From: Nanobdellota archaeon | GTDB lineage: Archaea > Nanobdellota > Nanobdellia > Pacearchaeales > GW2011-AR1 | Direction of reading: 5' to 3' | Assembly (NCBI GenBank): GCA_018816335.1 | Contig: JAHIVP010000033.1 | Coordinates: 1 to 37,155 of the forward strand | Length of the DNA stretch: 37,155 nt | Shown here: in pieces, positions 1-37,155 of the stretch | How positions within the stretch are numbered: position 1 is the stretch's first letter | Layout: every line of letters starts with the position of its first letter | The notes under the pieces: model-generated | The model's database searches: none | The model's input: the letters and a program-made list of their open reading frames with translations, nothing else | What the model was told of the DNA's origin: nothing | Translations under genes and position numbers: made by a program

Positions 1-475
1 ATTGTTTTGAGAATTTTTGGAATAGATCTGCTTTGTCTGGTTTTTCTGAAGATGAAGTTGCAAAAATTATATCATAGATTCCTTTTAGGTTTGCAGCTTC
101 TAGAATTTGGTGAATGTGTTCTTTTGTGTTTGTTGTTATTAGGGCAAGAGTAAATTTATCTTTTAATTTTATTAAAGTTTTAGCTATGTTTTTGAATACA
201 GTCTCTTGATTGAATTTTATATAATTTATGACATCTTGTTGATACCAATCACGAGCTTGTTTTGTTCTTTGCTTATCTGAGGCATTAGGCATAATTCTTT
301 TCATGATTTCATTTACACCTTTGAAGTAATCTTTTTTTCCAATCCAATGTTTAAGAGAAGGATCTTTTAGAAGCATTATTGCTCTTTTGAACCATAATTT
401 GTGAGGTTTGATGAATGCTTGGTGTTTTATTAGAAATCCGTCGATGTTTGTTGCTAGTATTGGTTTCTCTACCAT
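1..475 (-). CDS. HAD-like hydrolase family protein, C-terminus cut by window edge
   Basis: An open frame of 158 codons starts at the ATG at 475 and runs off the window, so the stop is not seen. The order of motifs fits the haloacid dehalogenase superfamily: near the N-terminus ATNIDGFLI (motif I position), about residue 95-100 LALITTN (motif II, Thr), then EKPDKADLF (motif III-like Lys). The usual first Asp of DxDGT, the nucleophile, is Asn10 here, while Asp12 is kept. This could be a non-phosphatase HAD relative or an inactive form. Superfamily assignment is moderately sure; substrate unknown. Confidence 0.6.
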   Translation of the reverse strand, partial: MVEKPILATNIDGFLIKHQAFIKPHKLWFKRAIMLLKDPSLKHWIGKKDYFKGVNEIMKRIMPNASDKQRTKQARDWYQQDVINYIKFNQETVFKNIAKTLIKLKDKFTLALITTNTKEHIHQILEAANLKGIYDIIFATSSSEKPDKADLFQKFSKQ

Positions 476-530
476 TATACTATGGTAAATATTTTAAACT
501 ATATAATTCTTGTGAGGTTATGGAATTTGT

Positions 531-602
531 CTTTTTGGGATTATCCCTCCCGACCCACCCTAAAACTCCTTCGGAATTTGTTATATTGTGAATCCCAAAA
601 AG
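531..602. repeat. C-loop stem-loop element 1 (G4-type hairpin)
   Basis: A perfect 12-bp inverted repeat, CTTTTTGGGATT at 531-542 and AATCCCAAAAAG at 591-602, encloses 48 nt. The loop begins with four C-tracts (545-560: CCC T CCC GA CCC A CCC), so the - strand has a canonical G-quadruplex motif. It sits just upstream of taw3, with its right arm ending 12 nt before the chosen ATG. Confidence 0.8.
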
Positions 603-614
603 TTTAATATAAAA

Positions 615-1325
615 ATGAACTTTCAAAACGAAAAAAAGCAAACATTAGAAAAGAAAGATAAATCAACTATTGGAGAGATTGATAAGAAAATTGTTGGATT
701 ATGTGATAAGATTAATTCTTTAGATGATTATTATACAACTTCGAGTTGTGCTGGAAGGGTTAAGTTGGTTAGGGAGACTGGAAAGAAAGAACCTGATTTG
801 TTTGTTTGGGTTAGTCATGAGGTGATTAGTTTTGATGAGTTGAAGGGGGAGTTGGATAGAATTTTGAATGAACAATCTCCTTCTGAAAATTTGGTTCAAT
901 ATGATAATTCCCTTTCACAAAAACAATCTCCTACAATAAACCCGCCCTCCCACCCTTTATTAGGAGATTGTTATTCCTCCACCAAATTAATAAATAAATC
1001 TTCTGTTAATTCCAATAAGAAAATTTATTTCAAACAAGAACCATGTATACTTCATGTTGCTTGTAAGAATTTTGATTCAGCAATGGATTTGTTGAAGAAG
1101 GCTCAGTTATCTGGTTGGAAAAGAAGTGGTTTGATAGACAATGGGAAGTTTGTTTTAGAGCTTTTGTCTACGGAAAAAATGGAATTGCCAATTATAAAAG
1201 ATGGAAAGATTTTAGTTGATGATGATTATTTGAAGTTGATTGTTGATGAGGCTAATGATAGGGTGGGGAGGGTGTGGGGGAAGATTCAGAGGTTGGAAAC
1301 ATTAATAAGTAGGATTTCTAGTTAA
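615..1325 (+). CDS. taw3: tRNA wybutosine-synthesis methyltransferase Taw3/TYW3, with in-frame hairpin insertion
   Basis: Taw3/TYW3 makes an N4-methylation step in wyosine-derivative synthesis at G37 of tRNA-Phe. Family signatures are visible: INSLDDYYTTSSCAGR near the N-terminus, FVWVSHE, then FKQEPCILHVACK, GWKRSGLI, and a TEKMELPI...ILVDDDYL segment followed by a C-terminal helix. ATG 615 is preferred over the in-frame GTG at 588 because the latter lies inside hairpin element 1. Between DRILNE and IYFKQEP there are about 45 residues not expected in the family, rich in S/N/P/Q, encoded by hairpin element 2. The 3' end is very G-rich (1261-1280). The next gene starts 4 nt downstream, suggesting co-transcription. 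Confidence 0.88.
   Translation: MNFQNEKKQTLEKKDKSTIGEIDKKIVGLCDKINSLDDYYTTSSCAGRVKLVRETGKKEPDLFVWVSHEVISFDELKGELDRILNEQSPSENLVQYDNSLSQKQSPTINPPSHPLLGDCYSSTKLINKSSVNSNKKIYFKQEPCILHVACKNFDSAMDLLKKAQLSGWKRSGLIDNGKFVLELLSTEKMELPIIKDGKILVDDDYLKLIVDEANDRVGRVWGKIQRLETLISRISS
922..972. repeat. C-loop stem-loop element 2, inside taw3 coding sequence
   Basis: Arms 922-933 (AACAATCTCCTA) and 961-972 (TAGGAGATTGTT) are perfectly complementary. They are followed inward by a CA bulge (934-935), ATAAA/TTTAT (936-940 with 956-960), and a 15-nt loop CCCGCCCTCCCACCC (941-955). This is the full family architecture, read in frame as part of Taw3. Flanking AAATTTGGT (about 905-914) and ACCAAATTA (about 980-989) add an outer inverted repeat. 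Confidence 0.9.
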
Positions 1326-1329
1326 ATTC

Positions 1330-1938
1330 ATGGTAAAAATTGTTAATGGAAGAAAGAAATATGGGCCTCTTGATTTAGTAGCTCCTGTAGTTTATCATGC
1401 TTTGAATGAATGTTATCATATGTCTTATAATGGAACTGATAAATTAAAAGGATTAGATAAAGGAGTTGTTCTTTTTCCTAATCATCAGAGTGGGATGGAT
1501 ATTATTGTTGAAGGAGTTTTAGTAAATAGATTTTTAGGTAGAGATGGATATTATTTGATGAAAAAATCTCTTCCAAGATGGTTAGAAATTATTGGTGGAA
1601 TTCCTACTACTCGAGGAGAAGGAGGAGTATCAGCTGTTAGAAATGCATATTCTAGAACTCAAGAAGCTTTAAGAGAAGGGAATGTTGTTGTGACTCATAT
1701 TCAAAAAACAAGAAGTGTTGGGGAATTTGATGTTTCAAGCGCTGGATCTCAATTGAGAAAATTTCTTAGAATTCAAGGAGAATTAGGAGTTGAAGTTCCT
1801 TTTGTACCTTTGGAGATTGAGTATGAGGGATTTAGTTTGGGGTCTGAAATATCTGTAAATGTTAGAGATCCAATTGTTACAGAGAATCTTGTAGATTTAG
1901 AAGCTCATTTGAGAAGTGAAGTTGGAGTTTTTGTTTGA
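1330..1938 (+). CDS. PlsC-like lysophospholipid acyltransferase family protein
   Basis: A 202-residue protein with the NHxxxxD acyltransferase motif (NHQSGMD, about residues 51-57) following GVVLFPN, as in 1-acyl-glycerol-3-phosphate acyltransferases. The second block, MKKSLPRWLEIIGGIPTTRG, resembles the family's motif II region. The later EG(T/S)RS block is not clear: VVTHIQKTRSVGEF stands in its place, so activity is uncertain. It starts 4 nt after taw3 stops and precedes a DedA gene. Acyl-ester transferases are unexpected in an archaeon with isoprenoid ether lipids; transfer from bacteria or an altered substrate are both possible. Confidence 0.75.
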   Translation: MVKIVNGRKKYGPLDLVAPVVYHALNECYHMSYNGTDKLKGLDKGVVLFPNHQSGMDIIVEGVLVNRFLGRDGYYLMKKSLPRWLEIIGGIPTTRGEGGVSAVRNAYSRTQEALREGNVVVTHIQKTRSVGEFDVSSAGSQLRKFLRIQGELGVEVPFVPLEIEYEGFSLGSEISVNVRDPIVTENLVDLEAHLRSEVGVFV

Positions 1939-1953
1939 TTAGTTAGCTTTAAA

Positions 1954-1970
1954 AAGAATTTTTAATTCTT
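1954..1970. other. Small hairpin in the acyltransferase-dedA gap
   Basis: AAGAATT-TTT-AATTCTT forms a 7-bp stem with a 3-nt loop between the two genes, followed by a purine-rich AGAGGAA stretch about 6 nt before the dedA ATG that could serve as a weak ribosome binding site. No obvious TATA element lies in this 51-nt gap, so the two genes may share a transcript. Confidence 0.4.
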
Positions 1971-1989
1971 AATTAAAAGAGGAATAAAT

Positions 1990-2613
1990 ATGTTTGTACA
2001 AAATTTTATAGAACATTTTACGTATGTTGCTATTGTGTTAAGTCAGACAATTAATTCTGTTGGGATTCCGCTTCCTGAGGAAAGTGTTTTGCTGATTACA
2101 GGTTATTTAACTGCGACTGGTTTGCTTAAGATTTTTCCTGCTTTGTTTTTTTCTATTTTAGCTGTTTTTCTTGGAGATAATGTTGGTTATTGGACAGGAA
2201 GAGTAGTTGGATGTTATGTTATGCCAAAAGCTGAGAAGAAGATGGGGATGGGGGGATTTGTTAAGTGGCTTCAAAGATATATGGCAAATCATGAAGGTAA
2301 GACTGTTTTCTTTTCTAGGTTTGTTCCTGCGTTGAGAATGTATGTTCCGTTAACTGCTGGATGTATGAAAATGAAGTATTGGAAGTTTTTTATTTTAGAA
2401 TTAATTGGAGCATTGATTTGGGTTCCTTTTATATTTTGGTTAGGGTATCATTTTTCTGATAATATTTCTTATTGGTTAGAAGGATTTGGATTATGGAGAC
2501 ATATTTTAGCTATTGGTTTGATACTTATTGTTTTGCCTATTGTTGTTTTTATACTTTTTAATAAATATTGGAAGAAATATTTGAGAAGGTTTATGAATAG
2601 GCATTATGATTAG
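1990..2613 (+). CDS. DedA/SNARE-associated (VTT) family membrane protein
   Basis: A 207-residue integral membrane protein. Family marks are the N-terminal re-entrant segment with SVGIPLPEESVLLITGYL, an acidic GDNVGYWTGR block, and the FFSRFVPALRMYVPLTAG signature (F-x-R-x-x-P-x-x-R-x-x-x-P-x-x-AG), then three hydrophobic helices and a basic C-tail. DedA proteins support envelope homeostasis and phospholipid or carrier-lipid scrambling/flipping. Its place after a PlsC-like acyltransferase points to a shared lipid function, which is inference. Confidence 0.88.
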   Translation: MFVQNFIEHFTYVAIVLSQTINSVGIPLPEESVLLITGYLTATGLLKIFPALFFSILAVFLGDNVGYWTGRVVGCYVMPKAEKKMGMGGFVKWLQRYMANHEGKTVFFSRFVPALRMYVPLTAGCMKMKYWKFFILELIGALIWVPFIFWLGYHFSDNISYWLEGFGLWRHILAIGLILIVLPIVVFILFNKYWKKYLRRFMNRHYD

Positions 2614-2662
2614 TTTTTAATTGATATAATCTTTAAGGTTTTTGGTTGTTTTTTTTTGAAGT

Positions 2663-2735
2663 GATTTCACTAAGCCCACCACCAACCCCCTTTTTTTCCC
2701 ACCCTCCCGATTAGTTGGATAAATTAAGTGAAATC
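2663..2735. repeat. C-loop stem-loop element 3
   Basis: Arms GATTTCACT (2663-2671) and AGTGAAATC (2727-2735) pair over 9 bp. The loop is long and contains C-tracts at about 2675, 2686-2690, 2698-2700, 2702-2704 and 2706-2708; the last four satisfy a G-quadruplex motif on the - strand. It lies between dedA and the ftsZ promoter. Confidence 0.7.
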
Positions 2736-2815
2736 CCTTTCAATTAATATTTTTATATTATATTTTGTTAGTTCACTGTTTTAATGATAAGTGTAATGTA
2801 GTATTCTAGTGCAAT

Positions 2816-2827
2816 AAAGTATATATA
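2816..2827 (+). promoter_or_regulatory. ftsZ TATA element
   Basis: AAAGTATATATA matches an archaeal TATA box. If transcription starts about 25 nt downstream, ftsZ has a leader near 95-100 nt, long for an archaeal gene. The identical 12-mer lies ahead of the minD operon on the other strand (33537-33548), at a similar distance from its start codon. Confidence 0.6.
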
Positions 2828-2927
2828 CAACTTTTTTCTTGTATGATTAATACTTAAAGAAATTTGTTCACAGAATTTCTAATTTCCTTTTGAAAAAGAG
2901 AGGAATTAGTATATTCAAAAAGAAATG

Positions 2928-2936
2928 AAAGGAGGT
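2928..2936 (+). promoter_or_regulatory. Shine-Dalgarno site of ftsZ
   Basis: AAAGGAGGT is complementary to the anti-Shine-Dalgarno end of 16S rRNA and sits 10 nt before the ATG at 2947. It is the strongest ribosome binding site seen in the window and rules out the out-of-frame ATG at 2937. Confidence 0.75.
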
Positions 2937-2946
2937 ATGTATATAT

Positions 2947-4035
2947 ATGGTTTTAGATTTTGCAAAAGAAGCAATTGAGAACGCTGCGACTCATAGTATT
3001 AATTTTGATGAATTGAAAGCTGGGAAAGCTAACATTAAAGTTTTTGGTGTTGGAGGTGGAGGAGCTAATGCTGTGACTTGGCTTTTTAATAAAGGAGTAA
3101 ATGGTGCTTCAGTTTATGCTGCAAATACAGATGCTTTGCATTTGAGTATTTCTAAAGCAGATGAGAAAATTCTTATTGGTAAGGAATTAACTCGAGGGTT
3201 AGGAGCTGGTGGTTGGCCTGCTAAAGGAAAAGAAGCTGCAAAGGAATCTGTTTCAGAGATTAAGAAAGCAGTTTCAGGAGCAGATATGGTTTTTATTGTG
3301 GCAGGAATGGGTGGTGGAACAGGAACTGGAGCTGCACCTGTTTTTGGACAAATGGCTAAAGAGTCTGGGTCAGTTGTTATTGGTATTGTATTTATGCCGT
3401 TTGACTGTGAAAAAGCAAGGATTGATAAAGCAGAGTTTGGATTGCAAGAGTTAAGAGAAGTTACTGATACAACTATTGTTATTGATAATAATAGACTTGT
3501 TGATATTGCTGGAAATTTACCTATGGAGCAGGCTTTTGCTGTTGCTAATGAATTGGTTAGTACAATGATAAAAGGAATTGTGGAAACAATTACCTTGCCT
3601 TCATTGATTAATCTTGATTATGCAGATGTGTCTTCGATTATGAAAAATGGAGATGTAGCTGTTATTGGTATAGGTGAGGCTGACACTCAAAATAGAGTAG
3701 AAGAAGCTGTTAAACAAGCTTTGACTCATCCTTTGTTAGATGTTGATTATAGAGGTGCTACAGGTGCTTTGATACACATTACAGGTGGTCCAGATATGAA
3801 GCTAGAGGAGTTTTCAGGTATTGGTCATTTAGTTACAGAATCTTTAAGTCCAGATGCTCAAGTAATTATTGGAGCTAGGATAAATAAAGAATTTGAAGGA
3901 AAAGTTAGAGTTATAACTATTATGACTGGTGTGAAGAGTCCTTATGTTTTAGGTAAGCCTAGAGAGCGTGATATGGAGACTAGTAGGCATTTAAAAAGTG
4001 AGATGTCTGACTTAGGAATAGAGTTTATGAATTAG
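2947..4035 (+). CDS. ftsZ: Cell division GTPase FtsZ
   Basis: A tubulin-family GTPase that polymerises into the division ring. The nucleotide-binding glycines are clear: IKVFGVGGGGANAV (residues 30-43), the T4/G-box GGGTGTG at 122-128, and a polymerisation-loop sequence around NLDYADV. The 362-residue length fits archaeal FtsZ. The sequence ends soon after the GTPase/C-terminal core (VRVITIMTGV) with a short tail and no obvious conserved C-terminal peptide. Expression is probably from its own TATA box with a long leader and strong Shine-Dalgarno site. It stands alone, unlike bacterial dcw clusters. Confidence 0.97.
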   Translation: MVLDFAKEAIENAATHSINFDELKAGKANIKVFGVGGGGANAVTWLFNKGVNGASVYAANTDALHLSISKADEKILIGKELTRGLGAGGWPAKGKEAAKESVSEIKKAVSGADMVFIVAGMGGGTGTGAAPVFGQMAKESGSVVIGIVFMPFDCEKARIDKAEFGLQELREVTDTTIVIDNNRLVDIAGNLPMEQAFAVANELVSTMIKGIVETITLPSLINLDYADVSSIMKNGDVAVIGIGEADTQNRVEEAVKQALTHPLLDVDYRGATGALIHITGGPDMKLEEFSGIGHLVTESLSPDAQVIIGARINKEFEGKVRVITIMTGVKSPYVLGKPRERDMETSRHLKSEMSDLGIEFMN

Positions 4036-4079
4036 TAATTTATTTATTTTATTTATTTTTATTTAGAAGGTGGGGGATT

Positions 4080-4125
4080 TTTCATTCTATAATAAACCCC
4101 CTTTTTCTTTATTATTGAGTAAAAT
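4080..4125. repeat. Degenerate C-loop stem-loop element 4, downstream of ftsZ
   Basis: AATAAA (4091-4096) and TTTATT (4108-4113) flank a loop with one C5 tract and T-runs; outer arms TTTTTCATTC and GAGTAAAAT pair only partly. The inner stem and position match the family, but the four C-tract loop has decayed. It might also help end the ftsZ transcript. Confidence 0.5.
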
Positions 4126-4187
4126 TAATTGAATTAAATAGAAAAGTTATTGATGGAGGTTTTCTAAGTTGATTTGTTTTGTCGATG

Positions 4188-4226
4188 GGAAGGGGTTGGT
4201 AATAAGGGGTGGTGGGGTGGTGGGTT
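4188..4226 (+). other. G-rich tract upstream of small gene
   Basis: The + strand has repeated G-runs (GGGAAGGGGTTGG, then GGGGTGGTGGGGTGGTGGG at 4206-4224) meeting a G-quadruplex pattern without flanking inverted repeats. It lies about 50 nt before the start at 4273. It is opposite in strand sense to the C-loop hairpins. Confidence 0.6.
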
Positions 4227-4272
4227 TTTATTTTTTAGTTAAGTTTTTATATTGTATTTCTTGGAGTTTTTT

Positions 4273-4590
4273 ATGAGTAGAAAGAAATTAGAAATAAAAA
4301 AATTAGAATTAACAAGAATGAGAGAAAAGTTAACAAGTAGATTAACAAATCAAATGTTAGTTTCTAGAGGAGGTGATAAATTTTTTGTTCCTGAGGTGGA
4401 TATTTCTTTTGTTCCTCAAGATGATGGAAGATATTCAGAACATTTAGTTGTTAAGACAACTGGTTCAAATTCTGTTTGTTATTATTTTCCTGAGAAATGT
4501 GGCTATAGAAATGTTAATGTTTTAAGAAGAGGAATTTTGAGATGTTTGAGATGTTTGGATTTTGATATTAGTATTACTTGTTTTAAATAG
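4273..4590 (+). CDS. Hypothetical basic protein, 105 aa
   Basis: No family recognised. The N-terminal third is a basic helix (SRKKLEIKKLELTRMREKL), followed by a beta-rich, Tyr- and Cys-containing part (PEVDISFVPQDDGRYSEHLVV; four Cys overall). ATG 4273 is preferred over TTG 4252 because the extra residues are hydrophobic and unrelated to the start of the helix. Its stop overlaps the end of the convergent nitroreductase gene by 8 nt. Coding character (codon use like its neighbours, long frame after a promoter-like AT stretch) makes it a likely gene. Confidence 0.6.
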   Translation: MSRKKLEIKKLELTRMREKLTSRLTNQMLVSRGGDKFFVPEVDISFVPQDDGRYSEHLVVKTTGSNSVCYYFPEKCGYRNVNVLRRGILRCLRCLDFDISITCFK

Positions 4591-5143
4591 CTTCAACTTT
4601 TTTTGTAGGAACCATGTATTTTTCTTTCCAAGTGTTGAAGTACATTCTTGTATCAAGTCTTGGTTTAAGTCTTTGTTTTGAGTTACCAAATTCATATCCT
4701 ATTGGAAAAAAAGCTTCTATAAATAAATCATCTGGAATTGTTAAGATATCTTTTACTTGGTGGTCTACAAAATCTCCTATCCAACATGTTGCTAATCCTT
4801 GTTCTGTTATTTTCAAGAGAAAGTTTTCAATTGCTGCTCCTGATTGTTGTCTTGCATATCTTGTTCCACGTTCATCATAAGCTCTAACTAGTTGAGAGTC
4901 ATCTGATACAGCTACAACAACATAATGGCATTGGGATATAAAATCTTGTTGAGCAGCTTCTGCTAATAGTTGAATTTTTTCAGGGTCATCTACTAAAATA
5001 AATTTTAGGTTTGGAATGTTTCCTGCTAGAGGTGCTTTGATTGCTGCGTCTATTGCTTCTACAATTTTTTTCCAGTTAGGTTTTTTTGTAGTTTTGAATT
5101 TTCTTATACTCTTTCTTGTATCTATTGTTTTGTCTAAGTTCAT
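4583..5143 (-). CDS. Nitroreductase-family FMN oxidoreductase
   Basis: A 186-residue single-domain protein of the nitroreductase fold. Typical signatures are DTRKSIRKF at the N-terminus (FMN phosphate/ribityl contact), AAIKAPLAGNIPNLKFILV, the AAIENFLLKITEQGLATCWIGDF block, and a C-terminal FPIGYE. Such enzymes use FMN with NAD(P)H to reduce nitro compounds, quinones or flavins; the natural substrate is unknown. Upstream, hairpin element 5 separates it from the divergently oriented tRNA-Asn. Confidence 0.9.
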   Translation of the reverse strand: MNLDKTIDTRKSIRKFKTTKKPNWKKIVEAIDAAIKAPLAGNIPNLKFILVDDPEKIQLLAEAAQQDFISQCHYVVVAVSDDSQLVRAYDERGTRYARQQSGAAIENFLLKITEQGLATCWIGDFVDHQVKDILTIPDDLFIEAFFPIGYEFGNSKQRLKPRLDTRMYFNTWKEKYMVPTKKVEAI

Positions 5144-5210
5144 GTTAGAATTAGGATATTTGTATATAAAAATGTTTTTGAAGTTGGAATTATCTACTTG
5201 TTTTCTCTAA

Positions 5211-5263
5211 ATTTTACTTCATATAATAAACCCTCCCACCCACCCTTTATTATGAAGTAAAAT
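5211..5263. repeat. C-loop stem-loop element 5, archetype
   Basis: The cleanest copy. Outer arms 5211-5222 (ATTTTACTTCAT) and 5252-5263 (ATGAAGTAAAAT) pair over 12 bp; AT bulge at 5223-5224; AATAAA (5225-5230) pairs with TTTATT (5246-5251); loop CCCTCCCACCCACCC at 5231-5245. It lies between divergent transcription units (nitroreductase and tRNA-Asn), so it cannot be a terminator for either. Confidence 0.95.
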
Positions 5264-5308
5264 TATGAATGATAACTTTTAAAAAGCATTTGAATTTAAT
5301 GTATTCAT

Positions 5309-5440
5309 GCCTCGGTAGCTCAGACTTTTCTTAAAAAATTAAGAAAGGAGCAATAGGTAGAGCAACTGACTGTTATATTGTCTACTTTTGGTAGGCTTAC
5401 TGAAATCAGTAGGTCAAAGGTTCGAGTCCTTTCCGAGGCG
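5309..5440 (+). tRNA. tRNA-Asn(GTT) with two introns
   Basis: Acceptor arms GCCTCGG (5309-5315) and CCGAGGC (5433-5439) with discriminator G5440, T-arm AAAGG-TTCGAGT-CCTTT and anticodon stem ACTGA/TCAGT define the tRNA. Anticodon GTT is at 5372-5374. Intron 1, proposed 5324-5353 (30 nt), splits the D-loop after G15. Removing it gives D-loop AGTAGGTA. Intron 2, proposed 5376-5404 (29 nt), is at the canonical 37/38 site. The spliced product is 73 nt, the expected size. Intron 1 contains a 10-bp hairpin (5325-5334 with 5339-5348) and a GAGC copy (5348-5351) that can pair with the D-stem GCTC. No CCA is encoded. Confidence 0.9.
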
Positions 5441-5441
5441 T

Positions 5442-5936
5442 TCATAATCCTTTATCTAATAGTTTTGATTCTTTTCTTCTTCTTTCTAGAAATTGATAGA
5501 CATTTGATTGTTTTGAACCTTTGATAAGTTTTGTTAGAGCATCTATAACTATTGGAACATCTTCAACATCTCCGAGGATTGCAACATTATTGTCTCGTAG
5601 TTTTATTTCGCAGTTTGATATGTTTTGGAGAAGTGCTAGTGTTCTTCCTTGAGTTCCTATGATTCTACTTCTGACTTCTTCCATGTTTCTTCTTTTTGAA
5701 ATGTCTTTAATATCTATTATTTCAAACATATAATTTTCATCTGTTAGTAATAGTGTGTTTTCAAAATCAAAATCATATTCAATAGCAGTGATGATTTTTT
5801 CTCCAAAGTATTCAGCTTCTGCATCACCGTTTATTTTAATTGAGTCTTTTAATAGAACTATTTTTATTTTCAGTTTATTTTCTAATTTTTTCTTGTACTT
5901 TAGAATTTTTTTTGGGTTTATGTTTATTGAGAGCAT
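5442..5936 (-). CDS. KH-domain RNA-binding protein, Dim2/Pno1 (Krr1) type
   Basis: A 164-residue protein with two KH-like halves; the second contains EVRSRIIGTQGRTLALLQNISNCEIKL, whose IIGxxGRT loop is the RNA-binding GxxG motif. This matches archaeal Dim2/Pno1-like proteins that bind the 3' end of 16S rRNA during small-subunit maturation. It is shorter than many homologues, ending soon after RRRKESKLLDKGL. It follows aIF1A on the same strand, a neighbourhood often conserved in archaea, and its stop codon abuts the 3' end of tRNA-Asn (1 nt gap). Confidence 0.85.
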   Translation of the reverse strand: MLSININPKKILKYKKKLENKLKIKIVLLKDSIKINGDAEAEYFGEKIITAIEYDFDFENTLLLTDENYMFEIIDIKDISKRRNMEEVRSRIIGTQGRTLALLQNISNCEIKLRDNNVAILGDVEDVPIVIDALTKLIKGSKQSNVYQFLERRRKESKLLDKGL

Positions 5937-5944
5937 TTTAATTT

Positions 5945-6010
5945 TAATTTTAATACCTTATATCCAACCCAAAACCCTCCCACCCTTGAAAAATTAAGGT
6001 ATTAAAATTA
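5945..6010. repeat. C-loop stem-loop element 6
   Basis: Perfect 16-bp arms TAATTTTAATACCTTA (5945-5960) and its complement (5995-6010) enclose 34 nt with CCC AAAA CCC T CCC A CCC. It separates aIF1A from the KH gene on the - strand. The stem shares its TAATTTTAATACCT arm with element 15. Confidence 0.9.
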
Positions 6011-6026
6011 GTTTGGTATTTAATTA

Positions 6027-6380
6027 TCAGAGATCCTCGTCAAGTTTATCTAAAAAACCTCGTTTTCTTAACCATTGAACAGCTGTTGGGTTGTATTGAA
6101 ATATTACATTTCCTTTGTCGTTGTCTAGTTCCCATGGTTCAATTAAAACTATGTATCCTTCTCTTACCCATAATTTTCTTCTCAAAGCTCCGGGAATTCT
6201 GCAGTTTCTTTCTTTTCCGTCTGTACATTTTACTAACATTCTTGCTGCTCCGTATCTTTGTAGAATTACTCCTATTAACTGATTGTTTTTTGGAGTTCTT
6301 ACTCTAATTGGGCCTTCGTGTTCTGGTGCTGAAGGTTCTTTGTTTTTCTTTGATTTGTTTTTGAAGCTTTTTGGTTTCAC
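6027..6380 (-). CDS. Translation initiation factor aIF1A
   Basis: A 117-residue S1-like OB-fold factor that binds the A-site region of the small subunit and promotes initiation. It has the expected basic N-terminal tail (KPKSFKNKSKKNK), then QLIGVILQRYGAARMLVKCTDGKERNCRIPGALRRKLWVREGYIVLIEPWE, a textbook aIF1A/eIF1A core, and the C-terminal VQWLRKRGFL helix. Upstream of its start the + strand is G-rich (TGGGTGGTGGTGGAGG, about 6388-6403). It is probably expressed with the downstream KH gene. Confidence 0.96.
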   Translation of the reverse strand: MKPKSFKNKSKKNKEPSAPEHEGPIRVRTPKNNQLIGVILQRYGAARMLVKCTDGKERNCRIPGALRRKLWVREGYIVLIEPWELDNDKGNVIFQYNPTAVQWLRKRGFLDKLDEDL

Positions 6381-6461
6381 TTTATTATGGGTGGTGGTGG
6401 AGGTTTTTAAGTTTATTGAAATTAATAATAACTTTAAATAGTATCATTATGAAGTGGTATC

Positions 6462-6959
6462 ATGACAGATAAAGTTTTGGGGTTACATAGAAATTTTGAT
6501 AGGGCTGCGAGAAAACAGTTTCCTTATTGCATTTCTCCTGTTGAAGGGAGGACGGGAGATTATAGAATTCATTTAAATGGAGCAACTCAATTTTTTCCTT
6601 CTGAAGAAAAAATAGTTGATTTTTTAGTTGATACTTTAGGAGATAATGGTAATAGAATCCGATTGCCCTATAGTTCGAATAGGGTTAGGTTTGAAGGAAA
6701 ATATGGAATGGTTCTAACTAGGGCTGGAGTTGATATATGGCCAAATACTCAAACTAGGCATACATTACAACATACTTCTATATTAAGAAGATTAAGGACT
6801 GGAGTACTTGATAAACTTGGGGGAGAGGTTGTTTCTGATCCAGCAACTGCAACTATGCTTTTTAGATTTTTATCTCAAGAAAAAGGAAGGTATAATTTAA
6901 AAGATCCTGCGTTGATAGCGAGGTTTTTTTATTTTTTGAAAGATGAAAAAGAAGATTGA
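6462..6959 (+). CDS. Hypothetical protein, 165 aa
   Basis: I do not recognise a family. The protein is soluble and mixed alpha/beta, with GDYRIHLNGATQFFPSEEKIVDFLVDTLG early, a VRFEGKYGMVLTRAGVDIWP strand-rich middle and a helical, Arg/Lys-rich C-terminus. A TATA-like stretch (ACTTTAAATAG, about 6431) lies some 30 nt before the ATG, consistent with a short or absent leader. It converges on the DUF424 gene with 5 nt between stops. Confidence 0.65.
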   Translation: MTDKVLGLHRNFDRAARKQFPYCISPVEGRTGDYRIHLNGATQFFPSEEKIVDFLVDTLGDNGNRIRLPYSSNRVRFEGKYGMVLTRAGVDIWPNTQTRHTLQHTSILRRLRTGVLDKLGGEVVSDPATATMLFRFLSQEKGRYNLKDPALIARFFYFLKDEKED

Positions 6960-6964
6960 AGATT

Positions 6965-7261
6965 TTACATAAGAACTAAAGCATAAGGAACATCCTTGAT
7001 TGTTTTGATACCTTCTTTACTTATTATTCCTGCTTCTAGAGCTGCTTCAATGCTTTGTTTACCTACAATATTAAATGTAGCATCTTCTTGGTTGTAATCT
7101 TTCATTATTTCTATAACTTCTTGTTTTGATTTTTCTTCACCATCATAGAATCTTGAAGCTAAATCTAGTTGTTTGTTTTCTTGTTCAAATTGCTTGTTTT
7201 TTAGTTCTGTGTCACAAATAGCAACTACAATTCTATAAGATTTATGTATTTTTACTAGCAT
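6965..7261 (-). CDS. DUF424 family archaeal protein
   Basis: 98 residues starting MLVKIHKSYRIVVAICDTEL, with FYDGEEKSKQEVIEIM, a FNIVGKQSIEAALEAGIIS block and a C-terminal VPYALVL strand; this matches the archaeal DUF424 (COG2412) family. The start is set at ATG 7261, because the longer frame to 7321 would run through hairpin element 7. The family is of unknown function but is commonly found close to translation genes such as aIF2-beta, as here. Confidence 0.8.
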   Translation of the reverse strand: MLVKIHKSYRIVVAICDTELKNKQFEQENKQLDLASRFYDGEEKSKQEVIEIMKDYNQEDATFNIVGKQSIEAALEAGIISKEGIKTIKDVPYALVLM

Positions 7262-7290
7262 TTTGATTATTTTGTACCATTTATAAGTAA

Positions 7291-7342
7291 AAATTTTTCC
7301 CCACACAATAAACCCTCCCACCCTTTATTCTGAGAAAAAATT
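7291..7342. repeat. C-loop stem-loop element 7 (imperfect)
   Basis: AATAAA (7307-7312) and TTTATT (7324-7329) flank an 11-nt loop CCCTCCCACCC. The outer arms pair only through AATTTTT and AAAAAATT, with an unpaired CCCCACAC block on the left. With the extra CCCC at 7299-7302 a long-loop G-quadruplex remains possible on the - strand. It lies upstream of the DUF424 gene. Confidence 0.75.
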
Positions 7343-7485
7343 AATTCCAACATAATTTATAGGTATTAGTGTGAGAGGTTATTTATATTTTAGGGTTATT
7401 TTTCATTTATTGATCTTTAATTAATAATTGTGGTTAGTTTAAATAGATTTTCAATTAAGTAAACTCGAGTTTTTTAGAAGTTTTT

Positions 7486-7629
7486 TTACAGTCCGCCCAT
7501 TCGGCAAACAGTTGTATCACAATCAGGGCATTTTCCTTTTGCTATCTTTGTCCCTTTCTTTGTCTTGCTTTCTTTACCGTTTTGCATCTCGACTTTCTTC
7601 TTGCACTTTACACAATAAGCTGTTGTCAT
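7486..7629 (-). CDS. Small zinc-ribbon protein, DUF5679 type
   Basis: A 47-residue protein beginning MTTAYCVKCKKKVEM, then a basic KESKTKKGTKIAKGK turn and CPDCDTTVCRMGGL at the end. Two CxxC knuckles about 28 residues apart make a four-Cys zinc ribbon of the DUF5679 type widespread in archaea and some bacteria. The gene's GC content is higher than its surroundings (for example CCGCCCATTCGGC near the 3' end). It lies among translation genes on the same strand; nucleic-acid or ribosome association is an inference. Confidence 0.85.
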   Translation of the reverse strand: MTTAYCVKCKKKVEMQNGKESKTKKGTKIAKGKCPDCDTTVCRMGGL

Positions 7630-7943
7630 GTTTAACTTAGGATTTATGTGTTTTTAAAGGTTTTTACAAGGGGTTTGTGTGTAGAATTCTAAAATTCCCT
7701 GCTTGAGCTCCACTCATAAAATCGTTTTTGCTCTCGCCTCTAAAATTATTAATGTTTATAGAATAATTTAATCTTATTGATTTGTAAGGTTATATGTAAA
7801 TTGTAAATAGATGATATTTTTGTTAAGGAGTTTTTTGTAATATGTTATTAAATCCAAAATTGATAATTGCTACTGCTAAGATTGTTTCTAGAATTAATAA
7901 TAGAATTGTTATGATAAAAACCTTTTTCCAGTTTATATGTATT
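7630..7943. other. Mostly non-coding stretch between the zinc-ribbon and aIF2-beta genes
   Basis: Positions 7675-7745 hold a higher-GC patch (CTGCTTGAGCTCCACTC) flanked by repeats of TCTAAAATT, possibly a worn repeat. The rest is AT-rich and includes the body of a possible 50-residue membrane protein on the - strand (listed separately). Confidence 0.4.
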
Positions 7944-7975
7944 TTAAATCTTAGCTTTAACAGAGTGTTTTGCAC
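7823..7975 (-). CDS. Possible 50-aa single-span membrane protein overlapping aIF2-beta
   Basis: From a GTG at 7975, inside the last codons of aIF2-beta, a frame of 50 residues runs to TAA at 7823. It reads a basic N-terminus (LLKLRFKIHINWKKV), a strong hydrophobic helix (FIITILLLILETILAVAII), and a short polar tail. The positive-inside pattern and a single clean transmembrane helix argue for a real gene. The non-ATG start and 32-nt overlap make it uncertain. No family recognised. Confidence 0.35.
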   Translation of the reverse strand: MQNTLLKLRFKIHINWKKVFIITILLLILETILAVAIINFGFNNILQKTP

Positions 7976-8354
7976 CACAAGCTAGGCAGTGTTTGAATGT
8001 GAAATTTCCTTCTTTGTTTAATTCTGTGTCTGGTTTTCCACATTCTTTACATATAACAAATTCATTAATATAATCTTTTATTTTTTCTTCAATTGTTATT
8101 CTCATTATTTTTCTTTGCATAATTAATCTGTCTCCTTCTATCTTTGCAGGTGTTGCTAGGCTTTTTTGTAGTGTTCGTGCCATATGTCCTGGATCTCTTC
8201 TTAAATATTCTGCTATTTTTGTGAAATTAGAAATTATTGTTTTTGTTTTTTCTGTTGTTATTTGAGCTTGAGGAACTTTGAATCTGTCTGAGGGTGTTCC
8301 TTCTATTGGTTTGATTTCTTTGTAAGCTTTTTCTAATAATTCTTCGTATTCCAT
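7944..8354 (-). CDS. Translation initiation factor aIF2 subunit beta
   Basis: A 136-residue subunit of the aIF2 heterotrimer that delivers initiator tRNA. The central alpha-beta domain includes the signature FTKIAEYLRRDPGHMARTLQKSLAT. The C-terminal zinc ribbon has CKECGKPDTEL and CLACGAKHSVKAKI (four Cys). The N-terminus is short, as in archaea, lacking the lysine blocks of eIF2-beta. Upstream, element 8 separates it from the divergent HAD gene. Confidence 0.96.
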   Translation of the reverse strand: MEYEELLEKAYKEIKPIEGTPSDRFKVPQAQITTEKTKTIISNFTKIAEYLRRDPGHMARTLQKSLATPAKIEGDRLIMQRKIMRITIEEKIKDYINEFVICKECGKPDTELNKEGNFTFKHCLACGAKHSVKAKI

Positions 8355-8391
8355 AGAATTTTATAATTTGGTTAGTTTTTAAGGATTTGGG

Positions 8392-8450
8392 TTTTTTAAT
8401 AATCCTAGGTAATACCCACCCCCCACCCTATTAATAGGATTATTAAAAAA
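8392..8450. repeat. C-loop stem-loop element 8
   Basis: Perfect 16-bp arms TTTTTTAATAATCCTA (8392-8407) and its complement (8435-8450), inner TAATA/TATTA, and loop CCCACCCCCCACCC (8415-8428). The middle run of six C leaves only a marginal G-quadruplex. It lies in the divergent aIF2-beta/HAD promoter region. Confidence 0.88.
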
Positions 8451-8506
8451 AGAAAATATGAAATTGAAAAATTATAATGAAGATTTATAAAGGTTGTTAA
8501 TAAGAA

Positions 8507-9142
8507 ATGGGGATGGTAAGAGCTGTGTTGTTTGATAATGATGGAACTTTGGTTGATACTAGTAGAGAATATAGACATGAGATAATTGGAAGAGCATTGG
8601 AATCTTTGGGAAAACAAGTAACTTCTGAAGAGATGGATAGATTTTGGTATGAGGGGGGTAGGACTGAAACTGTTAGAAATGTTTTTGGTGTTGATCCTGA
8701 GAAATTCTGGCCTGTTTTTATGAATATTGATAGTTGGGATTCAAGGAGACCTTATACTTTTGCTTATGATGATGTTGGGTTTCTTGACGATTTAAAAGAA
8801 CAAGGAATTAAAACAGGGATTGTTACTGCAGCTCCTCCTCATATTGCTAATCCTGAAATTGATTTGGTTGGAAGAGAGAGAGTTGAAGTTGCTGTTGCTG
8901 CTCATAAGAGAAATGGTGTTAGGCATAAACCTGACCCTCATGGTTTAGAAGTTGCTATGCAAGAGCTAGGGGTTCAACCTTCTGATACTGTTTATGTTGG
9001 AAATTCTATTGATGATATGCAAACTGCTGAGAATGCGGGAGTAAGAGGAGTTATGATTAGAAGAGATTATGATAATGGTTATACTGGGCCTGCTCCTGTT
9101 ATTTGTTCTTTGTTTGAGTTGCGAGGGGTTTTGAAGCTGTAA
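8507..9142 (+). CDS. HAD-superfamily phosphatase (phosphoglycolate phosphatase-like)
   Basis: A 211-residue hydrolase with all four HAD motifs: FDNDGTLVD (Asp10 nucleophile, Asp12 acid/base), TGIVTAAP (Thr), the RHKPDPHGL lysine, and YVGNSIDDMQTAENAG (metal-binding acids). A helical cap lies between motifs I and II (about residues 17-95). The layout is that of subfamily I phosphoglycolate phosphatase/beta-phosphoglucomutase-like enzymes; the substrate cannot be told. Its 3' end is relatively G-rich. Confidence 0.88.
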   Translation: MGMVRAVLFDNDGTLVDTSREYRHEIIGRALESLGKQVTSEEMDRFWYEGGRTETVRNVFGVDPEKFWPVFMNIDSWDSRRPYTFAYDDVGFLDDLKEQGIKTGIVTAAPPHIANPEIDLVGRERVEVAVAAHKRNGVRHKPDPHGLEVAMQELGVQPSDTVYVGNSIDDMQTAENAGVRGVMIRRDYDNGYTGPAPVICSLFELRGVLKL

Positions 9143-9146
9143 TTTC

Positions 9147-9242
9147 TACATCTTATAAAATACCCTCCTTACTCCCAAGCCCACTCGTTGGTTGATTTTC
9201 ATCGCCTTGTGAACTTGCTCGCCCCCCCTTATTTAAGATGTA
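9147..9242. repeat. Large stem-loop element 9 with expanded loop
   Basis: Arms TACATCTTA (9147-9155) and TAAGATGTA (9234-9242) pair over 9 bp. The 78-nt loop starts with CCCTCC..CTCCC..GCCC and ends in a C7 run, but its middle (9183-9220) is more GC-rich, unlike the compact family. It may be a C-loop element that received an internal insertion. It lies between two + strand genes. Confidence 0.65.
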
Positions 9243-9296
9243 AAAATAAATTGAAGTCTTCACAAACTTTAAATAATTGATTTAACTAATTCTGTT

Positions 9297-9875
9297 ATGG
9301 ACTGGAAAAATTTAGTTCTGGGTGTTGGAATATTTATTTTAGTAGTTAGTGTTGTGACATTTGGGATTGATACGTTTTATCCTGCTCCTGAATATGAAGA
9401 TTTTTGTGACTTTTCTAATTTTGATGTTCCTCGGCCTGTAGGTGAGAAGGTTGAGTGTAGTGAAAGTGTTGAGATTGATCAAGCTCAGGATGATTGTTAT
9501 GAAGCTGATGGAAGGCCTGTGTTTGATTATAATGCTGAAGGTTGTATTGAAGCTGTGGAATGTGATTTTTGTAATAAGGAGTATGAAGATGTGAGTAATG
9601 TTCATAGAAGAAATATATTTTTTATTGTTGTTGTTCTTGGGGTTGGTTTGGTTTTAGTTGGGGCTTTTGTTTTCAAGGTTGATTCTGTTTCAGCAGGAGT
9701 GATGGCTGGTGGTGTAGGCAGTATTTTTTATGGGGTGACACAGGGGTGGGGGGCTTTGGGTAAGGAGATAAGGTTTTTTACTCTGCTTATTATTTTGGGT
9801 TTGTTTATTTGGATTGGTTATCGGTTGGGGAATCAAAAAAAGAGTAAGAGTTTTTTTGGTAGGTTTAGGAAGTGA
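9297..9875 (+). CDS. Membrane protein with extracytoplasmic Cys-rich loop
   Basis: 192 residues, no family recognised. A first transmembrane helix (residues about 6-24) is followed by an acidic loop of about 75 residues with seven Cys (FCDFSNF, VECSES, DDCYEADGRPVF, GCIEAVECDFC). Two or three further helices follow (about 104-125, 130-150, 158-177), then a basic tail QKKSKSFFGRFRK. The Cys pattern suggests disulfides outside the cell. Its 3' half is G-rich on the coding strand (GGGGTGACACAGGGGTGGGGGG at about 9731-9752). The ATG at 9297 follows an AT-rich, TATA-like stretch. Confidence 0.65.
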   Translation: MDWKNLVLGVGIFILVVSVVTFGIDTFYPAPEYEDFCDFSNFDVPRPVGEKVECSESVEIDQAQDDCYEADGRPVFDYNAEGCIEAVECDFCNKEYEDVSNVHRRNIFFIVVVLGVGLVLVGAFVFKVDSVSAGVMAGGVGSIFYGVTQGWGALGKEIRFFTLLIILGLFIWIGYRLGNQKKSKSFFGRFRK

Positions 9876-9929
9876 ATATATACTTTTCAGGACAATAATT
9901 AATTTAAAGGGATAATACAATTGCTAACT

Positions 9930-10559
9930 ATGAGTTTGCTTCATGCTGTAAGAGATAAAATAAGGGTTTTTTTGCCTAGAGTTCCAGTTGAGAGGGTAGA
10001 TTTAGGAAAAGTTGAATTTGTTCAGGGAGATGAAGAAGGAACTAATTGTTCTAGAGTTATTGATGAAGTGTTTTTTAGAAAAACAGGTCGAATGTGGAAT
10101 GATGTTAGTGTTCTTGAGTTAGAGGGAGCTGATTGTTATGCTGGAAAATATTTGTCTACTGCTTTTGGTGGTGTTGATTATACTGCTATATGTGATTTGT
10201 CAAAATCTGGGTTTAAGCCAGAACATTTCGGAGGAGTTAGAGTAATTAATGGAGATACTCAGGGAAAACTTCCTTTAGGTGATGAAGCTAAGTTTGATAG
10301 AGTAATAGCTTATCCTTTTACCCCTGAAACGGTAGGAGAAGTTGCTAGTCATCTTAAGCCAGATGGAAGATTTGTTTTAAGAGGAAGTGATTTTATGTAT
10401 GGTCAATTATTTTTAGAAAAACAAGCTGAGGCATTTTTTGATCAATTTGTGCCTGAGAAAGAATATAGAATTCGGATGGGCTCAAACCCACGAGGATATT
10501 GGGAGAGAAATTGGGATACAAGTGTTTTTTTAGTTAGTAAGAAAAGACAAAAAGACTAA
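9930..10559 (+). CDS. SAM-dependent methyltransferase-like protein
   Basis: 209 residues. A Rossmann-like segment is seen: SVLELEGADCYAGKYLSTAFG (motif I position), YTAICDLS (acidic end of strand 2), GVRVINGDTQGKLPL, FDRVIAYPFTPETVGEVASHLKPDGRFVLRG (motif IV to VI). This fits a class I methyltransferase, but motif I lacks the usual GxGxG, so activity is unsure. Start ATG 9930 is used. A TTG at 9921 would place AAAGGGA at better Shine-Dalgarno spacing (8 nt) and add three residues. Its stop overlaps the end of the convergent RPA-like gene by 4 nt. Confidence 0.6.
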   Translation: MSLLHAVRDKIRVFLPRVPVERVDLGKVEFVQGDEEGTNCSRVIDEVFFRKTGRMWNDVSVLELEGADCYAGKYLSTAFGGVDYTAICDLSKSGFKPEHFGGVRVINGDTQGKLPLGDEAKFDRVIAYPFTPETVGEVASHLKPDGRFVLRGSDFMYGQLFLEKQAEAFFDQFVPEKEYRIRMGSNPRGYWERNWDTSVFLVSKKRQKD

Positions 10560-11488
10560 ACACCTAGAAATCTTATTTTTCCTGGTTTAGGTTCGTAAGC
10601 TACACCTTGTTCGAGGAGGTTTTGAATTTCTTTGTTGATTGAGTCTGCTGGAAAGTCTTTGAGGTCCATTATAAGTTGTTCTGTGTCAATTCCTTCTTTT
10701 CCTTCTGCTTCTGCTGATTTTATTTTTTCTATAATTTGATCTTTTAATTGTTTGACTTGATCTTGTTGTAGCTGAGGTGTTTGTGGTTGTGAAGCTTGTG
10801 CTTTTTCAACTTCTAGTTTTCTTATTAAGAGGTATTTTGGTTCTGCTTGTTTAATTATTTCTGGATTTATGTAAAGTTCATTGTTGTAGAATCTAAGTGT
10901 TCCGATTACTAAAATTGTTTGTCCTTGTGTTAGGTTTTCAAATTTTGATATATCATCTCCAAATAGTTTGATTCTTATTTGTCCTGATGCGTCGTCAAGA
11001 GTTAGTGTTCCGAATTTTCTGTCTTCTGTTTCTGATATGAATTTATCTATTACATTTGCTATTATATTTACTCTAACAACTTCTTTTCCATTTAAATCTA
11101 GTTTTGAGAATCTTTCTCCATCCATAATTGGATTTCCTCTTGTTAAATCTCCTATTTTGTATTTGAATGCTATATTTCTTTTCATAGGTGTAGATGAGGG
11201 ATATTGTGTTGATTGTTGAGGTGTTTGACTAGGTGTTTGTTGGATTGTGGTTTGAGAATTTTTTTCTTGGCTAGCTGGCTCAGGAGTTGGTTGTGGATCT
11301 GGTTTTGGTGTTGGTGTAGGTTCTGGAGTAGGAGCTGGATTAGGTTGGGGGGTTGGGGTTGGCTCTGTTGGAAGTGAGGTTTCTTGGAAAATTGGGTTTT
11401 CTGAAGTCGAAGAAGGAGTTGGGGTTGGTGGGGTGGCTGGTTTTTCTATTATTTCTACTTCTTTTTCTTTTATTTCTTCTGGTTCCAT
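10556..11488 (-). CDS. RPA-like single-stranded DNA-binding protein with Pro/Thr-rich linker
   Basis: 310 residues from ATG 11488 (the frame extends to 11554, but the extra part overlaps hairpin element 10). Three parts: an acidic N-terminus; a low-complexity Pro/Thr/Gln-rich linker (about residues 15-105, repeats of PTPxPxP); an OB-fold (about 120-225: IGDLTRGN, VVRVNIIANVIDKF, FGTLTLDDASGQIRIKLFGDD, GQTILVIGTLRFYNNELYINPEII); and a C-terminal winged-helix-like tail with EGKEGIDTEQLIMDLKD. This layout fits an archaeal RPA32/COG3390-type protein. The disordered linker is long for the family. Confidence 0.78.
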   Translation of the reverse strand: MEPEEIKEKEVEIIEKPATPPTPTPSSTSENPIFQETSLPTEPTPTPQPNPAPTPEPTPTPKPDPQPTPEPASQEKNSQTTIQQTPSQTPQQSTQYPSSTPMKRNIAFKYKIGDLTRGNPIMDGERFSKLDLNGKEVVRVNIIANVIDKFISETEDRKFGTLTLDDASGQIRIKLFGDDISKFENLTQGQTILVIGTLRFYNNELYINPEIIKQAEPKYLLIRKLEVEKAQASQPQTPQLQQDQVKQLKDQIIEKIKSAEAEGKEGIDTEQLIMDLKDFPADSINKEIQNLLEQGVAYEPKPGKIRFLGV

Positions 11489-11548
11489 TTTTGTTTTAAG
11501 TTTGTTTGTTTTTATAAAGATAATTGTGATATAGTTTATATCTTTAAA

Positions 11549-11607
11549 GTTCAAGTCTTTACCCCTCCACTATAAAAGGTCCCTATAACATGTTTAACGA
11601 CTTGAAC
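11549..11607. repeat. Stem-loop element 10 upstream of the RPA-like gene (degenerate loop)
   Basis: GTTCAAGTC (11549-11557) and GACTTGAAC (11599-11607) pair over 9 bp around a 41-nt loop containing ACCCCTCC and GTCCC, a decayed C-tract pattern. It sits in the promoter region of the RPA-like gene on the - strand. Confidence 0.6.
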
Positions 11608-11632
11608 ATATAAATATTATTGGGGTGGAGTG

Positions 11633-11938
11633 TTAGTTTATTATTGCTTTTGATAAATCTGAACAAGGAATTCCAAAACAAGTTATCCTTGTTTTGTTGA
11701 TTAATACTGTAAATCCTAAAAATTCATTTGGATGTTGTTTTTTTAATTTATTGAATAGATTAAGTAACTCATTTGGGATTATGTATACAAAATTTTTTAT
11801 ATTAATAATTGAATGATTTTCTTCTTTTTTATCTTTAAATTCAAATTTGTTTTCTTTTATTTTTTCTATGGTTTCTTTGAATATTTTTAGATATCTTTCT
11901 TTGTTTTCTATATTGATTTTTTCTAATTCTTCTAGCAT
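11633..11938 (-). CDS. Hypothetical protein, 101 aa
   Basis: No family recognised. The first 40 residues are a charged helix (LEELEKINIENKERYLKIF, then KETIEKIKENKFEFKDKKEE). The C-terminal half looks like a small alpha/beta unit (NFVYIIPNELLNLFNKLKK, EFLGFTVLINKTRITCFGIPC). AT-rich codon use matches the surroundings. It lies between MCM and the RPA-like gene on the same strand, so a replication link is possible but unsupported by motifs. Confidence 0.6.
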   Translation of the reverse strand: MLEELEKINIENKERYLKIFKETIEKIKENKFEFKDKKEENHSIINIKNFVYIIPNELLNLFNKLKKQHPNEFLGFTVLINKTRITCFGIPCSDLSKAIIN

Positions 11939-11952
11939 TTTTATTTTGATAG

Positions 11953-12007
11953 TATTTTACTTCACACAATAAACCCTCCCTCCCACCCTTTATTGTGAAG
12001 TAAAATA
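11953..12007. repeat. C-loop stem-loop element 11, archetype
   Basis: Outer arms TATTTTACTTCAC (11953-11965) and GTGAAGTAAAATA (11995-12007), 13 bp; AC bulge; AATAAA/TTTATT; loop CCCTCCCTCCCACCC (11974-11988). It lies 30 nt beyond the MCM stop and upstream of the next - strand gene. Very like element 16, including part of the flank, and differing from element 5 by a compensatory T-A to C-G change in the stem. Confidence 0.95.
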
Positions 12008-12037
12008 ATTCTATTCTTATTTATAATGTAAAACATT

Positions 12038-14065
12038 TTACATCCTCTGAACAAAACCTTTTCTAGGATGAAAAATATCTCCTGAGATTGTGAGTTTGTC
12101 AATTCCTTCATCAACTTCTTTTTCTTCCATTTTCCCTTGGAGGTCTTTTTTTACTTCTTCTATTGGGATAAGTTTTCCTAATTTAGATTCTAGGTTTGCA
12201 ATTGAGTCTCTTACTAAGATGATTTTTCCTCTTTGAGATGAAGAAACTCCTGTTGCGATTCTATCTATGTCAAATGTTTTTGTTTCATAATCATATCCTA
12301 CTTGCATTAAATAGAATTTCATTAAGTTAATTGCTCTTTTTGCATCATCTCTTGAAACTTTGTCTGATAATCTGGTTTTTGCAGAAGCTTCACTCATTCG
12401 TATTAATGCTTCTAGTTGTCGAGCTGAAATAGGAAGTGGACGAGTTACTGAATCTCCTGATACAGGCATGTTTCTTAAATCTACATAGAATTTTTTAATT
12501 TCATTTATTGCATCATCTGTTAACTGAGGTTTTACTTTTTGTTTTGAGAAAGCTATGTATTTTCTAAATAATTCTCTGTCAATTATGTTTCTTTTTACTT
12601 CGCTTGAATGTTCTGCTAAAACATGATTTGCTATTGCTTCGTCTTTTACTCTGTCTGGATTGTCTTTTAAAATAAATATTACATCAAATCTGTTTATTAG
12701 TGTGGGTGGTAGGTCTAATTGTGAGGATACTGTTTGATATGGGTCGAAACGACCGAATTTGGGGTTTGCTGCTGCTAGAACAGATGTTTCTGCACGAAGA
12801 GTGGCTTGGACATTTGCTTTTGAGATTGTAACTGTTTGCTGTTCTAGTGCTTCATGCATTGCACTTCTGTCTTCAGAGTCCATTTTATCCATTTCATCTA
12901 TACATAGAACTCCTTTGTTTGATAAAACCATAGCTCCTGCTTCTAAACTCCATCCTTTTAAAAATTCATCACGAACAACTGTTGCTGTTAGTCCTGCTCC
13001 TGTTGCTGATTTACCGACGACATATCTTCCTTTTGGAGCTATTGATGATATGAATTTTAATGTTTGTGATTTTGCAACACCAGGATCTCCTACGAGTAAA
13101 ACATGGAAATCACCACGAGTTGAAGTTCCATCTGATTTTGTTTTTTTTACTCCTCCAAATAATTGTAAAACAAGAGATTGTTTTATTTCATCATATCCAA
13201 ATATACTTGGGGCTATGCTTTTTGCTAGTTTTACAAAAACTTCTGGATCTGCTGCTAGTTCTTGAATTTGTTTTTCGTCTTCTTCACTTATTTCAAAATC
13301 TTCAAAATTTTCTTCTAGAGGGATTAAATTATTTGCTTCTATTGCAATATCATAACGAGTCATTACTGCTCCTGTTTGAGTGTGTTTTACAATTTCTTTT
13401 AAAACTCCTACAGCTCTTATTCTAGCTCCGGGAGTTGTTTTTTCTTCCATTTTAGGTTCTACTAAATCTTCTTTTAAGAAAACTGAGATTCTTCTTGGTT
13501 GTTCTCCTCCTGATAAAGATTCTGGAGATTCTTCAATTACTAATCTTTGTGCGTCTACCATTTCTTTGCTTAATAATTTGAATCCTCCTCTTCTTCCACA
13601 TGAACATCTTGATGGTTCTTTGAATTTTGCTTCTATTTGTAATATTGATATAATTGTTCCGCATGATGGGCATTCGAATTTTGCATTTACAACTTGGGGA
13701 CGTACTTCTGATGCTTGTCTAATTATTCCATCAATTTGTATGAATTTGTTTAGGTGTTGGGCTCTTAGGTTTCTTATTTTTTCTGAATATGATTCAGGAA
13801 GTTCATTAAATCTTACTCTTGGATTTTTTACTAATCCCATTTCTTCTAGAGCAACTTCTAAGATTTCTATTGTTTCATCTGGGTTTGTAAATAAATAATC
13901 TGCAAGTGTTGGAGAACGTTCTGCTAGTTCAGAGAAATCTACAATAATTGTTGTTTTTCCTTGTCTAACTGCATTTCCTATTTCTTTTTTGTGAGCCTCA
14001 AAGAAATTTCTAGATTCAAGTATTAGCTCCTCTGTCTTTACTTCTTTTTGCACCCCTTCTGCCAT
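12038..14065 (-). CDS. mcm: Replicative DNA helicase MCM
   Basis: A 675-residue minichromosome maintenance protein, the hexameric 3'-5' helicase of archaeal replication. The N-terminal part has the zinc site CPSC (132-135) with CSC (154-156), and the OB-fold. The AAA+ domain carries Walker A GDPGVAKS (326-333), Walker B VLCIDEMDKM (about 386-395), sensor 1 AAANP, and the arginine-finger block INRFD (usually SRFD). The C-terminal winged helix is present (DSIANLESKLGKLIPIEEV and beyond). The length is normal. It is transcribed away from the TPR gene over a 114-nt divergent spacer. Confidence 0.97.
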   Translation of the reverse strand: MAEGVQKEVKTEELILESRNFFEAHKKEIGNAVRQGKTTIIVDFSELAERSPTLADYLFTNPDETIEILEVALEEMGLVKNPRVRFNELPESYSEKIRNLRAQHLNKFIQIDGIIRQASEVRPQVVNAKFECPSCGTIISILQIEAKFKEPSRCSCGRRGGFKLLSKEMVDAQRLVIEESPESLSGGEQPRRISVFLKEDLVEPKMEEKTTPGARIRAVGVLKEIVKHTQTGAVMTRYDIAIEANNLIPLEENFEDFEISEEDEKQIQELAADPEVFVKLAKSIAPSIFGYDEIKQSLVLQLFGGVKKTKSDGTSTRGDFHVLLVGDPGVAKSQTLKFISSIAPKGRYVVGKSATGAGLTATVVRDEFLKGWSLEAGAMVLSNKGVLCIDEMDKMDSEDRSAMHEALEQQTVTISKANVQATLRAETSVLAAANPKFGRFDPYQTVSSQLDLPPTLINRFDVIFILKDNPDRVKDEAIANHVLAEHSSEVKRNIIDRELFRKYIAFSKQKVKPQLTDDAINEIKKFYVDLRNMPVSGDSVTRPLPISARQLEALIRMSEASAKTRLSDKVSRDDAKRAINLMKFYLMQVGYDYETKTFDIDRIATGVSSSQRGKIILVRDSIANLESKLGKLIPIEEVKKDLQGKMEEKEVDEGIDKLTISGDIFHPRKGFVQRM

Positions 14066-14179
14066 AAGTTGATGAATTGTTGTTAGTATTTATTGTTTGT
14101 TGTGTTTTGATATATATTTATTGTGATTATTGTTCTTTTGTATACAAATTTTTAAAATAGGTGGTTTTATTAGATTATT
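14066..14179. promoter_or_regulatory. Divergent promoter region mcm / TPR-glycosyltransferase
   Basis: This 114-nt spacer holds AT-rich TATA-like sequences (TTGATATATATTTATTG at about 14106-14122, and TTTTTAAAATAG just before the + strand gene). No C-loop hairpin is present here, unlike several other divergent spacers. Exact start points cannot be set. Confidence 0.4.
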
Positions 14180-15529
14180 ATGGAAGAAGAGTTAAGTGTT
14201 AAAGAAGCTTTGAATAAAGGTGTCGAGAAACATAATAAAGGAGAGATAAAAGAAGCTGAATATATTTATAGGCAGATTTTGAAAGTAGATGAAAATAATT
14301 CTGATGCTTGGCATTTATTGGGTTTGATTGCTTTTCAGGTAGAAAAGTATGAAGATTCTGTTAGAGATATAAAGAGAGCTATTGAGATTAATTCTAATCA
14401 AGCTGTTTATTATGGAAATTTGGGAATGGTTTATGATAAGATGGGAGATGAAGAAGAGTCAACTAAGAATTTTGAGATTGCATTGAAGATTGATCCTGAA
14501 TATGAGAAGTCAAAGTTTGCATATTATAATTTAGGTGTTTATTATTTGAATAAGGGAGAGGTTGAGAAAGCATTAGAAAATTATGATAAGGCAATTGAAC
14601 TTGACTCAGAGTTTTATGATGCTCGTTGGAATAGAGCTTTGATTTATTTATTGACTGGAAAATTTAAAGAGGGGTGGAAAGAATATGAGAATCGTTTTAA
14701 GAAAGAGAAACCTTCGGATGTTAGAGATTTTGGAAAACCAAAATGGGATGGTTCTGTTTTAGATGGAAAGAGAATTTTAGTTCTGTGTGAACAGGGTTTT
14801 GGTGATAGTATTCAGTTTATTAGATATGTTTCTCTTGTAAAAGAAAAAGGAGGGTATGTTGTTTTGGAGTGTAAAAAAGAACTTAAGAAATTATTTGAAA
14901 AACTTAATTATATAGATGAGATTGTTGAAAAGGGTGATGGAGTTCCTGTAGTTGATTATGATTATTATATTTATTTAATGAGTTTGCCTGGAATTGTAGA
15001 TTTTGAAAGTGTTTCTAAGGAATCTTATTTGAAAGCTGATTCTGAACTTGTTAAGAAATATAAAGATAAAATTAAATCAGATAAATTTAAAATTGGGATT
15101 GCTTGGCAAGGAAATTCTAATCAAGAGAATGATAAAAATAGGTCGACTAAGTTTGAGAATTTTAAGAGTTTGAATATTCCTGATGTTCAATTATATTCTT
15201 TGCAAAAAGGAAAAGGAGTTGAACAGATAGATGATTCTGTTGTTGATTTGTCTGATGATATTAATGATTTTTCTGATACTGCTGCTATTATTTCTAATTT
15301 GGATTTGGTTATTAGTGTTGATAGTTCTGTTGCTCATTTAGCTGGAGCTTTAGGAAAACCTGTTTGGACTGTTTTAACTTTTATGCCTGATTGGAGGTAT
15401 ATGTTAGAGAAAGATGATTGTGTTTTTTATGAAAGTATGAAATTGTTTAGACAGAAGAAGCAAGGGGATTGGAAAGATGTTTTTGAGAAGGTTAGGGAAG
15501 GGGTGGTTAAATTGGTAAATGATAAGTAA
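14180..15529 (+). CDS. TPR protein with C-terminal glycosyltransferase-9-like domain
   Basis: 449 residues. Residues about 8-175 form at least four tetratricopeptide repeats (for example AWHLLGLIAFQVEKYEDSVRDIKRAIEIN, AYYNLGVYYLNKGEVEKALENYDKAIELD). After GKRILVLCEQGFGDSIQFIRYV (about 195) comes a GT-B type domain of the ADP-heptosyltransferase-like (GT9) family, with KIGIAWQGN, a DLSDDINDFSDTAAIISNLDLVISVDSSVAHLAGALGKPVW acceptor/donor block and a final MPDWRYM. TPR-GT9 fusions are common in bacteria and probably reached this lineage by transfer. It likely acts in protein or surface glycosylation. Confidence 0.85.
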   Translation: MEEELSVKEALNKGVEKHNKGEIKEAEYIYRQILKVDENNSDAWHLLGLIAFQVEKYEDSVRDIKRAIEINSNQAVYYGNLGMVYDKMGDEEESTKNFEIALKIDPEYEKSKFAYYNLGVYYLNKGEVEKALENYDKAIELDSEFYDARWNRALIYLLTGKFKEGWKEYENRFKKEKPSDVRDFGKPKWDGSVLDGKRILVLCEQGFGDSIQFIRYVSLVKEKGGYVVLECKKELKKLFEKLNYIDEIVEKGDGVPVVDYDYYIYLMSLPGIVDFESVSKESYLKADSELVKKYKDKIKSDKFKIGIAWQGNSNQENDKNRSTKFENFKSLNIPDVQLYSLQKGKGVEQIDDSVVDLSDDINDFSDTAAIISNLDLVISVDSSVAHLAGALGKPVWTVLTFMPDWRYMLEKDDCVFYESMKLFRQKKQGDWKDVFEKVREGVVKLVNDK

Positions 15530-15530
15530 G

Positions 15531-15572
15531 AGGGGTAGGTGGTAAATTGGTAAGGGGTGGTGGGGTTGGTTG
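15531..15572 (+). other. G-rich tract after the TPR gene
   Basis: A + strand run AGGGGTAGGTGG..TTGG..AAGGGGTGGTGGGGTTGG follows the TPR-glycosyltransferase stop. It meets a two-layer, and partly three-layer, G-quadruplex pattern, without an inverted repeat, and ends just before the convergent MazG-like gene. Confidence 0.5.
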
Positions 15573-15579
15573 AGAAATA

Positions 15580-15900
15580 TTAATTTTCTTTTTTTTCAAA
15601 TCTATTTTTATCTCTTTTATATAATTTATCTATTAAACTTTTCCAAGATTTATTAAGATCTATTTTTTGAGAATTTGCTAGACAGGTTAGAGCAAATATT
15701 GAGTCTGCTATTTCTTTTCCCATGTCTGCTGTGTCTTCTGGAGATTTTTTTATTCTAGGCCCGTGTCTGTTATTTACTTCTCTTGCTAGTTCTCCAACTT
15801 CTTCTGATAATTGAGTAATGATTGCTAGAGGGTGGAAGTATTCTATTTTATATTGTTGTACCCAGTCATCCACATCTTTTTGTATTTTGTTGAAAGGCAT
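15580..15900 (-). CDS. MazG-like nucleotide pyrophosphohydrolase
   Basis: A 106-residue all-alpha NTP pyrophosphatase. It shows the metal-binding pattern EExxE...ExxD as LSEEVGELAREV (about residues 31-42) and GKEIADSIFALTCLAN (about 61-76), plus a C-terminal RDKNRFEKKE. Such enzymes hydrolyse non-canonical or excess (d)NTPs to NMP and PPi. It lies 45 nt downstream of TBP on the same strand, probably in one unit. Confidence 0.87.
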   Translation of the reverse strand: MPFNKIQKDVDDWVQQYKIEYFHPLAIITQLSEEVGELAREVNNRHGPRIKKSPEDTADMGKEIADSIFALTCLANSQKIDLNKSWKSLIDKLYKRDKNRFEKKEN

Positions 15901-15945
15901 AGTTTAATTAAGAAATAAGAATATTTAAAAATTTTGGTGGTAGAA

Positions 15946-16497
15946 TTATTTTTTTATTCTTTTAATAGCTTCTTTAACATTTTTCTGAAGTTGTTTCATT
16001 GATTCTTCAAGTTGTGCTTTGTTTTTTGTTCCTGTGCAAACAAGTTTTCCATTTGAGAAAAGTAAGAATGTTGCTGTTGGGTCTATAAGTTTGTAAACTA
16101 AACCTGGAAATTGTTCTGGTTCATATTCTGTGTTTTCAAGTTCTAGAGCTAGCAAGTTTAAGTTTAGCATTAAGTCGATTGAACCTGAAGCAACAATATT
16201 TTGAACTGTTATTTTTGGTTTGTCTGTGATTCTAACATTGATTCTTCTTAGTTGTTTTATTACTGTATCTATTACTTCTTTTACTTGAGCTACTGATTTT
16301 GTTCCTGTGCAAACTAAGTTTCCTGATGAGAAAACTAGAACTGCTGATTTTGGTTTTTTTACTCTTAAGACTAAACCTGGAAATTGTTCTGGATTATATT
16401 CTGTATTAGATTGAGTTCTTGCAAGTTTTGTTAGTGAAACTGGTTTTCCTAGAGAAGTTGTTGCAACGATATTTTGTACTCTTAAGCCTGTAGCCAT
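15946..16497 (-). CDS. tbp: TATA-binding protein (TBP)
   Basis: A 183-residue saddle-shaped general transcription factor made of two direct repeats. Repeat one runs RVQNIVATTSLGKPVSLTKL..NTEYNPEQFPGLVLRVKKPKSAVLVFSSGNLVCTGTKS; repeat two VQNIVASGSIDLMLNL..NTEYEPEQFPGLVYKLIDPTATFLLFSNGKLVCTGTK. All DNA-contact phenylalanine and valine positions look intact. The basic C-terminal tail ERIKK-like (EAIKRIKK) replaces the acidic tail of some archaea. A TATA-like CTTTATACTAAC lies about 20 nt before the ATG, implying a leaderless transcript. Confidence 0.97.
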   Translation of the reverse strand: MATGLRVQNIVATTSLGKPVSLTKLARTQSNTEYNPEQFPGLVLRVKKPKSAVLVFSSGNLVCTGTKSVAQVKEVIDTVIKQLRRINVRITDKPKITVQNIVASGSIDLMLNLNLLALELENTEYEPEQFPGLVYKLIDPTATFLLFSNGKLVCTGTKNKAQLEESMKQLQKNVKEAIKRIKK

Positions 16498-16589
16498 TTT
16501 ATTTTATTGTTAGTATAAAGTAGTGATTTTTTTAACTAATTCATTTAAAAGGCTTTCGGTTTATAAAGCTTTGGGTTGCCTTTTTTGTT

Positions 16590-16735
16590 AGGAGTTTAGA
16601 GTTTTTTGTTTTTAGTATTCCCACTTAATTCGACTATCGTCGATAACTCAAGGCCTCGCTCGCCTTTTTGTTTTAGTTAACCTTTCCTCCACTTGCAAAA
16701 CATTTCGCCAACCCCACCCTCCTCCACTCCAAAAT
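16590..16735. other. GC-richer patch with small palindromes upstream of TBP
   Basis: This part of the TBP/surface-gene spacer is richer in GC than its surroundings. It contains CGACTATCGTCG (4-bp arms), AGGCCT, repeated CGCTCGCC, and a terminal C-rich stretch CCAACCCCACCCTCCTCC on the + strand. Terminal GGAGT (16591) and ACTCC (16726) are inverted. It may be a decayed or composite C-loop element. No gene is seen. Confidence 0.4.
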
Positions 16736-16767
16736 TATATAAAAATAAAAAAATCAGACAGAGCCTG

Positions 16768-18534
16768 TTACCTTTGTTGAGGTTGAAGAGAACCAAATTG
16801 ATTATTTTGTTGGGGTTTTATTGTATAATTCATTTTAGGAGAAGTACTTTTTCTTAATAGAAAATATACAACAATTGAAATTATTACTATAACTATGATG
16901 ACTATAATTATTATGATTATTAGAGGTAGGTATGATTTTTCTTCATCTATTGTACAACTTTGTTGATCTATTTTATCATTTAAGCAATTGTTTGAATCTG
17001 TACAAGTTCTATTGTGTCTACTATTTACACAATCTCTCCAGTCAGTGCATGTCCAGTTAGAAGCACATGTTTGAGTACATGCTGTTGATTCTGTTGATTG
17101 TCCTGTTCCACAATTTGTATCATTACAAGTTCTTGTTTTTGTATTATTAGTTGAACAAGCACTCCACGAACCACATATAAGAGTTGGTGTACAAGATGAT
17201 GACCCTCCAAGTTCTTTTACTGCTGAGTTTGTTATTCCTGATAAAATAAAATAGTCTGTTGTTAAATTACATATATAACCTCCTGATGTTGTTGGACATG
17301 TAAACTTTTTTTCGTTTGAAGATGTACAATTTGATGATAAGTGATTAATTGATGTTACTTCTGCGTTTCTTAAACATATTTGATTTGATGTTGTTTTTCT
17401 ATCTATTGTTACTGTTTTTGAAATATGTATTCCATTAACAATTAAAAAACCAAAACCTGAGCTTGAGGGTTGTTTATCTATTTCTAAGTCTATTAGATTT
17501 AAAGGATCTGAAAATCCATAACTGAATTTTACTCTTCCTAGTGCCCCTTCTTTTAGTTCAACTATTTTTGTTGTGTTGTAAACTTTTGATAAGTTTAATC
17601 TTTCATTGTTGATATATACTGCTAATGAAAATGATGAGTTGATAGTGGTTTCGTTTCCTATTATTCCGTTGCTGTCATAGTCACATCCAATTGTTTGGTT
17701 TGAAGACATGCCGCTTGCATTTGGACATTTATTTGTGTCATTGTACCATTTTAAATATGTTTCACTAGGTGTACAATTGTTGTTTATTTCTTGCCATGAA
17801 GGAGTACATACTCCTGTTGAGTAATTTGTGTATCTATAATGTTCGTAGCTTTTGTTTGTGAAAACAATTCCTAATTCTGTATATATAGAATTTGTTTCTG
17901 TTTCTGATGTTTGAAATTTATATGATGTGTCTAGAAGAGTTGCAAATTCTTCTGTTTTTGTTAAAGGTGCTTGTGTTATTTTAAAAGTAGCACTGAAATT
18001 TCTTGATGCATTAGCTGAATCAATTATTCCAATTTTTCTGTTGTTGAAACTTATTCTGTTGTTTATGTAGGTCTCAAAAGGACTAATAGGATTTATATTA
18101 TTAATTGCGACTGCAAGATTTTTAAATAATGTTTTAAATGTTAAGGTTGCGTTTATTCTCATTGCTAAGATGTCTGTGTTATTTGTTGTGTGATTATCTG
18201 CATATCCAAATAATATATACATTATGTCTCCATTGATTGTTTTGTTTGCTATGAAAGAATTACATTTGATTGTGCTAGTTGTATCACTTATTATTGATAT
18301 ATCACTTGAACTGATTTGAAAAATTGAATCCCATAATGCTGAGATTTCTGCTGTTGAACATGAGGAAGGTAGATTTATTGCAGGACTGAATAATGGGAGA
18401 TTATCTTTTTTTATAATTGAAAGATAGATTAAAATAAATATTAAAATTATTAATACTATTATTGCAATAACTTTCCAATTGTCATTATTTTTTTTGATTT
18501 GCTTTTTAGGAGCTTTTCTCCCTCTTTTTTTCAT
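16768..18534 (-). CDS. Large surface glycoprotein-like membrane protein with thrombospondin-like Cys repeats
   Basis: 588 residues. A basic N-terminus (KKRGRKAPKKQIKK) and a transmembrane helix (about 23-44) precede a long extracellular region very rich in N-x-S/T sequons. Near 455-525 there are at least two Cys/Trp repeats of thrombospondin type 1 style (CGSWSACSTNNTKTRTC, then CTDWRDCVNSRHNRTC). A second, very Ile/Val-rich helix (about 535-562) and a polar tail end the protein. Such proteins are common in Woesearchaeota/Pacearchaeota-like genomes and may mediate surface contact; that role is inferred. Confidence 0.7.
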   Translation of the reverse strand: MKKRGRKAPKKQIKKNNDNWKVIAIIVLIILIFILIYLSIIKKDNLPLFSPAINLPSSCSTAEISALWDSIFQISSSDISIISDTTSTIKCNSFIANKTINGDIMYILFGYADNHTTNNTDILAMRINATLTFKTLFKNLAVAINNINPISPFETYINNRISFNNRKIGIIDSANASRNFSATFKITQAPLTKTEEFATLLDTSYKFQTSETETNSIYTELGIVFTNKSYEHYRYTNYSTGVCTPSWQEINNNCTPSETYLKWYNDTNKCPNASGMSSNQTIGCDYDSNGIIGNETTINSSFSLAVYINNERLNLSKVYNTTKIVELKEGALGRVKFSYGFSDPLNLIDLEIDKQPSSSGFGFLIVNGIHISKTVTIDRKTTSNQICLRNAEVTSINHLSSNCTSSNEKKFTCPTTSGGYICNLTTDYFILSGITNSAVKELGGSSSCTPTLICGSWSACSTNNTKTRTCNDTNCGTGQSTESTACTQTCASNWTCTDWRDCVNSRHNRTCTDSNNCLNDKIDQQSCTIDEEKSYLPLIIIIIIVIIVIVIISIVVYFLLRKSTSPKMNYTIKPQQNNQFGSLQPQQR

Positions 18535-18580
18535 GAACTATATTAGAATCTGTATCTTATAAATGTTTTTCATTTAAACT

Positions 18581-20332
18581 TTAATTGTTAGCTCTTTGGT
18601 ATTCTTTTTCAATTTCTGCAAGAGTAGTTATATCTTCTGTGTTTCTGTCTAAACGTAGACGAGTGAATCTTGGGAATCTTAAAGCAAAACCTGATTTGTA
18701 AGTTGGAGATTTTTGAATGTTTTGATATGTGACAGTTATGACAATTTTTGGTTTGACTTCAACTTCTCTGCCGTTTTCCTTTGTTATTAAAGGTTTTAGT
18801 TTTTTTGTAACTTCTTCAAATGATAATCCTTCTTCTGGTTTTTCTTTTAATCCTGTTGATACTTTTCCTATTTCTAAAAATTGGTCTTGTTGGAGGCAGG
18901 CAACTGTGTAAGATGTTAACCATCCTGCTCTTTTTCCTGTTCCATATTCTGCTTTTACAATTACTAAATCAAAATCTTGATCTTGAGGTTTTATTTTTAA
19001 TCCATAACCAATACGAGAACCTGGTTTGTAAGGTGCGTCTATTGATTTTGCCATAACTCCTTCATGTCCTTCTTCTAGAGCTTTGTTGTAGAATTCTTCT
19101 GCTTCTTTTTCACTTGATGTTTTTATTTGTTCTGCTAATTTTAAATGGTATTTGTCATTTTTAATTATTTTTTTAAGAATCTCGTGTCTTTTTTCAAAAG
19201 GTTTTTTAATTAAATTTTCTCCATTGTAGTATAAAATATCAAATACATTTATTTCAATTGGAAGTTTTTTTACTAATTTTTCTATGTCATATTTTCTTTT
19301 TATTCTTTGAGATATTGTTTGGAAAGGTAGGAATTTTTTTGTTTTTGGATCATAGCCTATTGCTTCTGAATCAATTATGAAAGATTCTGCTTTTATATTT
19401 TCTTTTACATATTTTACTACATCTGGAAATTGTTTTGCTACATTGTCTAGTCTTCGAGTAAATAATTTTATTCCGTTGTTGTTTTTGTGAATTAACATTC
19501 TGAATCCATCGTATTTGTATTCAAATATACAAGGTTTTCCTAATCTATCAAATGCATCTTGGAAATCATCTGCTTTTGGGTAGAGCATTACTTTTAGTGG
19601 TTTTTCTGTGTCAATTACAATTTCTTTTAGTTTTCCTTGGCATGCTTTTTCAAAAACTAGAGCAAAGTCGTTTGATGTGTTGTAAGCTTCTTGAACTTGT
19701 TCTTTTAATTGTTTTACTTTTTCCTCATCGCAACCCCATGAAAACCCAGAACCCTCCCTCCCTTTTGATGGGATTGCTTTATTATCTTTTGGACAACAAG
19801 CTACTACAATTGCATCTCTTAAAACTCCTTCTCCAATTCCAATTCTTAGATTTCCTAAAAGTGTTCTTGCTAAATATTTTGCTTCTGTTGGTGATGCAGA
19901 AGTCAGGAGTTCTGCTATTAGAGAAATCTTTTTTTCAACTGTTCCTTTTCCTTCAAATTCTACTAATTTTCTTAAATTTATTAAAACTTTTTCTGCTGTT
20001 AATTTTGTTGAGGAAAGTGTTGATTGTTCTTTTGAAGAAGTTAATAATTCTGCTACTTTTCCTAAATCTCCTAATAATTTGAATTCTTCAACTATTTTTG
20101 TTTCTTGATAACCTGTTGCTTTGCTTAGGGCTTTGATTGTAAGTTGTAATGAGATTCCTATTTCACTTTCATCATAGTCAGGGAAGATTTTTCCTTTAAG
20201 TAAGTAGATGATAGATTTGTCTTGTTCTTTTTTTAATTTATTTAGAAATTTTGCTAAGATATCTGTTTTTTCTAGACTTTTTGTTGTTGAGCTTAGTTTT
20301 TCATATAGTTCTGCTAGTTGAGAGTATTTCAT
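18581..20332 (-). CDS. lig: ATP-dependent DNA ligase with in-frame hairpin insertion
   Basis: 583 residues. An N-terminal DNA-binding domain (about 1-225) is followed by the nucleotidyltransferase core: motif I EYKYDGFR with the adenylated Lys273, FTRRLDNVAKQFPD, IIDSEAIGYD, FDILYYNGEN, EGVMAKS, and YGLKIKP. The OB domain closes with FPRFTRLRLDR. It seals nicks during replication and repair. An unusual segment at about residues 180-205 (KAIPSKGREGSGFSWGCDEE) is encoded by a G-quadruplex hairpin element (19730-19777). It falls in a loop of the DNA-binding domain, so activity is probably kept. Confidence 0.95.
   Translation of the reverse strand: MKYSQLAELYEKLSSTTKSLEKTDILAKFLNKLKKEQDKSIIYLLKGKIFPDYDESEIGISLQLTIKALSKATGYQETKIVEEFKLLGDLGKVAELLTSSKEQSTLSSTKLTAEKVLINLRKLVEFEGKGTVEKKISLIAELLTSASPTEAKYLARTLLGNLRIGIGEGVLRDAIVVACCPKDNKAIPSKGREGSGFSWGCDEEKVKQLKEQVQEAYNTSNDFALVFEKACQGKLKEIVIDTEKPLKVMLYPKADDFQDAFDRLGKPCIFEYKYDGFRMLIHKNNNGIKLFTRRLDNVAKQFPDVVKYVKENIKAESFIIDSEAIGYDPKTKKFLPFQTISQRIKRKYDIEKLVKKLPIEINVFDILYYNGENLIKKPFEKRHEILKKIIKNDKYHLKLAEQIKTSSEKEAEEFYNKALEEGHEGVMAKSIDAPYKPGSRIGYGLKIKPQDQDFDLVIVKAEYGTGKRAGWLTSYTVACLQQDQFLEIGKVSTGLKEKPEEGLSFEEVTKKLKPLITKENGREVEVKPKIVITVTYQNIQKSPTYKSGFALRFPRFTRLRLDRNTEDITTLAEIEKEYQRANN
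19730..19777. repeat. G4-type stem-loop element 12 inside the ligase gene
   Basis: GCAACCCCAT (19730-19739) and ATGGGATTGC (19768-19777) pair at 9 of 10 positions. The 28-nt loop carries CCC AGAA CCC T CCC T CCC on the + strand. On the ligase mRNA this reads GGGAGGGAGGGTTCTGGG, a canonical intramolecular RNA G-quadruplex motif encoding GREGSG. Confidence 0.85.
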
Positions 20333-20489
20333 TTTTATATTAAGAGTTAGAGATATTTAAGGTTATTTGAAATAATCTTTTGAGAATCTAAATACTTAAA
20401 AATGGATATAGTTTATCTAATATATGAAACTATTAAATTTTTGTGAGGTTTTATTTTCTAATTAAAAATAATTTATTAGATAAAAAGAG

Positions 20490-21494
20490 ATGATAAAAAC
20501 AGATCGTAGGGAATTTTTAGAATTATTAGGTTTTTTAGGAGGGAGTTTATTGACAGGGTGTGTATCCTTTCCAAATGATGAGGAAGTTCAAGACTATGTT
20601 AATAAATCTTTTTATGAGAAAGGGGTGTCTTTTAGTGTTCCTGTAAGAGGAAAATCTGTTCAAACTCATGTTGTTGATTTAGGGAAAAAAGATGCTCCTG
20701 TGATTGCTTTGATGCATGGGATATTGTTTAATTCTTTTGTATGGAGGAGAAATATTGAAGATTTATCTAAACATTATAGGGTTGTTGCATGGGATCAAGT
20801 AGGTTCTGGGAAGTCTGAAGTTGTATTTCCTGATGATAGAGTTTGTTGTAAATATTTAGCAGAACATGGGGAATCTACTTTGAGGGAGTTAGGAATAGAT
20901 AGAGCTCATTTAGTGGGACATTCTACTGGTGGGAGTGTTGCTTCTTGTATGGCTTTACATAATGAGGGGTTAGCTGAATCTTTAACATTAGTTGATTCTG
21001 CATTTTGCTTTTCAGATAGGAAAAAAAGGTATTTTACAAAGATTGTAAAAAAAGGAAATCCTTTTAGGGAGTATCCTATGATTTGTATAAGAGATGAAGC
21101 TTTTAAAAAATATGAAGAAGGGCATGTTATTGTTCCTTTTGATTTAAGAGAATCTTTTGCTGTTGCTTTTAGGCCTTATATGTATCCTAATAAATGTTAT
21201 AAGGAAAGGCAGGAATTTTTTTATGGATTAGTTGAATCTGAATTTGAAAAATTTGGGAATTATAAAGAATTTTTAGCTAAACTTGATAAATTAAAACCTG
21301 GTTTAATTTATGGTGAAGAAGATCCTGTTTGTGATTCTGATGCTGTATCTGAATGTAAAAGAGTAATCCCTTCTTTGAGATTGTTTCCAATATCTGGTGT
21401 TAGTCATTTTCCTTTTGAGGAAAAACCAGAAGAATTTAATGAAGTTTTATTAAGAGCTACAGGTCAGTTAGAAGAGGTTGTTGAGGCTGCTTAG
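20490..21494 (+). CDS. Alpha/beta hydrolase with Tat-type lipoprotein signal
   Basis: 334 residues. The N-terminus DRREFLELLGFLGGSLLTGC combines a twin-arginine motif (RREFL) with a lipobox-like LLTGC, so export by Tat and lipid anchoring at Cys24 are likely. The hydrolase core shows VIALMHGILFNSFVW (oxyanion HG), WDQVGSGKS, the nucleophile elbow GHSTGG (Ser145), LIYGEEDPV (acid) and GVSHFPFEE (His). This is a complete catalytic triad in the order of esterases and haloperoxidase-like enzymes; substrate unknown. Tat lipoproteins are well known in haloarchaea and bacteria but unusual in small archaeal genomes. Confidence 0.83.
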   Translation: MIKTDRREFLELLGFLGGSLLTGCVSFPNDEEVQDYVNKSFYEKGVSFSVPVRGKSVQTHVVDLGKKDAPVIALMHGILFNSFVWRRNIEDLSKHYRVVAWDQVGSGKSEVVFPDDRVCCKYLAEHGESTLRELGIDRAHLVGHSTGGSVASCMALHNEGLAESLTLVDSAFCFSDRKKRYFTKIVKKGNPFREYPMICIRDEAFKKYEEGHVIVPFDLRESFAVAFRPYMYPNKCYKERQEFFYGLVESEFEKFGNYKEFLAKLDKLKPGLIYGEEDPVCDSDAVSECKRVIPSLRLFPISGVSHFPFEEKPEEFNEVLLRATGQLEEVVEAA

Positions 21495-21528
21495 AAATCT
21501 TTTTATATTCTTAATTGTATTTATTGTT

Positions 21529-21834
21529 ATGAAAAAGTGGGCTAAGATTTTGATGATTATTGGAATTGTTTATTTAATTATATTAATTATTTTTTTTGTA
21601 TTAATTCATCTTAAATGGTCAGGATTGAAAGATGCTGCTTCATCCTCTCCTGAAGAGGCTTCAATGTTCGGTCTTGATACATTTGTTTTAGAAACCCTTT
21701 CACCTTCTGTATGGAATTGGTTGTATATGTTATTTATATTTGGTTTGCCTTCTTGGATTATATTTGTTATTATCGGAATTTGGGGTAGAAATAATAAAGA
21801 AATAATATCTGTAAAAAATGGAAATAAAAAGTGA
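21529..21834 (+). CDS. Small two-helix membrane protein
   Basis: 101 residues from ATG 21529 (earlier in-frame residues lie inside the previous gene's end and lack a good start). Two transmembrane helices (about 5-27 and 63-84) flank an extracytoplasmic loop (LKWSGLKDAASSSPEEASMFG); the tail is basic. No family recognised. It overlaps the PEBP gene by 17 nt, suggesting translational coupling. Confidence 0.6.
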   Translation: MKKWAKILMIIGIVYLIILIIFFVLIHLKWSGLKDAASSSPEEASMFGLDTFVLETLSPSVWNWLYMLFIFGLPSWIIFVIIGIWGRNNKEIISVKNGNKK

Positions 21835-22267
21835 TTTTCGAAATAATGAGAGAATTCCTGAGAAATATACTGCTGATGGTGATGATGTGAATCCGAGGCT
21901 TGAGATTTTAGGAATTCCTGATGAAGCTAAGAGTTTGGTTTTGATTGTTGATGATCCTGATGCTCAGAAAGTTGTTGGTTATACTTGGATTCACTGGGTT
22001 GTATTTAATATTCCTGTTTCTGGAGATAAAGTTATTATTGGTGAAAATAGTATTCCTGGAGATTCTGGGAAGAGTACATATGGGAAGGCTGAATATGGTG
22101 GGCCTAATCCTCCTGCTGGAACAGGAGAACATCATTATCATTTTAAAGTTTATGCTTTAGATATAACTTTGGATTTAGATTCAAGTGCTGATGTTAATAA
22201 AATTAGTAGTGAGATGGAAGGATATGTTTTAGATTCTGCAGAATTAATTGGTATTTATTCTCGTTAG
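21818..22267 (+). CDS. PEBP family protein (YbhB/YbcL type)
   Basis: A 149-residue phosphatidylethanolamine-binding-protein fold. Diagnostic parts are YTADGDDVNPRLEI, the ligand-pocket DPDA with YTWIHWVVFNIP, and YGGPNPPAGTGEHHYHFKVYAL (the GxHxYxF block). The bacterial/archaeal YbhB group is related to Raf kinase inhibitor proteins; its natural ligand is unresolved. It ends 2 nt before the convergent L15e gene's stop. Confidence 0.93.
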   Translation: MEIKSDFRNNERIPEKYTADGDDVNPRLEILGIPDEAKSLVLIVDDPDAQKVVGYTWIHWVVFNIPVSGDKVIIGENSIPGDSGKSTYGKAEYGGPNPPAGTGEHHYHFKVYALDITLDLDSSADVNKISSEMEGYVLDSAELIGIYSR

Positions 22268-22269
22268 AA

Positions 22270-22824
22270 TTATTTCCCTTGTCTCATATTAGCTCTAGAA
22301 GAAGGTCGGACTTTCATTTGTCTTGATTTTGTTCTGAGTCCTCTTGATTTTTTAGCAGCAGTTGTTAGTCCTCTTTCTGGACGTTGTTTGTTTTTGTTTT
22401 TTGTTATCCAGTTATAGTTTTTATCTTTTATTATTTCAGGACGTTGTGTGTCTATCATTATAATTTCAAAGAAATAGCTTTTTCCATCTTTTGCTATTTT
22501 ATATGAGTTTAAAACTTCAAGATTTGTGAATTTTCTAGCTGCTCTGTTTTCTGCAATCCATTGGTAAGACATTTTTAGAACTTTTCTTATTGTTAGATTT
22601 TTTGATCTTCTACCTTTTCTAGGACGTGGACGTTTGTGTCCTCCTCTTTTAATTCTAACTCGAACTATAACTATTCCTTTTTTTGCTTTGTATCCAAGAG
22701 TTCTTGCTCTTCCTATGTCTGTTGGTTTTTCAATTTTTACAACTGCGTTTTGATTTCTCCAACCAGGAAGTTTTTCTTTTAGGTTTTCTCTTATTGATTT
22801 TTTAATTAATTTGTAAGCTGCCAT
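22270..22824 (-). CDS. rpl15e: 50S ribosomal protein L15e
   Basis: 184 residues, very basic, with the L15e features WRNQNAVVKIEKPTDIGRARTLGYKAKKGIVIVRVRIKRGGHKRPRPRKGRRSKN near the start and a C-terminal RGLTTAAKKSRGLRTK. It binds 23S rRNA in the large subunit and exists only in archaea and eukaryotes. Unlike many copies, the tail SRQMKVRPSSRANMRQGK is extended and basic. It stands downstream of tRNA-Ile on the same strand with palindromes between. Confidence 0.97.
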   Translation of the reverse strand: MAAYKLIKKSIRENLKEKLPGWRNQNAVVKIEKPTDIGRARTLGYKAKKGIVIVRVRIKRGGHKRPRPRKGRRSKNLTIRKVLKMSYQWIAENRAARKFTNLEVLNSYKIAKDGKSYFFEIIMIDTQRPEIIKDKNYNWITKNKNKQRPERGLTTAAKKSRGLRTKSRQMKVRPSSRANMRQGK

Positions 22825-22862
22825 ATTTTTATATTGAAAGTTGGTTTTTAAAGTTATTGAAC

Positions 22863-22913
22863 CTAGAACCTCCTGCGGGTTCTAGTTATTCCAGCATCCA
22901 GAACCTAGGTTCT
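22863..22913. repeat. Paired palindromes between tRNA-Ile and L15e
   Basis: CTAGAACC (22863-22870) pairs with GGTTCTAG (22878-22885) around TCCTGCG, and 15 nt further AGAACCTAGGTTCT (22900-22913) is a perfect 14-nt palindrome reusing the same AGAACC word. They may affect processing or ending of the tRNA transcript or regulate L15e. The design differs from the C-loop family. Confidence 0.65.
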
Positions 22914-22961
22914 CTTGCTTCGCAATTCACTCCTATCTTCAAATCTGTTATTTATTTTTAA

Positions 22962-23057
22962 TGAGGCTGCGCAGATTTGAACTGCGGACCCCTGCCTTTC
23001 TGAAAAACTAAATATGTTTATCAGAGCAGTGCTCTAGCCAGGCTGAGCTACAGCCTC
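22962..23057 (-). tRNA. tRNA-Ile(GAT) with a 21-nt intron
   Basis: Acceptor GAGGCTG/CAGCCTC with discriminator A, D-arm GCTC-AGCCTGGCTA-GAGC, T-arm CGCAG-TTCAAAT-CTGCG. The anticodon stem is CTGCT/GGCAG (one G-U pair) and the anticodon GAT is at 23020-23022. The intron is 22998-23018, at the canonical 37/38 position. The exon-intron pairing CTGA/TCAG with bulges TA^A and AA^A makes a textbook bulge-helix-bulge for the splicing endonuclease. The mature length is 75 nt, without an encoded CCA. Confidence 0.93.
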
Positions 23058-23137
23058 ATATTTTTACGAATTTAAGTGATTATTTAAAGGTTTTCTTAAT
23101 CAATATATTTATTAATGGTTTTATTGTTTTATATAAT

Positions 23138-23908
23138 ATGGTAAAAAATAGGCCACAAAAAAAGAGTTATGTTTTAGTGTATATTATTTTGATTTTAGCA
23201 GTGATTTTGATTTTGAATTTGTTGTTGGCTGTTGTTCCTGAAGGAGATGTTTTTGTTGATGATGAAACAGAGAGAGATACTTCTAGTTTTGAATTATTAG
23301 ATGAGAAGATTGTTGTTCAGATGTCTTTGCCTGCTGTTGATGAAGAAGGTAATGGTGTTTCAACTGTTTTGACTGTTGAGGCAATGCCTGGAACTGGGAG
23401 GACTTTAACTGATATTGATAATTTGTTGTTTTGGGCAGATACACAGCATTCAATAAGAATTGCTAAAAATGTTGCTGGAGATTTTACTAATGTTGATTTG
23501 GATAAGGTTGATTTAATTTATTCTATTGAAGCTAATGCTTCTGTTATTGGAGGGCCTTCTGCTGGAGCTGCTTTGGCAATTGCAACAATTTCTGCTGTTG
23601 ATAAAAGAGAGTTGAAAAAAGATGTTATGATTACTGGTTCTATAAATCATGATGGGACTATTGGGCCTGTTAATGGGATTTTAGAAAAAGCAAAAGCTTC
23701 TCATGAAGCAGGAGCAAATACTTTGTTAGTTCCTCTTTTGCATAGTAGAGATGTTGTTTATGAGGATAGGGAGCATTGTGAAGAGTTTGGAATGACAGAG
23801 GTTTGTAGTACTGAAACTTATCCTAGAAAAGTTGATGTATCTGAGGAGGCTGGTGTGGAGATAGTTGAGGTTGGGAGCGTGGAGGAGGCGATGGGGTATT
23901 TTTTCTAG
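23138..23908 (+). CDS. Membrane-anchored stand-alone Lon-type (S16) protease
   Basis: 256 residues. A basic N-terminus and transmembrane helix (about 11-33) tether a domain homologous to the Lon proteolytic domain, without an AAA+ part. The catalytic Ser141 lies in VIGGPSAGAALA and Lys184 in GPVNGILEKAKAS, 43 residues later, the spacing of the Ser-Lys dyad in Lon. The domain probably faces outside, because the anchor follows a short basic N-terminus. Such ATPase-less S16 proteins occur in many archaea. The role, perhaps surface-protein processing or quality control, is inferred. Confidence 0.85.
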   Translation: MVKNRPQKKSYVLVYIILILAVILILNLLLAVVPEGDVFVDDETERDTSSFELLDEKIVVQMSLPAVDEEGNGVSTVLTVEAMPGTGRTLTDIDNLLFWADTQHSIRIAKNVAGDFTNVDLDKVDLIYSIEANASVIGGPSAGAALAIATISAVDKRELKKDVMITGSINHDGTIGPVNGILEKAKASHEAGANTLLVPLLHSRDVVYEDREHCEEFGMTEVCSTETYPRKVDVSEEAGVEIVEVGSVEEAMGYFF

Positions 23909-23945
23909 ATTTGTTTAATTTCTGAGAATGTAATGTTCCTGAATT

Positions 23946-24056
23946 TTAATTCCATATAATAACCCTTCCAACTCGCGTCCACAGTTTGTCAAGCATATTA
24001 TCTAGATACATAAAACTGTAAACTCTCGCCCACCCTTTATTGTGAATAAAAATTAA
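23946..24056. repeat. Expanded stem-loop element 13 with nested palindrome
   Basis: A family-like left arm (TTAATTCCAT, AT, AATAACCC) at 23946-23965 and right arm (GCCCACCCTTTATTGTGAATAA) at about 24028-24050 are separated by about 65 nt. The insert itself holds an inverted repeat ACAGTTT (23981-23987) / AAACTGT (24013-24019). It looks like a C-loop element split by insertion of a second hairpin. Confidence 0.65.
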
Positions 24057-24096
24057 GTATACAAATTGTTATAAATGGATATTTCTACTAGTAATT

Positions 24097-24324
24097 ATGA
24101 ATCGTGGAGTTTTGCTTTATCAACAAATGGTTAGAAGTGGAGAATTAAAACCTGGACAGAGATTAAATATTTATGGTAGTGGAAGAAAAAATATCTTTTT
24201 TGCAGTTGCTAGAGTTTTAGATGAAAGAACATTAGATAGGGAGATTGTTGGAAGTCCTCTAAGATATAAGGTTAGGAAATTATTAAGAGGGAAGAGATGG
24301 GAAGTTAGAACATCTTCAGATTAA
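24097..24324 (+). CDS. Hypothetical basic protein, 75 aa
   Basis: No family recognised. The sequence is basic and beta-rich, with SGELKPGQRLNIYGSGRKN and AVARVLDERTLDREIVGSP in a pattern that could be a small SH3-like or OB-like barrel, ending in the basic KVRKLLRGKRWEVR. A TATA-like stretch (GTATACAAATTGTTATAAATG, about 24057) precedes the ATG. It converges on the Hsp20-like gene. Confidence 0.55.
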   Translation: MNRGVLLYQQMVRSGELKPGQRLNIYGSGRKNIFFAVARVLDERTLDREIVGSPLRYKVRKLLRGKRWEVRTSSD

Positions 24325-24330
24325 TTTTTT

Positions 24331-24909
24331 CTAACCTTGAAATTCTAAAGTCAAAACCTCATTAAGTAATCTATATCTTAGAAGTTTGTTAAGTGAGATT
24401 GTTTTTGTATAAAGAACTTTATCTGATATTGCTTTGATTTCTAGGCTTGTTTCTAGTTTGTTTAAGATAACATCTCGAAGAGAGGTAACTCCTGGAAGGT
24501 TGATGGTGATTACTATTGTATTGTTTATTCTTTTTGTTTCTGATTTTGCTTCTTTTCTTGGAAGTTTAGAAATTTTTTCTAGTTTTTCTTGTGAGATTGG
24601 AGTTCTTTTTATAATTGTTTTAGGTTGTTGATTATTTTGATTAAATCCTGGGATGTTTGAAGAGAAATTTATTTTGACTTCTTTTCCCATTTGTCCTAAT
24701 TCTTTATTTAGTTGTCCCATAAGAGAATTTAACATTTTGTCTAATCCAAAAGGCATGTTAGGCATTATATTGTTTTGTGAATTTGAGTTGTCTCTACCTA
24801 AAATTCCGTAATCTTTTTGATCTTTTTCTTGTTTTATGTTGTGGCTACAATAAGGGCAAAAATTAAAATCTTTTTTAACCCCTTTTCCACAATGGCTACA
24901 GTATGTCAT
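24331..24909 (-). CDS. Zinc-ribbon protein with C-terminal Hsp20/alpha-crystallin-like domain
   Basis: 192 residues. The N-terminus YCSHCGKGVKKDFNFCPYCSHNI is a four-Cys zinc ribbon. A Gln/Asn-rich flexible middle (about 30-105) follows, then a beta-sandwich-like segment NTIVITINLPGVTSLRDVILNKLETSLEIKAISDKVLYTKTISL and LNEVLTLEF. It resembles Hsp20/CS-type small chaperone strands, although the IxI tail is absent. A holdase role on nascent or RNA-bound proteins is possible but inferred. Confidence 0.65.
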   Translation of the reverse strand: MTYCSHCGKGVKKDFNFCPYCSHNIKQEKDQKDYGILGRDNSNSQNNIMPNMPFGLDKMLNSLMGQLNKELGQMGKEVKINFSSNIPGFNQNNQQPKTIIKRTPISQEKLEKISKLPRKEAKSETKRINNTIVITINLPGVTSLRDVILNKLETSLEIKAISDKVLYTKTISLNKLLRYRLLNEVLTLEFQG

Positions 24910-24972
24910 TATATTTTTTATTGTTTTTAGTTTTTAAATTTATGGTTGTGAACATATTTTTATTTTTGAAAA

Positions 24973-25161
24973 TCACATTCTAAATCCAGATAAAAATATT
25001 ATTAGTCCAATTAGTAATAAAAAAAATATTATGGATAGTGTTATGAACAAATAAGATAATTTTGAATTCTTCATTTTGAAATAAATGCTTAAGATTAAAA
25101 AAACTAAAGATATAATTAATAATCCTACAATTATAAATAAACCATTAGTTAATGCTATCAT
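24973..25161 (-). CDS. Small two-helix membrane protein, 62 aa
   Basis: Two hydrophobic helices (about 6-28 and 36-58) joined by a short basic hinge YFKMKNSKLS, with almost no soluble part. No family recognised. A clear ATG and normal codon use support it; low-complexity AT-rich sequence leaves doubt. Confidence 0.5.
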   Translation of the reverse strand: MIALTNGLFIIVGLLIISLVFLILSIYFKMKNSKLSYLFITLSIIFFLLLIGLIIFLSGFRM

Positions 25162-25194
25162 ATCTTAATTAAGATTAATAGATTTAAATATTTT

Positions 25195-25335
25195 TCTTTT
25201 AAGAAAATTTAAATTAAAGACAACCTAATCGGTTTTTTCTAAAATTAAAAATTTTAGGAACTTCAAAATTAAATATTTTGCAGTCTTTTACTTTCCCTTT
25301 GAATTTGTTAAATTATCTTTTAAGAAAATTTAAAT
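25195..25335. repeat. 20-bp direct repeat pair upstream of the EndoV-like gene
   Basis: TCTTTTAAGAAAATTTAAAT occurs at 25195-25214 and again at 25316-25335. The second copy merges with the TATA-like region of the downstream gene. Between them is a hairpin CTAAAAT/ATTTTAG (25239-25257). No gene is visible in the 196-nt spacer. A regulator site or a small duplication could explain it. Confidence 0.6.
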
Positions 25336-25357
25336 ATAAACTTTGTTATACTAAAGT

Positions 25358-26020
25358 ATGGATAAAGAGGAAATTGCTAAGAAGTATAATATTGATTTGG
25401 AGAAGTTGAAAGCTGAGCAGGAAAAGCTTTACAAGACTTTGAGTTTAAAGGATTCTGTTAATTTTGATGAGATAAGTTATGTTGGGGGTTGTTTTAATGT
25501 TTTTCATGAGAATAAAATAATTTCAGGGATTGTTGTTTTTGATGTTTCGCAAGAGGAGTTGGAAGTGATTGAAGAGAAATATCATTCTGATAAATTAAGG
25601 TTTCCTTATATTTCAGGGTTTAGAGCTTATAGGGAGATGGAGGCGATGATTAATTGTTTTCATAGTTTGGAGAAGAGGCCTGAGTTGATGTTTATTAATG
25701 GGCATGGTGCTGCTCATGTTTTAGGGTTGGCTTCACATTTTAGTTTGTCAACTAATATTCCTTGTGTTGGAATTGCTGATGAAAATTTAGATGCAGAGAT
25801 TAAGAAAGAGGATATGTTGATTGATGGAAAGAAAGTTGGGAAGGTTGTTTTGACTAAAGAAAATAGTAAGCCTGTTTATGTTTCTCCTGGGAATAATATT
25901 TCTGTTGATTCAGCAGTTGAGATGACTAAGAAGTTTGTTGTTAAGCCACATAAGTTGCCTTTTCCTTTGAGAGCTGCTCAACGTTATGTTAAAGGGGTGC
26001 GGGGGGAGTTGTTTCGATGA
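25358..26020 (+). CDS. Endonuclease V homologue with degenerate active site
   Basis: 220 residues aligning along the whole length of EndoV, which normally cuts next to deoxyinosine or inosine. Compared with the Thermotoga maritima enzyme from memory: the motif YVAGVDLSF is YVGGCFNVF here (Asp43 to Phe); FPYIPGLLAFREG is FPYISGFRAYREM (Glu89 kept); VFDGQGLAHPRKLGIASH is FINGHGAAHVLGLASH (Asp110 to Asn, two residues lost); GVAKSRL is GIADENL (Lys139 to Asp); and TRLAHIY is LRAAQRY (His214 to Gln). Four of five key residues are gone, so nuclease activity is unlikely. A nucleic-acid-binding role remains possible. Confidence 0.82.
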   Translation: MDKEEIAKKYNIDLEKLKAEQEKLYKTLSLKDSVNFDEISYVGGCFNVFHENKIISGIVVFDVSQEELEVIEEKYHSDKLRFPYISGFRAYREMEAMINCFHSLEKRPELMFINGHGAAHVLGLASHFSLSTNIPCVGIADENLDAEIKKEDMLIDGKKVGKVVLTKENSKPVYVSPGNNISVDSAVEMTKKFVVKPHKLPFPLRAAQRYVKGVRGELFR

Positions 26021-26066
26021 TGTTAGTTAAGATAATATTTATATACTAGATTTTCTATTATTATCA

Positions 26067-26738
26067 ATGGGTAAAAAAGAAGGGGATGAAAGAGATTTAC
26101 AGAATTCTAATCCTCAAAGTGGTTCAAGAAAATGGAGGTATATAATTCTTGGGGTTATAGCAATTATTTTATTAATAGTTGTGATATTCTTATTTTTAAT
26201 AGATACTTCTCTGGATGATAGTACTTCTTTAGAAGGAGATGTAAATCAATCGCAACCTCAACTTCTTTATGAAGCATTTCCTGTCTATGCTAATCACTCT
26301 TTACTTATGCCAGGAGAGGTTTTACTTGGAAGTGAAGATCCATTAGAAAAAATAAGCGAATCTGAAGGAGATTACCTTAATGAAAACTATTATGTTCAAA
26401 TTCCTTCCCAAAATCACAGCAGCCCTATTAATTCTCAAGATTCTATTCAGGTTAATTTTACAATTCCAGAAGAGTTGATTAGCGAGGATAATGAACTTTT
26501 TGTAAAAGTAAACTTGGCTTGTGGAGAGTATGGACAGATTTTTATCAAATCATCTAATAAGTTTGGTGGTTTTGATTCTTTGGAAAGACCAAGATGTGAG
26601 ACTGAAAATTGGGAGGAGAAGGAGATTATTATTAGTTCTGGAAGTGTATGGACTAATCATCCTGTTATTCTTTTGGAAAGGACTGGAGGAGTCGGGCAGG
26701 TGAAGATAGATTCTGTTGAAATATATATTATGGGTTGA
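26067..26738 (+). CDS. Membrane-anchored extracytoplasmic protein
   Basis: 223 residues: a polar, charged N-terminus, one transmembrane helix (about 25-46), and a secreted beta-rich domain with several N-x-S/T sites (NHS, NQS, NFT). It ends GQVKIDSVEIYIMG, typical of a beta-sandwich. Six residues short of any family match; two Cys (ACGEYG, RCETEN) may form a disulfide. The 3' end is G-rich. Function unknown. Confidence 0.6.
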   Translation: MGKKEGDERDLQNSNPQSGSRKWRYIILGVIAIILLIVVIFLFLIDTSLDDSTSLEGDVNQSQPQLLYEAFPVYANHSLLMPGEVLLGSEDPLEKISESEGDYLNENYYVQIPSQNHSSPINSQDSIQVNFTIPEELISEDNELFVKVNLACGEYGQIFIKSSNKFGGFDSLERPRCETENWEEKEIIISSGSVWTNHPVILLERTGGVGQVKIDSVEIYIMG

Positions 26739-26743
26739 TTTAG

Positions 26744-28171
26744 TTATTTAGGAATATGAATCCAACCATGTCTCTTTAAAGATCTTTCAACAGCTACGAC
26801 TTCATTAGCAACTTCTTGGATTGGGCGAATATCTTTGAATTTTCCTCTTCTGATTTGTTTTGTTTTTTTGACTTCTTTAATTTGGTGTGTGAAGATTAAT
26901 GAAACTACTGCTCTTCCAATTCCTGAAATTAGGAAGATAAATAATAATTTGTTCATGAATGTTATTGTTAGGAATTGAGCTAGAATACCTCCTATTCCTG
27001 CACCAAGGAAGATTCCTATTCCGATTAGAACATTATAGTATGCAACAAATAATCCTCTTCTTTCTTGAGGAACTGAATCATAGATAAAGTTTGTAGCTGC
27101 TAACATAAATCCTGCCCATGCTATACCTCCAATAACTTGAGGAACAAAAATTAAATAATAAATATTTGAAGAGAAAATCCATAATATTGGAACTAGAGGA
27201 ATTAAAACTGATACAATTTTTATTAATTCAATATTTCCGTAATCGTCTGTAAATCTTCCCCATAGAGGATAGACTATTAGTGTTGCTAGTGTTGAGCTTA
27301 AAGTGATAAGTATGAAAGTTGAGTATGATAATCCTAAGTCTTTTAACATGTAAACTGCAAAGAATGGGCCTGCAATTGCAACTACAAAATGCATTAGAGA
27401 AACATATAGGACAAATTTTCCGAAGTTTTCTTTTGGGATGTTTTTTACAAATCTTAAAAATGAGATGTAATAGTTTTTGTGTAATTTTAATTTAGGTTCA
27501 TAGTGTTTTACAAAAAATGCTGCTGAAATTAGTCTTGATATTGAAGCTATGAAAAATATTATTGCAAAACCTATAAGAACTAATCCTTTTGTTTTGAAAT
27601 AGTCTAGAATTAAACCTGCTACTAGAACTGCTATAAGAGCTGCTGTTCCTGTGATTCTGTTTCTTTTGCTGAAATATCTTCCTCTGATTTTTTCTGGAAT
27701 TATGTCTCCCATTAAAGAGAACCAGGGAGGGCTAGCAATTCCTCCAATTAAAGCGTAAATTGCGTAAAAAGCAATTAGTATTATTGGAAGATATTCTAAG
27801 TATATGTTTTTAGAGAATAAGAAACTTAAAGAGATTATTGGAATCCACATTAGAGCTTGAATAAGAACAGCAAATATTATTATTTTTTTTCTTGTGAATT
27901 TTTCCATTAGTTTTGAACCATATAGTTGAGCTAGTGGAGCTAGAAGAGACATGAAAGATGTTAAGAAACCTATTTGGAAATTGTTTGCTTTTAGAGCAAG
28001 GGCATAAGGAGCCATGTATGAATTTCCTATTCCAAATCCTGCTGCTGAGAAACTTCCTTCTTTGATAGAGTGTTTCATAGCTTTTTGTTTTTTTAGTTTG
28101 ATGTCTATTTTTTTCAGAACTTTACGTTCTTCTGTTTCTGGAGATAGTATTGGTTCCTCTTTTATGTCCAT
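26744..28171 (-). CDS. Major facilitator superfamily transporter
   Basis: 475 residues with about 12 transmembrane helices. After a charged cytoplasmic N-terminus the first helix region reads GSFSAAGFGIGNSYMAPYALAL. The loop between helices 2 and 3 (GSKLMEKFTRKK) and the corresponding loop in the second half (GRFTDDYGNIE) are MFS A-motif relatives; GDIIPEKIRGRYFSKRN and YDSVPQERRGLFVAYYNV are typical of MFS drug/sugar-type exporters. Substrate unknown. Element 14 lies at its 5' end. Confidence 0.88.
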   Translation of the reverse strand: MDIKEEPILSPETEERKVLKKIDIKLKKQKAMKHSIKEGSFSAAGFGIGNSYMAPYALALKANNFQIGFLTSFMSLLAPLAQLYGSKLMEKFTRKKIIIFAVLIQALMWIPIISLSFLFSKNIYLEYLPIILIAFYAIYALIGGIASPPWFSLMGDIIPEKIRGRYFSKRNRITGTAALIAVLVAGLILDYFKTKGLVLIGFAIIFFIASISRLISAAFFVKHYEPKLKLHKNYYISFLRFVKNIPKENFGKFVLYVSLMHFVVAIAGPFFAVYMLKDLGLSYSTFILITLSSTLATLIVYPLWGRFTDDYGNIELIKIVSVLIPLVPILWIFSSNIYYLIFVPQVIGGIAWAGFMLAATNFIYDSVPQERRGLFVAYYNVLIGIGIFLGAGIGGILAQFLTITFMNKLLFIFLISGIGRAVVSLIFTHQIKEVKKTKQIRRGKFKDIRPIQEVANEVVAVERSLKRHGWIHIPK

Positions 28172-28182
28172 GATGTTTTCCT

Positions 28183-28241
28183 TTAATTCTATTCCATATA
28201 ATAAACCCTCCCACCCACCCTTTATTATGGAATAGAATTAA
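28183..28241. repeat. C-loop stem-loop element 14, archetype
   Basis: Arms of 15 bp (28183-28197, TTAATTCTATTCCAT, with 28227-28241), AT bulge (28198-28199), AATAAA/TTTATT, and loop CCCTCCCACCCACCC (28206-28220), the same loop as element 5. It lies between the divergent MFS gene and a + strand gene. Confidence 0.95.
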
Positions 28242-28343
28242 TTTTATTCATATGATGATTAGTATTTGTTGATATTTAAGATTGTTGGAATATATATTTT
28301 AGAGTATAGATTTCTTTTTAAATGTTCTAAGAGAAGATAAGAG

Positions 28344-28649
28344 ATGGAAAATGGAAATGCTAGAGTTTATGTTTGTAATGCTCCTGTTGAAGATGGGTAT
28401 TCTCAAAATTTATTATATGTAGAATCAAATAGGGGATGTATTGGTATTGCTAATTGTCCTAAAACAGGATGTTATCATGTAGGTGGTCCAGAAGATTTAG
28501 GATTTTTAGCTGAGTTTATGACAGAGAGAGGAGTTCAACCGGTAAAAGTTGATGATGAAGTTCTTCAATCTTTATTTGATGCAATGAATGATGGAGAGAG
28601 AGGAGTTGCTGCTCTAGATATTGTGAAAAGAGCTTTACTTTCAGAGTAA
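28344..28649 (+). CDS. Hypothetical protein, 101 aa
   Basis: No family recognised. The first half is strand-rich with four Cys (RVYVCNAP, RGCIGIANCPKTGCYHVGG), which could bind metal. The second half is helical (EDLGFLAEFMTERG, then LQSLFDAMNDGERG). Its stop overlaps the convergent protease gene by 9 nt. A TATA-like region lies some 50-80 nt upstream. Confidence 0.55.
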   Translation: MENGNARVYVCNAPVEDGYSQNLLYVESNRGCIGIANCPKTGCYHVGGPEDLGFLAEFMTERGVQPVKVDDEVLQSLFDAMNDGERGVAALDIVKRALLSE

Positions 28650-29525
28650 AATATGATTAAGTGTTTCAACTGCGATTGAATTTACTTCTTCGACTATGTA
28701 GTTTGATTCTAGTGAGAAACCAATGTTGTCTCCTGCAACTTTAAAGTTATTTATTCCAATTACTTTTCCTTGAGTGTTGATTAAAGGTCCTCCTGAGTTT
28801 CCTGGATTAAGAGCTGCATCTGTTTGAATATATCTTCCTGGAAGTCCTTCAACTTCTCTTTGTGTTGCTGAAACAATTCCTTCTGTTACTGAGAATGATA
28901 ATCCTAATGGATTTCCTATTGCTATTACTTTTTCACCTACTTTTATATCATCTGAATCTTCAAATTCTAAATAGTCAAATGTTCCATCTATTTTTAGGAG
29001 TGCTATATCTAAATCTAAATCAAATCCTATTAAGTTCATTGCTTTTTGGTCTCCATCTGAGGTTATTGCAGTTGCAAATCTTGCTCCTTCTAAAACATGA
29101 GCGTTTGTTACAACATATCCATCGTTTGTTATAAAAAACCCTGTTCCTTGAGCTACATTTGTTCTTATTGATATTACTGATTTAATTGATGTTTCTATTA
29201 TTCCTGAGAAGTCTGATGATGTTTCTGCTTTAAGAGAATTGATTTGATCTTTTAAATCTGATTTTGTTTCTAATAAAGTGTTTTGAGTTTCAATTAGGGT
29301 GTTTGAAAGTTCATTAATATTATTTTGGATTTCAGCTGTTGTTGTGTCTAGTTTTGAATCTAGGTTTTGAATTTTTATATCAATTTCTTTTTCAGCTTCT
29401 GAGATGTAAGTATGAACTTCTTGGATTCTGATTACAAAATATGTGCTTAGTCCTGCTTGGATTATGAATAAGATTATAATTAGAATTATTAATGATTTAT
29501 GTGATTGTTGATTTTGTTGTGCCAT
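28641..29525 (-). CDS. Membrane-anchored HtrA/DegP-like serine protease without PDZ
   Basis: 294 residues. One transmembrane helix (about 10-32), then a coiled coil (about 38-103), then a trypsin-fold protease. Catalytic triad: His143 in VVTNAHV, Asp173 in DLDIALLKI, Ser244 in PGNSGGPL. The chain ends soon after the protease domain (NIGFSLESNYIVEEVN), so the usual PDZ domain is missing. The coiled coil may drive oligomerisation in its place. The domain probably acts at the cell surface on misfolded proteins. Confidence 0.9.
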   Translation of the reverse strand: MAQQNQQSHKSLIILIIILFIIQAGLSTYFVIRIQEVHTYISEAEKEIDIKIQNLDSKLDTTTAEIQNNINELSNTLIETQNTLLETKSDLKDQINSLKAETSSDFSGIIETSIKSVISIRTNVAQGTGFFITNDGYVVTNAHVLEGARFATAITSDGDQKAMNLIGFDLDLDIALLKIDGTFDYLEFEDSDDIKVGEKVIAIGNPLGLSFSVTEGIVSATQREVEGLPGRYIQTDAALNPGNSGGPLINTQGKVIGINNFKVAGDNIGFSLESNYIVEEVNSIAVETLNHILL

Positions 29526-29616
29526 GTTTTATATCTAACTTATATAATTTTGATTATTTAAGAGTTGTGAAAGATGAGTATAAATCTTTATTAATTTCAA
29601 TTAATTAAATATAACA

Positions 29617-29688
29617 GCGCTAGTGGTCCAGTGGTTAAGATCTCAGCTTCCCAAGCTGATTACCCGGGTTCAACTCCCGGCTGGCGCA
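29617..29688 (+). tRNA. tRNA-Gly(CCC), no intron
   Basis: Acceptor GCGCTAG/CTGGCGC (one G-U pair), short D-stem GTC/GAT, anticodon arm TCAGC-TTCCCAA-GCTGA giving anticodon CCC, T-arm CCGGG-TTCAACT-CCCGG, discriminator A. The length is 72 nt. No CCA encoded. It lies 37 nt before metG on the same strand. Confidence 0.95.
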
Positions 29689-29725
29689 TAGTTAATTTTA
29701 TTAATCTACTTTTTATTTAATATTT

Positions 29726-31642
29726 ATGACTAAGAAAAAATTTTACGTCACAACGGCGATAGATTATGTGAATGCAGAGCCTCATATAGGGCATGCTTAT
29801 CAGAAAATTATAGCGGATGTTCTGGCTCGATGGCATAAGCTGAAAGGAGAAGATGTGTTTTTTTTAACTGGAACTGATGAACATGGGCAGAAAATTGCGA
29901 ATGCAGCTAAGGAGAATGGAAAGAGTCCTAAGGAATTTGTTGATAAAACTGCTGTTAAATTTGAAAAAGCTTGGAAAACTTTGAATTTAGATTTTGATAG
30001 ATTTATTAGAACAACTGACAAGGATCATGAGAAAAAGGTTAAGGATTTTATTAAATTATTAGAGAAGAAAGGGGATATTTACAAAGGAGAGTATTCTGGG
30101 TTGTATTGTGAAGGTTGTGAGGCTTATTATACTGAAAAAGATTTAATTGATGGAAAATGTAAGTTTCATCCTAATAGAGAAATTATGGAAATGAAGGAGG
30201 AGTCTTATTTTTTTAAGTTGAGTAGATATGAGAAGAAACTCTTGGGATTGTATAAGAAGAATAAAAAATATATTTTGCCAAAGTTTAGAGAGCCTGAGAT
30301 TGTTAATAGGGTTAAGGAGGGTTTGAAAGATCTTAGTATTACTAGATCTAAAAAGAATTTGCAATGGGGAATTGATTTTCCTTTAGATAATGATCATGTT
30401 TTGTATGTTTGGAGCGAGGCTTTGTTGAATTATATAACTGGAATTGATTGGCCTAGTGCGAAATTTAAAAAATATTGGCCAGCTGATGTTGAGGTTTTAG
30501 GAATTGATAATGGTTGGTTTCATTGTGTGATTTGGCCTGCAATGTTATTTTCAGCTGGAATAAAACCTGCAAATACGATTTTGATAAATGGGTTTTTGAC
30601 TTTTAATGGGCAGAAGATTAGTAAGAGTTTAGGAAATGCTATTGGGGTTCAGAGTTTAGTTGATAAGTATGGGGCTGATGCGATAAGATATTATGTTTCA
30701 AGAAATTTTGTTTTTGGGCAAGATGGTGATTTCTCTGAAAAAGGGTTAGTAGATAGGCATAATAATGAATTGTTGAATAAGTTGGGAAATCTTGTAAGTA
30801 GGGTTAGTAATTTAGCTGAGAAAAATGGAATTGAGAAGACAGCTAATAAGTTGATTAAGAAGTTGAAGATTAAAGAGATTGAGAAGCTGTTTGATAATTT
30901 TGAGTTTGATAAAGTTTTGAATGAGATTTTTGGTTTTATTGATGTGTGTAATGAATATGTTCAGGAGAATGAGTTGTGGAAATCAAAAGATAAAAAGAAA
31001 CTTTATGAGTTAATTGATTCAATAAAAGATATTAGTATTTTACTTTGGAGTTTTATTCCTGAGACTTGTGAGAAGATTGCTAAAGATTTGAATTTTAAGA
31101 TTGATTATAAAGAGCTTGGAAAAGGTTATAAAGTTCAGAAAGTTGTTAAGGGTAAGAATTTATTTTTAAAGATTGAATATGTCTCTTCCGGCGCTCGTAA
31201 ACCAAAGGTTTCCGGCGCCACAGAACCCATGACTGTGCCTGCGCACAGAGGTGGGGTTAAGGGTTCTGTCGGGAAAGAAGATTCTATTGAAGGAGTTTTA
31301 AATATGAAAGAAGTTGGGTTTAGTGATTGGGAGAAAATTGATTTGAGAGTTGGGCAGATTGTTAAGGCTGAAGATATTGATGGGGCTGATAAGTTATTTA
31401 AGTTGACTGTTGATTTAGGTAAGAAGTTGGGGAAGAGGACTTTGGCGGCGGGGATTAAGGAGTTTTATTCTAAAGGAGATTTGAAAGGAAAGAAGTGTAT
31501 TGTTTTTGTTAATTTACAGCCTCGAGAATTGAAAGGTGTTAAGAGTGAGGGGATGTTGTTGGCTGCATCAAGTGAAGATCATAGTAAGGTAGTTTTGATA
31601 GGGGCGGAGGGGGAGGTGGAGTTGGGTTCTAGGGTTAGTTAG
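29726..31642 (+). CDS. metG: Methionyl-tRNA synthetase with fused C-terminal tRNA-binding domain
   Basis: 638 residues, class I. HIGH is HIGH at 20-23; KMSKS is KISKS near 296-300. The connective peptide holds a reduced zinc knuckle (CEGC, CKFH). The anticodon-binding helical domain runs to about residue 480. Residues about 530-638 are an EMAP-II/Trbp111-like OB domain (DLRVGQIVKAEDIDGADKLFKLTVDLG), often a separate gene. The linker between them (about 486-516, SSGARKPKVSGATEPMTVPA) is GC-rich and palindromic in DNA, unlike the rest. The 3' end is strongly G-rich. It probably charges both initiator and elongator tRNA-Met. Confidence 0.96.
   Translation: MTKKKFYVTTAIDYVNAEPHIGHAYQKIIADVLARWHKLKGEDVFFLTGTDEHGQKIANAAKENGKSPKEFVDKTAVKFEKAWKTLNLDFDRFIRTTDKDHEKKVKDFIKLLEKKGDIYKGEYSGLYCEGCEAYYTEKDLIDGKCKFHPNREIMEMKEESYFFKLSRYEKKLLGLYKKNKKYILPKFREPEIVNRVKEGLKDLSITRSKKNLQWGIDFPLDNDHVLYVWSEALLNYITGIDWPSAKFKKYWPADVEVLGIDNGWFHCVIWPAMLFSAGIKPANTILINGFLTFNGQKISKSLGNAIGVQSLVDKYGADAIRYYVSRNFVFGQDGDFSEKGLVDRHNNELLNKLGNLVSRVSNLAEKNGIEKTANKLIKKLKIKEIEKLFDNFEFDKVLNEIFGFIDVCNEYVQENELWKSKDKKKLYELIDSIKDISILLWSFIPETCEKIAKDLNFKIDYKELGKGYKVQKVVKGKNLFLKIEYVSSGARKPKVSGATEPMTVPAHRGGVKGSVGKEDSIEGVLNMKEVGFSDWEKIDLRVGQIVKAEDIDGADKLFKLTVDLGKKLGKRTLAAGIKEFYSKGDLKGKKCIVFVNLQPRELKGVKSEGMLLAASSEDHSKVVLIGAEGEVELGSRVS
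31185..31267. repeat. GC-rich palindromic insert inside metG
   Basis: In-frame block much richer in GC than its gene. It has TTCCGGCGC as a direct repeat, a stem GGCGC...AAACC/GGTTT...GCGCC (31190-31219), a stem CTGTGC/GCACAG (31233-31248) and an outer pair AGAACCC/GGGTTCT (31222-31228 with 31261-31267). It reads as the linker between catalytic and tRNA-binding domains. It is probably an acquired hairpin element of another class. Confidence 0.7.
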
Positions 31643-31665
31643 GGAAAAAAGAGTTCTGATGATTT

Positions 31666-32124
31666 ATGATGTTATATGATGATTTAATACAAGGAAGGAT
31701 GAGTAGGGATGATTTTAAGAGATATCTCATGTTGAGGGTAGTTAGAGCAATGCCACATAATTCGGAGATCATGCATGATTCTTGTGAATATTTTGAGTCA
31801 GGAAGACCTCTTGATTTCAAGGCGGGAATTTCTGATAGGATGTTATTTAGACAACAAGTGGACTTAGTAATTGATACTCTTATTGATGATATTTTAGATA
31901 TGGCGAAGAAAGGCGAAAAATTAACTAATCCTGGGGTAGATTGCCATGAAGATTTTAGATTGCCGTATTTGTTCTCAGTATGGTTGGTGGATGGAGAAAG
32001 AATTAAGGGAAACACGAGAAAGATATTCTTAGAATTTTTAATAATTAATTCCCCACGCAAATCCGCTCCTTACGTCGCTTTCCATTTGCTCCCCAAAAAA
32101 GTTATTAATCTTAAAATTCTTTGA
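31666..32124 (+). CDS. Hypothetical protein with hairpin-derived C-terminus, 152 aa
   Basis: No family recognised. Residues 1-120 are mostly helical (YDDLIQGRMSRDDFKRYLMLRVVRAM, VDLVIDTLIDDILDMAKKGEK), with a short HEDFRLPYLFSVWLVDGE strand region. From about residue 122 the frame runs through stem-loop element 17 and yields the tail NSPRKSAPYVAFHLLPKKVIN, so the original stop may have been replaced. A second ATG directly follows the first. It starts 23 nt after metG. Confidence 0.55.
   Translation: MMLYDDLIQGRMSRDDFKRYLMLRVVRAMPHNSEIMHDSCEYFESGRPLDFKAGISDRMLFRQQVDLVIDTLIDDILDMAKKGEKLTNPGVDCHEDFRLPYLFSVWLVDGERIKGNTRKIFLEFLIINSPRKSAPYVAFHLLPKKVINLKIL
32031..32120. repeat. Degraded stem-loop element 17 at the 3' end of a gene
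   Basis: AGAATTTT (32031-32038) pairs with AAAATTCT (32113-32120), and TAATAA (32039-32044) with TTATTA (32102-32107). The loop has two CCCC tracts at its ends and a nested stem GCAAAT/ATTTGC (32057-32062 with 32084-32089). The C-tracts are on the + strand, as in the other copies. Confidence 0.6.
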
Positions 32125-32192
32125 TAGGTGTTGGGTTTATAATTATTGTATTGAGAAGGTTTTTGAATTTAGAATTATTACTTTTTTTCTAG

Positions 32193-32966
32193 TTAACTAG
32201 AAAAAACTTCACTTAATTTTCCCCAGAAACCTTTTCTATAATCAACTTTTTTTCCTGGTTTTCGTCCAGATATTCCAGCTGCAATGTTTTTGTAGGCTCG
32301 AGCTGCTTTTGATGATGGGTGTGTGTGAACAACTGCATCTTTGATCATTAAGGCTTTTTTCACTTTGCTATCATCTGGAATTACTCCTAAAATAGGAATT
32401 TCAAGCATTTCTTCAATTGATTTGATTGACATTTCTGTAGAAGCTCCTATTGCTTTTGTTACAATTGCTCCTAAGATGTTTTTCTTTTTTTGTTCTGCAA
32501 CTTTAGCTGCTTTTAATGCGTCTGTTACAGAGGGCATGTCTGGATTTGTTACAATTATAACATCATCAACAGCATCCATTACATCTGTTACTTCTGTTCC
32601 TAGTCCTGCTCCAGAATCAAAAATTATATAATCAGCTAGTTTTCTTAATCTTTTTGCAACATCAGGCATTTTTTTTGTTTTTATGTTATCTAGCTCTTTT
32701 ATTGATAAAGAAGAAGGGATAATTTTTATTCCTGATTCGTGTTCGTAAACTGCTTCGTCAATTTCAGCTTTTCCATTAAGTACGTGGTTTAGATTTACAG
32801 GAACAATTGGGACTCCGAAGTGGATTCCTACATTGGGTGTGGTAAGATTTGCATCTACTACTATAACATCATCTCCATAAGCGTTTAATGCTGCTCCTAG
32901 ATTAATAGAAGTTGTTGTTTTCCCTACACCTCCTTTTCCAGAGGTCACTAGTATAATTTTTGACAT
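32193..32966 (-). CDS. minD: MinD/ParA-family ATPase
   Basis: 257 residues. Deviant Walker A SGKGGVGKTT (about 9-18) with the signature lysine, VIVVDANLTTPN (switch I/A' box), and the DYIIFDSGAGLGTEV Walker B region. The C-terminus GKKVDYRKGFWGKLSEVFSS could be an amphipathic membrane-targeting helix as in MinD. It may position division or other structures at the membrane; FtsZ is in the same window but no MinE or MinC is seen. The upstream gene ends 1 nt before it, so they are co-expressed. Confidence 0.93.
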   Translation of the reverse strand: MSKIILVTSGKGGVGKTTTSINLGAALNAYGDDVIVVDANLTTPNVGIHFGVPIVPVNLNHVLNGKAEIDEAVYEHESGIKIIPSSLSIKELDNIKTKKMPDVAKRLRKLADYIIFDSGAGLGTEVTDVMDAVDDVIIVTNPDMPSVTDALKAAKVAEQKKKNILGAIVTKAIGASTEMSIKSIEEMLEIPILGVIPDDSKVKKALMIKDAVVHTHPSSKAARAYKNIAAGISGRKPGKKVDYRKGFWGKLSEVFSS

Positions 32967-32967
32967 C

Positions 32968-33408
32968 TTACTTAGAAAGAATTTGTTTAACTTGACTTAT
33001 AAAGTTTTCTAAAGTATTTGCGTATTCTTTTAGTGTGTCGATGTTTATGTCTACCCACTTGCCTCTATCCAGAATTTTTAGAGTAATGTTTTTTCTAAAT
33101 TCATTTTCTCTTTGTTTTTCTGCATTATCAGCTCTTTTGAAGAACTCCATAAGTTCAATTGCATCTATAACCTCTTTATTTTTTTTAAAAGCATTTTTTG
33201 CTGTTTCTATTCTTGGACGAGGGTTTGTAGGGATAGATTTTATTTTCTTTTTCTTTTTTGCTTGTTTTAGAAGTGCTTCGATTCCTAATTCTATCATACT
33301 ACTCCATCTTTTTAATAAATTTATGATGACATCTGCTGTTTTAGTATACTTCAAGCTAACATAAAAAAGATGGTCGGCACTAATTTTTTCTTGAATTATT
33401 TTCTCCAT
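32968..33408 (-). CDS. Helical protein co-transcribed with minD (paralogue A)
   Basis: 146 residues from ATG 33408 (an earlier TTG at 33435 would add nine residues). Predicted mostly alpha-helical, starting MEKIIQEKISADHLFYVSLKY. It is related along its length to the protein encoded at 33557-34003: both have ADHLxY near residue 12-20, an E(F)xKN block, and a final helix ending xxxAK/VKxxI. A lysine-rich segment (KQAKKKKKIK) is special to this copy. The family resembles HEPN-like helical bundles but I cannot name it. Tight spacing with minD suggests a functional partner. Confidence 0.7.
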   Translation of the reverse strand: MEKIIQEKISADHLFYVSLKYTKTADVIINLLKRWSSMIELGIEALLKQAKKKKKIKSIPTNPRPRIETAKNAFKKNKEVIDAIELMEFFKRADNAEKQRENEFRKNITLKILDRGKWVDINIDTLKEYANTLENFISQVKQILSK

Positions 33409-33536
33409 TGCTAGAAAAGTCTTGATGAAAAGCAATAAATCCTTGAAATTATTTTCGTGTTAAAATTTGGATAATTTGGTGTTTTCATTTGGGCTGAAAA
33501 TTTAATTTTGAGGTAAGATGTTAGAAGGGGGGATAC

Positions 33537-33548
33537 TATATATACTTT
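33537..33548 (-). promoter_or_regulatory. TATA element of the minD operon
   Basis: On the - strand this reads AAAGTATATATA, identical to the 12-mer ahead of ftsZ. It lies about 129 nt before the ATG at 33408, so the leader would be about 100 nt long. A run of six C on the - strand follows it. Confidence 0.55.
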
Positions 33549-33556
33549 TTCTTTTG

Positions 33557-34003
33557 TTATTGAATGTGGTTTTTTGCTTTGATTATGATGTTTTTTGTGG
33601 TTTGATTGAATTGTTTAATTTTTTCAATTGTTATTGTGTCAATTGTTAAGTGATTTGTCATGATTACAAATTTGTTGTTTTTTGAGAATTCCATAGGTGA
33701 TTTATTGTGTTTTTCAATTAAGTTTCTTATTTCCTTTATTATGTTTGTTTCTTCTAGGCTTAATATTTTTCTTATTATTTCATTTTGAGTTCTTGAATCT
33801 TGTGGGAGGTAATCTATGTTTTTGTAGAGATATTCTTTGTAGATGATTGATTTGATTATGTTTTCAAGTGATTTGTTTAGTTCTATTACTATTTTTATTA
33901 GGAGTTTTTGTTCGTTTATTAAGGGATATGTTGTGTAGATTAAGTGGTCTGCTAAGTGAGATTGTTGAATTGCTGTGTTTAGGAATTCGAGGTGTTTTTC
34001 CAT
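33557..34003 (-). CDS. Helical protein upstream of the minD operon (paralogue B)
   Basis: 148 residues, mostly helical, beginning MEKHLEFLNTAIQQSHLADHLIY. It aligns with paralogue A (see 32968-33408), sharing ADHLxY and the C-terminal MEFSKNNKFVIM...DTITIEKIKQF pattern, without the lysine-rich segment. No family named. The duplication next to minD suggests alternate adaptors or interacting partners; this is inference. Confidence 0.68.
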   Translation of the reverse strand: MEKHLEFLNTAIQQSHLADHLIYTTYPLINEQKLLIKIVIELNKSLENIIKSIIYKEYLYKNIDYLPQDSRTQNEIIRKILSLEETNIIKEIRNLIEKHNKSPMEFSKNNKFVIMTNHLTIDTITIEKIKQFNQTTKNIIIKAKNHIQ

Positions 34004-34042
34004 GATTTATTAAGGAGAGAGAAGTATAATTAGTTTATGTTG

Positions 34043-34099
34043 TAATTTTAATACCTAACAATAACCCTCCCCCCCACCCTTATTAAGATATTAAAATTA
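34043..34099. repeat. C-loop stem-loop element 15
   Basis: Outer arms TAATTTTAATA (34043-34053) and TATTAAAATTA (34089-34099), 11 bp; inner AATAA/TTATT; loop CCCTCCCCCCCACCC (34065-34079). The stem is shared with element 6. It lies between NAC and paralogue B on the - strand. Confidence 0.9.
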
Positions 34100-34120
34100 A
34101 TTAGAGAGTTTATAATATTA

Positions 34121-34456
34121 TTATTCACTTAGCTCAAGAATAGAAGCAGCAAGATCTCCGTCATTTTTTTCTAAAGATTCTTTTGCTTCATCTTCTGATT
34201 TGTTTGTTTTTTCTGCAACTGTTTTAATGTCGTCTTTATTTATTCCTTCTTCTTCAGGTTCTTCTTCACTGATATCTCCTGTGATTTGAAATGATTCTTG
34301 TCCTTGCATTGTTATTTTTTGAATTGAAGGGTTTTCTATCACTAGATTTTTATCTTCTTGTTCTATGATAACTCGAGAAGCTGGGATATCTTCTTGATTG
34401 ATTCCCATTTGCTTCATAGCTTGCTGCATTTTTTTGGGGTTCATGCCTGGAAACAT
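34121..34456 (-). CDS. nac: Nascent polypeptide-associated complex protein (archaeal NAC)
   Basis: 111 residues. A short Met-rich N-terminus (FPGMNPKKMQQAMKQMG) leads to the NAC domain (RVIIEQEDKNLVIENPSIQKITMQGQESFQITGD), an acidic linker (EEEPEEEG) and a C-terminal UBA domain (DDIKTVAEKTNKSEDEAKESLEKNDGDLAASILEL). It binds nascent chains at the ribosome exit as a homodimer. It begins 1 nt after the Sec61-beta stop, an apt pairing of targeting and translocation functions. Confidence 0.95.
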   Translation of the reverse strand: MFPGMNPKKMQQAMKQMGINQEDIPASRVIIEQEDKNLVIENPSIQKITMQGQESFQITGDISEEEPEEEGINKDDIKTVAEKTNKSEDEAKESLEKNDGDLAASILELSE

Positions 34457-34457
34457 T

Positions 34458-34628
34458 TTATAATGCTACTGGGAAAACTAGTTTAAGAATTAATACAAAA
34501 GCGACTAAAGCAATTATGAATGCGATTACATGAGCTGGTTTCATTTTTAGTCTTGAAGGGTATTCTTCGCTGTATCTTACTAAACCGCCGAATCCGCCAG
34601 GCATGTTTATTTTGTTATCTTTTGCCAT
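34458..34628 (-). CDS. Preprotein translocase subunit Sec61-beta (SecG)
   Basis: 56 residues: a short N-terminus with the conserved MPGGFGGLVRYSEEYPSRLKM, then a single transmembrane helix (PAHVIAFIIALVAFVLILKLV). This is the small tail-anchored subunit of the SecYEG/Sec61 channel. It is translated just ahead of NAC in the same unit. Too short for usual ORF thresholds, but unmistakable in sequence. Confidence 0.93.
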   Translation of the reverse strand: MAKDNKINMPGGFGGLVRYSEEYPSRLKMKPAHVIAFIIALVAFVLILKLVFPVAL

Positions 34629-34736
34629 GTTTCTATTGATTTATTATAGTATTTAAGGTTTTTGTAGAAAGATTTTAAAGGTTGGAAATTATCTTGATTT
34701 ATGGATAATTTTTATATCATGTAAATATACTAAAAA

Positions 34737-34790
34737 ATTTTACTCTACACAATAAACCCTCCCTCCCACCCTTTATTGTGAAGTAAAATA
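34737..34790. repeat. C-loop stem-loop element 16, archetype
   Basis: Loop CCCTCCCTCCCACCC (34757-34771), AATAAA/TTTATT inner stem, AC bulge, outer arms ATTTTACT..AC and GTGAAGTAAAAT with two mismatches. It is the closest sister of element 11; similarity continues into the right flank for about 25 nt. It lies between divergent Sec61-beta and valS. Confidence 0.92.
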
Positions 34791-34828
34791 ATCTCTACTC
34801 ATATCTATGATGTAAAAATTAAAAGTTT

Positions 34829-37155
34829 ATGAAAATGAAACAAAAAAAATTTAAAGGTTATGATGCGAAAGAAGTAGAAGAGAAGTGGCGGAAGTATTGG
34901 GAAAAAGAAAAGATTTACAAGTTTGATTCTAAGAAAGGAAAGAAGGTTTATTCAATTGATACTCCACCTCCAACTGTTTCTGGAAAGATGCATATAGGTC
35001 ATGCTTTTAGTTATGCTCAGCAGGATTTTGTTGCTAGGTTTAGGAGAATGAAGCAAGGTGTTTTTTATCCTTTTGGAACAGATGATAATGGTTTGCCTAC
35101 TGAGAGGTTGGTTGAGAAGTTGAAGAATGTTAAGAGTAAAGATATGTCAAGAGAGGATTTTATTAAATTGTGTTTGAAAACTTTGAAAGAGATTACTCCT
35201 GATTTTATTGAAGATTGGAAGAAATTAGGTGTTAGTTCTGATTATGATATTTCTTATTCAACAATTGATGATAACTCTAGGAAGATTTCTCAGAAGTCTT
35301 TTATTGATTTGTATAATAAAGGAGAAGTTTATGTTGCTGATTTTCCTACGATATGGTGTCCTGAGTGTCAGACTTCGATTGCGCAGGCTGAGTTGGAAGA
35401 TAAAGAGCATGGGACTTTGTTTTCTACATTGAAGTTTAAATCTGGAAATAAGGACCTTTTAATTTCAACAACAAGGCCTGAATTATTACCTGCTTGTGTT
35501 GCTGTTTTTGTTAATCCTAAAGATAAAAGATATAAAGAATTTGTTGGGAAAAAGGCAAAGGTTCCGTTGTTTGATTATGAAGTTCCTGTTTTAGAAGATG
35601 AGAGTGCTGATATAGAAAAAGGAACAGGAGTTTTGATGGTTTGTTCTTATGGAGATAGATTTGATGTTGATGCTATTAATAGGCATAAGTTAGAGCCTAA
35701 AATTGTTTTGGAGAAAGATGGGACTTTGAATGTTAAGGAATATGAAGGATTGAAAATTAAAGATGCTAGAAAAAAGATTTTAGAAGATTTAGAAAAAGCT
35801 GGTTTGATTAAGGAGCAGAAGCATATTTCTCATGTTGTTAATGTTCATGATAAGTGTGGGACTGGAATTGAGTTTTTGAATACAGAGCAGTGGTTTATTA
35901 AAGTTTTAGATAAGAAAAAGAAATTTCTTGAGTTAGGTAAGAAAATTAAGTGGTATCCTGAATATATGTTTAAGAGATATGAGAATTGGGTTAAGGGGTT
36001 GGAGTGGGATTGGAGTATTTCTAGAGATAGACATTTTGGGATTCCGATTCCTGTTTGGAAATGTGATAAGTGTGATGAGATAATTGTTGCTGATGAAAAA
36101 GAGTTGCCTGTTGATCCTTTGCAGACTGAGAAGAAGTGTAAAAAGTGTGGTGAGAAAGCAAGGCCTGAAGAAAAAGTTTTAGATACTTGGGCAACTTCGT
36201 CTTTGACTCCACAAATTACATCATTTTTAGTAGATGGGAAAATTAAAATTCCTTTTTCATTAAGACCTCAAGCTCACGATATAATTAGAACTTGGGCTTT
36301 TTACACAATTGTTAAATCTCATTTGCATGAAAATAAAATTCCGTGGGAAGATGTGATGGTTTCTGGTTTTGTAACTTTAGGAGGGGAGAAAATGTCAAAA
36401 TCTAAAGGTAATGTTATTGATCCTCAAATTGTTTTAGATAATTATGGTGCAGATGCTTTGAGATATTGGGCTGCTAGTTCTAGTTTAGGAAATGATTTGG
36501 ATTATCAAGAGCAGGACTTGGTTGCTGGGAAGAAGTTTATTAATAAAATTTTTAATGCAGCTAAATTTGTTTTTATGAATCTTGAGAATTATAAACCTAA
36601 GAAAAAGCCTAGAAAATTAGAAAGATTAGATGAGTTGTTTTTGGAAAAATTAGATAAGCTTGTGAATAGTGTTGATTATAGGTTTGAGAATTATGAATAT
36701 TCAAAAGCTAAGTTTGATGTTGATAATTTTTTCTGGAAAGATTTTGCTGATAATTATTTAGAGTTAGTTAAGTTTAGAGTTTATAATGAGAAGGGTGATA
36801 AGAAGTTGTCTGCTCAATATACTTTGTATGAGAGTTTGTTGACTATTTTGAAGTTGATGGCACCTATAACTCCTTTTGTTACTGAGGAAATTTATCAGAA
36901 TTATTATAAGAAATTTGAGAAAGAAAAAAGTATTCATTTATGTGATTGGCCTAAATCTTCTGGAAAGCATAAAGATAAATATGATGATGTTTTTGATAAG
37001 TTAGTTGAGATAGTTGGAAAAATTAGGCAAGAAAAAGCTAAGGCTCAGAAAAGTGTTAAGGCTGAGATAAAGTTGAGTTTGGAGAAGAGAGATTTTGATA
37101 TGTTGAAAGATATGATGGATGATTTTAAGGCTGTTGTTAGTGCTGTTGAGATTAA
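34829..37155 (+). CDS. valS: Valyl-tRNA synthetase, 3' end beyond the window
   Basis: 775 codons are visible from ATG 34829 without a stop. Class I signatures: TPPPTVSGKMHIGHAFS (HIGH at 55-58), the PFGTDDNGLPTERLVEK block, a large editing (CP1) domain with STTRPELLPACVAVFV, zinc-like Cys pairs (CPEC; CDKCDE with CKKC), and EKMSKSKGN near residue 520. The anticodon-binding domain follows. TTRPE and WDWSISR typify ValS rather than IleS. The archaeal type is supported by the overall layout. The C-terminal end is not seen. Confidence 0.93.
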   Translation, partial: MKMKQKKFKGYDAKEVEEKWRKYWEKEKIYKFDSKKGKKVYSIDTPPPTVSGKMHIGHAFSYAQQDFVARFRRMKQGVFYPFGTDDNGLPTERLVEKLKNVKSKDMSREDFIKLCLKTLKEITPDFIEDWKKLGVSSDYDISYSTIDDNSRKISQKSFIDLYNKGEVYVADFPTIWCPECQTSIAQAELEDKEHGTLFSTLKFKSGNKDLLISTTRPELLPACVAVFVNPKDKRYKEFVGKKAKVPLFDYEVPVLEDESADIEKGTGVLMVCSYGDRFDVDAINRHKLEPKIVLEKDGTLNVKEYEGLKIKDARKKILEDLEKAGLIKEQKHISHVVNVHDKCGTGIEFLNTEQWFIKVLDKKKKFLELGKKIKWYPEYMFKRYENWVKGLEWDWSISRDRHFGIPIPVWKCDKCDEIIVADEKELPVDPLQTEKKCKKCGEKARPEEKVLDTWATSSLTPQITSFLVDGKIKIPFSLRPQAHDIIRTWAFYTIVKSHLHENKIPWEDVMVSGFVTLGGEKMSKSKGNVIDPQIVLDNYGADALRYWAASSSLGNDLDYQEQDLVAGKKFINKIFNAAKFVFMNLENYKPKKKPRKLERLDELFLEKLDKLVNSVDYRFENYEYSKAKFDVDNFFWKDFADNYLELVKFRVYNEKGDKKLSAQYTLYESLLTILKLMAPITPFVTEEIYQNYYKKFEKEKSIHLCDWPKSSGKHKDKYDDVFDKLVEIVGKIRQEKAKAQKSVKAEIKLSLEKRDFDMLKDMMDDFKAVVSAVEI

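Follow-up and report, generated by a model that had tools for sequence, protein, structure and literature searches.

A C-loop hairpin family with a replication-fixed orientation in a Nanobdellota archaeon and its probable in-frame insertion into taw3

The window analysed here, i.e. the 37,155-nt stretch of contig JAHIVP010000033.1 of a Nanobdellota archaeon (GenBank assembly GCA_018816335.1), contains near its beginning an open reading frame (588-1325, + strand) that was identified as Taw3/TYW3 (Pfam PF02676, E 8.7e-41), and alignment to relatives points to ATG 618 as its likely start. The NCBIfam Taw3 models and PDB entries 2qg3 and 2drv match the protein in two blocks, with an insert between them (cf. 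Table 1). Within the insert lies a hairpin, composed of the arms AACAATCTCCTACAATAAA and TTTATTAGGAGATTGTT and the intervening loop CCCGCCCTCCCACCC; its stem comprises 17 bp with a 2-nt bulge in the 5' arm, and the complementary strand reads as a (G3N1)3G3 quadruplex motif. Folded as single-stranded DNA, the hairpin core gave -10.8 kcal/mol against a mean of -1.3 for shuffled sequences, and none of 1000 dinucleotide shuffles was as good. The complete, well-paired copy that a preliminary description of this DNA had placed at 922-972 in the Taw3 coding sequence was therefore recovered at the same coordinates, and both the open frame across it and the intact conserved blocks on either side (TTSSCAGR and IYFKQEPCILHVAC) were found as described. 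The flanking inverted repeats reported alongside did not hold up, as they paired no better than shuffled flanks (150/300), that is, at chance level, and a target-site duplication, which had also been suggested as something to look for, was not found at the taw3 copy. A direct repeat of 11 nt, AACAATCTCCT, which matches the 5' arm, is present beside the taw3 copy only, arm repeats having been looked for near other members of the family and none found there. The type B element just upstream of the gene consists of an outer stem and C-runs, with a CTTCGG hairpin within the loop.

The Taw3 protein was then aligned with the products of 36 loci of related genomes (33 distinct sequences), the nearest named relatives, with an identity of about 41%, being those of a Candidatus Pacearchaeota and of a Nanoarchaeota MAG. 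A segment of about 46-48 residues, including a stretch around SPTINPPSHPLLGDCYSSTK, is absent from all 33 distinct sequences; its span as tabulated is the union of two estimates, with edges uncertain by about 5 codons. This agrees with the previously proposed gain of about 45 residues, and the result that had been named as pointing to an ordinary protein loop, namely the same residues in all relatives, was not observed. Since the insert is missing in the related proteins, it appears to be a lineage-specific insertion, and we regard it as very likely that the taw3 feature arose by insertion. The notion of a datable mobility event stands only in part, at the protein level, at which empty sites were found in other genera. 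Of the ~140 nt gained, the element proper (about 51-55 nt) accounts for no more than roughly a third. Unrelated insertions, two of them C-rich, occur at this loop of Taw3 in three other genera, which indicates that the loop tolerates insertion. In an AlphaFold model, built on a shallow alignment of three sequences, pLDDT stayed under 50 in residues 87-131 (nt 876-1010; protein starting at 618) and was mostly 70-90 elsewhere, so that the insert is predicted to be disordered and the remaining fold intact. We infer that the insert is probably translated as a disordered loop of about 46-48 residues.

Table 1. Features of the window and the evidence for each
Feature	Position	Strand	Evidence
Related element, type B, just upstream of taw3	531..602	+	fold z -2.1; similar sequences elsewhere
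taw3, tRNA wybutosine-synthesis methyltransferase, TYW3 family, with insertion	618..1325	+	Pfam TYW3, NCBIfam, PDB
Additional coding DNA compared with all other Taw3 proteins (46-48 residues)	855..1010	+	alignments to relatives
11-nt direct repeat of 5' arm, AACAATCTCCT	871..881	+	51 nt upstream of taw3 hairpin
C-loop hairpin element in taw3	922..972	+	fold, covariance model, blastn
Intergenic copy	5206..5266	+	covariance model E 1.2e-15
Intergenic copy	5943..6010	+	covariance model E 5.6e-4
Intergenic copy, three C-runs	7288..7344	+	covariance model E 5.4e-9
Intergenic copy	8392..8448	+	covariance model E 6.5e-4
Intergenic copy	11949..12009	+	covariance model E 4.3e-16
DNA ligase copy, in frame; gene on - strand, 18581-20332	19723..19782	+	model E 0.135, weak; stem, loop and insertion size fit
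Longer relative, ~60 nt more in loop, same kind of stem and C-runs	23942..24055	+	sequence read; repeats D2/D15
Intergenic copy	28181..28241	+	covariance model E 1.0e-15
Intergenic copy	34041..34099	+	covariance model E 4.7e-9
Intergenic copy	34732..34792	+	covariance model E 1.8e-14

The taw3 hairpin belongs to a family dispersed over the genome. A blastn comparison of the taw3 stretch with the rest of the genome, which is independent of any model, revealed 13 other places, the best long match (C44:1794) being 93% identical over 55 nt, while a simple motif with four runs of C3, likewise used without a model, occurs 36 times in the genome. A covariance model was based on 14 geometrically uniform copies (alignment A4), including the taw3 copy, the match of which (916-976, E 1.8e-13) is therefore not an independent score. 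With this model, 51-55 copies were found, i.e. 51 at E<=0.002 and four weaker ones that complete the list of 55; matches on the opposite strand at six loci represent the same palindromes read backwards, all of them weaker, and were not counted. Because 15 of the 19 base pairs in A4 show a change on both sides, and 46 compensatory cells were observed versus 13 in shuffles, the structure has been kept while the sequence of the arms has changed; in slid controls, pairing dropped to 42-52%. The 2-nt bulge is kept in 14 of 14 aligned copies and, together with the covariation, argues for recognition by structure. In A4, the rows of which were chosen for uniform loop geometry, the loop is 15 nt long and formed by a run of four C3 tracts, with the C-runs invariant and the three single-nucleotide spacers variable. 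Longer relatives have stems and C-runs in common with these copies and a loop that is 50-90 nt longer, and others contain a CTTCGG hairpin; no autonomous parent copy was found in this genome. The element is best read as a small palindromic DNA repeat of about 51-61 nt that is interspersed and non-autonomous.

Several further repeats were noted during this analysis. Composite elements of greater length, with additional CTCG..GCTCGCC segments, are present at C7:1992-2110, C36:1755-1880, and C29:1160-1290 as well as at 23942-24055 of the window, and one element is possibly nested in another in the dus gene. The copy at 34732-34792 has a 5' arm like that of its sibling C44:3160 and a 3' arm like that of C2:11949, with mismatches as a result, and might be a hybrid or an intermediate. 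An amidase-like gene (gatA?, identified by eye only) contains a different C-rich insertion with a TTCGCTTACGCGAA hairpin (C31:3690-3810), and two 137-nt direct repeats, 74% identical and starting 273 nt apart, are located at 15998-16134 and 16271-16407 of the window.

Eight in-frame copies were found in seven genes, i.e. taw3, DNA ligase, polB, bud32 (two copies), xpf/hef-like, pheT, and dus, which bears out the earlier proposal that the family can enter coding DNA; the search for these copies required an open frame and would have passed over broken genes. As they lie in either orientation and use several frames, no particular peptide is being kept. The clearest case in size is DNA ligase, where comparison with a 64%-identical ligase delimits an insertion of 18 residues, i.e. 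54 nt or one element, with an imperfect GATAA/GATGA as the sole duplication-like feature seen there. The first insertion in Bud32 (28 residues) was found in none of the 18 other genera in the alignment, while at the second Bud32 site four of these 18 have unrelated insertions. By alignment to solved structures, the copies in the ligase, the family B polymerase, XPF, and Bud32 fall within loops or linkers. PheT and Dus were named from family models only, and the absence of the insertion from orthologues covers Taw3, the ligase, and the first Bud32 site. The open frames in all eight copies favour translation over removal, an open frame being also the search criterion. At a DNA ligase locus of another genome (L248, G019), a 949-codon frame includes an intein-like sequence that ends in GIVHNC just before the nucleotidyltransferase motif.

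The orientation of the family follows a single rule. In 55 of 55 copies, on all 15 contigs that carry them, the C-rich strand lies on the strand with G>C skew, with no exceptions, the long forms that were found included. Genes of either direction show the shift in skew (e.g. in C2, +0.45 in + genes and +0.06 in - genes), which is thus a mark of replication and not just of gene direction. A role as RNA or terminator was ruled out, since orientation is unrelated to that of the neighbouring genes, 51 of which run in the same direction as the element and 54 in the opposite one. The G-rich strand is usually the leading strand; if this applies here, the C-loop strand, as a parental strand, would be the lagging-strand template. 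Selection against a G-rich strand in the lagging template could, however, give the same polarity without any single-strand mechanism. The copies occupy 15 of the 45 contigs, and those free of copies total 458 kb, about half of the assembly, including the long contigs C5, C15, C27, C28, C34, C40, and C45; the uneven spread may reflect a chromosomal domain or a mixed bin. Composition is similar throughout the assembly.

Outside this genome, the family was searched for at several levels. The covariance model found no member in 91 related genomes of the same class, and exact loop patterns gave none in GTDB genomes and viral contigs. A blastn search of phages and plasmids revealed no relative, one hit to a Vibrio phage (20 nt, E 0.4) being put down to chance, and an Rfam search of the window returned two tRNAs only. 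In the open-licence literature searched, there was no description of such elements for DPANN archaea. Hairpins with C-rich loops of different sequence were seen at three loci in other genera (L122, L128, and L131; G030 and G024), and these, together with the unrelated insertions at the Taw3 loop, suggest that other genera of the taxonomic family may carry analogous C-rich element families unrelated in sequence.

These findings led us to favour, as a reasonably probable explanation, a composite one in which a palindromic element was inserted into taw3 and the family spread through single-stranded DNA; the single-strand mechanism of spread, taken by itself, is quite possible, though short of probable. 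According to this proposal, the element would have entered a surface loop of Taw3 after the genus had split from its sequenced relatives. Its copies would move through single-stranded DNA: the C-loop hairpin would fold on the lagging-strand template, a trans-acting enzyme, either of the HUH/Y1 type or another single-strand recombinase, would recognise its structure, and it would be inserted into the lagging-strand template at replication forks, and the surviving insertions would be those that kept an open frame in tolerant loops. An enzyme of this kind, recognising structure in a single strand, would account for covariation with a kept bulge. IS200/IS605 elements owe an orientation set by replication to their use of the lagging-strand template (PMC5371812; PMC6006769). 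In the genome studied here, which is 82% complete, neither a Y1 transposase nor TnpB was found, and there was no PF01797 match that would indicate RAYT/TnpA_REP; among the 56 genomes of its taxonomic family, 23 have a Y1 transposase.

Other origins can be considered for the same data. The hairpins might be a polar chromosomal signal that the cell keeps for action at the fork, such as lagging-strand priming or pausing, or as segregation marks, with the copies in genes being tolerated functional sites. The complete agreement with the replication strand, the strong structural covariation, and the conserved C-runs with variable single-nucleotide spacers, as would be expected if i-motif or quadruplex potential were important (in aligned copies chosen for a uniform loop), are all in keeping with such a role. 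Nevertheless, we consider it unlikely, as about half of the assembly (458 kb) is free of copies, none of the 91 related genomes has a member, and placement in coding loops is hard to explain by selection. Alternatively, the G-rich strand could stall forks, and template switching there would let quasi-palindromes grow and become perfect; similar stems would then arise from local sequence and by gene conversion, with no transposition. Such errors would fit the compensatory arms, the G-quadruplex motif of the complementary strand, the repeat of 11 nt of the arm next to the taw3 copy, and the presence in other genera of C-rich but unrelated insertions at this Taw3 loop, whereas template switching is expected to erase the conserved 2-nt bulge, the relatedness of distant copies in arms and inner stem (93% over 55 nt) requires dispersal, and the ligase has gained a segment of the size of one element; replication error thus seems decidedly improbable as the source of the family.

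Two readings concern the coding copies in particular. That the extra DNA in taw3 is an intervening sequence, taken out of the transcript or the protein, would suit its site between conserved blocks, but the fold has no obvious bulge-helix-bulge shape and all eight in-gene frames are open (which the search also demanded), a property that splicing would make unnecessary, so that we give this idea very little weight. Even less credible to us is an ordinary, fast-evolving protein loop, encoded by low-complexity sequence that is palindromic by chance: although the Taw3 loop and the second Bud32 loop hold unrelated insertions in other genera and two thirds of the taw3 insert is non-element, the DNA matches dispersed intergenic copies in both sequence and structure, which in itself contradicts this reading, and the in-gene copies differ in frame and strand. 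A broader hypothesis, which we regard as rather doubtful, is that hairpins with i-motif/G-quadruplex loops, confined to one replication strand of a DPANN archaeon and present genome-wide, spread by a single-strand mechanism or act at the fork, and that in either case they remodel housekeeping proteins by insertion in frame. The replication-strand orientation of all copies is new here, and the family can serve to mark the direction of replication in draft genomes of the genus. Two questions thereby become open to testing, namely by what means short hairpin repeats move when no transposase is visible and to what extent such insertions shape proteins in the small genomes of probable symbionts.

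To our knowledge, palindromes located in frame within coding sequences are known chiefly from Rickettsia. The Rickettsia palindromic elements (RPE; Ogata et al. 2000, 2002, reviewed in PMC10969869) are about 150 bp long, encode a conserved peptide, and are found in frame in unrelated genes, the proteins of which are predicted to accommodate them. The present elements resemble RPE as small palindromes with many copies per genome and in-frame insertion in unrelated genes, and differ from them in being about 55 nt long (about 17-20 codons), in using several frames and both gene orientations in place of a conserved peptide, and in their loop of four C3 tracts, replication-fixed orientation, and archaeal host; the likeness is one of effect. 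REP/REPIN sequences are dispersed, short, imperfect hairpins, some of them bulged, that are non-autonomous, recognised as single strands, and mobilised by TnpA_REP (RAYT) (PMC6006769). The present family shares with them the dispersed, short, imperfect and bulged hairpins, the lack of autonomy, and possibly the single-strand recognition; unlike REPs, which are mainly extragenic, it has no GT[AG]G foot (A4), its C-rich loop has 15 nt instead of 2-5 nt, and no RAYT was found in its own 82%-complete genome. With IS200/IS605 it has hairpins and an orientation following replication in common, use of the lagging-strand template being our inference; it differs in consisting of a single short hairpin, in which no pair of left and right ends was recognised, and in that no transposase or TnpB was found in the 82%-complete genome. 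Like a classical MITE, it has inverted arms, but no duplication was seen at taw3 and only the imperfect GATAA/GATGA at the ligase. Integron attC sites, too, are hairpins that keep their structure while their sequence varies, have extrahelical bases, and recombine as single strands; no cassette array was seen here. Since the defining features of each of these systems are not all borne out here, the element was assigned to none of them. By this comparison, its closest counterpart in effect would be RPE, and in likely mechanism REP/RAYT together with IS200/IS605; if this is true, the family would represent an archaeal counterpart of the Rickettsia coding palindromes, set apart by another loop architecture and by a replication-strand rule without exception.
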